Source: Porodaedalea pini
Taxonomy: Eukaryota; Basidiomycota; Agaricomycetes; Hymenochaetales; Hymenochaetaceae
Reading direction: 5' to 3'
Assembly: GCA_002794775.1 (NCBI GenBank)
Contig: NBAY01000009.1
Location: 496,001-560,000, forward strand
DNA: 64,000 nucleotides
A program made the position numbers and the translations under genes. Below, piece by piece: positions 1 to 64,000 of this stretch. The first letter of the stretch is position 1, and every line of letters starts with the position of its first letter. Below the pieces are notes generated by a model. That model had not been told where the DNA came from. It made no database searches and was given only the letters and a program-made list of their open reading frames with translations.

Positions 1-116
1 CATGTACGCATGGTCCTCCAGAGTAGAAAAGGGCGCGGTGCAGCGGCGCGAGATGGCCTTCAACGGCTCCCTCCAATTCCCGTTACCGCCTCTACCACAC
101 CAATCAAATTCCAGTT

Positions 117-978
117 ATGCCTGTCATTCGTAGCCTTGCTGCAACGCACCATGGAGTTCGTGCTGGTGCGTTTCGTTGCCCTTCCGAACTCATGCACCTA
201 CTCACATACATCGCAGCGTACCAGGCTGAGGGCAACTCCGGCCGTAGCGTCGCTTCTTCCCGCTCGTCGACCTCCAGGGCCTCCGCCTGCATTGACACAA
301 AGCCGCCAAAGAAGAAGAAAGCCTCCAACGCGTTCTTCCTGTATCGATCACATGTCCTCGCGAACAAACTCCTCCCTGCAGACATCACGCATCAGAACGA
401 CGCGTCGCGGGTAGCCGCGCAGATGTGGAGGGCAGAGTCGCAGAAGACGCGGGCACACTTTTTCGCGATGGCTGAGGATAGGAAGAAGGAACAGGAAAGG
501 GACGAGCACGAAGTAGAAATGACGATTCCAACCAGCCCTGTGTCGTCTCTTACTGGTACCTCATCCACGAGCTCTACTTGTGTTTCGCCGCCGCCGACCC
601 CGTACTCACCATTCCTCTGCATACCTCCTACACCGAAAGTGAGTTTCAAAGGTGCATCTCTCAAAATGCACTCTCTAAATATCATCCCAGATGTACACGT
701 GCGAACTTCCCACCTCGCCGTCGATATCACTATCCCCATTTTGGGAGCTCGCACCTGTCTTCATGCCCGAAGAAATTCCTGAGCCTAACCATGACGAGCC
801 GTTCCTTTCTGCACTGTCCGACGAGTGGTCTTCGTTCGATTCCACTTCGTCTCTTTCGCTCGTACGCGGCTCCGATGATGATGCGTGGTCAGAAGAGAAT
901 GCTCTAGGTCTCTATTTCTCACCGACGACTCTTGATCCTATTTCTTCAACATCGTTTACACCTTACCAAAGAACTTAG
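117..978 (+). CDS. HMG-box (MATA_HMG-type) transcription factor, copy 1
   Basis: Probable nuclear DNA-binding regulator of about 252 aa. Exons 117-165, 217-638 and 691-978 keep frame (phase 1, then phase 0) with GT-AG introns of 51-52 nt. A basic PKKKK stretch leads into an HMG box with SNAFFLYRSH near the start and a QMWR motif before helix 3, as in the fungal MATA_HMG family. A Ser/Thr/Pro-rich acidic tail follows, which could activate transcription (inference). The start MPVIR matches the start of the second HMG gene at 2808, and both introns sit at equivalent positions, so the two are duplicates. The target genes are unknown. Family call is firm; function is not. Confidence 0.85.
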
Positions 979-1228
979 GGTCGTGCTGCCTAGTCTGTTT
1001 TCTACTATACAGCTTTGATGGGCCGGGAATAGTCTACTTTAGCGTGGAGATGGGTTAAAGACATCGTGTTCTATTTATTCTTTCGTTCGATTTAGTCACC
1101 ACCACCATACTTGGGTTTTGCATCGATATTTATATTGCAGAGACAAGATTGCTAACTATTCCCGCAATCATGCAACCAGGAATAAATGTACACTCTATAG
1201 GCATGGCACCTTTTTAAACATTGTAATT

Positions 1229-2427
1229 TTACAAATGGACACATTCAATTTTGCACCTGCTCCTGAGTCGACTAAGAGGAGAAACTTTAGATTTGCTGCG
1301 TGCATCCGCCCGCGCCAGATGCAGTCCCTGCTGCTGCATTGCAGCACGAACTTGATCTTGCTGGTTTGCCTACGACATGATGCGTAACTGCTGCATCACC
1401 AGCAGAACCTTAGTCTTGAGTTCCACAGCGGTCTTCGTGAGTCTCTGCAACGTTGCAATATTCAGAACGCAGATAGGATTTTCAAGTCGCATGAATTCCT
1501 GCTGTTTGTCGCACAGGTCACACTGCGAAACACAGAACATTTGGATGCGAACGCAGTCAATAAATCGGGGACATACCATGTTCGCAACGCCTCTCACAAC
1601 ATTTGTATCATTCGCAGACGCAAGATACATGTGCAACAGTCTGAAGACCTCTTTTATGACGTCGCGGAATGCCTCTAATTGGCCAGGGTAAGCACCTTTC
1701 TCGACATCGGATAAGTACTTGAGATGTTCAGGCCAGAAACCTATCCGTCAAGGTAAACAAGTCAGCCCAGTAATTGGCTGGGAATCAATAATAAGTGTAC
1801 TTTGCTTTTTCGAGATGTCTTTTTTTTATTTGGTCAATCACCGACAATGCGTGCTCGAGGCTCTCCGCAGTGGGTTTCTGAAGATTCGAAAGCACGCCGA
1901 GCACCTGCATATTCTCAGGAGTCAGGTTCCAGGCGTTTAGCTGAGGGCGCTGCTGTGCTGGCATGTCATTCGACTGACCAGATCCCAAGGTGACTGAGAG
2001 TATTCGCACCGGGGGTTGCCACATTGTGGCAGCAGCGGAGATGAGCTGTTTGCGCCTGATGCTGGTTCTGGAATGGAAGTAGTGGGCTCAAGCCAGCTCC
2101 TTGCTGCTGCTCCTGCTGAGCCTGTATGCTCTGCATCTGCATTCGACGCCAAGTTGCCTGAAGTGCTGGTCTCTTCTCCTCGATAGTCTGGATGAGATTC
2201 TCAGGCCAGCCAGCAGCACGCATCTGCCCCGGCGACATGTACGCCAACTTCGTCGTGTGCATAATCTGATGAGTCGATAGCTGCTGGCTCGGTCCATCCG
2301 GCCCTGCGCTGGGGTGGCTTGGACCTCCCTGCTGAACCACGGTCTGCTGAGGCTGAGCAATCAGGGACTGCTCCATTGCTGCCGCCATGTATGTCTCCTC
2401 GAAGGATGCAGGAAGCTGCTCATACAT
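1229..2427 (-). pseudogene. Glutamine-rich protein gene, probably decaying
   Basis: Coding-like blocks run on the minus strand between the two HMG genes. The first block (2427 to about 2000) is Gln-rich and includes MSPGQMRAAGWPENL. The next (about 1995-1790) includes LNAWNLTPENMQVLGVL. The third (about 1735-1570) includes LKYLSDVEKGAYPGQLEAF, and the last (1520-1370) ends at a TAG at 1372-1370. Directly after that TAG the frame stays open and Gln-rich (ANQQDQVRAAMQQQG) to a TAA at 1229, as if a CAG had become TAG. I could not join the second and third blocks in frame, and no clear start exon lies upstream of 2427. I do not recognise the family; a Mediator-like or chromatin cofactor is only a guess from the Gln richness. 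Confidence 0.45.
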
Positions 2428-2807
2428 GGCTTTGATTTGCTCTGCAATCTGCTCCTATGTTCGACGATTAAAATCGGTAAGAACCCATGATACCCCGGCA
2501 TTAACACTTGCTGATACGCAAAGACGTGTTACCCACAGAGTAGAGCTTCACCAAGCTCCGTGATATCTCTGATTAAGATTGTACGGCGAGAACAAAGCGA
2601 TGCTGAACATGATGTGACGAACTGAAAGGGTTTTCCTTTTCTGTCGAGGTAGAAACACGACGTGATTACAGCGCGTAGTTCTCCTTTTCGGGAAACCATC
2701 CTTTGACTTCCTCCCAACGCGTTTGAACACTTGAAAAGCGCGTCGATGACACGACAAAATGCATTCACAAGCCCCTCTTATCTTCGCAATCTTGTGCTCT
2801 TTGCACT

Positions 2808-3846
2808 ATGCCAGCAATCCGCACTTCTGCTTGCTCTACCGCGACCTCGGACCGTGACACGGGTATGCATCGGCTGTCGAGTCTGGTTCAGTTTATGTGC
2901 TGAACTCTACTGTAGGACGCTTCAGTTCGTATGACTTTGAGACTCGGCTAGTAGTCTCGTCGTCCCCGTGCGCACCCATACACAACATCCCCGAACCGAC
3001 CAAGAAACGGCGGTCTCCCAACGCGTTCATGCTCTTTCGATCGTTCATCGTCTCAAACAAGTTCTATCCTCCAGAGATTAAGCACCAGAATGAGGTCTCA
3101 CGTATCGTCGGGCAGATGTGGAGGTCTGCACCTGCTTTGGAGCGCGCGCTGTTCTTTAAGAAAGCGGAAGAGGAGAAGCTGCGGATCGAGACCGAGGGGC
3201 TTTCTGAGGTGAAAAAGAAGAAGAGGACGAGGAAGCCTCGTCAGTCCAAAGCATCCCAGTTAGATGTGCGGTCCCATGTCCCGCAGAATGGCGTGTACGA
3301 GACGGGTGGCTCTACTTCTCCTTCATCGACTAGCACGTTGTCCAGCGACTCAGGTGATCACAGCATATTTCCTGCAATAGTGAGCTTCCCTTGATATTCT
3401 CTGGGAGCCATCTTTTTCTCACCTCTAGCTCTCAGTTGAATGAAGACAATGTATACATGTCATCGCCGAGTGCACCGCAACCCACGCCTGATCCTCACTC
3501 AGTGTCTCCCATGTGGAATGCCCAATCGGACGTCTATGGATTAGATCCTTCATTCCTCTATTCTGAACCAGACGACGTGCTCCACTCGCTCAGATGGTCA
3601 GGCTCGCCGCAGGCAGCAACGTTCCTGCCTGCACCCCATGCCATGCCGCAGGCCGACATTGCGTCTGTTGCGGCCTTCGACAATGCACTCAAGCTCGAGC
3701 TTGACTTCCTGTTATCATCGGAAGCAGTCGTGTCGATGCCGATGGTTGCATACCCTGACTTTTTGTTCTCGTCAGACCCTATGCCCATTTTCGAATCGTT
3801 ACCCTGTTCTCTCAACATGCTCAATGCACCAACCTCTCCGTTCTGA
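2808..3846 (+). CDS. HMG-box (MATA_HMG-type) transcription factor, copy 2
   Basis: Paralogue of the gene at 117, about 309 aa. Exons 2808-2862, 2916-3379 and 3436-3846 give one frame (phases 1 and 0). The MPAIR start parallels MPVIR in copy 1. The HMG box begins after TKKRRSPNAFMLFRS, continues through KHQNEVSRIVGQMWRS and is followed by a Lys/Arg cluster (KKKKRTRK), a likely nuclear localisation signal. The C-terminal half is Ser/Pro-rich with acidic and hydrophobic patches. The longer C-terminus and the divergence outside the box suggest an old duplication. A sexual-development role is known for some basidiomycete HMG proteins, but nothing here proves it. Confidence 0.85.
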
Positions 3847-4643
3847 CGATTCTGACGACCACTCATGCTCAATCTCCCTTACGTCCTCTATTCTCCCTTC
3901 AGCTATACTCTCACATTTTGCTGTATGCGTTGTTCCCCTTTGTATCATATCTTTACACTTGAATGCCAAATTTTTCAGTGCGTTTCAGACGTTCCGAAGT
4001 CTTAGCTCCGGCCTACAAATCCTTCCTAAACTGCTCGCGCGTCGTATCGCACAAGCTTAAGTTCCTTGCTATGTCAAACTCCAGAACGGCACATCGTAAG
4101 TGGCCGCGTTTATGTGGAGGACACGTACGGGTTCGCAGAAGAAGCGGGAACGTGATTTCAGTAGACATTCCTTTCCAGAACTGCAAGCAGGAAATTCCTG
4201 CCACTCCGCCTACTTTCTAGTCTCCATCATGATTCTGTTATAATTTCTAAATTTTACTAAAAAGAGTTCCGAGTCGCCTCATGCCGTCCGAGTCACGTGC
4301 ATTCGGAGTCGAGTGCTGCGTCTATTCTCCAGGACTGTGCGTCTTAGTCCTTGCTTCAACTCTCCAGCTGCAGAGGAACATCCGACTTATTCCACGCTTA
4401 CAGTCTTGAGTGTTTCTTGCTGAACGAGCTTCTCAAGCCAGAAAGGTGGGCACGCTCCGGCTTCGACTAGACAAAAGCCCTGTAATCATCAACGCGTGCC
4501 GAAGAAACCAGACCATTGGCATCACTCAATTTCTTCATCATCGCGGCTCGTAATTGCTCGAGTCTTGCTTTTCCCATCGCTGCTGCAGACGCTTTGGAAT
4601 TTGGATCAAATACAGGGACACTTGCTTCTCACTAGCATTATAC
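3847..4643 (+). other. Intergenic, no gene seen
   Basis: About 800 nt between HMG copy 2 and the ZNHIT1 gene. Short open frames here have no coding-like composition or splice logic. It should hold the 3' UTR of the HMG gene and the promoter of the next gene. Confidence 0.5.
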
Positions 4644-5371
4644 ATGGCACCTTCAGAGCGCAAACAACGTTTGTCTGTTTTTTCCTTATGAAACGCGGAG
4701 TTCTAAGACAAGATGATCTAACTATACCTTTGCTCTAGCTGCGCGCCGAAAATCGCAGAGCGGCACAGCGCAGGTTGGGTTATCCCCAGAGCTGATTGCG
4801 AAACGGACGAAGAGACACCTTGAGGAACTTGAGGTATGCCACTATCCCTGCCTTTGCTTTGTTACTTCTTACAACCAGAATATTTGACAGAGAACAAATT
4901 ACACAGAGCCAACAGTCTCTCTGGCAGGAATTGGCTACGGTGAGAGCGGCATGAGCGCTCGGGGCCGCGCTCGCGAGACGATATCTGACAAGCGCGTTAT
5001 CGAGGGCGGGGTACGCAAGAAGGCGCAGTCAAAAAACGTACGCGACGCGCTCGTATACAGGAAGAATCTTGCGACGTTGATCGAGGAATCAGTGAGTATT
5101 ACGATCTCCCTTTCGGCTCTATGCAGATTGTATACAATCATATTAGAGTACATATATGCTAACAAATATCTAGGGAATCGCCCGCCTGCCACCGACTGTA
5201 CCTACATACCTCACCGCCGCCGCTCCGCCCCCTTCTGAGCCGCCGCGTCTGTTATGCACAGTGTGCGGATATTGGGGCCGGTATAAATGCCGGAGATGTT
5301 CCATGGCGTACTGTGACAAAAATTGCGAAGAAACCCACAACGACACGCGTTGCGAGCGACGCGTCTTTTGA
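4644..5371 (+). CDS. VPS71: HIT zinc-finger protein, Vps71/ZNHIT1-like SWR1 subunit
   Basis: Small nuclear protein of about 173 aa, expected in the SWR1/SRCAP complex that deposits H2A.Z. Four exons keep frame: 4644-4668, 4739-4833, 4891-5091 and 5174-5371. The C-terminus is a complete HIT zinc finger: CTVCGYWGRYKC, then CRRCSMAYCDKNC, then THNDTRC, ending at VF just before the stop as in the family. The N-terminus is basic with a short helical segment (LSPELIAKRTKRHLEELE). The gene is tail-to-tail with Swd2, whose stop lies 76 nt away. The zinc finger and length make the assignment strong. Confidence 0.9.
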
Positions 5372-5447
5372 AGGGGCTCGAGTAAGCTCGATAACCGTCG
5401 AGTCCTATGGCATTGTCATTGATACCCGAGGTACGTATTCTGATGCT

Positions 5448-6718
5448 TTAGCTCGCGAGTTTCTTCTTGAAATGCTCTTTGACCTCATCAGAACCATCAC
5501 CAGCTAAGTCTGGAAGCCAGAATGCCTATAAATGCAATGAATTATGTCTCTCGAAGACGACGTGAGACACGACGTACCAGCTCTGCCCCCGCTGTTGCCA
5601 TCATTGCCAGCCTTGGGTTGAACCTGACACAGCGTGAAGGACCGGGATGCCCGTCGACAGTGGTCATTGGTTGTAAGACCATTGGCGGATTATTGAGATC
5701 TATCGGTTCGTTCACACGTACGGGCAGCGTCTGGACATCCCAAATGCAGATTTTGCCGTCAAGGCTCCCGCCGACTATGAATTTGCTATCTGGAGTCCAT
5801 GATACCTCTTCCCCGCTGATCCCTTTCGTCGGGTTCAGGCCCACAGTAGCCTCCATCCGAACTCTCTCTAAACCCACGTGGCCTTCCAACTTCGCGATGA
5901 GATGCCCCTCAAATGCGTCCAGTATATAATGTGCGTTGCCCGACGTGCCGACAAGCAGGTATTTTCCGTTCGACGAGAAGGCAAGGGAAGTCATATAAAT
6001 CTGCCGAGGTGGGAAGGAGACCAGTTTCAGCAGCGGGTCTTCGAGCGTCATGGTTAAGAAAGGCTCCTTGTCGAAGTTGTTCATGTCGTAGAGTAGAATA
6101 CGACAAAATGTGTTTATTGCAACGGCGAATACGAGTCCCGAGTTGTCGTACGCAACAAGGGGTGAGGATGGAAGGTGGAGAAGTCCGCGACAATTCGGTT
6201 TTCGTACGTCCCACAGACGAACGGTGCGATCCAGTGAACCAGACATGAAGCCGTCGTCTATGGGTGATACTTCCAAGGTGACGACACGTTCCTTGTGACC
6301 CTTGAAATACTGCAGATACTTGTTATCGTGCAGCGAGTGGTAGCGGATCGTGTCATCCTCCTTCGTAGATGCGTACACAATCGCGCTGTTTTTGTGGGTG
6401 AAGCGTGGCAGATCTACACCGTACTTTTTTGAATACAAAGTCTTTACATGTCTGTGGAAGGACGAGATGCATCAGACAGAGTTACTAAAGCGAAACGAGG
6501 AATAGGGCGACTTGCTTGCCAGACTTGCAGTTGTACAGACGGAACGTCTCGTCCTCCCCTGCAGTGACAACTACATCGCCCCGGTCGTCAAATGTCAGAC
6601 CTGTGATTTGACGAGGACCTTGATTTTGCGTGCGGTGGGACGTGGAGCCAGGCGAGGGCGGAGGAAGGGGGTCGACGGAGCCCTTGAATATCTTCGCTGG
6701 TTTTAGCTTGGTCTGCAT
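5448..6718 (-). CDS. SWD2: WD40 protein Swd2/WDR82, COMPASS and CPF subunit
   Basis: WD-repeat scaffold of the Set1/COMPASS H3K4 methyltransferase and of the cleavage/polyadenylation machinery. Signature blocks include KTLYSKKYGVDL, SLHDNKYLQYFKGH, SGSLDRTVRLWD and, in the last exon, AFWLPDLAGDG. The exon-1 join only works in frame with a GC-AG intron at 6515-6452 (donor GCAAGT). A second intron removes about 50 nt before the last exon (5518-5448). The start was taken at the first in-frame ATG (6718). An alternative is an ATG at 6767 followed by a 5' intron. The gene is divergent from RPB5, with about 265 nt between starts. Confidence 0.9.
6452..6515 (-). other. GC-AG intron in Swd2
   Basis: Read on the minus strand, the exon ends ...GGCAA and is followed by GCAAGTCG. 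The acceptor is CCACAG followed by ACATGTAAAG. This is the only junction found that gives phase 2 and the conserved SGKHVKTLYSKK sequence. The GT alternatives tested break the frame. Length is 64 nt. Confidence 0.75.
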
Positions 6719-6983
6719 GACCGTGTCAGTCGACAGGAAGTGGTTCAGAGACAATTAACACCCACCATGATAGAGTCATTCAAGGTTATCGTAGATGCCT
6801 TTGCACCGTTAGTGTTGGAGTTGGTGCCCGCGCTCGCCATATCGAATGATCTAAAGAGGTACGACGGGAGGCAGGTTGTGTTGTGCTATAGCTTGCTCGT
6901 CAAAATCCTCGAAACTGATCGGCGGGAGTATCGTGACGTGATCGTAACGCGAGCTCAACGTTTCTTCTCTGCCGACAACGACG

Positions 6984-7924
6984 ATGGCGGACACTATTGG
7001 CGGGCCAGATGAGGCGGCTCGGTTATGGCGCGTAAACAGGACAGTGCATGAGCTTGTCAAGGACAGGGTGCGTGCGTGTGGACAGAATATCATTAAATTT
7101 GGAACTCACGCTGGTCACGTAGGGCTTTCAAGTATCCGACGAGGAAATCCACATGGACCTTGCGACCTTCAAGCAGAGTTATGCCAACAGTGGCGGTTCC
7201 GTCGAGTGAGCCTTTTGTTTGTATAATATGGTTTGAAAGTAGTGTCGAATAGTTGCTGCAGCCGCAACCAGCTCAATTTCTTCACGAACCACCAAAGCAA
7301 CGCAGCGGATCACATTTTTGTATTCTTTTCAGACGAAAAAAGTGTCGGTGTAAAGACGATGCGCAAGTGCGTCTACTCCCTTAGTTATTTGTTGCAGAAC
7401 TCTGCTCAATGTCACTATCTCTTGGCCCACAGACTCCTCGGGATCCTGGAAGATAAATCCATTCACATGGGAATTATTATTTTCCCGGGAAACATGACTC
7501 CATCCGCACGGAAGGTGCGTTTCAGGCTGTACTTCCCTGTGTACACTCACTAACCTCCCGAACTTATAGGTCATCGTCGCCATGTCCCATCAGTATAGAC
7601 TCGAAGAATTCTCAGAGTCAGACCTCCTAGTCAACATTACTCGGCACATCCTGGTACCACAGCACGAAGTGCTCACGCTTGAGGAGAAGAAGGCACTCTT
7701 AGAGAAGTAGTGCGTATTTGACTGAAAGTTTATTTCCTTAAGCACTCGCTTATGGTCTCTTCTTTTTTGTACTCTTTAGTCGCTTGAAGGAGACACAACT
7801 TCCTCGCATCCAACTTGCGGACCCTGTGGCACGATACTATGGTCTACGGAGAGGGCAAGTCGTAAAGATCACTCGACCGTCTGAAACAGCAGGACGGTAC
7901 GCGAGCTATCGTATCTGCTTCTAG
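6984..7924 (+). CDS. RPB5: RNA polymerase I/II/III common subunit RPB5 (RPABC1)
   Basis: Shared subunit of the three nuclear RNA polymerases. The N-terminal jaw domain begins [20 protein letters not shown]. The middle has [20 protein letters not shown], and the C-terminal assembly domain has [19 protein letters not shown], then [16 protein letters not shown] and a terminal SYRICF. These are the family's most conserved blocks. The gene has about six exons; the first three are 6984-7067, 7123-7205 and from about 7261, all phase-consistent. The start ATG is the one that opens the jaw domain. A longer overlapping frame from 6740 is a shadow. It is divergent from Swd2. Confidence 0.95.
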
Positions 7925-8306
7925 GAGGTTCTGCCTTGCTTCTGGTATCAGCTCTCAGGTCTTTACTGAATGTTAGAAGAAAAGTACACATAATAACGTA
8001 GGGGTTGTCTTCCTCCTCTTCCTGACCTTATCTGTTCAAATCTGCTGTCTTATTTATATCTCTCTTTCTTTCTTTTCGGTTGTACGATTTATCAAAAAAT
8101 ATTGCTCGCATTCTGAGGCAGAGAATCGATGTGCCGTAGGAGTCTATGATGTACGAGAAGTATACAAGTGCGAGTTTGAGCTGGGGATTAGAGTTAAAGA
8201 AATGCAAGAAAGGGATTAGCAAGAAGAAAAAAAACATCAAAAGAAAAAAAAGCAGCTAAGGAGGGGGGCGGGGCTAGAATACGAGTCAATAAAATCGAGG
8301 ACAAGC
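7925..8306. other. Intergenic between RPB5 and the DnaJ gene 3' ends
   Basis: A/T-rich convergent 3' regions with several poly-A and poly-T runs around 8050-8260. No gene was seen. Confidence 0.5.
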
Positions 8307-10278
8307 TTATTGCGTCTGGCACTCGGGGTGGCCATGTTCATCGCCATCATCATCGGTCCACGCTTCTTCTTCATCCTCGTCCGCGCCAAACTGGAAAGCA
8401 GAAAATGCAGACTGGTTCAGGAAGTCAGCGCCCGCGGTGAAAGAGCGCGCACGCACGTCGGCGGAGTCACCCTCCTCATACACAGGCGCGTCGACCACAG
8501 CGGGTCGCGGCTCGAGATCTGGCCTCTTCGGCGGCAACAGCGCTTCCAGGGCCTGCCAAGTGCGCATAGCCGCGTGCGAGAAAGATGGACACAATGGTGT
8601 GTCAGTGCTATTCGCGAGCTACGAGAAGAGAGTACATACCGCTCGATCAGCGCCCGACGCCCAGTTCGTATCAGGAAACTCGACGTCGAATATAACGTAT
8701 AGGTCGCCTTTCGTATCTTGGTTCTTGTATTGCGGCATGCCCTCTCCTCGGAAAATGATAGTGTCTTTCGGTCGAATGACCTTGTCAGGTGTGCTTGTTA
8801 CTTCAATGCCGCGTCCATCGAGGTGCGTGAGGAGGATGCGAGAGAAGCCGAGCAGTGCCTCGGAGAGCGTAATCTGCACCTTCGCAAGTAGGTCGTCGCC
8901 TGATCGTTCGAAGGCGGGATGCGGCTGCAGTTTTAGCACGAAGATCACGTCTCCGGCGGGAGCATCTGGCTGTTCATGACAGGAAGGTACACTGAGACGA
9001 GCTTCCCAATGCTGCCGAGGGGAAAATAATTTCTTACCGATTGGTCACCTTCTCCGGTGAGAACAATGCGTTGCCGGTCCGTCATGCCTCTCTCGACGAA
9101 GATCTCCTGACGCTTCTTCTCCTTAACGGTCTTCTTGCCTTTACACTTTTTACAGCTATAGGTGGGCTTTAGAGTATATTTGACAAGTTCACGGATAAGA
9201 CCCACCGGTCCTTTTCACGAAGTTTCTCTCCAACGCCTTCGCACTCGTCACACATGACTCGCGCTTGACCGTATGTCGAATGCCCAATCTAAGAAGCAAC
9301 ATCTTCAGGATAAACCAAAGAAATTAAGTGGAGCATTCACTCACAGGTGTGGTCGTGATCGTCCATCCCTTTCCTTCACACTTGATACACGGCTTGGGCT
9401 TCGCACTGCCCTTTGCGCCAGATCTGGCACGAAGTCAATGGCGATGATGATGAGCGCGAGCGAAGGGGGCCCGAGACAACATTCTTACCCGCGACAAACG
9501 CCACAGACGATCTCCTTCTCCATATTCATCTTCACGTGCTTGCCGTTATAGAGGTCCTCAAGTGTCACCTCGTAAGGGATTACGGAATCCTCTCCTCTCC
9601 TCGGCCGTGACATACCAGGTCCACCGCCAAACGCGAATGAAAAGCCCCCGCCACCGAACAGCTCCGCAAATATATCGGCGGGGTCTACGCCACCGCCGGG
9701 CCCACCATGACCACCTGCAAGGCCTTCCAACCCATGCTCGTCGTAGACCTCTCTGGTTTCGGGGTCAGAAAGGATCTCGTATCTGACAGGACAAAGGAAG
9801 ATCAGCGCAAGCAAAGAGAAGATGGGCGGTTCCACGGACGCAGTCCCTATCTCCTGGAACCGCTTGCTGGCCTCAGGATCATTGATGTTCTGGATATAAT
9901 CTCAGCAATGAGGAGGCGAAGAACTGGCCGATAAATCATACTTTATCCTAGGTCAAAGCAAATAAGTCATTGTTTGTATAAAAGTATAGTTGCGGACGTA
10001 CAGGGTGATGCTCCTTGGCCTGTAAAATCATGAGAAGTCATATCCTTTCAAGAAGCGAGCAAAATATCGACCTTTTTACGGTATGCCTTCTTAATGTCGT
10101 CTACGCGGACCGGGGTGAGGGTCACCTCGCCACCTAACAGTTGGTCTGCTCACCTTCGGATGCGATGCTGGAAACACCAAGGAGGTCATAAAGCTCCGTG
10201 TCTATAGGCACTATTCCAGGCGAGGCACGCGTCAGGTCAAGCTCAGGCGCGTCGCACTAGAACCGCATGGTACTTACT
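8307..10278 (-). CDS. Class A (type I) DnaJ/Hsp40 co-chaperone with CaaX end
   Basis: Cytosolic or membrane-tethered Hsp70 co-chaperone. Domains in order: J domain (LYDLLGV, DDIKKAYRKKAKEHHP then DKN), a Gly-rich segment with SFAFGGG, a zinc-binding domain with four repeats (CGVCRG, CIKCEGKG, CDECEGVG, CKKCKGKK), substrate-binding domains with FVERGMTDRQRIVLTGEGDQ, and a C-terminal CQTQ that fits a farnesylation box like that of yeast Ydj1. The start codon appears split: A at 10278 ends exon 1 and TG begins exon 2 at 10210, giving MPIDTELYDLLGV. The Asp and Lys after HP come from a 6-nt microexon (9942-9947). Divergent from RCM1. Confidence 0.9.
9942..9947 (-). other. 6-nt microexon encoding Asp-Lys of the HPD loop
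   Basis: Minus-strand GATAAA is preceded by an acceptor (GACCTAG) and followed by a donor (GTATGA). The flanking introns are 54 nt (10001-9948) and 52 nt (9941-9890), normal for this genome. Including it restores HHP-DK-NINDPEASKRFQE. Skipping it deletes the catalytic Asp of HPD while keeping frame. Confidence 0.75.
10211..10277 (-). other. Intron splitting the DnaJ start codon (A|TG)
   Basis: Exon 1 ends ...AAACA and is followed by the strong donor GTAAGT. The acceptor ends GGAATAG, followed by TGCCTATAGAC. Joining them yields ATG CCT ATA GAC in the J-domain frame. The intron is 67 nt. No unsplit ATG opens this frame upstream of the J domain. Confidence 0.7.
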
Positions 10279-10807
10279 GTTTATACGATACAAGCCCCTC
10301 GAATTTTATCAAAGGAGTTGCCTTTTCGCCGCGCTTAGCAGCCTTGAAGTTCCAAAGAGAGGGTGACAAGAAAAGAGTAGAGGCTACGAGCGGAAGTGGC
10401 GGACCTCGCATACGCAGCATGCCTTTTGCCTGTGCACGTGATCTTTGTTAAGAAGTTCGTTCCGATCTTTTCCTGATTTTCTCGACAAGCACCACCGCCA
10501 CGACGACAGACTGTTCAAGCCCAATACTGGTAAGCCCTTCAGGCCGATTTCACTTCAGATGATGTTCCAAATTTAAAACTTATCTACATTGTCCGACTGG
10601 TTTCGACCGGACTTGACGACTATTCTGTTCTCTGACTCTGACATTTCCATCCTTGTTTGATCTACTGGCTGACTTAACTCTTTTCTTCGTAGGTGGTGCG
10701 TTTCACGCAGTGAAGGGGCAGACTACCTGAAACGTACTTATCTATCTTGTTGTGTATGCGTAGCAGTAGTTTTGACTGACGTTCGCACAATGAATAGACC
10801 GGCCATT

Positions 10808-12898
10808 ATGAATTTTTACTTCGATGCCGCGAAGGCTCTCGATAAGCTCGACGCAAAGCAGGGCTCGATTAAGGGTGTAATAGCTACTTTACCCGAGAAA
10901 GATAGAAAACGGACCGCAGCACTGGTCATTGAGACCCTCAAATGTACGGAGTCCTCTTACTCTGCTCTGTTAGCTGACAGCTTCAACTGCATTCAGACAG
11001 ACAAGGCCGTCCTAGGCGATGTCATTCGTGCAGCCGACCTTTTAAAGCATGAGCGACAGAAGCTTACCTCTCCGAACCTTACGCTTCTGCTTGTGCACGA
11101 TCTCCTCCTTTCGAAAGGGAAAATACAAGCTAGCGATGGTCCTATCAAGCAGGCGGTCCTGAGGTAAACGCTCTGCGTCCCTTATCGTAGTTCTCTTGTG
11201 ATGCTGACTTCTTTCTTTTTCTAGACATAAAACACGGCTGCAGTCCGAACTGACGAAGATCAAAGTCAAGCGCGGGGTCAAATCGGTTTTGGAGCTTGCG
11301 CAGGGAGATGATGCGCGAGCTGGTAAGTTCCTGCTATTTGTATACGGTGAACTGCCCTTAAACTAGAATGTAGATCTGATCCCGCGCTATGTGCGCGTGA
11401 ACACACTGCTCTGGTCAACCGAGGAAGCCATTCGGCACTTCCTTTCGCATGGATATGAGGAAGAGGGTGACCCACTAGTTTCGAAGTAAGCGGTCTTTTG
11501 CCGCATCGCGACTCTAACAATTTAAGCTATTTTGCTTCAGGAAAGCTCTGCAGCGCGACCGGCACATACCCGACCTTCTTCTTTTCCACCCGTCAACCTC
11601 CTTCAATGATAGTCCTTTGCTTGCTTCGGGTAAAATTATCCTTCAGGATAAAGCGTCATGTTTTCCCGCCGTGATCCTTTCGCCTCCTGCTCATGCCGAC
11701 ACGCACGCCATTGACGCGACAGCGGCTCCCGGAAACAAGACTACTTTGTTAAGTGCCCTCATGAAGGGTCGCGGGAAGGTGGGGCTTCCTCCTTATTGAG
11801 TTGAGGTCAAAGATACCTCGAGCTGATCAAAGATCAGCTATACGCATTTGAGCGAGACAAGGAGCGGTTTGCGACCCTGAAGAAGATGGTGGGAAAAGCT
11901 CATTGTGTCAATGTCGAGCCGACGAATGCAGATTTCCTGACGGTCGACCCTCATGACACGAAGTACGCTCGTGTGTCACACATGTGCGCTCGCCCTTTCC
12001 AGTTCTGGAATTTTGGCTTACCAGGTACTCAATTTGACTACACAGCCTTCTGGACCCGTCGTGCAGTGGTTCTGGGATCGTCAACCGCTTGGATCACCTA
12101 CTCGAGACAGGTTGGTCAAAGCTTTCATGTTTTCTTTAGTAACCGACTCCATCCTTCCATTTGCAGAGGATGAGAATGATTTGGACGGTCAAGAAGAGCG
12201 TCTGCAGAAGCTCGCAACCTTTCAGCTCGTGATGATCAAGCACGCCATGAAATGTACGCGTAACTCGCTTCGCCATTACGGCCAAATTCTCAAAAAGCTT
12301 TATATTATCTTAGTTCCCGCAGTTCAGAAGATAGTCTACTCAACATGCAGCATCCACGCACTCGAGAATGAAGATGTCATTTGCAAGGCGCTAGCGTCTG
12401 ATGAGGCGAAGGAGGGAAACTATGTGCTCGCCGATAGAAAAGAGGTGTTGCCAACATGGCAGCGAAGAGGCATACCGGAGATGATGCCAGAGTACGGTTC
12501 AGGTACGACGAGCATTGAACTCATCATGGAAAGAGGTTGTATAGGCTACGAGACTAATCGCCTCAATTGCAGAGGCAAATTCGTTAGTCCGGTGCATGCC
12601 CGGCGAGGATCACACGAACGGTTTCTTCGTCTCATGCTTTGTCCGTGCGAAGGGCAAAGGTGAACCCGATACTCGCGGTGTTTCTACACGTGGCAAGGGG
12701 CCGCAAGGCAGCGGCTTGTCGGACGAGGATAAAGTTGCTCTTCGAAGAAAGCGACCTGCAGATCCGGGCGAAGAAGGGGAAGAAGGAAAGGTGGAAGATA
12801 TGGACAGTGGTCCCTTGAAAATATCTATTAAGGACCGCCAAACAGTTGTACCTGCAGGCGGCAAGCGCAAGAGCAAGAAAAAACGACTGAAAAAATAA
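10808..12898 (+). CDS. RCM1: 25S rRNA m5C methyltransferase Rcm1/NSUN5
   Basis: SAM-dependent RNA (cytosine-5) methyltransferase of the NOL1/NOP2/sun family, expected to act on large-subunit rRNA in the nucleolus. The start MNFYFDAAKALDKLD resembles the yeast Rcm1 start, so 10808 was preferred over the ATG at 10790. Motifs seen: SAM-binding DATAAPGNKTT, LDPSCSGSG with the release cysteine, and VYSTCSIH with the catalytic cysteine, then GFFVSCFVR. The C-terminus is a Lys/Arg-rich tail (KRKSKKKRLKK) that fits nucleolar targeting. There are several short introns; exons around 11780-12320 are approximate. Confidence 0.9.
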
Positions 12899-14362
12899 CT
12901 AATAGCGTCATGATCGCGTTCTATGATTTTTCTGTCGCAGTTACTCAAACTTGAACTTTTCTCTTACAACTCATTGAAGGGATGTCCTTTTCCGCCTTTT
13001 TAGTCTTTAGTTGTGAATGGTCATACTGCTTGACAACCAACTCGGCATTGCCTTCGCAGTGACGCGAGCCAAATATCTATCAACAATGCGTCGAAGCAGC
13101 CTGTGTGAGTCCATCAGATGGGGAACCGACTTCGACTCGGAATATCAATCACATGCCCGACTATTCACTGTAACGTCCACATCCCTTTTAACTGATTACG
13201 CGCCACTGAGGCTCATAGTAGTAGAAAAATATGGAAAATCGGCCTCCCACTCGTTATAAATTGATCTCGGCTGCAAAGTTCGACGCCGAGTTGGCCCCGT
13301 CAGTACATGTCCCATTTATCGTTTCTGAATGCTCTTCGTCGAAGCAAAAAATACCAGCTTCTTGTAATATCGGCGGATGCGATTCAGACAGGATCAGGCT
13401 TAGACAGTCGAACTTCTCGAACCTTGTTCATGCGACAGGCGCTCCTTAGCAGTGCCTCCGGCCTCGGTGAGGCCATACTAAATCGGGGGATCGAGTGCGG
13501 CATGAAGTACCGCTTTTTGCAGCAGAAAACGGAAACCAATATCGACGGCGTCAAAACGGACTCGCCAACTTGCCATAGAATCGAGTAATAACCCAAGTCG
13601 ACGCGTCAAGCGCTCCAGAAGGATAAATAACCGACATTCATCCAAAAGATAGAACGCCTCGATCGCGTCTCAGCGCTGAATGGAAGGCTTGTCTGGCACT
13701 CTCAACTCGCTTCACAATCTGACGAAACCTATCACTCATTTGCCTTGGTGGACAAGTAAGATTTCTGCCAATATTAATGTCGATGCCGTCTTACCGTCTC
13801 GAGTGACTACTCCCGACGATCCTGCTCTACCGAAGCAGATTCTACACATGTCGACCGAATAATCGTCAATCGATCTCTTGGCAATAAATAGACCGATCAT
13901 AACAAAGTACGATGATCAAAGAGACTGATAAAACAGCATGGTTCTTCGTTGCTGCTTGACTACGATACATGAGCACACTTACGAGAACTACCATATAACC
14001 AGAGTCCCAAGTGCGAATGAGCGTGTTGCTAGGATAACGGTGTCGTGTCAGTGATGAAAACTCTGATGGACGCGCTCTGAACATTAGGAACACCCGTAAC
14101 ATGGAACCGAAAAGTATTAATTGCGATGTCGCCGTCGAAGAAGCCTATACCGTAAGCGCAATGGAAGAAATCAATGGGTACGGACGCGCATGAGTTGTAC
14201 ATCTGAGTGTACTCGGATCGAGAGGACGCATTCATGACACCTGGAGAATAAAAAGAATACACGGGTTCGAGTTGTTGGATTCGAGTTATTGACAGTTTAA
14301 TGCTGAGGAAGGGTGTCGCGGATGAAATTGGGTCAACTGCCTTGAGCGCAGCAAGCTTGGCA
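12899..14362. other. Gene-poor interval between RCM1 and BBP 3' ends
   Basis: About 1.5 kb between two convergent genes. It holds short open frames on both strands, of which only the minus-strand frame at 14235-14029 looks protein-like (listed separately). Nothing else could be supported. Confidence 0.4.
14029..14235 (-). CDS. Small orphan reading frame downstream of BBP
   Basis: About 68 codons from an ATG at 14235. Composition is balanced, with segments such as SVPIDFFHCAYGIGFFDGD and INTFRFHVTGVPN, unlike random sequence. After its stop a second frame (PSNTLIRTWDSGYMVVL, ending in a GTAAGT donor) overlaps and could be a frameshifted continuation. No family was recognised. It may be a fragment of a decayed gene. 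Confidence 0.3.
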   Translation of the reverse strand: MNASSRSEYTQMYNSCASVPIDFFHCAYGIGFFDGDIAINTFRFHVTGVPNVQSASIRVFITDTTPLS

Positions 14363-16215
14363 CTACTGTGGAACTGGAGTCTGGGATTGATTGTACTGCT
14401 GCTGATAATATTGAGCATATGCTGTGGAGTAGTCCTGACCGCCGTAGTTTTGGGGATAAGCGCCTCCCTGGTACCAAGACTGTTGACCGCCATAGCCTCC
14501 TGCATAGCCAGCAGCACCACCAGCATATGCCTGGGGCGGACGATAGCCGTTCTGCGAGTTCTGGTTAGTGGTCGTTGTCGTCTGCCACATCTCTGGACGA
14601 CGCCAAGGAGGTACATCGGATCCTCCTGCTGTAATACTGAGCCCCGATCCACCTCCTCCCCACGACTTTCCAGTCCCCGCACCGGCACCACTCTCTCCAA
14701 GTTCCGCCATAAGATTAGCGTACTCCGAATCGAAGTTGCCCTTGTTCATCCCCATCGGAGGTGCACCGGGCGAAGCATTAGGGTCAGGTCTCACCTGGCA
14801 GTCACGGGCCATGTGACCGGCGCTGCCACACACTCGACAAATTATGTTAGCGGTGAAGTTTTTCTGTTCAGGGCAGTCGTATTTGCGATGTCCGACTTCT
14901 CCGCAGTTCTGGCAAACTTGGTTTTCGTCGTCCCGAAGAGTTCCGTTCAACGCAGCGAGCTCGCGAAGCTGGTTTCGTTTGTGATCATTCTGTCCTTCGG
15001 GTGTAGAAGCGGCCTGGAGAATCTTTCCTCAGAAAAAAAAAATAAGGTAAGAGGATAGTACTCACAGTCTCGATGACCCTATTGATAAGCTTGACGCAAG
15101 TAGTAACTTTATCCTCTGAGTCCGCCATTACGAGACAGTGCAAGTCTTCCTCAGCATCGTCTGCAAACTGATCAGGCTTGCCTTTGCCCTCCTTGACACT
15201 TCCCTTGCCACGAATACTGATCTTCGCTCCGCTTTCACGCTCCATTTTCTTCAAGCTGTTGCCACGAGGACCGACGAGCAAGCCGAAAAAGTTGATTTCA
15301 GGGAATTCTTTGACTGGAATGTAAACTTTCTCGGAAGGACGCTGAGAACGTTTCTGCTGGTGATACTCGACAGGCGGACGGAAATTAGGGTCAGTTTTGA
15401 GTGCTCGATCGACAAGCTTGATGCGTTCGTCTTCGAGCTTCTTGCGGTAACGAACCTCACGCGTGTTAGTGCGCCGACCATGAGCATCATACGTGGGGGG
15501 AGGGGAAGGGGACCTTTATATATATCAGTCAGAAATCGAATATTCGTACTAGTCATCACTCGCACCTTTCTCTCTCAGGCGGAATGAAATCGTTCAGACG
15601 TAGTTTGCGATTGATCTCCTCGAGGCGAAGGTGGATTGCATATGTATCCAACTGAGCTTGTGAGACACCATTGGCTGAGATAGCTGTAGGTAGACCAGGC
15701 AGCTCCGTCTTTGCCTCTCCCCAACGACTGCGTCGCTTCCGGGGTGCATTTGGATCAGCTGTTAGTGGTAAATTTAGACAGACAAGAAATCGGGTTAGTC
15801 ACTAGTCAGTTACGGAATGGGAAGGTAGAACAAAGATATAGGAGCTACAACTAGCCCACGTTATGATCGGTGGCAGCAGTGGGTTTCGCCACAGCTGATC
15901 TGAAATTTGAACCAACGGACAAAACATACCGAGAGAACTTGCCACTGGAGACTGTTCGCGAGACCTTTCTTCCGAATCACCTCGCTGCGGCTGAGGGCGT
16001 GGGTATGCAGAAGGAGAGGGTTGCGCAAGTTGTGGAGGAGCTGACGATTCGACGGGCGCCGGACCAAAGCGCCTTCTGTTTCCAAGAGGAACTGAAAAAA
16101 GGATCGTCAGCACTCGCTCTACGTATGTCGATAGGATACTGCAGCGAAGCAAATTAAGGAATGCATGACTAACCTTCGTTGGTCCCGGTGATTGCTTTAG
16201 TCGCTGGCCTCCACA
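14363..16215 (-). CDS. BBP: Branchpoint-binding protein BBP/SF1
   Basis: Splicing factor that binds the intron branch point and bridges it to U2AF during early spliceosome assembly. The start at 16215 opens [14 protein letters not shown], and exon 2 continues [16 protein letters not shown]. Then come the SF1 helix-hairpin region ([27 protein letters not shown] with an SPSPPP motif) and the KH-QUA2 domain ([20 protein letters not shown]). Two CCHC zinc knuckles follow ([14 protein letters not shown] and [14 protein letters not shown]), and the tail is Pro/Gly/Tyr/Gln-rich. Order, spacing and motifs all match. The gene is head-to-head with the small gene at about 16400. Confidence 0.93.
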
Positions 16216-16396
16216 TTTTCTGTAGGTTTCAAAGAAAACGTCGACTCGATACTGTTTGAGTACGATAAGTATTTTTTTTTTCGCAAGAAAGAATGTAAAA
16301 GCAAGGCAGTCAGAGGTGTGCTGCGGGTGGCGGACGTGAAGAAGATGCCACGGACGACGACGCGAAGCCCGTTTGCAATTTTTAAACTCCGATCAA

Positions 16397-17138
16397 ATGC
16401 CGAAAGATCACGTGACCTGAAGTATCGACTCCTCGACGGTCTCTGAGTTGAGCATTACTGTGTACTGCTCTGTCTCGAATCATTGCTCTGAATACCGACA
16501 CTGTGGAACCCGCTTACAGAGAGATCAGGAACTGAGGAGAAGCATTGTTCATAAGGACAATTCTGCGCTTCAGCGCTTGATCGCCGTGCAACCCGAGAGG
16601 CTTGACTTCAGCGCTGACGTCCTGCCGCAGTCGTTTTCGTTTGAGCGTCAGCACTGGGTCACCAATCAGAAATGGACGGCCTCTATATCTGCACGCGCTC
16701 AATCACTGTGTTCTTAGGGACTATACCTCCGGACGCCTATCATGCTTGACTTTTCCTACTCTTCTGACTGTTAGAACCTCCGATGGCTTCAAGAAACCTC
16801 GTCAGACGGTCTAGGGTGCGTTTGCGGAGTGGTGCTTCGTTGTATGGCACGGAAACTAGGCATGCGGCAGAAGAACATGGCCAGCAGAGCAAATGAGGGA
16901 CATCGAGGAGCTCGCATGCTTGTCTGCGGAGCGGGGTGGAGGTGATATATTGTTTAAGAGGTTGGTAGCGCATTCAGGGACGTGCAGAAGCTTACTATGA
17001 CGGATGTATTGTGGGACGGTCTCGACACGGTGAGTCGGTTTATTACCGTAAAACATGCGTGAGACGCGAACACTTGCACGATAATAAACAGAGCGTCATC
17101 AAGTCTTCTATTACATTTCGCTTCCAGCCAAAGAGTAA
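16397..17138 (+). CDS. Small uncharacterised multi-exon gene
   Basis: Exons 16520-16707, 16775-16808, 16860-16941, 16988-17029 and 17092-17138 keep one frame through four GT-AG introns (phases 2, 0, 1, 1) and end at TAA 17136-17138. Four consecutive phase matches make a real gene likely. A possible first exon is 16397-16411 (MPKDH), but that is weak. The product is about 130 aa and soluble, with segments RLDFSADVLPQSFSFERQHW, WPAEQMRDIEELACLSAERG and AYYDGCIVGRSRHER. No family was recognised. It is head-to-head with BBP, with about 180-300 nt between starts, suggesting a shared promoter region. Confidence 0.6.
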
Positions 17139-19558
17139 GGATGCCCAAGGTAAGGTTCGAACTGCTAGGTTACTTGTATTGTAGCTATATCTTATCCATT
17201 TCCATTACAGTTTCAGTTGCGCAATCATTTGCTTCTAGCTCTTGATTGAGAAACACCCTATTCCTCTTCTTCCCGTGGTGAGTGCATGTGCGAAGTCTGA
17301 TAGTCTTCTTTGTCAGGGCGATTAGGCCGCCGTTAGACGTCATCTTTCGTACCCTGCGATTTAATGGTGTTTGGTTTGTGTGAGAGATCACAAGGCCTTG
17401 GCTCGTCACTGCGGCTTTAGTGCTTAATCTCTACACAGATACCTTACAAGCGTCAGGCTGATCAGAAAGACATTTTCCAGTTCTGATTCACCGCATTTGC
17501 AGATCCTTCGTAGCCCACCGTACACACCCGGCCTTTCTGGGTTTGTGTGTTCCATGTTCACGCCGCTGATTTACGGGAGAAGATGCTCCTGAACCTCGAT
17601 CACGATGTGATGCGTTAGTGACAGTATATCTGCTGTTTTTGCTTCGCTACACCGGTTATCTGCATCGTCTTCTCAAGCTCTCAAGGCTGTAGCGCGGCTT
17701 AAGTGCGTTACGACGATCATCACTGTTGTCCCTTTTGAGGATGAGTCCCACGCACTCGTTGTTATGATTAACGTGAGAATAGCATGTGAAGAGTCTGGGG
17801 GTTCGTCGCGCCTTTGCTTTGAATTGTTTTTAATCAGGCCAATGACGGTGTTGGCCGCCATGCTTGCTCTCGAGTCTTCTTGATCAGAACATGCTCACTT
17901 TAGCGCAGGAACTAATTTTTGGGAAATATGCGCATGCGGTCCTGTCCTTGGAGTTTATTTCTGTCCGAAACTCATCAAAAGTGCAGAGGTACGAAATGCG
18001 CACAGGAACGCGTTCCATCGTTTCTTCGTGTTCTTCTCTGGACCTTGGAACTCCGTTGGACGCTATTTCTACGCCTTCGACTTCTCTTCCCAGCATCCCG
18101 AGGATTCTTAACTCTGTTGCTATCTCAAGTCCAAATGCGGCAATGTTTGCTTACTTACCGGGATCGCACAACTTCCGCGGTCTGTAGCAGTCCTCTCCGT
18201 CGCGTTCAAAGCGCGTTAATTAAATAAAAATAAAAATACACATCCGCGGACGCCTCAAAGGGACGAAGACGAGGTCGTGGAGAGTGGGCTGAAATTTTAC
18301 CTCATCACCCAGGCACTTTCGCTATCCGTTTGCTGGATCAGACGAGGCCGGAGGCCCGGTGTAACACAGCGCATGATGAAAGACGCGCGACCATCATGTA
18401 CGGCACAACATGCATATGTCTTTGGAGCCCTGGTAATGTCCGCAACAATCGTTGCTGACATTCGGCGAATCGAATCACGTTGTTGCCCGCCCAAACGATT
18501 TCGCGTACGTAGGCGTTTTGCGCCTGCGAGTCCAATTGCATCCAGGCTACAACAGCGTTCGAGGGCCAACAAGATTGTTGAGCCGCAGCTGCAGTCGGAG
18601 GTGGTGTCCTGATACCCGACGTCTCCGCCTGATTGAGATCGAGCGCGGACGTGTGAGAGCAGTTTGAAGGTTGTTCACCGCCGCGCCGCACGGACTGTGC
18701 ATTTTCTTGCAGACGCCTCCAAGTCTGTTACACTAGGAGTGCTGTACGGCTCGCATTTGAACGCGAGTGGACCGCTTGAAGGCGTCGTGAATTGCTTATT
18801 GCCGAACCTCAACGTATGCTAGATACCGAGCCAAAAAACTATGTTCACATGGTGAGATGAACCTGACTGGACAATTGATCATATGTGTGAGTGTGTTGCG
18901 ATCGTGGTGCCGCTGTAGCAGCGCAGTCGTCGTTGTCGGAGAGCCGGGCATCCTTCGGTCGTGAAAAAGAAAGGCGAGTCGCCGTGACCGTGTACTGTCA
19001 CTGGCCTCGCTTCTGAGTTTTACGCGTTCTTTTTACGCCTCGGCCATGTCAAAGCCTGGAACCCCCGCAACCGACTGGCAGGTCGCTGAACAGATTTGCT
19101 GGGGCCCTTGTGTTCCGGAAAGCGGATGGTAAACGGATGCTTGTTTTGCATGCCTGCTTTTTATGGTATTTTGGCTTCTGTCGTCAGGCCCTGAAGGTGA
19201 TCAAGACACGTCGGCTGTGATGACCGGGGGCTGAACACAATCTTATTTCTCTGACGACCTGCGGCGAAGCCCCTTCAGTCGCTGCCATATCCTCAACTCC
19301 CCTTCAATCTTGAGATCATCTACGCTACAGCAGTTCTGGAACACCGCCTCGGAAAATACGAGATCGGCGCCAAATCAGGGTCGACGGAACCGCTTACTTA
19401 CGGAAGCTGCCTCTTAACCTGGCCTTCAGATCACCTTTAGCTCACAGCGCTCTATATAAACTACTACCATGTTCCTCCTTCCCCCGCTCCCTCGCTCTCC
19501 CACCCAAACGTCACCGCCTCCCCGCCCTCAAGCAACCGATCTATCTGCTTGATTATTC
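17139..19558 (+). other. Long intergenic region upstream of the bZIP gene
   Basis: About 2.4 kb with no supported gene. The open frame at 17864-18187 (107 codons) lacks domain features and was not called. The last few hundred bases are pyrimidine-rich, with CCCCGCTCCCTCGCTC-type tracts at 19480-19530, typical of a fungal promoter and 5' UTR. A TATATAAA-like element lies near 19450. Confidence 0.4.
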
Positions 19559-20692
19559 ATGTCGTCCAAGAGAGGCAGAAAGCGCAACGACAACCTCCCT
19601 CCCAACAGAGCGCGCGACGTCCAGCGTGCGTTCCGAGCTAGAAGGGCCGCTCATCTCCAGGTAAGCGCCGGCGTGCTCGCAGTTATGCCTAGCTTGGACT
19701 AATTAATGTGCTGCGCACAGGCACTTGAGGACCGTGTCGCGGAGCTCGAGGAGGAGAACGACAGCCTCCGCGCAGCTCTCAGCTTACCGCCTGCAACTCG
19801 TCCGCCACTGGGACGCGGTCCGACCGGAAAGGATAAAGTCAAGCCTTACGACAGAGCATCGACCACACAGGCCGAATCCGTGATGGGCGAGGGCTCCGCA
19901 TCCCCACGGACAACCCATTCCTCTCCACATTCAGTGAACCAGCAGATTCACTCTGCCCCGCATGCGGGAAATTCGGGAAACAACCCTGGAGGCATGTGGG
20001 ACAGCGCTATTGCCATGTCTCAGCACGACGAATATGGGTCCGAGCGGGAGGTCCATTCTTCCGTTACGGCGAACGCTCCGGCGGCGTCGACGTCTTACGC
20101 GCCCGAGCCTCACTTCCGCTTCGATGCAGCTCAGCCTTCCACAAGTTCCAGATCTCGGTCGTCCCTTTCCGGTGCCCTGTTTTCATCCCCGGGCCCATCG
20201 GGGTACCATCACACTGTGGACCGACCCTCCAATCCAGCTTCAACTTTCTCGCGGGAGGAGTCGTTTTACCCGATGACGGCAGTTTCATCCGGCCACAGAA
20301 GTCTAGCGCAGTCGTCTCCTGGTATGCACCCGCACTCGATACCGCACCACATGGAGTCTGCCATGGGCGGTGGAGGTCAGAGTCCCCTTGCATCACATGC
20401 CTCATTCTCGCCCGGACCACCAGCTTCGCCTCCCGTGAGCCTCAGCATGGCAATGGGTCTTCGAAGGTCAATTCACGATCCTCAACATGTCCCTTCGTAC
20501 GTTGACACATATCCTCCTGCCTCATACCCGCAGAGAGCACAATCTGGCATTCCCCACCAGCCACACAACAGTGTCAACTCCCCCTCAACGAGCTCTAGAT
20601 TGCCGCCCGGCCACGCTAGCGTCTCCCGCCCTGGCTTTCCTGGGCCTGAACACTCGTCTACCGGCGAGCCATCATTTCGTCGCACGACCTGA
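19559..20692 (+). CDS. bZIP transcription factor
   Basis: Nuclear DNA-binding regulator of about 358 aa. Exon 1 (19559-19660) carries the basic region KRNDNLPPNRARDVQRAFRA and exon 2 (19721-20692) continues as a leucine zipper, LEDRVAELEEENDSLRAAL. The intron is phase 0, at the basic/zipper border. The QRAFRARR contact segment resembles Yap/AP-1-like fungal bZIPs. The long C-terminal part is Ser/Pro/His-rich and low complexity, with no Yap-type cysteine-rich domain visible. It has a long private upstream region. The role (stress or nutrient response) cannot be read from sequence. Confidence 0.85.
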
Positions 20693-22284
20693 CCCACTTT
20701 TTCCTTGATGGAGGAGATGGACGCTCACGGTATCAGCACCGGGCCTGGGAGCGTCGGGCACTTGTCTTGCTTCAGCCAACTGCTCCGGAGAGTGCCGTAC
20801 CTACGAAAGGTTATTCATGGTGACCGCGCTCTGACACAGCCTGCGCCCGTGGCGGACGTCCGGTACACGTGCGTTGAGCGCCTTGATTCTTGAAGCAGGC
20901 TGTTGCACACTCAGGCTGGCAACGATGATGGCGGTGGGAGGGGGGAGCACAGCAAAGGAGAGAGGCCACTGTGAAATTCAGGGATCGACATAACTCATCT
21001 ATCGTGCAAGAATACAATACAAGCCTTCTCCAAATTAAACTGCTTATTCGCCGTGTCAGCGCATGATACCATTCGCGTATCATATATACATCCGTTCTCG
21101 TACAGATCGCCGTGCTAAGCCGCTGAGGAGGTGCCCGAGGGCGCTGGAAACGAGGTCGACAGACATTTCGCGTGTCAGCCGTACGTTTCAGCATCATCGA
21201 GCCCTCCCTCTCCTTTCATCTCTCGTCCCTTTACCCCCTTCTCGCATACGGCTGGTTTTATTTGAATTTCGATAGATTTACCTTTCTTTCCGCCCGCCGA
21301 CAAGTAATAATGAGTATGTAGATCGTTACCCCTTTGGGCGTGAAGCGAGAAACGCGGTTCGAACTAGTACTATGTAGTACTGATCGCCGGAGTCGCCGTG
21401 CTTCAGTTCATGTTCTCGCCCGCACCGCGCCGCTCTATTCTGATATATCTGCCGTCTGTCATGCCAGACTTGTCATTTGGTACTAGCACTGTCGACCCGT
21501 TATAATTATCTCGAGCTCTTGAGCATACTGCGTTGAACTGCGTTTAATCTCGCATGTTCTAAATTATCTGTGTGTCCATATTGGGGCCAAACTCTATTTC
21601 TCTAAATACGGGCCCACCACAGAAAGGTAAGCCCGACTCGGACTACCGACGCCCGAGTTGCATTAATACTGATATTCTCCATTCTCCACGCCGTTATACA
21701 TTGGCCCTTCGTGTCGCAACGTCCCCCCTCATCCAGCAAGCACGGAGCTTTCGATGACGCATTTACTGCGGAATTATTAACCAGACCCCCGTTTCTTCTT
21801 TCCTTGATCATTTCGCCTAGCGCGCGGTCTCCTGTTTCAACGCCACCCCCACATCTATCGGAAGTTCGAAGCCCCTCGCGCTGCTTTCCCTGACGTACTC
21901 TAGCCTGAGTCTCGTACGTGCTTCGAGCACGCTCAGTACCACTCACTATTCCTCCTCGACGTCTGCCGTGCATGTAGCAATGCTTCAGTGTATTGGTGTG
22001 AAGTGTTTCACGAGTGATATGTGTTTTACTTACAGGTGCTCGAGACTTCTCACACCAGAACTTGAAGAAACATGATCAATCGCGCGCGCCAAACTTGAAT
22101 AGACAAGTAGTTCAGCAGAGGTATATACAGTGATGGCGGGTATCCAAGCCTATTAGACGTAGAGAATAGAGAATTATGTATGTGGAAAACCAAAATGCGA
22201 TCAGATGCGGAAAAAAAATGAATCCGAGTAGGCGTGTGTCTCCTTGATGTCCCCGCCTTTCCTTCACCCTTGCGGTTTATGAGT
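20693..22284. other. Intergenic between bZIP and UNG1 3' ends
   Basis: About 1.6 kb between convergent genes. Short open frames on both strands show no domains. A small palindrome-like AGTACTATGTAGTACT lies near 21366. No gene is supported. Confidence 0.4.
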
Positions 22285-24136
22285 TCACTGGGACGGGCTC
22301 GGCTCCTGTGCGTCCAGCGTGCACCAGTCGATAAGGCCATCCTTCCCGTAACGCGCTTCGAGCCAGTCGTTGGCCATCTTGAAGTGTCCGTTCCCCATGA
22401 AGCCGCGTGACGCACTCAAGGGGGAGGGATGCTGTCAGATACGAGACGGCAGATAGCCGGGCCGCAGATATGCATTATGCAGGTCATCAGCGATGTCGCG
22501 ATATAGCCAAATGGATGGAGTGATCGGAACGCGCTACTTACAGCACTCTGCAGTATCAGGTGTTTCTTCTGCCGATTGAATAAGACGGTCGGGGACAGCG
22601 CAGGTGCGACGCAACGTATTAGCGTGTGGGTCTGGTTTTCTAGCGAGGTACAAGAGAAGGGAGATGGTGCAGACCTTGTCGAGCTTCTCGGCACGCTTCG
22701 CCGCGTCCTTCCCCCAGCACATGAATACTATGCCGCGACCAACGCCATTCGCTCCGCTGAGGTTCGCTCCGCCGTATTTATCGACGGTCTCTATCACCTT
22801 TTCCGTGAACTTTTCCCAGCCTTTCCCCTTGTGAGAGTTGGCGGCACCATTGCGCACTGTCAGCGCCGAGTTCAAGAGCAAAACGCCTGAGTTCGCCCAG
22901 GCGGTGAGGTTCCTGTCAGCCGGAAAGTAGATCAGAAGCGGAACGCGATGCGCGGAAATAGCAGGTAAGAAAGAAAACCGCGTGTAACGATAAGAGGAAT
23001 CCTTCAATACGAGGTAATTGGATGGATAATATGGGAGTGCACGAAGAAGGGAGCGGACATGACAAAACGCCGAGAATTTGGTGCAGAGAAACGTACCCGT
23101 GCTTCGGCGGAGTGAACTCTGGATACTCGTTCTTGATCTCTTTGTAGATCTGCATGGTGGCGATTCATTAATATATTACCGGTATACAAACGTGTATAAA
23201 CTTACGTTCAGGAGAGAAGGAGGAAGACTCTGTCCGTGGGGGACAGAAAAGCATAAACCTATAAACACAATATGTTAAGGCTACCGTATTCTGCAGGCCC
23301 TTGTACTTGTAATTTGACGAGTCTAAAGTCCGAGAGCCGACTGATAGATTGATGCTTATACGCACCATGCGCCATTCCTGGAGTGTGGTAAGGGTCCTGA
23401 CCAATAATGACAACCCTGACGCGTCCCAGAGGAGTCTTCGACCAGGCGTAAATGTTGCTTGCTTTAACGTCATTTCGATGGCGGAGAAGAGTACATAAAG
23501 AAACAAGAGTGTCAGAAACACGGCCACTTACTGCACATTCTTCAGGTATGTTATGACGTACGAGCGGGGAAGACACTCTTGGTCACGTCGGCAGGACCTT
23601 TGACGCCCTCGGACCAAAGGAATTTCTTCAGTGCGATGAAATACGGTTTCTTTATTTCATCCTTGAGAACTTTGAGCCTGACGCGCCTTTCTTCAACAGT
23701 GTCAAGGAGGAAAAAGGTCACGAGGCGCTCACCAGCTCTTCCCCATCGTCTCGCATTCTAGGTTTAACAGGCCCTTCTCGTCGTCTGTCAACGAGTCTTT
23801 GAAGGTCTGCATGGAGAATGGGATAGAATTGAGGGGCTGCAAGCCGAATATACCAGCCTTCAGCGGAGCAGAGCCGGTAGACCCGTCCAGAGCGAGCGAG
23901 GAAGAGCCAGTCCGATCGAGCTTTTGTTTCTTTACTATCGGTTCATTCGATTTCGTCTCTGTCATTTCCATGAGCGTCCGCTGCCTCTTCCCCGTCGCGG
24001 CGTTAGTCGCAGTCTTTGTGCTTGTCACCTTGACGGACGCAGACACGTTCTCAGTATTCGCCTTTTTCTCGTTCGTCTCCGCGCTTTTGACTTCTAGGTC
24101 TTCAAGATACACGACTTCTTCTACGCTGTTAGACAT
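22285..24136 (-). CDS. UNG1: Uracil-DNA glycosylase
   Basis: Family-1 UDG that removes uracil from DNA in base-excision repair, nuclear and probably mitochondrial. The start [16 protein letters not shown] at 24136 is followed by a polar N-terminal tail with a KKQKL-type basic patch. Catalytic block: [19 protein letters not shown] with the activating Asp. Then come the uracil pocket block [43 protein letters not shown] and, near the end, the [11 protein letters not shown] leucine-loop motif. All five UDG motifs are present across about five exons. The frame is also open for about 48 codons upstream without an ATG (see findings). Confidence 0.95.
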
Positions 24137-24383
24137 TTTGGATGAGACGCGTCGAGATGAACGTGTCAAAGGAGAAAGAGAGAAATTTGAAGGAAGATGG
24201 AAGCAATTTCGTGGAAGAAAACGCGCAGAGAGGATGCGTCGGGCAGCAATGGAGGTAAACAGGATGGTTGTCAATTGCACGCGTTGGGCTTAAATCGTCA
24301 CGCGTACTGCGGTCGCGTGCAAAAAGACGCCGTGCCGTGGCTGGTGCCCAATGCGGAAATTGTACCGGAAATAAGTAATATTA

Positions 24384-27300
24384 ATGGAATCTTCGGCGTT
24401 CGCGAGTCGGGAGTCGGTGGACATGGTCACTAACGCTGACAACGCACTTGTTCTCCGCCATCATCTCCGTTCGTCGTCCGTTCCCGCCGACAACGAGCTA
24501 TACACGTCAAGCTGGGTCGTTCGCGCTCGTCACCGTCTCCCCCGGGGGGTGGCGCGACTAATGTCAACGCCTTGAACGGCAGAGTTACGCGCCGCCGCCC
24601 TCCTCCGCCACTGACTGGACTCAAGTCGCAGACGAGACCGGTGATCGATTGGAGTACGAGCTATCAAGCCGGATCATCCAGGTGAGCTCAGTCTCGAGTG
24701 AGTTGCAGTGTTCGGCTGCTTATATGTGTGCGTCTCCTAGTTCGCAGTCCGGCGAGAGCTCAAGTTCCGACAGTGAGGATGCTCTACAGCATACCCAGCC
24801 ACAACATACCCATCCGTGGAGCCATATCAACAACTCTACGATCAGCACTGTCGCGAATGGCACTTCATCGCCTCTCCTGCCACCGCAGGCGGAATCAGAA
24901 CATTCAAGCAGGAGCAGCTCACCGAGTCTCGTACCTTCTAGTACAACTGGACACCGTTCACGCTCGCCCATAGTGAAGGCGCTATCTACAAATCCTCAGC
25001 CACAGATCAGGCGAACTATATCTCCCAATGCTCCAGCTCGTAATAGAACTCATACCCACCACTCAACGTACCGTTGTCTTCTTCCAAATACTTTCTGCGT
25101 CTCCTTGCCATTCCCACGGGGGAGGCAGATCCTGAGAGTTTCCGGGGATGTACGGAAAGCAGGTGAAAACATTGTGCTATTGCTTTCTTTGTTATTCGGC
25201 ATCGAAAAAACGCGGGACACCTCTGAAAATGGCGAAAACTGGATTGCATTTGGTGAGATACCCGAAATTTGGATAGGAACTCGACTAAAGTTTGTAATAG
25301 AACTCGCAGGAGTAATTCTACTTTCAATAATTTATCTCATTTGGACGCACCTTTCGTATTTCTCACTTCCTAAAGCACTACCTACAAGACGCTCCTCATC
25401 CCAGTCGCGTCACCGCTACCGGTCGTCTTCGCCTCAGGTGAATAGAAGAACGGCTGCAATATTTAATGCTTTCCCGGTGCGGAAAGACGATTTTGGTTAT
25501 GTCTGGATGACAGTCCCAAAGAACTACAGGTACTTTATCTTCGTAGATCTTCTGAATGTTGACTTAAAGATGTTTTCAGAGATAGTACCGATGACGGTGT
25601 CCTTACGGCACTCCTTTTAGCCCCCTTGATCTCTATTGCTTGTCTGTATGCTACAAGTCAGAGATTGCTCGTCATTCCTCCCTCAAGCAATTACCTGCCG
25701 CCCTCCTGGCTTATTGAAGCTCCTATAACGTTGCATTCGCCGAACGCATGGAGCGTCCTCGATTCACTGCACCGCTCGCGTCACGCATTGGTACAGCTTT
25801 CTAGCCTTACATCATCGCTCCTTTTAGTCCACCTCTTTGCGTCTCGGATGTACGAGGGTTACCATCGCGCACGTAAGACCGTTCCCGAGTCAGAACGAGC
25901 GAGTGTACCTCGTCGCGAATGGCTGAGGTCAAGGTTATACGTTGCTTTCTCAACTACAGCGTCTGTTTCTGCACTTGCCGTAAAGTTCGGATTTGTATAC
26001 TCGGGCGTCGGAATTTGGAGAGGTGAGTGTCTTAATGCGCTTATGCAGTACGTCGGATTCTCAGTTCTTCCAAGACCTATCGTACTTCGATGTGGTCGCT
26101 GTAGCTGCATTTTATCAGTTGACTTTGTACATGGCGATTCGGCTTGCGCATCATAGTTTCACATTGGGCGAACTGGGGCTCGCCTCCTTTGGTGCTGCTA
26201 TTATGTTCATGGAAAGTCTACATGTTACCATTGCGAGAGTGAGTTATCGTACATGTTTATGAACGAATATCGCCTAATTCTTGATACAGATATGGCCTGT
26301 CACTACTGTGTATCTGAAGACTTTTCGCCTTCCAACCCCGCTCCTTATATTCCAATTAGCTCTCATTCCCGGCTCAATTCTAGTCGGGGTTCTCCTCGCC
26401 CCGCTCTTATATCTTTCGCGACACATCGCCCAACGTCCGCTCCGTAAACTCCGCTTTCCCGAAGAGAAGCAGGTTCACCGGCGGTTCCTCTCCCTTGGGT
26501 TCTATCTCGGAGCCGCGCTCATCACCGGCGGTCTCATTGGCATGTGGACACGCTGGTGCCTCGGCGGACGCGATCCGTGGGTATGGACGATCCGTTGGAT
26601 CTTCCAGGGGAAGAAGAAGTGGACCCGCCCGCTTCTTCTGACGTACTGGGGTGTGCTCGCGTGTGTGAGTGTTGCGGGGTGGGGAAGACGACTGTCTCGT
26701 TCGCGAAAGTATCGGCATACAGCGGCGTTGCAGCCTGCAACAGGTATGAGTGGAGAAATCTCGCTCCACTCTGTACAGCCAATGTCTACTCCGCCTACGC
26801 CATCTGCTGTACCGAGTACAAATACTGGTCATCCTGACGCATCTTCGGCAACCAACGGTAATTCGACTCAAACTTTTGGTGGTCCGCATAATCTTGTGCC
26901 CATTCTCCCCAACGGCGCCAATGTCTCTATGTCAGCTGTTGCTACAGACCTTTTGGACGCCGCAGACAAGCGAATGCCCACTCTAGGATTGAATGCGCGA
27001 AGAAAGTTTTTCCACGCACTGGCGGTGATCATGTTCGTGCCGGGAATTGCGATTGACGTAGGTATTCATCTCATCTTATTGACCGTGGCTAAAGTTACTT
27101 GGATACCCAGCCTGCATTCACACATCTTTCTTTCAGCGTGGCTTTCGCGATATTCACGTTTGCAGAGTACTTGCGGTACTTCGCTCTGTATCCATTTGGC
27201 GCGGCGATTCACGTGTTCTTGACGGAGTTTGTCGACGATAAGGATAGCGGGACTGCGATTATGAGTCATTTCTATCTGCTCACGGGCTGTGCCAGTACCA

Positions 27301-27749
27301 TTTGGCTGGAAGAGTGCGTTTTGTCGTCCTCCATACGAGCGATTCCTCCTCGAACTGAATTTTCACTAGTCATTCGAAACTGCTCGGGTTTACTGGAGTT
27401 CTTGTTCTGGGCATAGGCGATGCAATGGTTCGTTATTACCGTCTATTGATTACTTCGACTGGCTTCCTCACATGAAATGCAGGCTTCGGTGGTAGGTAGA
27501 CGAATGGGCCGAACTCGCTGGTCCGCGAGCTCCTTCAAGACCGTCGAGGGCAGCGCCGCCTTCACAGTCTCCGTCGTCATCTGCGCGTGGCTCCTTCGGC
27601 TATGCGGGCTTGTCGAGCCGTTCAACACAGTGCGATATACAGCGGTCATCTCGATCGCGGCCGTCCTGGAGGCGCTTTCTGTACAGAACGACAACTTGAC
27701 GTTGCCGTGGTACACCTGGAGCATGCAGATACTGATGGGCGTTTGTTAG
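24384..27749 (+). CDS. SEC59: Dolichol kinase
   Basis: ER membrane CTP-dependent kinase that makes dolichyl phosphate for N-glycosylation, O-mannosylation and GPI anchors. The N-terminal half is Ser/Pro-rich and cytosolic (SSSQSGESSSSDSEDAL); a string of hydrophobic segments follows from about 25600. The C-terminal catalytic region has RRKFFHALAVIMFVPG, LTEFVDDKDSGTAIMSHFY, LVLGIGDAMASVVGRRMG and the CTP-binding-type segment KTVEGSAAFT, the hallmark order for this family. The start is unresolved: the coding frame from about 24530 has no in-frame ATG. An ATG frame from 24384 runs into it only if one base is shifted near the C/G run at 24539-24550. Confidence 0.88.
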
Positions 27750-30700
27750 CGTTGTTCTGATCTTAGGTGAAATGTGGTGATGCTGTATTAAGAATGCTAT
27801 GTCCTTTTAGTGTATTGGTTTATTGAGAATACTTGCTTTACTGGAATTCGTGTATAAAGATCGTTGGGTTTATGCATGCCAAAAGTCGTCAGTCTCATTT
27901 ATTAGTTTTCTCCCTTTGTAATGTTCTCACCCATCCTTCCCAGAGATATCGAGTCCAAGCGCCCATTAAGTTTTTAAGAGCTGGCAGCAAGCAGCAAGCT
28001 TCAGCTTTGATCGGGCAAGATATGACCTGTCTTGTTTAGTGTCTATATGTGAGTCGTTTGGGCTAAAAGCTCAGGAGCGATCAATTTTTATGCTACGCAG
28101 AATGCATGCATCATCTGCTTAGTTTTTCTGGGATCGAGAAGTCATGATTTTTTGAGTGCTAATCTTCCGCGGCTTTCTCTGAGGTCAACTTTCTTGTAAG
28201 ATATGGAAGCAAGCAACGCGCTTAAACATGATAGCGTTCTGTCCGGACCTCCTTCATCACCTGTGCACTGTCTAACTCGGTAGGTCTCGGATTTCAGTCA
28301 TCTCAGCTCAATCGATGCTTTAGTCCCCTCTCGGCGGCAACTGTTCGTGGAGTAGCCGAGAAATGAATAAAGCGACTTAATATTCCCCCTGGATGCTCAT
28401 CGCCTAAGTTGCTCTTCTGAACGAGTCTAACGGCCACTTGAACAGCCTTTTTCGCACTTTTGCTCTTCGCGGGAGGACCTTGAGAGCAGCGTCTCTTTGA
28501 TCCGGTCGGATCTGATGACTGCTGAGTCTGCCTATCACGGAGTGGCAGAGAGAGGGCCGCTGAGTGTGAACTTGATACCGGATGGAAATAGTTCATTTCA
28601 TTTCTTAGGAAAGCCGGACAGATCAGAAAGTGGTCAGTTTTGCTTGCTTGGGACTGCTTGGTAGGAATGTTGATGAGTTGTAGTCTAAGCGTCTGAAGGT
28701 TTGCTGGCCGTTAGATCCTGGGGAATGAATTCTTAGGAGAATACTGAAAACTACGCAGCCCAAGTTACTCGTGTTAAGCACACTCTTGGTATTTCTTGTC
28801 CGACAAGCCCTCAGACTGTCTTGTTCTTGAAAAACGTGAGTGTACTGCTTATAAATTAATACAAGAGGACTTAATCCACGTGTTTCATCATTCTATCCAC
28901 AATCAGAAGCTCTTACAGGTACATTCCGATGAAGCTATCTGCTTGCTGACTGTTGTCGGCGTAGAAACGCACTGCTCCGCAGCTCATGGACATGGACATC
29001 ACGGAGTCTGGTACAACGGCGTTTGCTGGCACTGCGTCAAACTGCGCAGCCATCGACGAGACAATCTCTAGTACTGCACAGGGCCGGATGAGCCGACCGA
29101 AGCCCGGTCAATCGGGGGTCTGTCGCTCGACGTTAAGTCACCGTAATGAATGCACGAAGGACATGAAGTGTTAGTCTGTGTTCGGATTCATAACTTGCCT
29201 TTGTCATATGTGTTGTCGGGAGGACAAGCGCGGAGCTCATGGTGGGCTTTGTATTGTATTCCGCAAGCGCTCTCCGAGCCTGTCGGGCGACGACTTCCCA
29301 TCAGTTACCAGACAAGAACTTCATATCATTTCTTTCTGAGATAGACCCGAATCTTCCCGGTGGTCCTATTATCATAATACGGAGGCTGTTTGTTGCCTTC
29401 GGCTTCTCAGAAGAAACCAATATGGTAAGAATGAGAAGAAAAAGCTATCTGCGAAGTAAGCTGACAAGCTCCGCACATCACTTACGCCGACCTCGATGGT
29501 GCGGCATTCCCGCTTTCTTTGACTGTACATTCCAGACTGTCTCGGGTATCATGGTCTCCGTGACTAGAGCGGAGTCATACCGAATGCCCAATTAGTCAAC
29601 TTTTCACCGCTTCAACACATATGCAAACAATCGCACTTTGCATTCAAATCACCAAAAAGGTACAAAACATGATACCAACGCACAAAACAAAGCTAGTGGG
29701 TTACCGCTCTGTGTATTGCCCACTTGATGCCGGGCACCGCTGGTTTCAGAGGCTGCATTGCTCTCGCAAACCAGTCCAGCCACAAACATAAATGCGAAAC
29801 TTCTCGGCTGATCAATGATCGACGCCGCCGCCAATGCGCCGCTTTCCAGATTCGGTTGAGCACTCGGTCAAGCTCGGTCGATGCCAGCTCCGTGTGTTCA
29901 TCAATAAAAGCTGAGTACACTAATGACGTAGATATCAGAGTCCGGAGTCTGATCCTTGCTCAGTGGTATAGCACTGTCATAGCAATGGAAGGGATGGAGT
30001 TGAAGGGAACGCATAACTATGTAGCATCCGCAGTGCTCGCTGTGATGCGTTCTAGAAACAACCGCAGCTGCTCATCAAGTCTATAAAATCCGAGCTCCTT
30101 CAGGTAGAAACTATTATTCTGTCTGGAAGAATGTTGTGCCTTTTTGACTATTTCGCTTTTGGCAGAGATAAAAACAAACATACCCGGGAAATGGTGGCTA
30201 GCGACTAGGATGAAGAAAAGTCAGGGACATCAGGCTATGTACCACACGCGATAACCATGTATTTCATCATAAATCATGCATCAGTATGCATGTCGAAACA
30301 TTGTCTCTCTCGAATGTATTTCTTCCATATACTGGCTCTTTACAAGCGAGTGAACTTAAATGATGATGTCCACGATTCCGACATCATCCGTCTCTGGGAT
30401 GAGTTCCGTGCGCTGGTGAATCTCCAGATAAACTGGACTCGTGGAATTGCAGACGACTACTAGCACCGGTAAATATTTTTGACATTCGCGGATGACACTT
30501 TGAATTGGGGGAAGATAGGAGAAACCCGCCGCCGCCGACACAACGTATGATGGTCTGGGAAACCGGCTGTGAAAAGATCGCAGGCGTACATGAATGTTCT
30601 GAATTTCATGGTTCTGCGTTGATCGGCTACTGTGTGCGATAACCACCGGAGTGCGGAAGGCCGCCGCTTACTGACAAGCTCGAATGAAAAGTAAGGTAAG

Positions 30701-32471
30701 GATGTAGGTATGCTGCGGAACGGACTTCGCAAGCAAGCCAACTGCGTCATCTGCATTTTTTTTCTCCTCGTGTTTATAGGCATTATAGTACTATAATCAG
30801 TTACTAGCACAATTACAAACGCATGATAATCGGCTAACGAAGAATGGAACTATGAACGCTACAAATTCAAATATCGATGCATTTACGCAGCTCGGGCTGT
30901 ACGATAGACGTAAGATGGCTTGTTCGAGTACATAGTAAACTCCAAACCCAAGCGAGAAGAGAAATTTATTACTGAGCTTGACCCGCAAGATGTCCCGTGC
31001 ATCAATAAGGAGGATGACTGCATGCATAAAGAGATATTTCGCGTTCCGTACAAAATAAGTAGACTAGAGGAAGGGAAATTCCGTGTGCTAGCAGGTCCGA
31101 TAACGCCTATAAAAACTTTGATAGTGCTGTATGTGGAAATCATTTCGGAGTTCAGCCAATCCGACTGTATTCTGTGTTATCCTCTATCTTCCTATATCTT
31201 TGGAAGTGCATTTGTTATGATAAAGTTGCAGGCGAAGTCCTGGGCACCGCATAGTCGCGTACCGAGGAATGGAGCTACGGGAATTACCAAATGTTAATAT
31301 CAACTTATTCAAGCGATCCTGGCTGTATGGTGGTAGTGGCTCGCGAACAGCCGGTATCAGGAGCGCCTGTCGGCCATGGCCGGATCGCCACCCGAACTTC
31401 AATCTTAAGCTTGTTCGCAAACTCAACCGTATCTTTCATTTGACACAGAATACGACCAATGGTCTGACGAAACCCCATTTCTGAAGGTATAGATGGATAG
31501 ATTGGTTGAAGGTGCGCAAATTCGATGAAGTCTCTGGCTTATTCGCTGTAAAAAAAAATTGAAAGTGAATTAGAAGAAAGAAAAAAAACTGCCAGACTCG
31601 TAGTATCGAGCAGAAGAACCCGAATATATCGGCGCCAGTGCACGCGGAACTCGTGGCGCTTTGAGGGTGAGTCAGACTGCGGAAAACACAAGAATTTCAG
31701 CAAACGGCGACCTGGAGTCCTTCTCAATTTATCTCCGGTGGGGGCGGAGTAAATGGTTTATTGGAATCCCTCCATCCTATCCTGCATCATACACCGCAGA
31801 GACAATCGTTGTTCACCGACGATGACTGTGATCAATCAATTAAACAGACGATCAGCCTTGACATGGTCGTGCTCATCACCCAGCTTGCTCGCATTAAGCT
31901 AAGCATTAGCGCCATGTGTTCACCATGCATTCCTTTGTGCGTCCGGAACATTTGTCACGCCATCCGAAAGCGCCGGACAGTGGGCGGTTCCGTTCCAATG
32001 TGAACACGAACACAAAGCCACCGTCGGCGGTTACCCACCAAACCCGCTCCTGAAAGACCCTATCTCATCGCAGATCATCTTTGAATTTTCTAACTGGATC
32101 TAAGTATGCTCGACTCATCAGGCACGGCGAAATATCCGTTGGTCATGCCCATGCCTGATCTCGGCTCTCTCTCCTCGTATTTCATCGCTTTCTCCTGAAA
32201 TTTTCCGTAAACGCCTAAGTGTCTCAACAGGACTCCGAGCACCGAGGGTATGGGTCTGTTGGCCGCTGCTGTGTCCATTCGTTGCATAATCGCGACTGAA
32301 TGAACAGTTTCCCGGCATTTACACACGCCGTTTCATTATGTCTCGCGGCCGGAGAGCATAGCATATAAAGGGTCACAATCTCGAGGGTGGTGGACCTCAT
32401 CCTGAACCAGCCCTCCCAGTTCACTCCACCCTAGCCCGCCCCTGACCGGACATTCCAGCTCGATACTCCAG
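27750..32471. other. Gene-poor 4.7-kb interval
   Basis: No gene could be supported. Candidate frames are a basic 97-codon minus frame at 28596-28303 and a plus frame at 30920-31297, whose first 70 codons look protein-like (EEKFITELDPQDVPC, IFRVPYKISRLEEGK) but lack an ATG start. Neither has a recognisable domain. The composition is A/T-richer than the flanking genes. It may hold decayed elements. Confidence 0.4.
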
Positions 32472-33677
32472 ATGGCATCCTCCTCCTCTTCCGCTCCCAT
32501 TTCTTTCAAGCTCCCGGACTTCGTCTCCATGTCGAAGCTGACCCCATCCGTCAAGAAGGACTTTAAACAGGCTGGCGCAGACTCGCTCGCATGGTTCGAC
32601 ACCTTCGGCGTTCTCTCTGCGCGCAAGCGCAAGATCTTCATCAAATCAGACGCCGACCTCCTTGTGGCGTACACCTATCCGTATGCTGGGGATGAAGAGT
32701 ATCGCACGTGTCTGGACTTTATCAGCCTGCTCTTTGCGCTGGATGAGATCACGGACGACCAGGGTGCCGATGACGCGCGGAAAACGATGGCATCTTTCCT
32801 CCACACTCTTGATGGAGAGGCATGCGATGGGACTGTTATTTCCCGCATGACAGCGAGGTAAACTCTCCCATCCTTCACATATACATAATTTTTGCTCATC
32901 TTACCCTTTATTCTCGCTTGTTGTAGTTTCCGAGCACGCTTGCTCCTCAAGATCGGTCCGCGGTCGATGCGCCGTTTGGTCCAAGCCTGCAGCTCGTACA
33001 TCGACGCAGTCTGCCAAGAGGCGGCACTGCGCGAGCGCGGCGAGGTGCTCGGCCTCGAGGAATACCGGGTTCTCCGCAGAGAGAACATTGCCCTTCGTCT
33101 ATGCTTCAGCCTTTTCGAGTACTGCTTCGGCTTTGACCTGCCTGACGAGGTGGGCTCGCGTTCACTCTACTTTAAAAATAGCCTTCATACTGATGCGGAT
33201 ACCATCATTTTCAAGGTCTTTGAAGACCCGACATTTGTGCGCATGTTCTACGGCGCCGTTGACATGATCGCCCTCTCCAACGTGAGTCTATCTCCTTCGC
33301 CTTAGTCTATCAGCTCAGATACTAAATCACTTAAATAGGACCTCTACTCTTACAACATGGAGCAGGCGCGTGAAGGCCACTCATGCTCAAACATCGTCAC
33401 CGTCATCATGAAGGAGAAACTGCTCTCTTTACAAGATACAGTCGACTTCGTTGGCGCTGATTTCAAGACGCTGCTGTCCGACTTTGCTGACGACAAGAAA
33501 GCTCTGCGCTCGTTCGGCAAGGAGACAGACGAGGATGTGAGGCGCTTCGTCGGAGCGCTCGAGACGTGGATAATCGGAAACATCTGTTGGAGCTTCGCGA
33601 CGCGACGCTACTTCGGGCGCGAGCACGAGGAGATCCGAAAGACGCTCGTTGTCAGGCTTGCGGAGAGAATACAGTGA
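32472..33677 (+). CDS. Sesquiterpene synthase (class I terpene cyclase)
   Basis: Cytosolic Mg2+-dependent enzyme of about 359 aa that ionises farnesyl diphosphate and cyclises it to a sesquiterpene. Three exons: 32472-32857, 32927-33281 and 33339-33677. The aspartate-rich metal motif is DEITDDQG (residues about 95-102). The NSE triad is NDLYSYNMEQARE, with N and D on either side of intron 2. The C-terminal WSF...RYFG segment carries the usual Arg-Tyr diphosphate sensor pair. Length and motifs match agaricomycete synthases; the product cannot be predicted. There is no P450 beside it, but a mevalonate kinase module lies 0.9 kb downstream on the other strand. Confidence 0.93.
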
Positions 33678-34603
33678 TGCGTTGTTCATGAAGCTAGAAA
33701 GGAGTCTAACATGTTTTCATTAATTATTTACGCGACACGAATTTTTTTCATTCAAGCTTATTATATCTGCTATGTTCAAATGATCTTATGTAGTCTATAC
33801 TTGATTTTCACGGACTATTATTTGACACCTTTCGCCTCATTCATGACAGTAACTATTGAACCTCATATTACCAGATCCCCTTCTACCTGTCCATTGCACC
33901 TAACATTTGGATTTATTTTATACCACGGAATCTCGCTATTTAAATTTTAATACATGACTTCCCGTTTGCCGTTCTGGTCTGTATTTGCATCCGCGGGTCC
34001 CTTGTGCTCTAAATTGGCAACACGGAATATTTACATGTATTAGGTAGGACTCATCGAGAACCCCGCAAATCACGGCCAATCATACCGTCGATCGTCGTCT
34101 AAATAGCCTTTCAGAGCGGGAAGCATTTTTTCTTTCAAATTCCGTCATTTCAGGATGTTTTTTAATAGCAGACGCTTCGATGGATCGGAGAACAGGAGGC
34201 GCTCCACTCGCAACTCGGTACGTGGGCGTATCTGCAGTGGCTTGATAGCGTATGTATGAATATGCTCTGCCTCCGGGAACAAAAAAAAAGTCTACATCCT
34301 TGAGTCTTTAATTTGCCGATAGGCAGGTCGTAACACTCCACATTTCAATGATGCGACCGGCTAGCGAGCATTCGATAGGGGCAGATTCAAGGTGCCGCCG
34401 CGATTACATTACAAAGTTACAAAACGATCGTGAAACATGCCAGTGACCATACATCAATCTTTACGTCTAAACCGAAGTATAGAGTGTAGATTCACTGCTG
34501 AACCACTCACCCTCGGTTTGACTATGTCGATTTCAAAAAAAAAAAAAAAAGGCAAAACAGAGCAAGCAATATGCAAACAACTCGGCTCCATCCATCATTA
34601 GTC
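33678..34603. other. Intergenic between terpene synthase and mevalonate kinase 3' ends
   Basis: Convergent 3' region of 0.9 kb, A/T-rich, with a 16-nt A run at 34535-34550. No gene was seen. Confidence 0.5.
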
Positions 34604-36344
34604 TTAGACGTACAACCACCTGCCGCGCTGCTCCGCCCAGCCGGCAAAGTCGACAGGGGCGGCGTTCTCAAACACCGAGCGCAGTGACGATGGCTGCACC
34701 GCGTCCCCGGTGTGGGCGGAGCCAGGTGTGTCTGGTGGAGTTGCGGGACCGCCATATGCACTGACGGGGTGCTCTTCCGAAGCGGCGTGGGGAGAGAGCA
34801 CGCCCACGCCAGAGCCACCGACAGATGTCAGGTACGGCTCAAACCCATCCGCGCGCAGCTCACTCATTAGCTGCTTTAATTTGTCTTCCGAAAAGCCTGG
34901 ATACGATGGTACGAGTCAGTGACCAGCAAGATAACACGACGATGCACTCGTTTGGGGGGGGGGGGGGTCGGCGAAACGTGTGATGGTGTGAGTACGTACC
35001 GTCAGGAACTAGGGTCACCGCACATCCGCCGCCTCCGGCGCCGGTGAGTTTCGTCTGCAAGTCGTACGCTGACGTCTTGGACTTAATCGCCTCGAGAGCG
35101 GGATGAGACACACCCAAGTCGCGCAGGTGAGCGTGATTTTCGTTGATAAGGCTCTGTTAAGATGCTTTAAGGATGCATTGAACTTTTGCGTATAATTTCT
35201 GGAAGCGCACCCCAATTCCACTTAGCTGATCTTCACGGGGAAGTTCTGGATCAGCAAGGACGCGGCGCGCCTCGTCACTGATATTTTGAATTGCCTCTAA
35301 TAGTCCGTTGACATACTCCGGATCCTACATAGCAAATATGTTGAGTAATTGTTACGAAAGATAGCGAAGCGGCACAAACATTCTGCTTCTTGAGTGCCAC
35401 ACCAGCAACAAGCGCCTTGGTGTTCCTTGGGACTTTCGTATCGATAAGCAGGAACTTCAAGGACTTGAAGCTACAACAGCCCCGATTTAGTCAACAGCAT
35501 ATGTAATCAAACCAACAACGTACCCGTGAATGGGTTCCATGCCGCCTTTCTTCCCAAAGCCCGGTCGAGTGTACGCAAGGGCGCCTCCGAAGACGGAGAC
35601 GCAATTGTCCACGCCACTTGGATTGCCGTGGAGAACCTTCTCCGCAACAAACGCCCAGCGGTTGATCTCCTCCGCCACATCCGCCGGAAGTGCGCGCCTC
35701 CCCTGATGACTCACATGCACGTGTCCCGGGTCCTCCGCGCCCGTCGGCGGGACAGTAGGAGCGGGGAGCGGCGGCACCGCGACGCGCTTTAGGACCAGCA
35801 GCAGTGTGCTCGCTGCGCATGAGGAGAACGACGCGGAGGAACCGAGGCCCGCGCCGACGGGTAGCGTGCTGCGTGCGCTGAAGTGTAACGCGGGGCGCGC
35901 GGCTGCATCATGTGTAAGCGTCATGTAGAGATAAAGGAACGTGAGCGCAGCGTTGCGCGCGGCCGGAACGTCGTGCGTTGAGACTGGGAGCGCACGGGTG
36001 GAAAGCGCCTCGATGAGTTTAGGGTCAAGCGTGTCTGGGTGGTCTGTACCAGGCGGAACATGCGTTGCGGCATCCCATGGAAGGCTGTCGATATCCCATT
36101 CGTGACGATAGTCTCCGAGGTCTGTGAAGTGAACGGAAATCTTGTTGTCCTGTCGAGGTGTCGTAAGCCCATAGCAGCGCAGGTCTACTGAAGCCGCTAG
36201 TGCAGTCTATTATAAGCAACAACTCTGTTCAGTGGTCGCAAACGATTTTAGAAAGAAAGAAAAAAGACTTACAACGCCATGTACGACAGCGTGTTCGCCA
36301 AATAGAATGACTTTACCCGGTGCGCTGACGAACCATTCTCTATC
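34604..36344 (-). CDS. ERG12: Mevalonate kinase module (3' part of a fused frame)
   Basis: GHMP kinase that phosphorylates mevalonate in isoprenoid synthesis. Motifs: N-terminal SAPGKVILFGEHAVVHG, then TALAASVDLRCYGL, the ATP loop LPVGAGLGSSASFSSC, GNPSGVDNCVSVFGG, FLLIDTKVPRNTKALVAGV and C-terminal LTGAGGGGCAVTL. The stop is at 34604. Known exons: the end of 36603-36273, 36206-35524 and one starting at 35470. The exon that begins this domain (36603-36273) opens with the last part of cystathionine beta-lyase in the same frame, with no stop and no ATG between. The kinase therefore appears to be made only as the C-terminal half of a bifunctional protein. A 14-G run lies in one of its introns. 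Confidence 0.92.
34954..34967 (+). repeat. Poly-G homopolymer (14 G)
   Basis: An uninterrupted run of G on the plus strand inside a mevalonate kinase intron. It is prone to length variation and sequencing error but lies outside coding exons. Confidence 0.9.
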
Positions 36345-37850
36345 ATCCTTGCCGCGTCCTTCCGGCTCGTTAAGCGCAAGTTTCTCGACTGCACGACTGA
36401 TTGCGTGGCCTTCGCGCTTCAAGGAAGCGCGGACGTAGTGGAGCCTATCAACACCTTGTTCGAGCGTAATAGCACCCGCTTCGAGCAAGGCGTGCTCGAG
36501 GTCATCGAGGAGATCAGCGGTGTCTTCGATTCCGACGCAAAGACGGATGAGATCCTCCGGAAGACCGCGTTCCGCGCGTGTAGCAGCGTCAATCGAAGCA
36601 TGCCTAGAATGATGAAGATAAATAAGAATGATTTGGTAACAACAACTTGATACTGAGGACGTACGACATGACGCAGGGCATGCTGATGAGCGAGTTCACG
36701 CAGCCAAAGCTCACACTGATGCCCCAGAGGCGCGTCGCTCCAACGATGCGCTCGCTAAGCGCCTTGTCTCCGGTCTTGAAACTCAAGACAGCACCCGGCC
36801 CACTTGCGATGCGCTCGTGGATTTCGCGACCAGGATGATTCTCCAAGCCCGGGTAGTGAACAGTAAAGCCGAGTCTGTCGAGCATGGTCGCAACGGCCAT
36901 CGCGGAGGACTGCTGACGATCCATACGTATGGCAAGCGTCTTCGTCCCGCGCAGAAGCAGGAACGCGTCGAACGGCGAAAGCCCATTGCCGATGGTGTTT
37001 ATAGTGAATGCTATGTGCTGCGTGTATGTCAGAGCGCGATCAAAACGAAAAGAAAAAAGGGCGCACCTTTCCGAGATCATCGCGGTTACAAGTGATGATG
37101 CCCGCCATGAGGTCATGATGTCCGCTCAAGTACTTTGTTGCACTGTCATAGACAATGTCTGCGCCATGTTCGAGTGGCCTTTGCAAATAGGGACTCATCA
37201 TCGTGTTGTCGACAACAACGATCGCCTCCGGAGCGCGCTCTTTCACGTCGGCGGAGATCTTCGCGAGGTCTGCGATCTTGAGCAGCGGGTTCGTCGGGCT
37301 CTCGAGCAGAACCATCGCGGTCTTGCCCGCCTTGATATACGGCAGGATGCTCTCCGCGTTCGTAGTGTCGACGTGGTGCACGATGACGCCGCCGTGCGAC
37401 TTGAGGTAGCCCAGCAGGCGGTTCGTCCCGCCGTACAAGTCGTCGCCGGCAATGACCTCGTCGCCAGGCTTCAAAAGGCGAGTGATCACGTCCATGGCAG
37501 CCATTCCGGACGACACGGCGAACGCGTGCTCCGCGGACGATATCTTCGCCAGGTGGTGCTCTACACATCAGAACAAGCAGAACAACAGTAAATGCATGCC
37601 ATCACACGCAGGAAAGCAGAAAGCACTCACCGAGATGGCTCCTGGTTGGGTTGCCGCTGCGTGTGTAGTCATACTCGCCAGCGACGCCCTTGAATGTCGC
37701 AGTCTGATAAATGGGTACCGAGCTCGCCGCATACTGATCTTTCATGTCCGGGTTCTCGACTGTCGCGCATAGTGTCGCGAAGCGGTATGGCTTGCGCGGG
37801 GCGCGCGGAGACTCGGGCCCCGGCGTTGGTAGGTCAAAGTTATTGGCCAT
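36345..37850 (-). CDS. STR3: Cystathionine beta-lyase module (5' part of a fused frame)
   Basis: PLP-dependent Cys/Met-metabolism enzyme, expected to split cystathionine to homocysteine. Exons 37850-37631, 37560-37067, 37017-36665 and 36603-36273 are fully phase-consistent. Motifs: YDYTRSGNPTRSHLEHHLAK, SSGMAAMDVI, VVVDNTMMSPY, the Schiff-base lysine in SATKYLSGHHDLMAG, and the C-terminal RGLPEDLIRLCVGIED. The lyase core ends near 36467 (LEHALLEAGAI). About 40 linker residues then lead without a stop into mevalonate kinase. The lyase versus gamma-synthase call rests on overall resemblance. If the first kinase intron is retained, a stop follows within about 20 codons. Confidence 0.9.
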
Positions 37851-38309
37851 GGTGTGTTATCTCCACTGGTGATGGATGGAGAGAAAAGAGGACAAGACAC
37901 AAGAATGTTGGGGAGCGCTGTGCTTGCCGACGATGGCGTGCTTGTATGCAAGCCAATACGGCCGAAGCGCGGATATTAATGTCTTCTTTTCAACAAAATC
38001 GGAAACAAAATAAAGTAGAAAATCAGCCGTGAACGACGAAAGACCGGCCTACACAAGAACTCTATAAACAAAGAATGAACAGATAAACCTGAGATTCACT
38101 ATATATGTTATTCTTTAGTTGTAGGGCTGAGCACATCGGCCTTTGCCGACTGACTCAGATGCTTTTGTCTAACTTAAGAAACGCGGCGGGTAGGATACTA
38201 TTATTAGGAAAGAAACGTGAAGCTTAAGGCCTGCGTGTTCGCATAATATACAAACAAGACTAGACGGCGAAAATTGAAATAAGGTAGTCGAACATCGAGA
38301 TCCCTTCTC
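37851..38309. other. Upstream region of the fused gene
   Basis: Separates the lyase start from the 3' end of the intradiol dioxygenase gene, which is on the same strand. It must contain the promoter of the fused gene. No gene was seen. Confidence 0.5.
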
Positions 38310-39868
38310 TCAAAACCATCCGGTCTTCGCGTTGAGACGAAATTCAGCAGTCGCTCCTGCAGCGATCTTCAACCCGGGCTCACTCATCTGCCCAAGTTTC
38401 GAATTCCACCACTCAACACGCTTTCGCGTAACCTCATCGTTGGATGGAAGCACCGGAAAGTCTTTATACGGCCTCCCCTCATCAACGTCCTTGTCCGGTA
38501 CGCTCCAGGCCTGCACCATATTCCCCTCACGTGTCTTGCGCATATAATTCACACTTCACTAATTATCAGACAACGCGAGCGAAACAAAAGTCGAGACAAG
38601 ATGCACGTACAAGTCGCTCCTAATTAATTGTATATCATTCGCCTCACAGACGTACATTTGCGTCGTCAAGTCGTCGTATCCTACCGTACCCGGCGGTGCA
38701 GGCGGGGCGTGCACCCACATGTGAAAGTGCGCCGCGCGCATACCTCCTGCGACGCCATACGCACCCGGCGCGACTGTAAGTACCTCGGCGTAGCCCTGGT
38801 CGTCGGTCACGATGCGCCCGCGCAGTGTATATGTCGAGAAATAGTAGCTGCCCGACGTGTCTGCTTGCCACCAGTCGAGCACCGCACCAGGGAGTGGGGA
38901 TCCGTCCGGGGACAGCACACGCACTGTCATGAGAAACGGACGGAACTCTGGCGAGTCGACAGTAAGTTCCCAGCTGTAATGAACAAATTCTTGGCAATAA
39001 CTGACTCTTCAAGAGTGAGACAGGAGCCAAGATGGCTTTGCCTTTCTCGATTCGCCTGTCTGGAGAATCGAGGATATAGAAGGGGCCTTTCAGCGGAAGT
39101 CAGAAACTTCGACCGGGAGTGTAGGCCGTGCAAGCAACGTACCCTCTACGTCAGCTTGCTTGTTGCGTTTCCCTAGCCAGAAGCTCCAGAGGAATGGATT
39201 TTCATAAGTGCTGAGCATCGCAAGTAGCCTGATCCCGCTTTTGACAAGCGTTGAGTACGAGACAGGAAAAGAAGCAAACTCCAGAGTCGTTGAAGACACT
39301 TCACTCATCGCAGTTCCGTAGTGCAAACAGTAGGAGGATAGGGGGAGGGAAAGCACTGAGCATTCTTCCCATCACCAGGGCATTTTAAAGCCCGTTCGGC
39401 CCCAGAGGATCTACTTCGCCTACCACCCAAATCAATACGCTAGACTTTCCGGGGCGTACGCGAACGGCATCTTTCGGACCTATAAACAAGCGCGCATTTC
39501 ACCGACACACGCCCATTGAGCGTGGACAGCTGTGAAGTTTAGTTCTCTTGTGAGCGACATTAAAAGTGCCTCGTGATTTGTAGGGATCCGAGTCGGAATG
39601 GTCTCTTCTTCAATTCACTTAGGATATAAACTTGACCACGCTTGTCCTGACTTGCTGATGCGTGCCTTTCAGCTTGAAAGAGTTGAGTCACATGTTAGTC
39701 GTCCGAGTCGAAATCCTAGGTTAGCGCTTCAGGGACAGCCCAAGTCATGAGCCCGGATGAGTTCGAATTTGAGGAGCTTGTAGTCTTTGACTTGAAGTAA
39801 TACGCGCGGAGTCACTGGTAACTGGAGCTTGAGAGAAAAAGATATACCTCCAGAACTGGGTGATTCTG
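38075..39868. repeat. Segmental tandem duplication, unit 1
   Basis: This unit and the one at 39975-41507 share diverged similarity along their length. The start has gaacagataaacctgagatt in unit 1 versus gaacaagtaaacctgagatt in unit 2. The dioxygenase body matches, and the end has ccagaactgggtgattc versus ccagaatcgggtgatcc. It contains the intact intradiol dioxygenase gene. Borders are approximate. Confidence 0.75.
38310..39308 (-). CDS. Intradiol ring-cleavage dioxygenase
   Basis: Non-haem Fe(III) dioxygenase of the catechol/hydroxyquinol 1,2-dioxygenase type, cleaving aromatic diols between the hydroxyls (lignin-derived aromatics in wood decayers). The start MSEVSSTTLEFASF at 39308 leads to an N-terminal helical part, then DVEGPFYILDSP, VRVLSPDGSPLPGAVLDWWQ, the tyrosine ligand region GSYYFSTYTLRGRI, the histidine ligands in MRAAHFHMWVHAP, and a C-terminal SVPDKDVDEGRPYKDFP. 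There are about four exons. No signal peptide is evident, so it is probably cytosolic. A decayed copy lies immediately beyond it. The exact substrate cannot be told. Confidence 0.88.
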
Positions 39869-39974
39869 ACAGTAAATATACTTCTAAAGCTTAGGCAATT
39901 ATTGAAAAACAGAGAACAACAGCCAACAACAACTTGAAGGAGAGGCTGCCTGTTCTAAAGTTCCTTAGATAGAG

Positions 39975-41507
39975 AAAATGAACAAGTAAACCTGAGATTA
40001 GACCGCGACGTGCCTTTTCTATTTTGTAGTCAGCCGATCGACTCTGGTTGGCTGGAAAATACGGATGAAAGGAAGAGGTTGAAGTGTCACATAATGCACA
40101 AACAAAACTAGAAGACGGAAGCAAAAACAAGTCGGTAGAGCATTGAGATCCCCTCATTCAATACGGTCCGGCCTTCGCACTAAAACGGAGCTCAGCAGTC
40201 GCTCCTGCAGCGACTAGCTCACTCGTCTGCCCAAGCTTCGTACTCCGCCACTCGACACGCTTCTGCATAACCTGTTCATTGGATGGAAGCTCCGGAAAGT
40301 CTTTACACGGCTTTCCCTCATCATGTATCTTGCACATATGATTCACACTTCGCTGATCATCAGACAAAAGCAAGCTAACACAAAGACAAGTCAAGACGAG
40401 ATGCACTCACAAGTCGTCCCGCATTAGCCGCACGACATTCGCCCCGCAGACGTATAACTGCGTACTCAGGTCGTCGTGGGGTCGTGGGCAGGTTTACCCA
40501 GTTGCACAGGCGGGGCGTGCATCCCGGAGGTGGAAGTGGCCTGTGCCTTGTGTGCCTGCTCATCGCGGGGCCATACGCACCAGGAGCGACCATGAGCACC
40601 TCGGCGTAGCCCTGCTCGTTGACCACGACGCGCCCACGTAGAGAGTATGTCGAGAAGTGCCTGACGCGTCAGATTGTAACCAGTCAAGAACCGCTCCAGG
40701 GAACGGAGATTCGTCCGGGGAGAGCATGCGCACCGTCATCAGATACATATGAGCGGAACTCTGGCCAATCGACGGTCAAATTTTAGCTTCAACGTGACAA
40801 TTCTAGCAATTGCTGACTCTCCAAGAGCGGAGCAGGGGTCAAGATGGCCTTGCCTTTCTCGACTTGCCTGTCTGGAGCGTCGATTATATGAAACGGTCCT
40901 TTTTCCATGAATTAGGAACTTCAGCCGAAAGCATAGACCCGTACAAACGATAGCACCTTCCGTAGCAGCTTGTTTATTGCTTTTCCCGAACCAGAAGCTC
41001 CAGACAAGAGTGTTGTCATAAGTTTGGAGTACCACAAGCACCATGATGGCGCACGGGTAAAGTTTTACAGTCGTAGCAGACATCGGAGGCCCGTAACACC
41101 AGTAGCAGGAGGACAGGAAGAAAGCAAAGTTTTGGCTGCAGGGAACGCTGTCCCCATTACTGTGGCATTTTGTATGAATTTAGCCTGCATCTTTCGGAAA
41201 CGCATGAAGTCCCAAGTTTTTTGGGCGCCAGAGGATGGTAGGAAGTTTTGGAAAGCTAAAAGTATCTGAGTCGGCAAGTATCCTTCAAACTATTTGGGAC
41301 ATGCCGTTTTGTACTGGTCTTTGTGTTCCTGTATACATTTAGTTGTCCGAGTCGGAATCCCAGTGTAGCACACTGTGGACAGCTCAAGCCATGAACCCAG
41401 ATAAATCGGAATTCCACAAGCCTGCGGTCTTTAATTTGAAGTAATGCGAGTGGACTCAAACTCAAAGAACTTTAAAAATGCCTCCAGAATCGGGTGATCC
41501 CGGCAAG
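39975..41507. repeat. Segmental tandem duplication, unit 2
   Basis: Second copy of the unit at 38075-39868, shorter and more diverged. It contains the decayed dioxygenase copy. Both units end in a matching stretch around the phrase 'gtccgagtcg' (39700 and 41345) and 'ttgaagtaat' (39793 and 41434). Confidence 0.75.
40158..41083 (-). pseudogene. Decayed intradiol dioxygenase copy
   Basis: It aligns along its length with the gene at 38310-39308 but is broken. The N-terminal part survives (TLVWSFWFGKSNKQA against FLWSFWLGKRNKQA). The core keeps VRMLSPDESPFPGAVLDWLQ and then lacks the Tyr-containing stretch, continuing out of frame (SRHTLYVGAS). The His-ligand region is frameshifted. The C-terminus (AGATAELRFSAKAG) is still readable. 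Loss of iron ligands and several frameshifts argue against function. Confidence 0.85.
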
Positions 41508-41632
41508 GCAGATCCTTCCCACACTCACGTACTCGCTCTCCCATTTCGACTTTCGACACAGCGCTCGTCCGTTCTCAACCTTCCCCCACTCTTTAGAAAA
41601 TTCCCCACAAAAAAATAGCAGCAGCAGCGAGG

Positions 41633-42359
41633 ATGTCCCGTCTGCTTGCGAGTCTGCGCTCCGCGCGCCCCTCGACGTCGTTCGGCCGCTCGGCGGCGCG
41701 TCGGCTGAACTCGACGAACTCGACACAGCAGAAGGCGCAAGAGACGGCGCAGAAGGCACAGGAGAAGGCTCAGGAAGCACTGGTGGCCGCGCAGAAGGGA
41801 TTTGCGAAGGCGGTGGAGGCGGCGAAGAAGGCGAGTGGTGGTGTCGGCGAGCGGGCGGGGAGTTTGTTGGGATGTGCGTTTCTTTTCGTTTGGGCTTTTC
41901 CTTCATGTCGAACTGACAGGTTTTTTTTTCTCCTTCCTTTTTTATTATTACTTGCGCTTTGACACACTTGCTTTATGTTGCTCTCTCTTTCTTGATGGCT
42001 GGATACGTAGCGTACCGCGAGCCGCTGGTATACAACTTCCAAGTCGGCCGCGAACTGCTCAAGCAGGTGTACCTCGCAGAACGAATGCAGCCACCGTCTT
42101 TCTCTACCGTCACGAGCGTGTACCAGACGCTCTGGCAACGCGCGAGCAGCCCTTCGTACTGGCGCGAGCTCCTCCGCACGGGCGAGTACAAGCGCGTTGG
42201 CGTCTATGCGCTGGAGGCATACGGGATTTTCAAGGTGCGTTCGCGTACTTTCGTCGTTTTTTATTTGGCGTGATAAACTTACGGGGTTCATTCTATGGTT
42301 GTGATTAGATTGGGGAGATCCTGGGACGCAGACATCTCGTCGGGTACAAGTTGGACTGA
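41633..42359 (+). CDS. ATP20: Mitochondrial F1Fo ATP synthase subunit g
   Basis: Small inner-membrane Fo subunit that helps dimerise ATP synthase. The N-terminus MSRLLASLRSARPSTSFG is Arg/Ser-rich without acidic residues, a typical mitochondrial presequence. An Ala/Lys/Gln-rich helix follows (repeats of QKAQE). Exon 2 gives YREPLVYNFQVGRELLKQVY and YWRELLRTGEYKRVGVYALE, the conserved family block, and exon 3 ends IGEILGRRHLVGYKLD. The three exons join in phase. Confidence 0.9.
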
Positions 42360-43108
42360 TAGAAACTATCGCATCCTCACAGAGGAGTAATCATTATTGC
42401 ACTTTTGTTTTCGTTTCACACATCCGCGCGATAGACAATGCCACTGTATCAAGCTTTCGTAAAATTCTAGTGAAGACTTGCCAGGGCCGTTACAGCAACG
42501 GAACTCCTGCGGTGTTATATTGGCAACTGGCGAGAAACTCGGACACGCACTGTGTATTCCAATTCGATCCTGGTGGCACCAGCTCGCAGAGCGCTATGCA
42601 TTCAATCTTTAAGTTGGCGTGCTAGGATCTCTGGAGACGTGGCTGCGTCTCTGTTATCGTACTCTGTTGAATCTGAGGTAGATAATCTTAAATGACTTTA
42701 AGCGCGTGTCTGGAAATGAATTCTAGTCAAACTCGAGACGCCCTGAGACTGACTAGTTCCATTATTGTCATTTGTGTACTTTCATCTAAGTACGAATACC
42801 AAATGTAGTGCATGGCACATGCGCAAAAGGGCAAAGAAAGCCTTCGTAGGTGTTGTGCATGTGCCAGGGGCACCGGCGCGTTATCTAGCTTGAGCGCCCG
42901 CCGGGCACACACGAGATAAGAAGAGAACGGTTTCGTTTGCACGGATCGTCTCGGATCCCTCGCAGCTTTTCTACATTATCAGTACTGGGGTGGTATAAAG
43001 ACTGCAGGGCCTCAGACTAGATTGAACAAGGCTTTCTACATCTTCTCCTCACTCCTGGCAGCCCCCTTATCTCCAAGAACGTTCCAGAGATCCGACTCTG
43101 ATTCGGTA
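42360..43108 (+). other. Intergenic, no gene seen
   Basis: About 750 nt between ATP20 and urate oxidase, including the urate oxidase promoter (a GGTATAAAGA TATA-like element near 42992). Confidence 0.5.
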
Positions 43109-44395
43109 ATGTCTGCATCTGCTAGTGTGGGCCTGGTGAAGGCGCGCTACGGGAAGGACAAGGTGCGCGTGTTCCGCATCGTGCGCGGCGATGGATGGCA
43201 CGATGTTGTGGAGTACGAGGTGTGTGCGCTCGTTGAGGGTGCGATCGATACTAGGTGTGTGTACTGCCCAGGGTCGACTTGTGCATTTCTTCTCTGTCCT
43301 CTGTCGACTTTGGAGACCTCTGATCATGAAGAAAAGAAGAGAGCTGACGAGGTTTGAAACTTGAATTAGCTTCACGCAGGCGGATAATAGCGTTGTCGTT
43401 GCTACGGACTCGAGTGCGTCTCTTCATTCATACATGATGCATACAGTCTAACGAGTGTGCCCTAGTCAAGAATATCACATACTGTGCGTACAGCATATAT
43501 ACGTCTCTCGCGCGTGATCTCATTCAACACTCAAAAAACACGTATTTCATCCGACAGACCTAGCAAAGACCTCGCCCTTCGTGCTCGTTCCGGAGCTCTT
43601 CGGGCTGCATCTCGGCGCGTTCCTGCTGGGCAAGTACGCACACCTACACCGCGCATTCGTGACGGTCGCACAGCTGCGCTGGCAGCGCATTTCTGTGGAT
43701 GGGAAGGAGCACCCGCATGCATTTTGGAGGGATGGAGAGGAGAAGAGGGTAGTGAACGTCGAGGTGCGTTTCTTTTTCTTGACTGTTTGAATCGGACTTG
43801 ATAGAGATGGGTAGATTGACGCGACGGAAGGGAAGGACGCGATGACGGCGAAGGTGACGTCCGGAATTAGTGACCTACTTGGTGAGTCGGCTTGAATTTT
43901 GAATCTGACATGAGGCTGATGCAATAGACGTCAGTGCTCAAGTCAACGGGATCGGCATTCGAGAATTTTGTGCGGGACGAGTTCACGACGCTCGTCGAGG
44001 TGAACGACCGCATCTTCTCGACATCCGTCGACTTGCAATATGAATTCAGCCCGATCCAACTTGGTGGACACTCTTCGCTTGAAAGTGCGCTCTCAGAGCT
44101 CAAAGACTCGCATGTCTTTGACGCAGTCGCGGCGCGTGCGCGTGCGATCACGCTGACGGTGTTCGCGACGGACGAGAGCGCGAGCGTGCAGGCGACGCTG
44201 TACAAGATGGGGGAGCAGATTGTCGGGGAGCACGCGCGCGTGCAGCGCGTGTCGTACGTGTTGCCGAACAAGCACTACATCCCGGTGGACATGAGGTACA
44301 TTGGAGTGGACAACCTGACGCCGGCGAAGGCGGAGGTGTTCTGCCCCGTTGCGGCGCCGAGCGGGCTGATCAGTGCGACTGTGGCCCGCAAGTAG
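43109..44395 (+). CDS. Urate oxidase (uricase)
   Basis: Cofactor-free oxidase converting urate to 5-hydroxyisourate in purine catabolism. The start MSASASVGLVKARYGKDKVR includes the GKDKV motif; then VVVATDSIKNITYYLAKTSP with the Thr/Asp of the active site, FGLHLGAFLLGKYAHLHRA, FENFVRDEFTTLVEVNDRIF and the C-terminal NKHYIPVDMRYIGVDN. About seven phase-consistent exons. The frame is open upstream to 43022 but 43109 fits the family start. The C-terminus is VARK, not an SKL-type peroxisomal signal. It is the family's normal length of about 300 aa. Confidence 0.93.
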
Positions 44396-44594
44396 ACAAA
44401 GAAAAGAAAATGTATTAGTTTTTGTATTACATCAGCCAGATTGGAGTAGAATAGCCATTTTGAGCGAGGTATGACGTACATGTTAGGAAAGGGAGAAATA
44501 GGCAGTTTAGCCTGAACAGCTTCACAAAGTCGACCAACACCCCGAACATCATCATACAGCACACCGCCGACGCCCGACAGCGACAACGACACCG

Positions 44595-47427
44595 ATGGCC
44601 GGCGACCACAAATGCCCAGTATGCCAAGCGACGTTCACGAGACCGCAGCACGTCGCCCGCCACATGCGATCCCGTAAGTAAATCAATTCAACTCGCTCCG
44701 TCGCCTAGCCCCATGCCTCCCTCTCCATCACACCCCTCCGGTGGAGCGTTCTAGGGAGCATCCACTCCTCTTCATTTTCTTTGCCTGTACACGGCCCCAT
44801 ACACATACTGCAGCCTAAATCCACGTTCTGCCTCCGTCCTGTCCCTTCTGATCCGCTGCTCCTGACTTCGATATTTTCTGTACAATCGCTGATGGCTTTC
44901 TCTTCTGTTTATTGCAGACACCGGTGATCGCCCGTACAAGTGCCAGCACTGTGGAGATCAGTTTGCGCGCAGGTAAGCACTCGATGCCTTGCTACAGAAC
45001 GAGTTACGGCGGGGAAGCTGACGAGCGCCTATGATTCTGCAATGATAAAGCGATTTGTTATCCCGCCATGTCAACAAGTGCCATGCAGGAGACAAGCCGC
45101 CCACAACGACCGCACCGACTCGCCGAAAGGGCCAGCACGGCGCATCCTCGACCCGCGCGACGACCTCGAAACAGTCCTGCGACCAGTGTGTTATCGCGAC
45201 CCTCCCTTGCGACGGCGCTAATCCCTGCTGTACGTCTCTTCTTCTCACGCTCAGCCCGTCGTCACCGGCTCAAAACTTTTCTTGTCTGTGGGCAGCAAAA
45301 TGCATACAACGCAAGGGCCCGTGCACGTATGTCAAGTTTCAGCGACAGACGGCGCCATCGGGTCCGGGTCACAGACACAGTCAATCCATCGACTCCACGT
45401 CATCGACCTCGAGTTTGGCAGGATCAGTCCCGCGCCCTGATGAGCTATTTTTAGGTCCGCCCCCTATGACCGTGCCCTCTATGGGCGCGACGGGCGAGCT
45501 CTTTTATCCGGGTCAATTTGCGTTCAATGCGCCGCCAGGTGCGCTAGCTTGGGACAGCGACTCTCCTAATGCGCCGTCGCTCAGCTTATCTGGAACAGAC
45601 TCGGGCGCCGACTCTTCGTCTTCGGACCTCGCCGCCCGCTTCCGCAATTCGGAAATGATGCGGGCCGCCCTTGCACAGTCCGGCTACCCACAGGGCGTAG
45701 ACAGTGCTGGGTTTGCAGCGGATCCGAACGCTTTTTATGCACTTCAGCAACAACAGCAACATCACGTAGCACCTACTGATGCTTGGCAGTTTCCGACAGA
45801 CTTTAGGATGCCCATGCAGCAGCGGAAGATGGACGACGGGTTCGCACAGTACCTTCCGTCGGGCGCATCCGCGCAGCTCGGAGGTCCATCCACGATGCTC
45901 AACCCATCTAACTTCCAGAGCGGTGGTGCGGGAGCAAGCAACGGATTATATAGCTTACAGACGCGCCGAGGCTCTGTCGATGGACTCAGCGATGGCAGCG
46001 GTGTATCTGCTCCCAACTCAGCCGCATCGTCCAGCGTGCATCTTCCACTTGACTTTAATTCGGCGGAGCAGCCTCAAGGTGGCCAGCAAATTCAGCCGCT
46101 TAGCATGCTTTACCAATTCGATGAGAATCAGCCGCCGCCTCCTTCTCGCGAGGGTAGAGTGGCCTCGTCATTTGGGTTGATGTCCTTGGCTGACGGTGAC
46201 CAGCCATTTATTGGGAATTTCAACAACAATAATAACATGAACGTCGATGGAAACGCTCCTTTCTTCACTCAACATGCGATGAAGCTTCCTCCGCAGGATT
46301 CGACGCCCCGGCCGTTCCGAAACGATGAGTACCATGCGCAGTCGAGCAACAGCCCGCGCGACCGCGAAGCGGAGATGCGTGAGCTGCGGGACTTTTGGAA
46401 GCAGTACCTGCGCACGCCGCTAACGGGGCCGTCGCTAGGTCAGACGCCAAAGGCGGAGCTACTCAACAACCAGTTTAGCGCTTTCGGTGATGCCGCACGC
46501 CCGACGCCGAAGCGCGGGTTGTCGCGCGTCGCTTCGCTGCCGTCCGTGCGAACCCCGCCTGACGAGAAGATGCCTACGGTGCCGTCGCGCGTCAGCAACT
46601 CTCACAGTCAGAGTCACGCGCAGCTACCGGTCGTGCAGACTGCGGACGACCTCAAGAGCTACGAGCAGGCGGTGCTCGCACGCAAGCCGATGAATCTGAC
46701 ATTTGTTCCTCGCAAGGGACGTCATTCAATGTCATCATCAGCAAGCCCGCAGCCCGCCCCTGAGCAACAGCAGCAGCAGATTCAAGCAGCAGGTGTGGGG
46801 CTAGGCTCAAATCCAAGAATGTTTGTAGGACCCGGTCCGCTCGCCGCATTGAATAGCACAGACGGTGGGAATTCGAGTGACGACAACCCGCCTTCGGGCG
46901 ATGCTTCCGCGCACCGGCCTAGCTTCAAGCGGCTTGCTTCACAGACACTCGAGCGTGGGACCCAGAAACGCGCGCTGTTCCGCTGGGGTGAGTCCGAGGA
47001 TGCTATCGACGACACCGATTCGGAAACAGACGGGCCTAGCGCGGCGGGATCACCCGCCAACGGGTACGATGCATCCGGCTCGGGGATGCGTGCAAACAGC
47101 ATGAGTCCGAATAGCTACCACCGTGGGATGCAGCTCGCGCACGCTTGTGCTGGGGCAGGGGCCACGGCGAACGGAACGGGGACGGAGACGTTGCTGGACC
47201 GGTTCCGGCGGCAGAGCGCGCCGACGGGCTTACGTCCGAATTTGGGTGGGGTTGACATGGGCAATGGCAATGTGGGTGAGAGCAGCCCGAGCCCCGTGTC
47301 GTACTCCGCGAGTCCTTTGCAGGCGTCACACACGCATCCGAATGGCCGCAGCCACAGCGGCATACCGTTGAATGAGCCGCAGCCAGGGTTACCTGGGATT
47401 GATGGGAGCACTCTCGTCCAGACGTAG
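44595..47427 (+). CDS. Dual C2H2 + Zn2Cys6 zinc-finger transcription factor
   Basis: Nuclear regulator of more than 800 aa. Two C2H2 fingers span exons 1-3 (CPVCQATFTRPQHVARHMRSH; then CQHCGDQFARSDLLSRH with a final CH pair), joined by a TGDRPYK linker. About 35 residues later comes a Zn2Cys6 cluster, CDQCVIATLPCDGANPC then SKCIQRKGPCTY, spacing C-2-C-6-C-5-C-2-C-6-C. It is completed by splicing out an intron at about 45230-45297. The rest is Ser/Gln/Pro/Asn-rich with poly-Gln and poly-Asn tracts. The intron happens to be open, so a naive frame reads through it. Targets are unknown; such dual-finger proteins occur in fungal carbon and stress control. Confidence 0.9.
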
Positions 47428-48567
47428 TCGACGCAACTCGCATCTTTGTATGCTGGGACGTGAAGGCATATGTGTACTTATTTTACGAAATTGCTCTGCT
47501 TTGGTTTTTCTTGCTTTTGCTGTCGACTGTATTGATTGAAGCCCCCTTCCGTCATATCTTTTCAACGCGGATTCTTTTCCATTCTTTCTCATCCTTTCTC
47601 CACTCCATTACGGGGTTCGTTGCTTCTGCCCTTTGCTTTTTGCGCCCGCTCGTGTTCGATAATGGACCATAACGTTATTGCCGCTCGCGAGCTCGCTGTC
47701 GTATCGTATTATTAATGGGAGGAGAAGGGTCCGTCGGGGCCCGGATCTCCTCCCTTGTCCCCAAATCTGTGTCCGCCCAACTAATCATTCTTATTGTTCT
47801 CACCTTTCTCCGTTTTTCACGCAATTTCAGCTTCTGCTCTTGATGAGTCGGAGTACTTGCGGTCGTGTTAGCCCGTTGAAGCTCGCGCGTTTCTCCCGCC
47901 TTCGAACCTGCTTTATTCCCCCCTATTTCTTACCAGTTTATCGGATCCTGCTTCTCCCATCCCTTCTTTTCCTTGGCCATTTTACCCCTGCTTCTTGTTT
48001 CCTTAGCCCGATTCCCCGTCTCAGACTGATAACGAACTGAATAAGGCTGGCTGTCGTGACCCGCTGACCAGACCAAATGATGAAAGTGTATTTTGTACTC
48101 CTACCACGAAATATGTTTTTAGTGTACTTCGTAGGAGCTATGGTGCCATGCTTATGGTTAGTGGATTGCTCGGAATATTGAACGTGTAAGATGTTAGAAG
48201 GGCTTTTTTGGACAGGCCTAGGATTGGGAGAGAGAGCTAGTGGACTCGAAGTTAAGATCGATGGATAGTCCTGTCGAGTATCTTATATATATATATACAT
48301 TCACCGTGGCTCTCTGGTCATAAGCAGTACTAGTTCAGACCAGAATAGAATACTAGTAGAAGAAGCTAATGATTTAATCGGAGTTCCAAATAGGCAGAAC
48401 AAAGGTGTCCTTGACGCGTCTCTATCACGTGTATGTCTGAGCAATATGCTGACTCATCGTTTTTTCGAAGCGTCCACGTAGACTTCGACGTTCGCAGCTC
48501 AGCTCTGTCCAGTCTCTCCTGCTCTCTTCTGTCTTTTGACTCTCCTCTCCTTTATTGACGGCCCGCG
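47428..48567 (+). other. Intergenic, with a short TA repeat
   Basis: 3' region of the zinc-finger gene and promoter of the Pho88 gene. A (TA)n tract lies at 48283-48298. Pyrimidine-rich CTCTCCTCTCC tracts sit just before the Pho88 start. No gene was seen. Confidence 0.5.
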
Positions 48568-49634
48568 ATGAGCGCTGCGATACAGAACCTCGTCATCTCG
48601 CTTGTTGCGATGCAAGGTCTGCTCTTTTTCTTGTCCTTATCTATGGAATTTATTTTCTGCACTTCGGATGAATGTTAAGCTAACACTCCTTTCGTTTGGG
48701 TTCCTCACTTTTGGGTTGACAAAATGCAGTGGCGCGCAAGATCCCCTTCGATGAGCCGGAGACGCTCAACTACGTCCGTGTTGGCTACGTGTCGGTCCAG
48801 CTGCTCGTCCTGTCGACGTATTACTACATCTCCATGAAGGTGCGTGCGCGTGCGCGTCTTTTGCTTTGGAGGTTTATTTATTGATGGGATCTGTATTGTG
48901 TGGCAGATTAAACAAAAGAATGACCAGACGGTCCTGAAGTATGGTGCGTGCGCTTTATCTTATCTCGTCTCGCGTGTTTTGAGCTGACGTGGTGTGCAGT
49001 CGAACCGGCAAGCCCAATGGTACATACCTTATTCTATGCTGCTGAAGCAAACTAGCAGTCTATATTGGGACGGAGCTGACGTTGTATTCCTCGTGCGTAG
49101 ACGCAACAGCCCGGGGAGCTCGTAACGACGACCGTGCGGGACTACGACCTTGGCGAGGTCGCCAAACTGGTACGTTCCTCACCTCCGTCTTCATCTCCAT
49201 CGCCTTCTGAATCAATCAATCTGACGCGTTTCGTCCTCGTCTCCCCATCCATCGCTATCTTTCACGCACACAGGTCCGCAGCGTATATATCGGGCTCGCG
49301 ATGATGGGCTTCCTGCACGTGTACATGAAGTACACTCAGCCGTTGTTCATCCAGGGTCTCATGGGCCTCAAGAACGTGTACGACGCGAAGCCCGTGCAGA
49401 TCTACATATTCGGCAAGCCAGCGGAGGGCGACCTCAAGCGGCCGTTCAAGGCGGGTGGCAGCATGTTCGGTGGTGCGTTGTTCTCTCCTTTTCTTATTGA
49501 CTTTCGTTCTTTCTCTTGATTGTACGCCATCTGACTGGTTGCTTTCTTTCGTAGGTGCTGGCGGCGAGCCTGCGACGGACAAGGCTGCGATCGACGAGGC
49601 GGAGAAGAAGGTTGGCCCGAAGAAGGACGAGTGA
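48568..49634 (+). CDS. PHO88: Pho88/Snd3 ER membrane protein
   Basis: ER membrane protein known as Pho88 in phosphate studies and as Snd3 in SRP-independent ER targeting. Exon 1 (48568-48616) gives MSAAIQNLVISLVAMQ and exon 2 VARKIPFDEPETLNYVRVGY followed by a hydrophobic segment (LLVLSTYYYI). Later blocks are RSVYIGLAMMGFLHVYMKYT, LFIQGLMGLKNVYDAKPVQI and YIFGKPAEGDLKRPFK, all characteristic. The tail is acidic/lysine-rich (DEAEKKVGPKKDE). At least six short exons. Tail-to-tail with Get4. Confidence 0.93.
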
Positions 49635-49893
49635 TCTGTCCTTCTTGACTCATAGACTACTCTCGTGTATTCCCTCGGTCCCTCGTCTCTTGTTTTACTT
49701 TAAGCTGCGGATAAAATGGCCTGATTGGAGATTCGATCACTGTTGCAGAGAATGCGTGCACTGTGCATTCTTTTGAGCATTTCCTACGGAAAACATTGCA
49801 ATTGCTCTACACAGATTCATGGTATCAGTATTTTGACGATTTCTCAGACTTTAGAAGCAGAAACGTGTATAAGCGGCTTTTTAAGACTCGGTG

Positions 49894-51267
49894 CTAATCC
49901 AAACCAGCTGTGGCCGGACCAGGCATGAGAGTACGCGGGCCTGCGCCGGCTGACGGTGCGCCACCGCCGAAGAGCGACGAAAGCATGTCGCCAAAGGGAT
50001 TCGCGGCTTGGTTGCGTGGAGGCGGGATTGCAAAGAAGAGTGTTGCGATCTCATTCAGGTGCTTTAATAGAGGCAGTGAACAAGCATCAGTAATCAACAC
50101 AGAAGAAGACGAGGGATTCTGATCACCTTCCGCACTTCGGATTGGGCGAGCACACCACCTTTGCTGAGGTATGTTCCACACAGACGCACCCATGCTTCCT
50201 GAGCCTTCCTGTTCTCTGCACCGTGGGCGCGCTGGCATGTTCGCACAGCAAGCTGCAGGAAGTTGAGCAACTGGTCTGTTGTGAACACGACCTCGTCTGT
50301 GCCACCGGCTGACGAGGGCACTGGCAGCGGATCAGGGGCAAGTTCGGAGCGCAGGGAAGGGACAGCGGAGGTGCTGAGGGAGACGAAATGTGTGATGAAG
50401 GTGCGCGCAGCGAGGATGTTGCCGTTCAGGAGATATCTGGGCATGTTCGGAATAAAGCCCATTCAGTGAAATATATGGTTGTGAATGGAGCAGAAAGTAC
50501 TCACGGGAGAGTACCGCGAAGAGCGAATGGCCCGGGAGATGAAGACGAAGAGGTAGCTTGCCACCATTCCGACATCATTTGCGCGAGCAGACGCGCGCTA
50601 TCGCGCTTTCCAGCTGCTAAAAGGTGTGGTTCTGCAAGATCAAAGGCTCCGTCTGGAAAAGTATGAACACGCATAGTGAATAACCGAGTCAACATCGACA
50701 AAGAAAAGATCGCGTACCTTTATACAGGAGTTCCCCGACATAGTGGTGGAGCTCCGGATCTCCGGCAGGACAGGGACCTGCTTTCGCCGTCCAGCTTCAG
50801 GTTCACCTTTTTCTTAGATCGTAATTCATATAAATTCGATACAAAGATTTACTCACGCGATGGACTTGTCGATTAGCGTCTTCCGCCACGATCCCGCAGA
50901 GCCCGTCAATGCAATAAGCTGTGTTAGCCTTCCTAAACGCAATCCATTTTGATCCTCCGGTGCATATGCAGGGTAGAAGGCCGAGATACTAACCTCTCGA
51001 CTCCTCCGAAACGACCTCGCCCTTGCTTTCATACACATCAATCAAGAACGATGTGAGGTCAGTCCCACTGCCCGGCTGGCCCGCCTTGAGCAGCGCGCGT
51101 GCGCTCTGGAAGAGCACGTCGATCGCGGTGTCGTACTGCGCGGACTTGACGTAGCGCGACGCAAAGGTGCGCGCTTTCTGGTGCGCTTCGTATGCATGTC
51201 CGTCCGCGATCTGTGGCAGGATCGCGGCGAGAGCTTTTGAAGAGGATGCGGCAGATGGGGGAGGCAT
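49894..51267 (-). CDS. GET4: Get4, tail-anchored protein targeting factor
   Basis: Cytosolic helical-repeat protein that with Get5 hands tail-anchored substrates from Sgt2 to Get3. The start MPPPSAASSSKALAAIL is followed by GHAYEAHQKARTFASRYVKS and YDTAIDVLFQSARALLKAGQ, the conserved opening repeat. Middle blocks include HYVGELLYKG-like sequence and DSARLLAQMMSEWW; LQLAVRTCQRAHGAENRKAQ and VRLCGTYLSKGGVL come late. The end is NPFGDMLSSLFGGG. There are six or more exons. Assignment rests on the repeat opening and overall layout. Confidence 0.85.
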
Positions 51268-51596
51268 CGTGAGTAATAGTATATCGGAATGCTGGGCACA
51301 GCGGCTAAGTTTCTGAGATCTGTGAAAGGGGTTGGGAAATGTGCATGTCGTCCAGCGTATCACATGACCCCTGACTTCGATCCAAATTAGTTTCCGCTTT
51401 TTCTCCAGCACCCGCTTCACGATGTACTATTATGCACTACAACTTATGTACTCCCTTGAAGAATAGCGGAATGAACTTGGTTCACATCTGGTATCGACTA
51501 CACGTTGTCCCAAGGATCTGCGACTCGAACGGCTCACTGGATGCGCTCTCTCAAACCGGAAAGTAGGATCTACACTCTGTCCAAGGCTATCTCTGT

Positions 51597-52087
51597 TCAA
51601 CTGTAGTGGGCAATATCGAAGGCAGGAATCTTCCATGAGTCCCTCAGCGAATGTTCCAACCGCCACTCCATCTGAGAATTATCATCCCAATCCACTAGTA
51701 CGGGTGTTATTGAGCATTTTCTTGTGGGTTTGAAAACACCCTGTGCCACGATATGCTTCTTCTTACGTCCTACGACCGGAGGGCACTTCGGACAGTGGAC
51801 GCAGTGACATCGAGAAGGATCTGGAGAGCCTGAATAGGTCACCGACACCCGCCCCGCTTCAACAGATACCCGGACACTAAGTGGAGGAAAACCAGTTGGA
51901 ATAGACCTTCCCTTCACGTCCCAGAACATACGAAGAAATACTATCGGAAGTTACACGAAACGACTGCTACGTCCCGCTGCTCAAGGTAGCGTAAGATGTC
52001 AGCGTAAGAAGTGGTCTCGAGAGGCACACTGACCGTAAATATAGCAAGCGAAAGTGCACTCATCTCTCAGATGTGTGGGGAGACACA
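51597..52087 (-). CDS. Small uncharacterised cysteine-containing protein
   Basis: Two exons join in phase 1: from an ATG at 52087 (MCLPTHLRDECTFACYIY), then after an intron of about 90 nt VFLRMFWDVKGRSIPTGFPP to a stop at 51597. The middle has a tight cysteine cluster (CHCVHCPKCPP) followed by KKKHIV, and the end is WRLEHSLRDSWKIPAFD. About 145 aa. The frame is open further upstream (FYSTAKFSETSSP), so an upstream exon is possible. No family was recognised; the Cys spacing could bind a metal. Coding character looks real, function unknown. Confidence 0.5.
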
Positions 52088-52266
52088 TCGGACTTGACGT
52101 CTCCGAAAACTTAGCGGTGCTGTAGAATCGTACTCGTCGGGACGGGACGTATCCTGGCTTTGGCCTTGTCGTCTTGCGGCAGGTCGCGCGCCGATGTGCA
52201 TCTGCCCACGGCAACGCGATATCCGTATGATCAATTCAACAATTCATTTGCTTCCAGACGGCCCGG

Positions 52267-52485
52267 ATGGCGTACACGCACTATTCGGAGTCCTACATGG
52301 AACTGTTCAAGGGCACGAAATTGGAGCGTGACGGAGATGCGAGTTCAAAGCTACCAGGGGTTGTCATCATTTTTGAGCCGGAGCACGCCCGAAATCAATG
52401 CGCGTGTAATATAGAATCACAGGGATGGGCTGAACGGCGATGGGATCCAGCCACCGTTTTGAAGGTCCGAAGAGTGGAATCATGA
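52267..52485 (+). CDS. Short orphan reading frame
   Basis: A 72-codon ATG frame (MAYTHYSESYMELFKGTKLE, later LPGVVIIFEPEHARNQCACN and ERRWDPATVLKVRRVE). Composition is protein-like. It sits directly upstream of, and divergent from, the cysteine-containing gene at 51597-52087. An acceptor-like tttgcttccag precedes it, so it may be the last exon of a longer gene. No homology was recognised. Confidence 0.35.
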   Translation: MAYTHYSESYMELFKGTKLERDGDASSKLPGVVIIFEPEHARNQCACNIESQGWAERRWDPATVLKVRRVES

Positions 52486-55400
52486 AGGTGATAGGTCCTG
52501 TTTCTTACAAGACATGCAATCGCACTCATGTCTGATGTCGTTTTCGATGCATACCGGGAAAATGCGAGCCTCCTGTCTTACAATTGAATTTGAATTTTAA
52601 GTATGCGAAAGTTTGAGCCTCGTCAAGGTACGCTCAGTACTTTTTGGAGTATCATTCGAATTCACAGACACCCGGTAGGTTGCCGAACCTATTGTTGTAA
52701 GCTTGGACCGTCTTGCGTTACCGACTCATATTCTTTTCATTTAGCGCTATGGTAGGAGCTCAGAGAGATGAGGATTTGTCGATAATCATAAAAGCCTGAT
52801 TCGTCTGCGTTCGTTTGCAGCAGATGGGTATGAGGACAGTCTCAGGCTAGGGTTCTTATCCCGCTTCACAGAAGCTTCACAGATACTTGGACCTAAATTC
52901 GGCTAGCACAGGCTGTTAATATTTCAGCATATTCGGATGGAGGCTTTGTGGACGAAGCCTGCGCGCCGCTGTCCAGCCCCTCGGCTTCAGAGTGTCGACA
53001 TCTTACCCTAGGCTTAGATCTATAAGGAGATCCGGTGTGCCTCCCATCCAAAGTACCTTTTTGGCCTTTCGCATCCACACACTTGCTTCGTTTCTCCCCT
53101 CGCGCCTCCGTCTGTTCCGTGCGCCCATCTGCGTCTTCCATCCTGGTCCCTCAGCACTTTCCGAATCGGTGTTTGCTTTCTGCTGACCGAAGAAGAAGCT
53201 GCGATTGCGTAGACCATACTGTATTCGTGGTTAAATACGCAACAGGACCCGCTCATGTGCGCTATTTTGATGATACTGTCTTTTTATAGGTCACATAACG
53301 CCCAATCACAACTGATGTATTGACTACTATAACAGTCGTGTTGTTTCACTCCCGTCTCTCTGGATGCGCCATGCGTAAATGTGATATGCTTGCCTGGGGA
53401 CATCCCGCTACCGCAGCATGCCGGTTCATCTTGTATACACGGGCAGCGTATACGATGGCATATTCTAGATGAGAAGAGCCTGACTCCGCAATACCTGCTA
53501 TCGCACGAAAGCCGCGGCTAAGTGAAGCTCTCACTGAGGCCGGTCCTCGACCCAAGATATCGGTGTCTTTGATGCCATTGCCTATTTTCTTCCGCTTTTT
53601 CTTCCGTTTTTCCGGTATGTGTTAGAAAAATGATGCGCGCATGGATTGATATGTAGCATAGCGTAATGCATATATTTATCCTGGTTTCAAATGCGTGCAG
53701 TACCTTCTCTGCATGGCTCAGGGCGTTTTATACGTACGTGCACGAGCTTCGCCCACTAATTTTATAGTGTCACAAGTTCTTTCGATCAAAGTTCACAAAC
53801 AGTTTTGAAGGTGCAAACGAGCCACTTTTTGCAAATTTCTGCAACGCCCATGAGAGAAGAGTGTCTCCGGGATGGACGAAGAGCCGTTCACAACATCGTA
53901 CTCGACCCGCTTTTTTTGTAAATCATAGTAGCTGCGGCGCACGTACGGCGTGGACTCGGGTAGTAATGACTATATGCCTTCGAGATGATTTATTTCCAGC
54001 GTTTATTTCGCCTTCGATCCCTACTTTCAACTAGTGACGCAGTTCAATCAGTCGATATACAATGTATCTTTTGCTTGGCATATATACAATTGAATATGTG
54101 TTTTTTTGACAAGCCAGATTACACTGCTGCGATGATATAACTGAGTGTAAGAATCCAAATACCACAGAGATAAGTGATAGCGTAAAGAGTGGATAGTCAA
54201 CTACTAAAGATACAGACATTCTTAAATGCCAAGCGCAACAAAATGGGCGCCTGAGGGGGCCCGCGATAATTTAGTCTTTTGGCATTAGATATGATACATC
54301 TTCACTTCTTCACGTGCAGGTCATCATTTATGCAATGATATCCAGCAACGCACTAAAAAAATGCGAGATAACGTGTAGCTCTCGCGACAATATTAATAAA
54401 TATTAGTTGACAATTGGACATGAGATTCTTGAGACTTCAGTTCTGTATCTATTTGTGTTAGTGTGCGTACGTATAGGACTTGCGATTATGGCTAAATCAA
54501 GGGCTGAATGGAAGTTACTCGGGGGCCGTTTCAAAATAATTCAGGACCTCGTTCTTGATCTATCTATTTTGTCAGTGTCGCATGTCGGTAGTGCTGTGTC
54601 GATCTTTCTTCACAATCCGAATTAGGCAGCTGTGCGGCGTGAGAGCTTATGGAGCAATTTAGGATATCCTTCCAAACACGCTGGCACGGTGGCTGGTCAT
54701 TCCCTATTAACTGTCTACGGCTTTGAGCTCATGCCTCCATTACACTGCTTGTGGTCTATCACTTTCTACTTAGGTCTTAGGCCGCCCGTTCTTCATCTGT
54801 TGAAAGGGTATACTTACGCTCTGAACATGAAGTCATCAGGTATCTTGGGACACCATCAATCATGTATGAACTAGAGACGCTTCAGGCAACGTAATTTATT
54901 TTCAAGATTAAATCTACGATACTCCAGGAATAAGCCCTGATGGACCGTTATTTTCCTGGCCACAGGAGCTGACGACGTGGCGCTAGGTAGACTCCGAAAG
55001 GACAGACTATCGCCGCAGGATTTGTACGGGAATTAATTGGCGACACACGGCTCCGAGCATCTCATGTGCGTACTGCGAAACGTCTGAAGGCTCGCGGCAG
55101 TGGCTGTAAGCTGAGATGACAGGGTGCTAGCCTTCGAAGAAGAGCTTGGCACGGTCTCTTTCGGCGTCGCTCGTTTCGCAAAATCATAGGTGGATGTCAT
55201 ATAGGTTGTCGATGACTCCTGGCCACAAACAATCTATTTCAACGAAACCTGAATAGATGCCAGGGTGTTTTACAGCGCCTGCTTGAGCGTTCTGTGATGT
55301 ATGCTAGAGGTAACAGGCGAGGCGGATTCTGACTCACATTCGTCCTGTATCCTACTCTGGGACGGCGAATCAATCTATTACGGGCGTCTGTTGCAGCGCC

Positions 55401-57452
55401 TGGGGTGGCATGAAAAATGCTCTACAGCATGACTGTAGCTCACTCGTGTGACAGTCATCTTCCATGCATGAATATGCGAACGTCTCATGAGAGAGGATGT
55501 GGGTTGAGATGGGAGGGAAAGGGGGCGGAGACGGATCCCGTTTGCCCATACTCTCGTTCCAGACTGCAGTCGGCATTGTTTCCGTCGAGGTACGGCTACG
55601 GACCTTAGAGAACACAGAACATTTCTCTGCGATGCCACGGTGCTCGGAAGAAGTTCTATTTATGTTTTTCTTGATTCCGCTTTGTCGTTTACAGATGCTG
55701 CGGACGGAACGGACGAAGACGGGGTTGCTTTAACTGTTCGCCGCCGATGGATTATCAATGCATTCCTTGCTGATATGTGAGCCTCTTCTCCGACTGCACG
55801 AATTTTTTCGTGGGAACATATGTTAGAATTTCTTCCAAAGGACTCGTTCTTAATTTTCTTGTGCGCTCAACCGCTTCCAATTTGGAGAAGGAATTATATT
55901 TGTTATCTGAGGACTACGTACATCATCTGGCAGACACAGGAATACTTCGACAATGTCACAACGCTCTCATCGCCAATTTGACTGGTTCGACGACGCAAAC
56001 GACAGGGACCAATCGGAGCATGCAACATCGTAAGCATAACCGGCTCCATTCAGTCTCGCTTCTTCTTTTGAAGAGGTTCAGTCACTGCCTCAGTGCCTCC
56101 GAACACATTCCCGGCAAGAACTGGTTTAGGTGTGTTTCCTCCCATTCGAGTGCACACTAATAATTCCGTTGGCTGACTCGTGACCGTCAAAAATGAACTC
56201 TCAATTTGTAGGATTTAGCATTATCGAAGTCATTAAGGTGTACGTATCATTCATCCTAATTCTGTTGCAAGTCTACTTTCTGTTAGTCTTGTTGACTATT
56301 GAGGAGTTGCTACTTCACCAAGGGAACTCGAAGGGCAAATCCGTCACTGGAACAGTGGAAGAGTCGAGCTTCCATCTACTTCTACAACTCCTACGCCGAA
56401 TTTAACCACGACGGACTCTTTAGCCTCGAGAAAGATAGCGTAACATTCTCGTCAGGGCTAAAATAAAGCCCTAACACAGCAGACCAGGTTGCAAGTCATG
56501 TATGTACCTTTTGGCCTGAACCATGCGCCTGGCACAGCTGGTTTCCGATTGCGTCAGAGACAGGGCATGAGAACACATTTGAAAGAGTAAGCATCTATTT
56601 TTTGCTCGAGCATCAACACGGGATATTTGACGAAGCTCTTATGATCGGAGATTCAGGAATAGAACACTGAGTTATTTACGGCTGTCCTTTCGGCCTCGTA
56701 CCGGTGCCGATTGAGAAATTCACCCATCTCGTGCAACCTGGCGGCGATCTATCGCAAGTGAGCGTCCCGTTACCCATTCCTCAAGGGCACGTGTAGATAC
56801 GTTCTGGGAAATGATATTTCCATTATGAGCTCGTTGCTATATGAAACCGTATTGCTCATGACCCATCGATTTCATACGCCAACAGGCTCATAGGTTTTGC
56901 GATGTGTGCGCATCATTGTCCTGTTATGTATGGTCACACTAAGCGTGTTATGCTTCTAGCTCGTAATTGGATCGGCTGATGGTCAAGTGTATCTATTAGT
57001 CCGCTCCCTCGCGATTCATGAGAAGTCCAATTAAAAAAACAAGGCATCGTTTTATCGCCTTCGGGATCTATGATGGAAGTCCTTAACGTTATGGACCACG
57101 CGGAGTACTGGGATGGATGCATCCGACGAGTCGACTCAGGGAAGGCGTGTTCGGGACGAGACCGAGACCTCAACGCCTACATTTGCGCAACATACCCTGA
57201 CGTGGGTCTCTGGCATCTGCCCGGCTGTGTGTATCAAAACGGTCCGGTTCGGTTTGATTCTAAGAAGGACCATCCCCAGACCTTGGCATGCGAACCGCAT
57301 TTACGGAATGCAGCTTCAGCGTTCTATGAGACAACATGACTTATATGCAGATGGGCTTGAATAAGCGCGCGAGGGAAACCGTATAAAGAGGGCTGTTATT
57401 TGCACACTTAGGCCCCAGCAGGTAGCCTTCAGATACCTTCTCCCCGTACATC
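52486..57452. other. Gene-poor 5-kb interval
   Basis: No intact gene is supported. It is A/T-rich, with many short frames on both strands. A possible reverse-transcriptase scrap lies at 56498-56570 (listed separately). The last 300 nt before 57453 hold the oxalate decarboxylase promoter (GTATAAAGA near 57382). Confidence 0.45.
56498..56570 (+). mobile_element. Possible Ty3/gypsy reverse-transcriptase fragment
   Basis: The frame MYVPFGLNHAPGTAGFRLRQ resembles the PFGL-x-NAP segment that in LTR retrotransposon reverse transcriptases follows the palm motif. The similarity covers about 20 residues only, and the surrounding frames are broken. No LTRs, integrase or RNase H were recognised. If real, it is a dead relic. 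Confidence 0.35.
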
Positions 57453-59793
57453 ATGTTCAACGCCCAACTCTTATACTGCTTCGTAGTTGCGTCAGCGGCG
57501 CTCGCGGCGCCTGCCGTAAGTAACAGCGAGTCTCTAGTCTCTCCCTCCTTAGCTGCTTCCTCTCCTCCTTCTATCTCTCCCGTCGTCACGTCTGCTTTTT
57601 CCAGTGCTCTTCTCTTGTCGTCGGTATCTGCCGAATCATCTGCAGCACAGCCGTCTAGCGGCTCGGCTGTCGCAACCGCCCCATCCGAAGCACAGACCGT
57701 TGCGCCGGCCAGCGATGACCCGAACAACCAGGTCTTTCCGCAGGATACCAATGACACGCCAGAGGCCATTAACGGACAGCTCGGCGCCACTATTATCTTT
57801 CCCGATAATACAGTACTCGATCAGCAAAATCCGGATACACTTGCACCTCCCTCAACTGACCAAGGCACAGTGTAAGTCACGTAAATGTCGCAAAGAGAAG
57901 CGCTCACCTAAATTTTCTTAGTGGAAACGCGAAATGGCCTTTTAGTTTGAGTCACAATCGTCTCCAGACCGGAGGCTGGGCGCGCCAGCAAAATTGTGAG
58001 TAGTCCCATTTGAAACATTAATATTGGTCAACATTTTGTAATCGTCATTTTTACAGTGGATGTTATGCCACTCGCTACGAACATGTAAGTATTCCATTTT
58101 CTTCTCTCAGCCGGTTGCGCCTAAGCGCTTTCACCTTCAGGGCATCTGTTAATATGCGTCTTCAAGCGGGTGCTGTCCGGTAAGCTTCGCGTTAAACCAT
58201 ATCCGTGCTATCCGAATTTATTTACCTACTTAACTAGTGAACTCCACTGGCACTCGACGGCAGAAGTAAGATACCAAAGATTTCTTTTATCTTACTTCCG
58301 TTTACTGACCGTTGTCTTCAGTGGGCTTTCGTCTTGAAGGTTATTTCAATCTCATTGGGAACGCAGAAGCAACGTCATGTGCTAATAGTAAACATGCTAA
58401 ATAGGGAAGTACCGTTGTCACCGCCGTCAACACCGACGGCCAGGTATTCGCCGACACAGTGGTAAGTTCACTATGTGCACACACACACACACACACACCA
58501 TGTATCATTAAATTTCTTCGCATAGAATGCAGGCGATCTATGGTACTTTCCCGCTGGAATACCTCACTCCCTCCAAGCCACAAATGACGATCCCGATGGG
58601 TCCGAGTTTCTCCTGGTCAGTCGTGTACTTTTGCTCATGCCTCCAGCGTAGTTATTCATGTTCTCTGCTTAAAACTATAAGGTCTTCGATAACGGTTCCT
58701 TCAGCGAAGATGACACATTCCTATTGACGGACTGGACTGCCCACATACCGAAAGAAGTCCTAGCAAAGAACTTCCAGGTCAACATCTCTGCATTTGACCA
58801 TATCCCGTCAAAGGAGCTATACATTTTCCCGGCTGGTGAGTAGACCGTCTAATCCGCGAAACCTTCCTGGCTCTTATCAACGGCGCTTCAGCTGTTCCTC
58901 CGAAGAATGAACAAGCACCATCGAGTCCTGCAGGAACTGTGCCCAATCCCTTCACGTTCAAACTTTCGCAAGCCCCATCGATCCCATTGGCAGGTGGTTC
59001 GTGGAAAATATTTGATCCCAGTGTCTTCGCCGTTGCCACCACTATTGTCGGCGCCATCGTCACTGTCGAGCCTGGTGCGATGAGGTGCGTCACGATTCTC
59101 CGCACCGGAATCTAAAGCAACGCCTGATTGATGATTACTAAAACAGGGAGCTTCACGTCAGTCCTGCAAATTGTGCGCTCAGTTGTCAACGATTTCACTA
59201 ACAGCTTCATATAGTGGCACCCGACTCAACCTGAATGGAGTTATTTCCTGTACGCCACTATCTTTTGCTCTCAACAGACATCATGGGCGCTGATTGGAAT
59301 TTATCTTCTTTATTGCAGCACTGGCACAGCGCGCATGACCCTTTTCGCTGCTAACTCTAATGCGCAGACATTCGACTATCAGGTATGGCGTTCTACAGCA
59401 TCCCAATATTCGAAGGTGTACTCAATTGTTGCATCTTTAGCCGGGCGATATTGGTATGCGTTCTGGCCCAATTATCTAGTCGATGGTGCCCAATTCTTGT
59501 CTTTGTTCAGGCTACGTCCCGCCGTCTTTCGGCCACTTTATTGAAAATACTGGCAACACCACTCTCCAATACCTAGAGCTTTTCAATTCAGGTGAGGCTA
59601 CCCCGTTTCTCTCTGCTACAGAATTTTGATTATCTATTATTCATCAGATGTGGTTGAAGACATTAGTCTGGCGCAGTGGCTTGCGCTCACTCCACCGGAG
59701 CTCGTTAAGGCGCATCTGGACCTCGATGACGCGACGATCGCAAGCCTAAATAAGACGAAGCAGGTCGTCATCGGTCCATCAAAAGCAACATAA
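57453..59793 (+). CDS. Secreted bicupin oxalate decarboxylase
   Basis: Mn-dependent enzyme turning oxalate into formate and CO2 outside the cell. The signal peptide MFNAQLLYCFVVASAALAAP is followed by a Ser-rich stretch of about 60 residues. Cupin 1 has RELHWHSTAEWAFVLKG and GDLWYFPAGIPHSLQ. Cupin 2 has RELHWHPTQPEWSYFLTGTA and GDIGYVPPSFGHFIENTG. Both thus keep the HxH...E...H metal ligands. The C-terminus LNKTKQVVIGPSKAT ends at a TAA at 59791. More than ten exons, with introns inside both cupin motifs. A plain oxalate oxidase is less likely given two cupins. Confidence 0.92.
58478..58499 (+). repeat. (CA)n microsatellite in an oxalate decarboxylase intron
   Basis: About eleven CA units lie just after the donor at 58462. 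They are non-coding. Confidence 0.85.
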
Positions 59794-62391
59794 TTGTCCT
59801 ATTCACGATTTGTTCCGTTTTCTCGCGTTTACTGTGGAGGCCTTTTTTTGTTTTTGAAAAGTAATGATGGCAATGACGATTTCTTGTTTATGGTTGTAAT
59901 ATAAAGGATGTACTTGCGTTCTGAGTGTTTTGTCCTGCTTGTTTGTCTGGATTTGATAAATGAATGCTTGATGTCCTTTCATGATGTTTGTTTTAAGTTG
60001 CTTTATCGACGTACATGATCTGCACCAATCCTCGACCTATGTTGCCAACTCCTTCAACACGCGAACGACGTCAACCAGACGCGCAAATCTCACGATAGAG
60101 AAACGGGTTTGAAAACCTGTCATAGCTGTATTGTACTTCAGAGCTCGACGGTAATCCTTATCTGATTCAAGTATAATCAACCTTCACTTACAGAGTGAGC
60201 TGCGTGATTCTCGACCTACATGTAGCCAACACGCTCCTTGTTGCCGAACTGCATCGATGACACCCTTGTCTACTCGCAGTTCTACGCCCGGAGAAACCGT
60301 TCACCAGTGCGAGCGTGCCGCACATGATCCATTGAGGGGCTCGTGCATCGCGCGTTCTGCAATGGGACAGAAGTCCGTCTCCTGCCGTCATGCGATGTGA
60401 GAGCTGCCAGCCGTCATTAACGGCCTCCTCTTAGACACACATACTGGGGAGCATCGCAGGAGACTCCGCCTTTACTCCCTCGATCCTCCTGCCGAGCTCG
60501 AAGTTCTCATGTTGGTATCCCACCCGAACGTCGAAACACTAGCCACACCCTTCCCACCAACACTCGCGCCTGTGTACTACGCATGAAGCCATCTCCCGGA
60601 GCGTACCTCCACCTATTGGTCGATTCATAAAAGTGAATGTTATCCCCACAGAATTCATGTGACAAATTGCGTACGTACGTCCTCCGCTAAGAGTCAAGAA
60701 CCGGGTATAGCACATGATACCACGAATAGAGACCAGACCATTCATTCCTCGCAGTCTCGACTCCCTCTGAATGGTATAGTGATAAGAGAAGAAGTCCGCC
60801 AGGTCTATACAAAGGCAGAACGGAGCACAGATCAGCATTCACGAGTTTGGGGTAAGAGTAAAGTTCATGGACGCACGAGTGTATCATTCGAAGCCACATT
60901 CCAAATCCCGAAGGTGCGTGAGTCTGTTCGGCTGCAGGAACCCCAAGCATAGCAGGGACAATTTGTAAGTATCCTGAAGCCAGTACTGAGCGCCGTAAGA
61001 CAATTCACAAGGATAAGGTCGGATTCTATGCCTGGTCCAAAGTAGAGGTGGAAGATAGCCCGCGACAGACACGGTCCAGATCCATTGAAAGATATGGATA
61101 AGAGCGACTTGCTAAATTCTGACCGGCGAGTACCATAATTGAGCTCGAGCAGAGTTCGTATACATCCTCCCGCAAAGCGCTGGCCTGCCTAGATTTATAG
61201 GGAGTGTATCGGCGATTGAGTGGGCGTAAGGAAGCTGAGAGCAAAAGGGAATAATGGACTATTCCCGAATCCATCCGGACATTCTAAGACGGACTATATC
61301 GACTAATAAGGCCGGGCCGTTTGTACATATACAGAAGAATGGAAGTAAATAAGGAGCATCCTCTATATCGAGACCTTCCATTGACGGGAATAGGTTCAAG
61401 ATTTCGGGGTAACTTTATGTTGAGCGCGGAGATACCTTCCGTTTCCGAGAGTCAGGAGTCTACACGTCATTAGGTTGGGCCAAATGACATCTCGAGACCC
61501 TCCGCGGCAAGGAACAGAAGCCATTCCAGTTAGAAGCTCGTGACAAAAAAATGCCTAATACATGCTGTCGGCCCGTTCTTCAAGAGTGCCTTGAATTATT
61601 CCTGTGCCATTCGACTACTTCTTGGTCATATCAGCAATGCAAGAGTCGAAGAGAGCTCACAAAGTATATGTTTCTTGACCGGTGATCGGAGCTCGCTGGC
61701 TTTGCAGTTCCATACAACCATTTCGCCACTCATGGATGCAATCCTACTAGATGTAGTATATAGCTCGAGCAGCTCCAGGGTAGAATAGGACAGCAGTAAT
61801 TCGGGGGAATGAAGGAGAGATAGAGATTGAGTATTCCATTCTTCCTCCCCTCTGCAGTAGTGGGCCATAGTAAACCAGTAGTCAGGATCTCAACAGACAT
61901 CAATTTCGTCGCGGAAGTCCCAGGGCAGAGTATTTCTCCACTCCTTTATCCGAGGCCAAGACAATACGGCAAGTTTAATAGCCATACATGGCTTCATGAT
62001 GGAGCTCGACCCATTCCAGGTCGTATGTATCCTAGGCTATGTATACTACTACATAGTACGCCCGAGTCCGATTTTCCGAATTCCGAGAGGACCGAGACTG
62101 TAGGCAGTTCTGCGAGTGAGTCCTTCCGGCATTGATACGCCCTAGACCCACACCAGTGTGTCTTGAGCACAGAAGTGTGGGCTCGAAGAGATCAGTTGCC
62201 GCAGTGTCAAGGTGTTTCTGAGACTGTCAGTTACTTACTAGGTAGGTCACGATTTTTGTGAAGTTTCAAGTGTGCCCAAACAAACAGTGGGCACGTGACC
62301 TGCGCGTCGCGTCGCGTTCACGCAGCGGTTCAACTCAGATCAACCCTCTTCCACAGTTTGACTTCCCTTGATTTCTTTGCACTCTTTGACT
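59794..62391. other. Gene-poor interval upstream of SPC25
   Basis: 2.6 kb with short frames only. A repeated word (agctcgagcag) appears near 61141 and 61762. The 62280-62391 part, with CACGTGACC and a pyrimidine-rich stretch, is the likely SPC25 promoter. No gene is supported. Confidence 0.4.
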
Positions 62392-63435
62392 ATGACTGCA
62401 GCCATTGCAAACGCTCGACCCATTGACCTCGCCTCAATTCTTGAGTCTCAGAACCCCGTTATCGACTTGCACATCGAGGAGTTTGAGCGCACCTCGCGGC
62501 GCTTCCTCAAGGCTGTCACCGCCTACTCCGCCCGCGCGCTCGAGGAGATCGCGCAGCGCAGGACACGCCATGCTAGTGAGCTAAAACGCATCGCGGAGAA
62601 GACCGCACAAGTGGAGGCGGAAATTACCGCGTGCAAGATCAAGGAGATTGAGCTCATGCAGGGTAAGTCTCGTATCACTGTTGTTCAGAATGACGCGGAA
62701 TGATCGCTGACTGAAACTTGCTCTTGAACGTGGTCGACACAGTGCTCGAGCGAGAACAGACGGAGAAGAAGGAAGCAGAATCGGCAGTCGCGGAGCTTAA
62801 ACGCCAGTTCGCATCTGTGAAGGAAAAATGTGCGTCCGTGGACGCTGAGATCGATCAGTATACAGATGAGGTTAATAGTCTTCGAAGAGGTACGCTATCT
62901 CTATCTGTCATCGCGATGGATGGTTGAAGTACAGTGCGCCATCCCTCCCAGACAAGCAGAAAGACATGATCGTACTCGACACCCACGCGTCATGCGTGTC
63001 GCCAGAGCTCCGAGATTGCGAGACACGACTGCAATTCGTGCTCGAAGGCGTAGGACGTGCGTGATGCTTTCATGTCCTACTCTATCAACACAACTGAAAG
63101 TTAACGGTGCTGCAGAGGACAAGTTGCTTATGCGATTTTTACACATCGACCCTACCGAGCCACAACGCGAGTTCAGTATAGTCATCGACGCGTCAGATCG
63201 CGTATACCATGGTCCGTCTAACAATCCCATTGAGTTTGCTTCTCCCGAGTTTACCATATTGCCTCCCTGTGCTTCTACTCACTACGCGCCTCTCCTCGAT
63301 ATAGTACCACTGACGACCCCACCAATCCCAACGATCCCGCTGCTCGTCGACCAACTGAACAAGTCGCGGGATGTTTTTGCCTTCATCAAAAGCGTTCGAG
63401 CACATTTTCTCGAGATGGCTGGCGGGGCAAGATGA
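62392..63435 (+). CDS. SPC25: Kinetochore protein Spc25 (Ndc80 complex)
   Basis: Subunit of the Ndc80 complex that links centromeres to spindle microtubules. The start MTAAIANARPIDLASILESQ at 62392 is preferred over a non-ATG extension. A long coiled coil follows (LEEIAQRRTRHASELKRIAE; QTEKKEAESAVAELKRQFAS). The third exon frame carries SLPDKQKDMIVLDTHASC and CETRLQFVLEGVG. The globular RWD-type C-terminal domain has DKLLMRFLHIDPTEPQREFS, IVIDASDRVYHG and LNKSRDVFAFIKSVRAHFLE. The junction near 62890-62940 could not be fixed with certainty. Order and C-terminal motifs fit Spc25 well. Confidence 0.88.
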
Positions 63436-63641
63436 AACGTGGATGTCGAGAGCCGATATTCTTTCCCTTGTCTCTATATGGTGTATTTTTATCATGTGGT
63501 TTTCTTATTTCGAGCACTCGACCATCATTCGAACAGTCCGAAAGCAGTGCGTGGCATATCAAACTAGTGGTTATAATATAATGCATGCGTACGAGTCCGC
63601 TGTCCGTGCAGTAAAGGTATAAGAAAAAAGAGCAGTGGCCC

Positions 63642-64000
63642 TCAGAAAGCATGCCCCATCGTCGCCAGGGTCGCAACGACAGCCAGGAGGAGCGTCGTCA
63701 TCAAGGCTGTTTTGAAAGAGGATACTTCATCGCTCGTAGACGATGCTTGCGATGCACTAGGAAAATGCATATATTGAGTCGTGAAGTCTTCAATAGCATT
63801 AACGAGCGCTCATACCTCCCCGATGAGCTCGATGTAGCAGATGTAGCAGATGTTGCAGATGAGTTGGCTGCATTGCCAACGAGCCCGCTGGAGTTGAAGG
63901 CTTTTGTTGTGTTGGATTGGAGCGCCCACATCACGCCGCCCATTACATGCGCGAGGAACAGGTCATCCTGTTGCGTGAAACCAACGTCCGTCAAGCCCAA
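63642..64000 (-). CDS. GPI-anchored ThuA-like protein, C-terminal part
   Basis: Truncated by the window edge. The visible part begins LGLTDVGFTQQDDLFLAHVM then GGVMWALQSNTTKAFN, which resembles the end of the ThuA-like (trehalose-utilisation) domain. A Ser/Thr/Ala-rich linker with ATSATSAT repeats follows. An intron (about 63815-63760) joins in phase to the last exon, which ends KTALMTTLLLAVVATLATMG and HAF. A hydrophobic C-terminal end without charged residues after a small-residue region is typical of a GPI-anchor signal. The product is probably cell-wall or membrane bound. The domain call is moderate; the GPI call is good. Confidence 0.6.

Follow-up and report, generated by a model that had tools for sequence, protein, structure and literature searches.

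A probable cystathionine beta-lyase–mevalonate kinase fusion gene in Porodaedalea pini, of a kind already known from Basidiomycota

Within the window, a 64,000-nucleotide stretch of the Porodaedalea pini genome, the minus strand from 37850 to 34604 very probably carries the basidiomycete STR3/metC-MVK fusion, a gene whose single mRNA would encode a 910-residue protein with a PLP-dependent cystathionine beta-lyase as its N-terminal half and a GHMP-type mevalonate kinase as its C-terminal half. The two enzymes, which belong to methionine synthesis and to the synthesis of sterols and terpenes, are normally separate proteins. This fusion is a known and widespread oddity of Basidiomycota and has been in print since 2012. 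The first-pass annotation had placed two enzyme halves in one protein, which is upheld by the reading frame, the family matches, and RNA-derived sequences from relatives, whereas the novelty that it implied is not.

Structure of the gene and its fused frame

Nine exons join into a single frame of 910 codons plus a stop, in keeping with the roughly 900 residues first estimated for the joined product, and the eight introns, which range from 49 to 103 bases, have GT-AG ends in every case (8/8). The evidence for this gene in P. pini is genomic DNA, from which its splice sites were picked by eye. Its exons are as follows.

37631..37850, minus strand: exon 1, lyase, residues 1-73; ATG at 37850; Pfam PF01053 from residue 34
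37067..37560, minus strand: exon 2, lyase, residues 74-238; SATKYLSGH at residues 213-221 with the presumed PLP lysine K216; aligned to 1ibj
36665..37017, minus strand: exon 3, lyase, residues 239-355
36273..36603, minus strand: exon 4 (fusion exon), end of the lyase, linker (about residues 396-446) and start of the kinase with SAPGKVILFGEHAVVHG; boundaries from family matches
35524..36206, minus strand: exon 5, kinase; GAGLGSSAS at residues 584-592 and EKVLHGNPSGVDN at residues 655-667
35380..35470, minus strand: exon 6, kinase
35211..35324, minus strand: exon 7, kinase
35000..35153, minus strand: exon 8, kinase; KLTGAGGGGC at residues 797-806
34604..34896, minus strand: exon 9, C-terminus of the kinase and stop codon

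The two halves meet inside exon 4, which spans 331 bases, has an entry phase of 2 and an exit phase of 0, starts with HASIDAATRAERGLPEDLIR, and carries SAPGKVILFGEHAVVHG close to its end. The coordinates, the phases, and the passage from a lyase block to a kinase block had all been claimed in the first-pass annotation and were reproduced on splicing, as was the lack of any stop or ATG between the halves in the kinase frame. An open exon 4 is by itself weak evidence, because 859 of the 18,192 stretches of 110 codons that were sampled in the window on both strands (4.7%) are open by chance. The main evidence for the fusion, and it is real evidence, is that curated family matches flank exon 4 in one frame and with matching phases.

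Identity of the two halves

When scored against the NCBIfam equivalogs, the N-terminal half reached 534.3 bits with TIGR01329 (eukaryotic cystathionine beta-lyase; cut-off 487.5) and the C-terminal half 202.7 bits with TIGR00549 (mevalonate kinase; cut-off 163.05), while all other NCBIfam models among the best 25 of 51 rows fell below their own cut-offs. The Pfam family Cys_Met_Meta_PP matches residues 34-395 at 421.9 bits (cut-off 27), GHMP_kinases_C is found at 34.5 bits (cut-off 21), and GHMP_kinases_N at 25.3 bits (cut-off 22.3), the latter with no individual stretch reaching the cut-off by itself. Among solved structures, the best relative of the lyase half is the cystathionine beta-lyase 1ibj (E 1.3e-107), and those of the kinase half are the mevalonate kinases 2r3v (E 5e-69) and 1kvk (E 5.9e-69). 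As judged from motif positions and alignments to solved chains, K216 (in SATK), K453, S590, E655, and D666 are all intact; we take K216 to be the PLP lysine of the lyase half and the remaining four to be kinase motif residues. With the PLP lysine motif present, the N-terminal half is predicted to cleave cystathionine, and with the GHMP motifs present, the C-terminal half is predicted to phosphorylate mevalonate.

Alternatives to a single fused protein

The same stretch might instead hold two overlapping genes: intron retention or alternative splicing would end the lyase, and a separate kinase transcript would splice its own first exon to a cryptic acceptor within exon 4. Five YAG trinucleotides do occur in exon 4, the last of which ends at 36325, just where the kinase block begins, and the 66-base intron 4, if retained, would add 20 residues before a double stop. 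However, exon 4 offers the kinase frame no ATG, and tracing this frame upstream of exon 4 leads to a stop before any ATG is reached, while all seven ATGs between 36700 and 36207, with open stretches of 3 to 60 codons, lie outside it. A kinase start with its own ATG in exon 4, which the first-pass annotation had itself raised as an opposing outcome, was sought and rejected because no in-frame ATG is present. Both halves are also found on RNA-derived sequences of two relatives, according to excerpts of PMC3720577 and PMC3846667, and overall we consider two overlapping genes very improbable. A switch between protein forms through retention of intron 4 is mechanically possible from the sequence and is otherwise speculation.

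It is decidedly unlikely, in our estimation, that the full-length translation product, which is estimated at about 100 kDa, is later cut in its linker to release two enzymes. The linker of about 50 residues does lie outside the stretches that align to solved lyase and kinase chains, whereas a single-sequence structural model of exon 4 predicts a mostly helical linker, albeit at low confidence (mean pLDDT 62.6, with the other four models at 39-44), which is weak either way. Automatic fungal gene models commonly contain false fusions as a matter of general knowledge, and an artefact of assembly or gene modeling could likewise join two neighbors, yet the join here falls inside a single 331-base exon without an intron or gap between the halves. 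Moreover, the same join appears in excerpts of PMC4129116, PMC3720577, PMC3342255, PMC3468542, and PMC3846667, two of which used public genomes that possibly overlap. We therefore give an artefact next to no credence.

The fusion in other basidiomycetes

The lyase–mevalonate kinase fusion is already known from Basidiomycota, and its conservation across the group is stated here as published, from excerpts of the papers cited. A 2012 study reported a "metC-MVK" fusion averaging ~886 aa in 12 basidiomycetes, including Ganoderma lucidum, with Laccaria bicolor as the exception; there, metC-MVK was the sole K00869 homologue among the basidiomycetes analyzed and the only gene with a K01760 best hit, no protein of this type was found outside basidiomycetes within its set, and a conserved 16-aa insertion in the kinase was noted in 7 of 12 species (7/13 in the figure legend) (PMC3342255). 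A second 2012 study described a C-terminal mevalonate kinase of ~450 aa on the STR3 orthologue of every member of the Basidiomycota that it examined, apart from Postia placenta, and found no stand-alone mevalonate kinase in basidiomycetes, whereas the lyase and kinase genes of the ascomycetes examined were separate and apparently unclustered (PMC3468542). A fusion gene of 918 aa has been reported from Lignosus rhinocerotis (PMC4129116), and both halves are carried by a unigene of Pleurocybella porrigens (PMC3720577) and by transcript Psang01106 of Pycnoporus sanguineus (PMC3846667). Since the latter two are RNA-derived, a single mRNA is supported in relatives.

The P. pini gene shares with metC-MVK its domain order, a beta-lyase-type N-terminal half, and its standing as the sole recognized mevalonate kinase homologue, with a length of 910 aa compared to the mean of ~886 aa (PMC3342255). 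With the basidiomycete STR3 it shares the ~450-aa C-terminal kinase extension and the failure to find a stand-alone kinase, while the ascomycete STR3/met-2/metG and ERG12 belong to the same two families but are separate genes (PMC3468542). Nothing in these comparisons showed the P. pini gene to differ from either published description of the fusion, and its short introns, the 53-Mb genome, and the many terpene synthase matches are in keeping with a basidiomycete host. In their excerpts, PMC3342255, PMC3468542, PMC3720577, and PMC3846667 describe what the fusion does, or its relevance, as not known, as being studied, or as requiring study, and among the matches listed for open-licence PubMed Central, no test of what the fused protein does was seen in titles or the beginnings of abstracts.

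It should be noted that one published observation sits badly with this picture. STR3 insertions were recovered in Rhodosporidium toruloides, "suggesting non-essentiality", though they were too rare to score (PMC5922974, in excerpt), which is unexpected if STR3 of this species is fused to its sole, essential mevalonate kinase. Two explanations offer themselves: separate lyase and kinase genes in that lineage, or insertions of mild effect. The excerpts of PMC7396576 (Ustilago maydis) and PMC4393869 (Xanthophyllomyces) list mevalonate kinase without mentioning a lyase or a fusion and are neutral on the matter, and those of PMC3815920 and PMC11121823 do not mention the fusion.

Other kinase and lyase genes in the assembly

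The kinase half, searched against the 53.3-Mb assembly, returned six matches, all of which are exons of the lyase–kinase gene itself. The PF08544 profile gave two matches, namely this gene and C17, and the PF00288 profile gave seven matches and missed this gene. These seven were named from their frames by eye and not through a family test: four (C16, C13, C14, and C20) read as homoserine kinase, one (C17) as galactokinase, and the two on C1 as mevalonate diphosphate decarboxylase (C1:705385) and phosphomevalonate kinase (C1:242287). Thus, no second mevalonate kinase was recognized in the assembly by the kinase-half, PF00288, and PF08544 searches. That the lyase–kinase gene carries the only mevalonate kinase of the genome is a strong lean from these searches, rather than proof, because the six-frame PF00288 search, which ignores introns and scores only the best candidates, missed the very gene in question. 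The homoserine-kinase-like copies at C14, C13, and C20 (L004, L005, and L006) are partial and 96-97% alike across about 3.2 kb including their flanks, which is the full length fetched, whereas their likeness to the longer C16 gene (L001) is about 88% and extends over just 572 bases. They look like a gene fragment within a dispersed repeat.

The lyase half matched C3 and C39 as well, and PF01053 or lyase matches besides C3 were found at C39, C13, C29, C53, and C68. The best lyase paralogue, the C3 frame, is closest among solved structures to cystathionine gamma-lyases (1n8p, 345.7 bits), compared to 303.6 bits for 6cja, a chain named beta-lyase, and 214.5 bits for 1ibj. In a six-frame search with TIGR01329, no single exon reached the cut-off, the exons of the lyase–kinase gene included.

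Possible roles of the join

The lyase reaction converts cystathionine to homocysteine and the kinase reaction converts mevalonate to phosphomevalonate, and because the two share no intermediate, channeling between the halves is not expected. If both halves are active, the protein would serve the cell both as its beta-lyase of transsulfuration and as its mevalonate kinase. As opposed to channeling, the join would most likely serve to place both activities under one promoter with a fixed 1:1 output and perhaps within a shared oligomer or location. Alternatively, the join may have been a neutral event early in Basidiomycota that became fixed since no separate kinase gene remained. The simplest reading would be one of these two: the fixed 1:1 output, or a neutral join made permanent once any separate kinase was lost.

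The first-pass annotation had suggested that the fusion ties methionine supply to isoprenoid entry, which is speculation. In a more specific form, the fusion would act as a regulatory coupler that fixes the ratio of homocysteine, and hence SAM, to isoprenoid entry, so that the supply of methyl donor would match what C-24 methylation of ergosterol requires and a sulfur enzyme would come under the control of sterols. In Ganoderma lingzhi, SREBP is reported to target mevalonate kinase, in a paper whose text does not contain the word "cystathionine" and whose excerpts do not mention the fusion (PMC9810662); the kinase gene concerned would presumably be the lyase–kinase fusion. In the promoter of the P. 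pini gene (37851-38310), neither strand contains CACGTG, the sterol-element-like TCACNCCA, or the GRV repeat described in the Ganoderma SREBP work, and the gene's strand contains no Cys3-like ATGRYRAT; a single generic CANNTG occurs at 38161 and a single TATA-like site at 38105. The sterol- and sulfur-type motifs that would speak for the regulatory coupler are thus missing from this region, and we regard this reading as unlikely.

Shared peroxisomal targeting was also considered as a cause of the join and rejected, as the C-terminus is LYV and so provides no PTS1, while a loose PTS2-like pattern matches only inside conserved domain blocks (residues 79 and 453), which leaves a peroxisomal reading unsupported.

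Neighboring genes

A terpene-synthase-like gene lies tail-to-tail with the lyase–kinase gene at a distance of 0.9 kb (32472-33677, plus strand; three exons, 359 residues). It is intact-looking and contains DEITD, NDLYSYNME, and RY, which we take to be terpene synthase motifs. PF19086 matches the ORF over its exon 2 at 68.3 bits, while its first ORF is without any match, and the gene scored 97.9 bits in the six-frame genome search, from which 19 terpene synthase places were counted among 29 matches. The naive chance of a terpene synthase lying <2 kb from a given gene would be about 0.0014, although this comparison was made after the fact. On the other side, upstream of the fusion and on the same strand, is an intradiol-dioxygenase-like fragment (38559-38930, minus strand) that matches PF00775 Dioxygenase_C at 53.4 bits.
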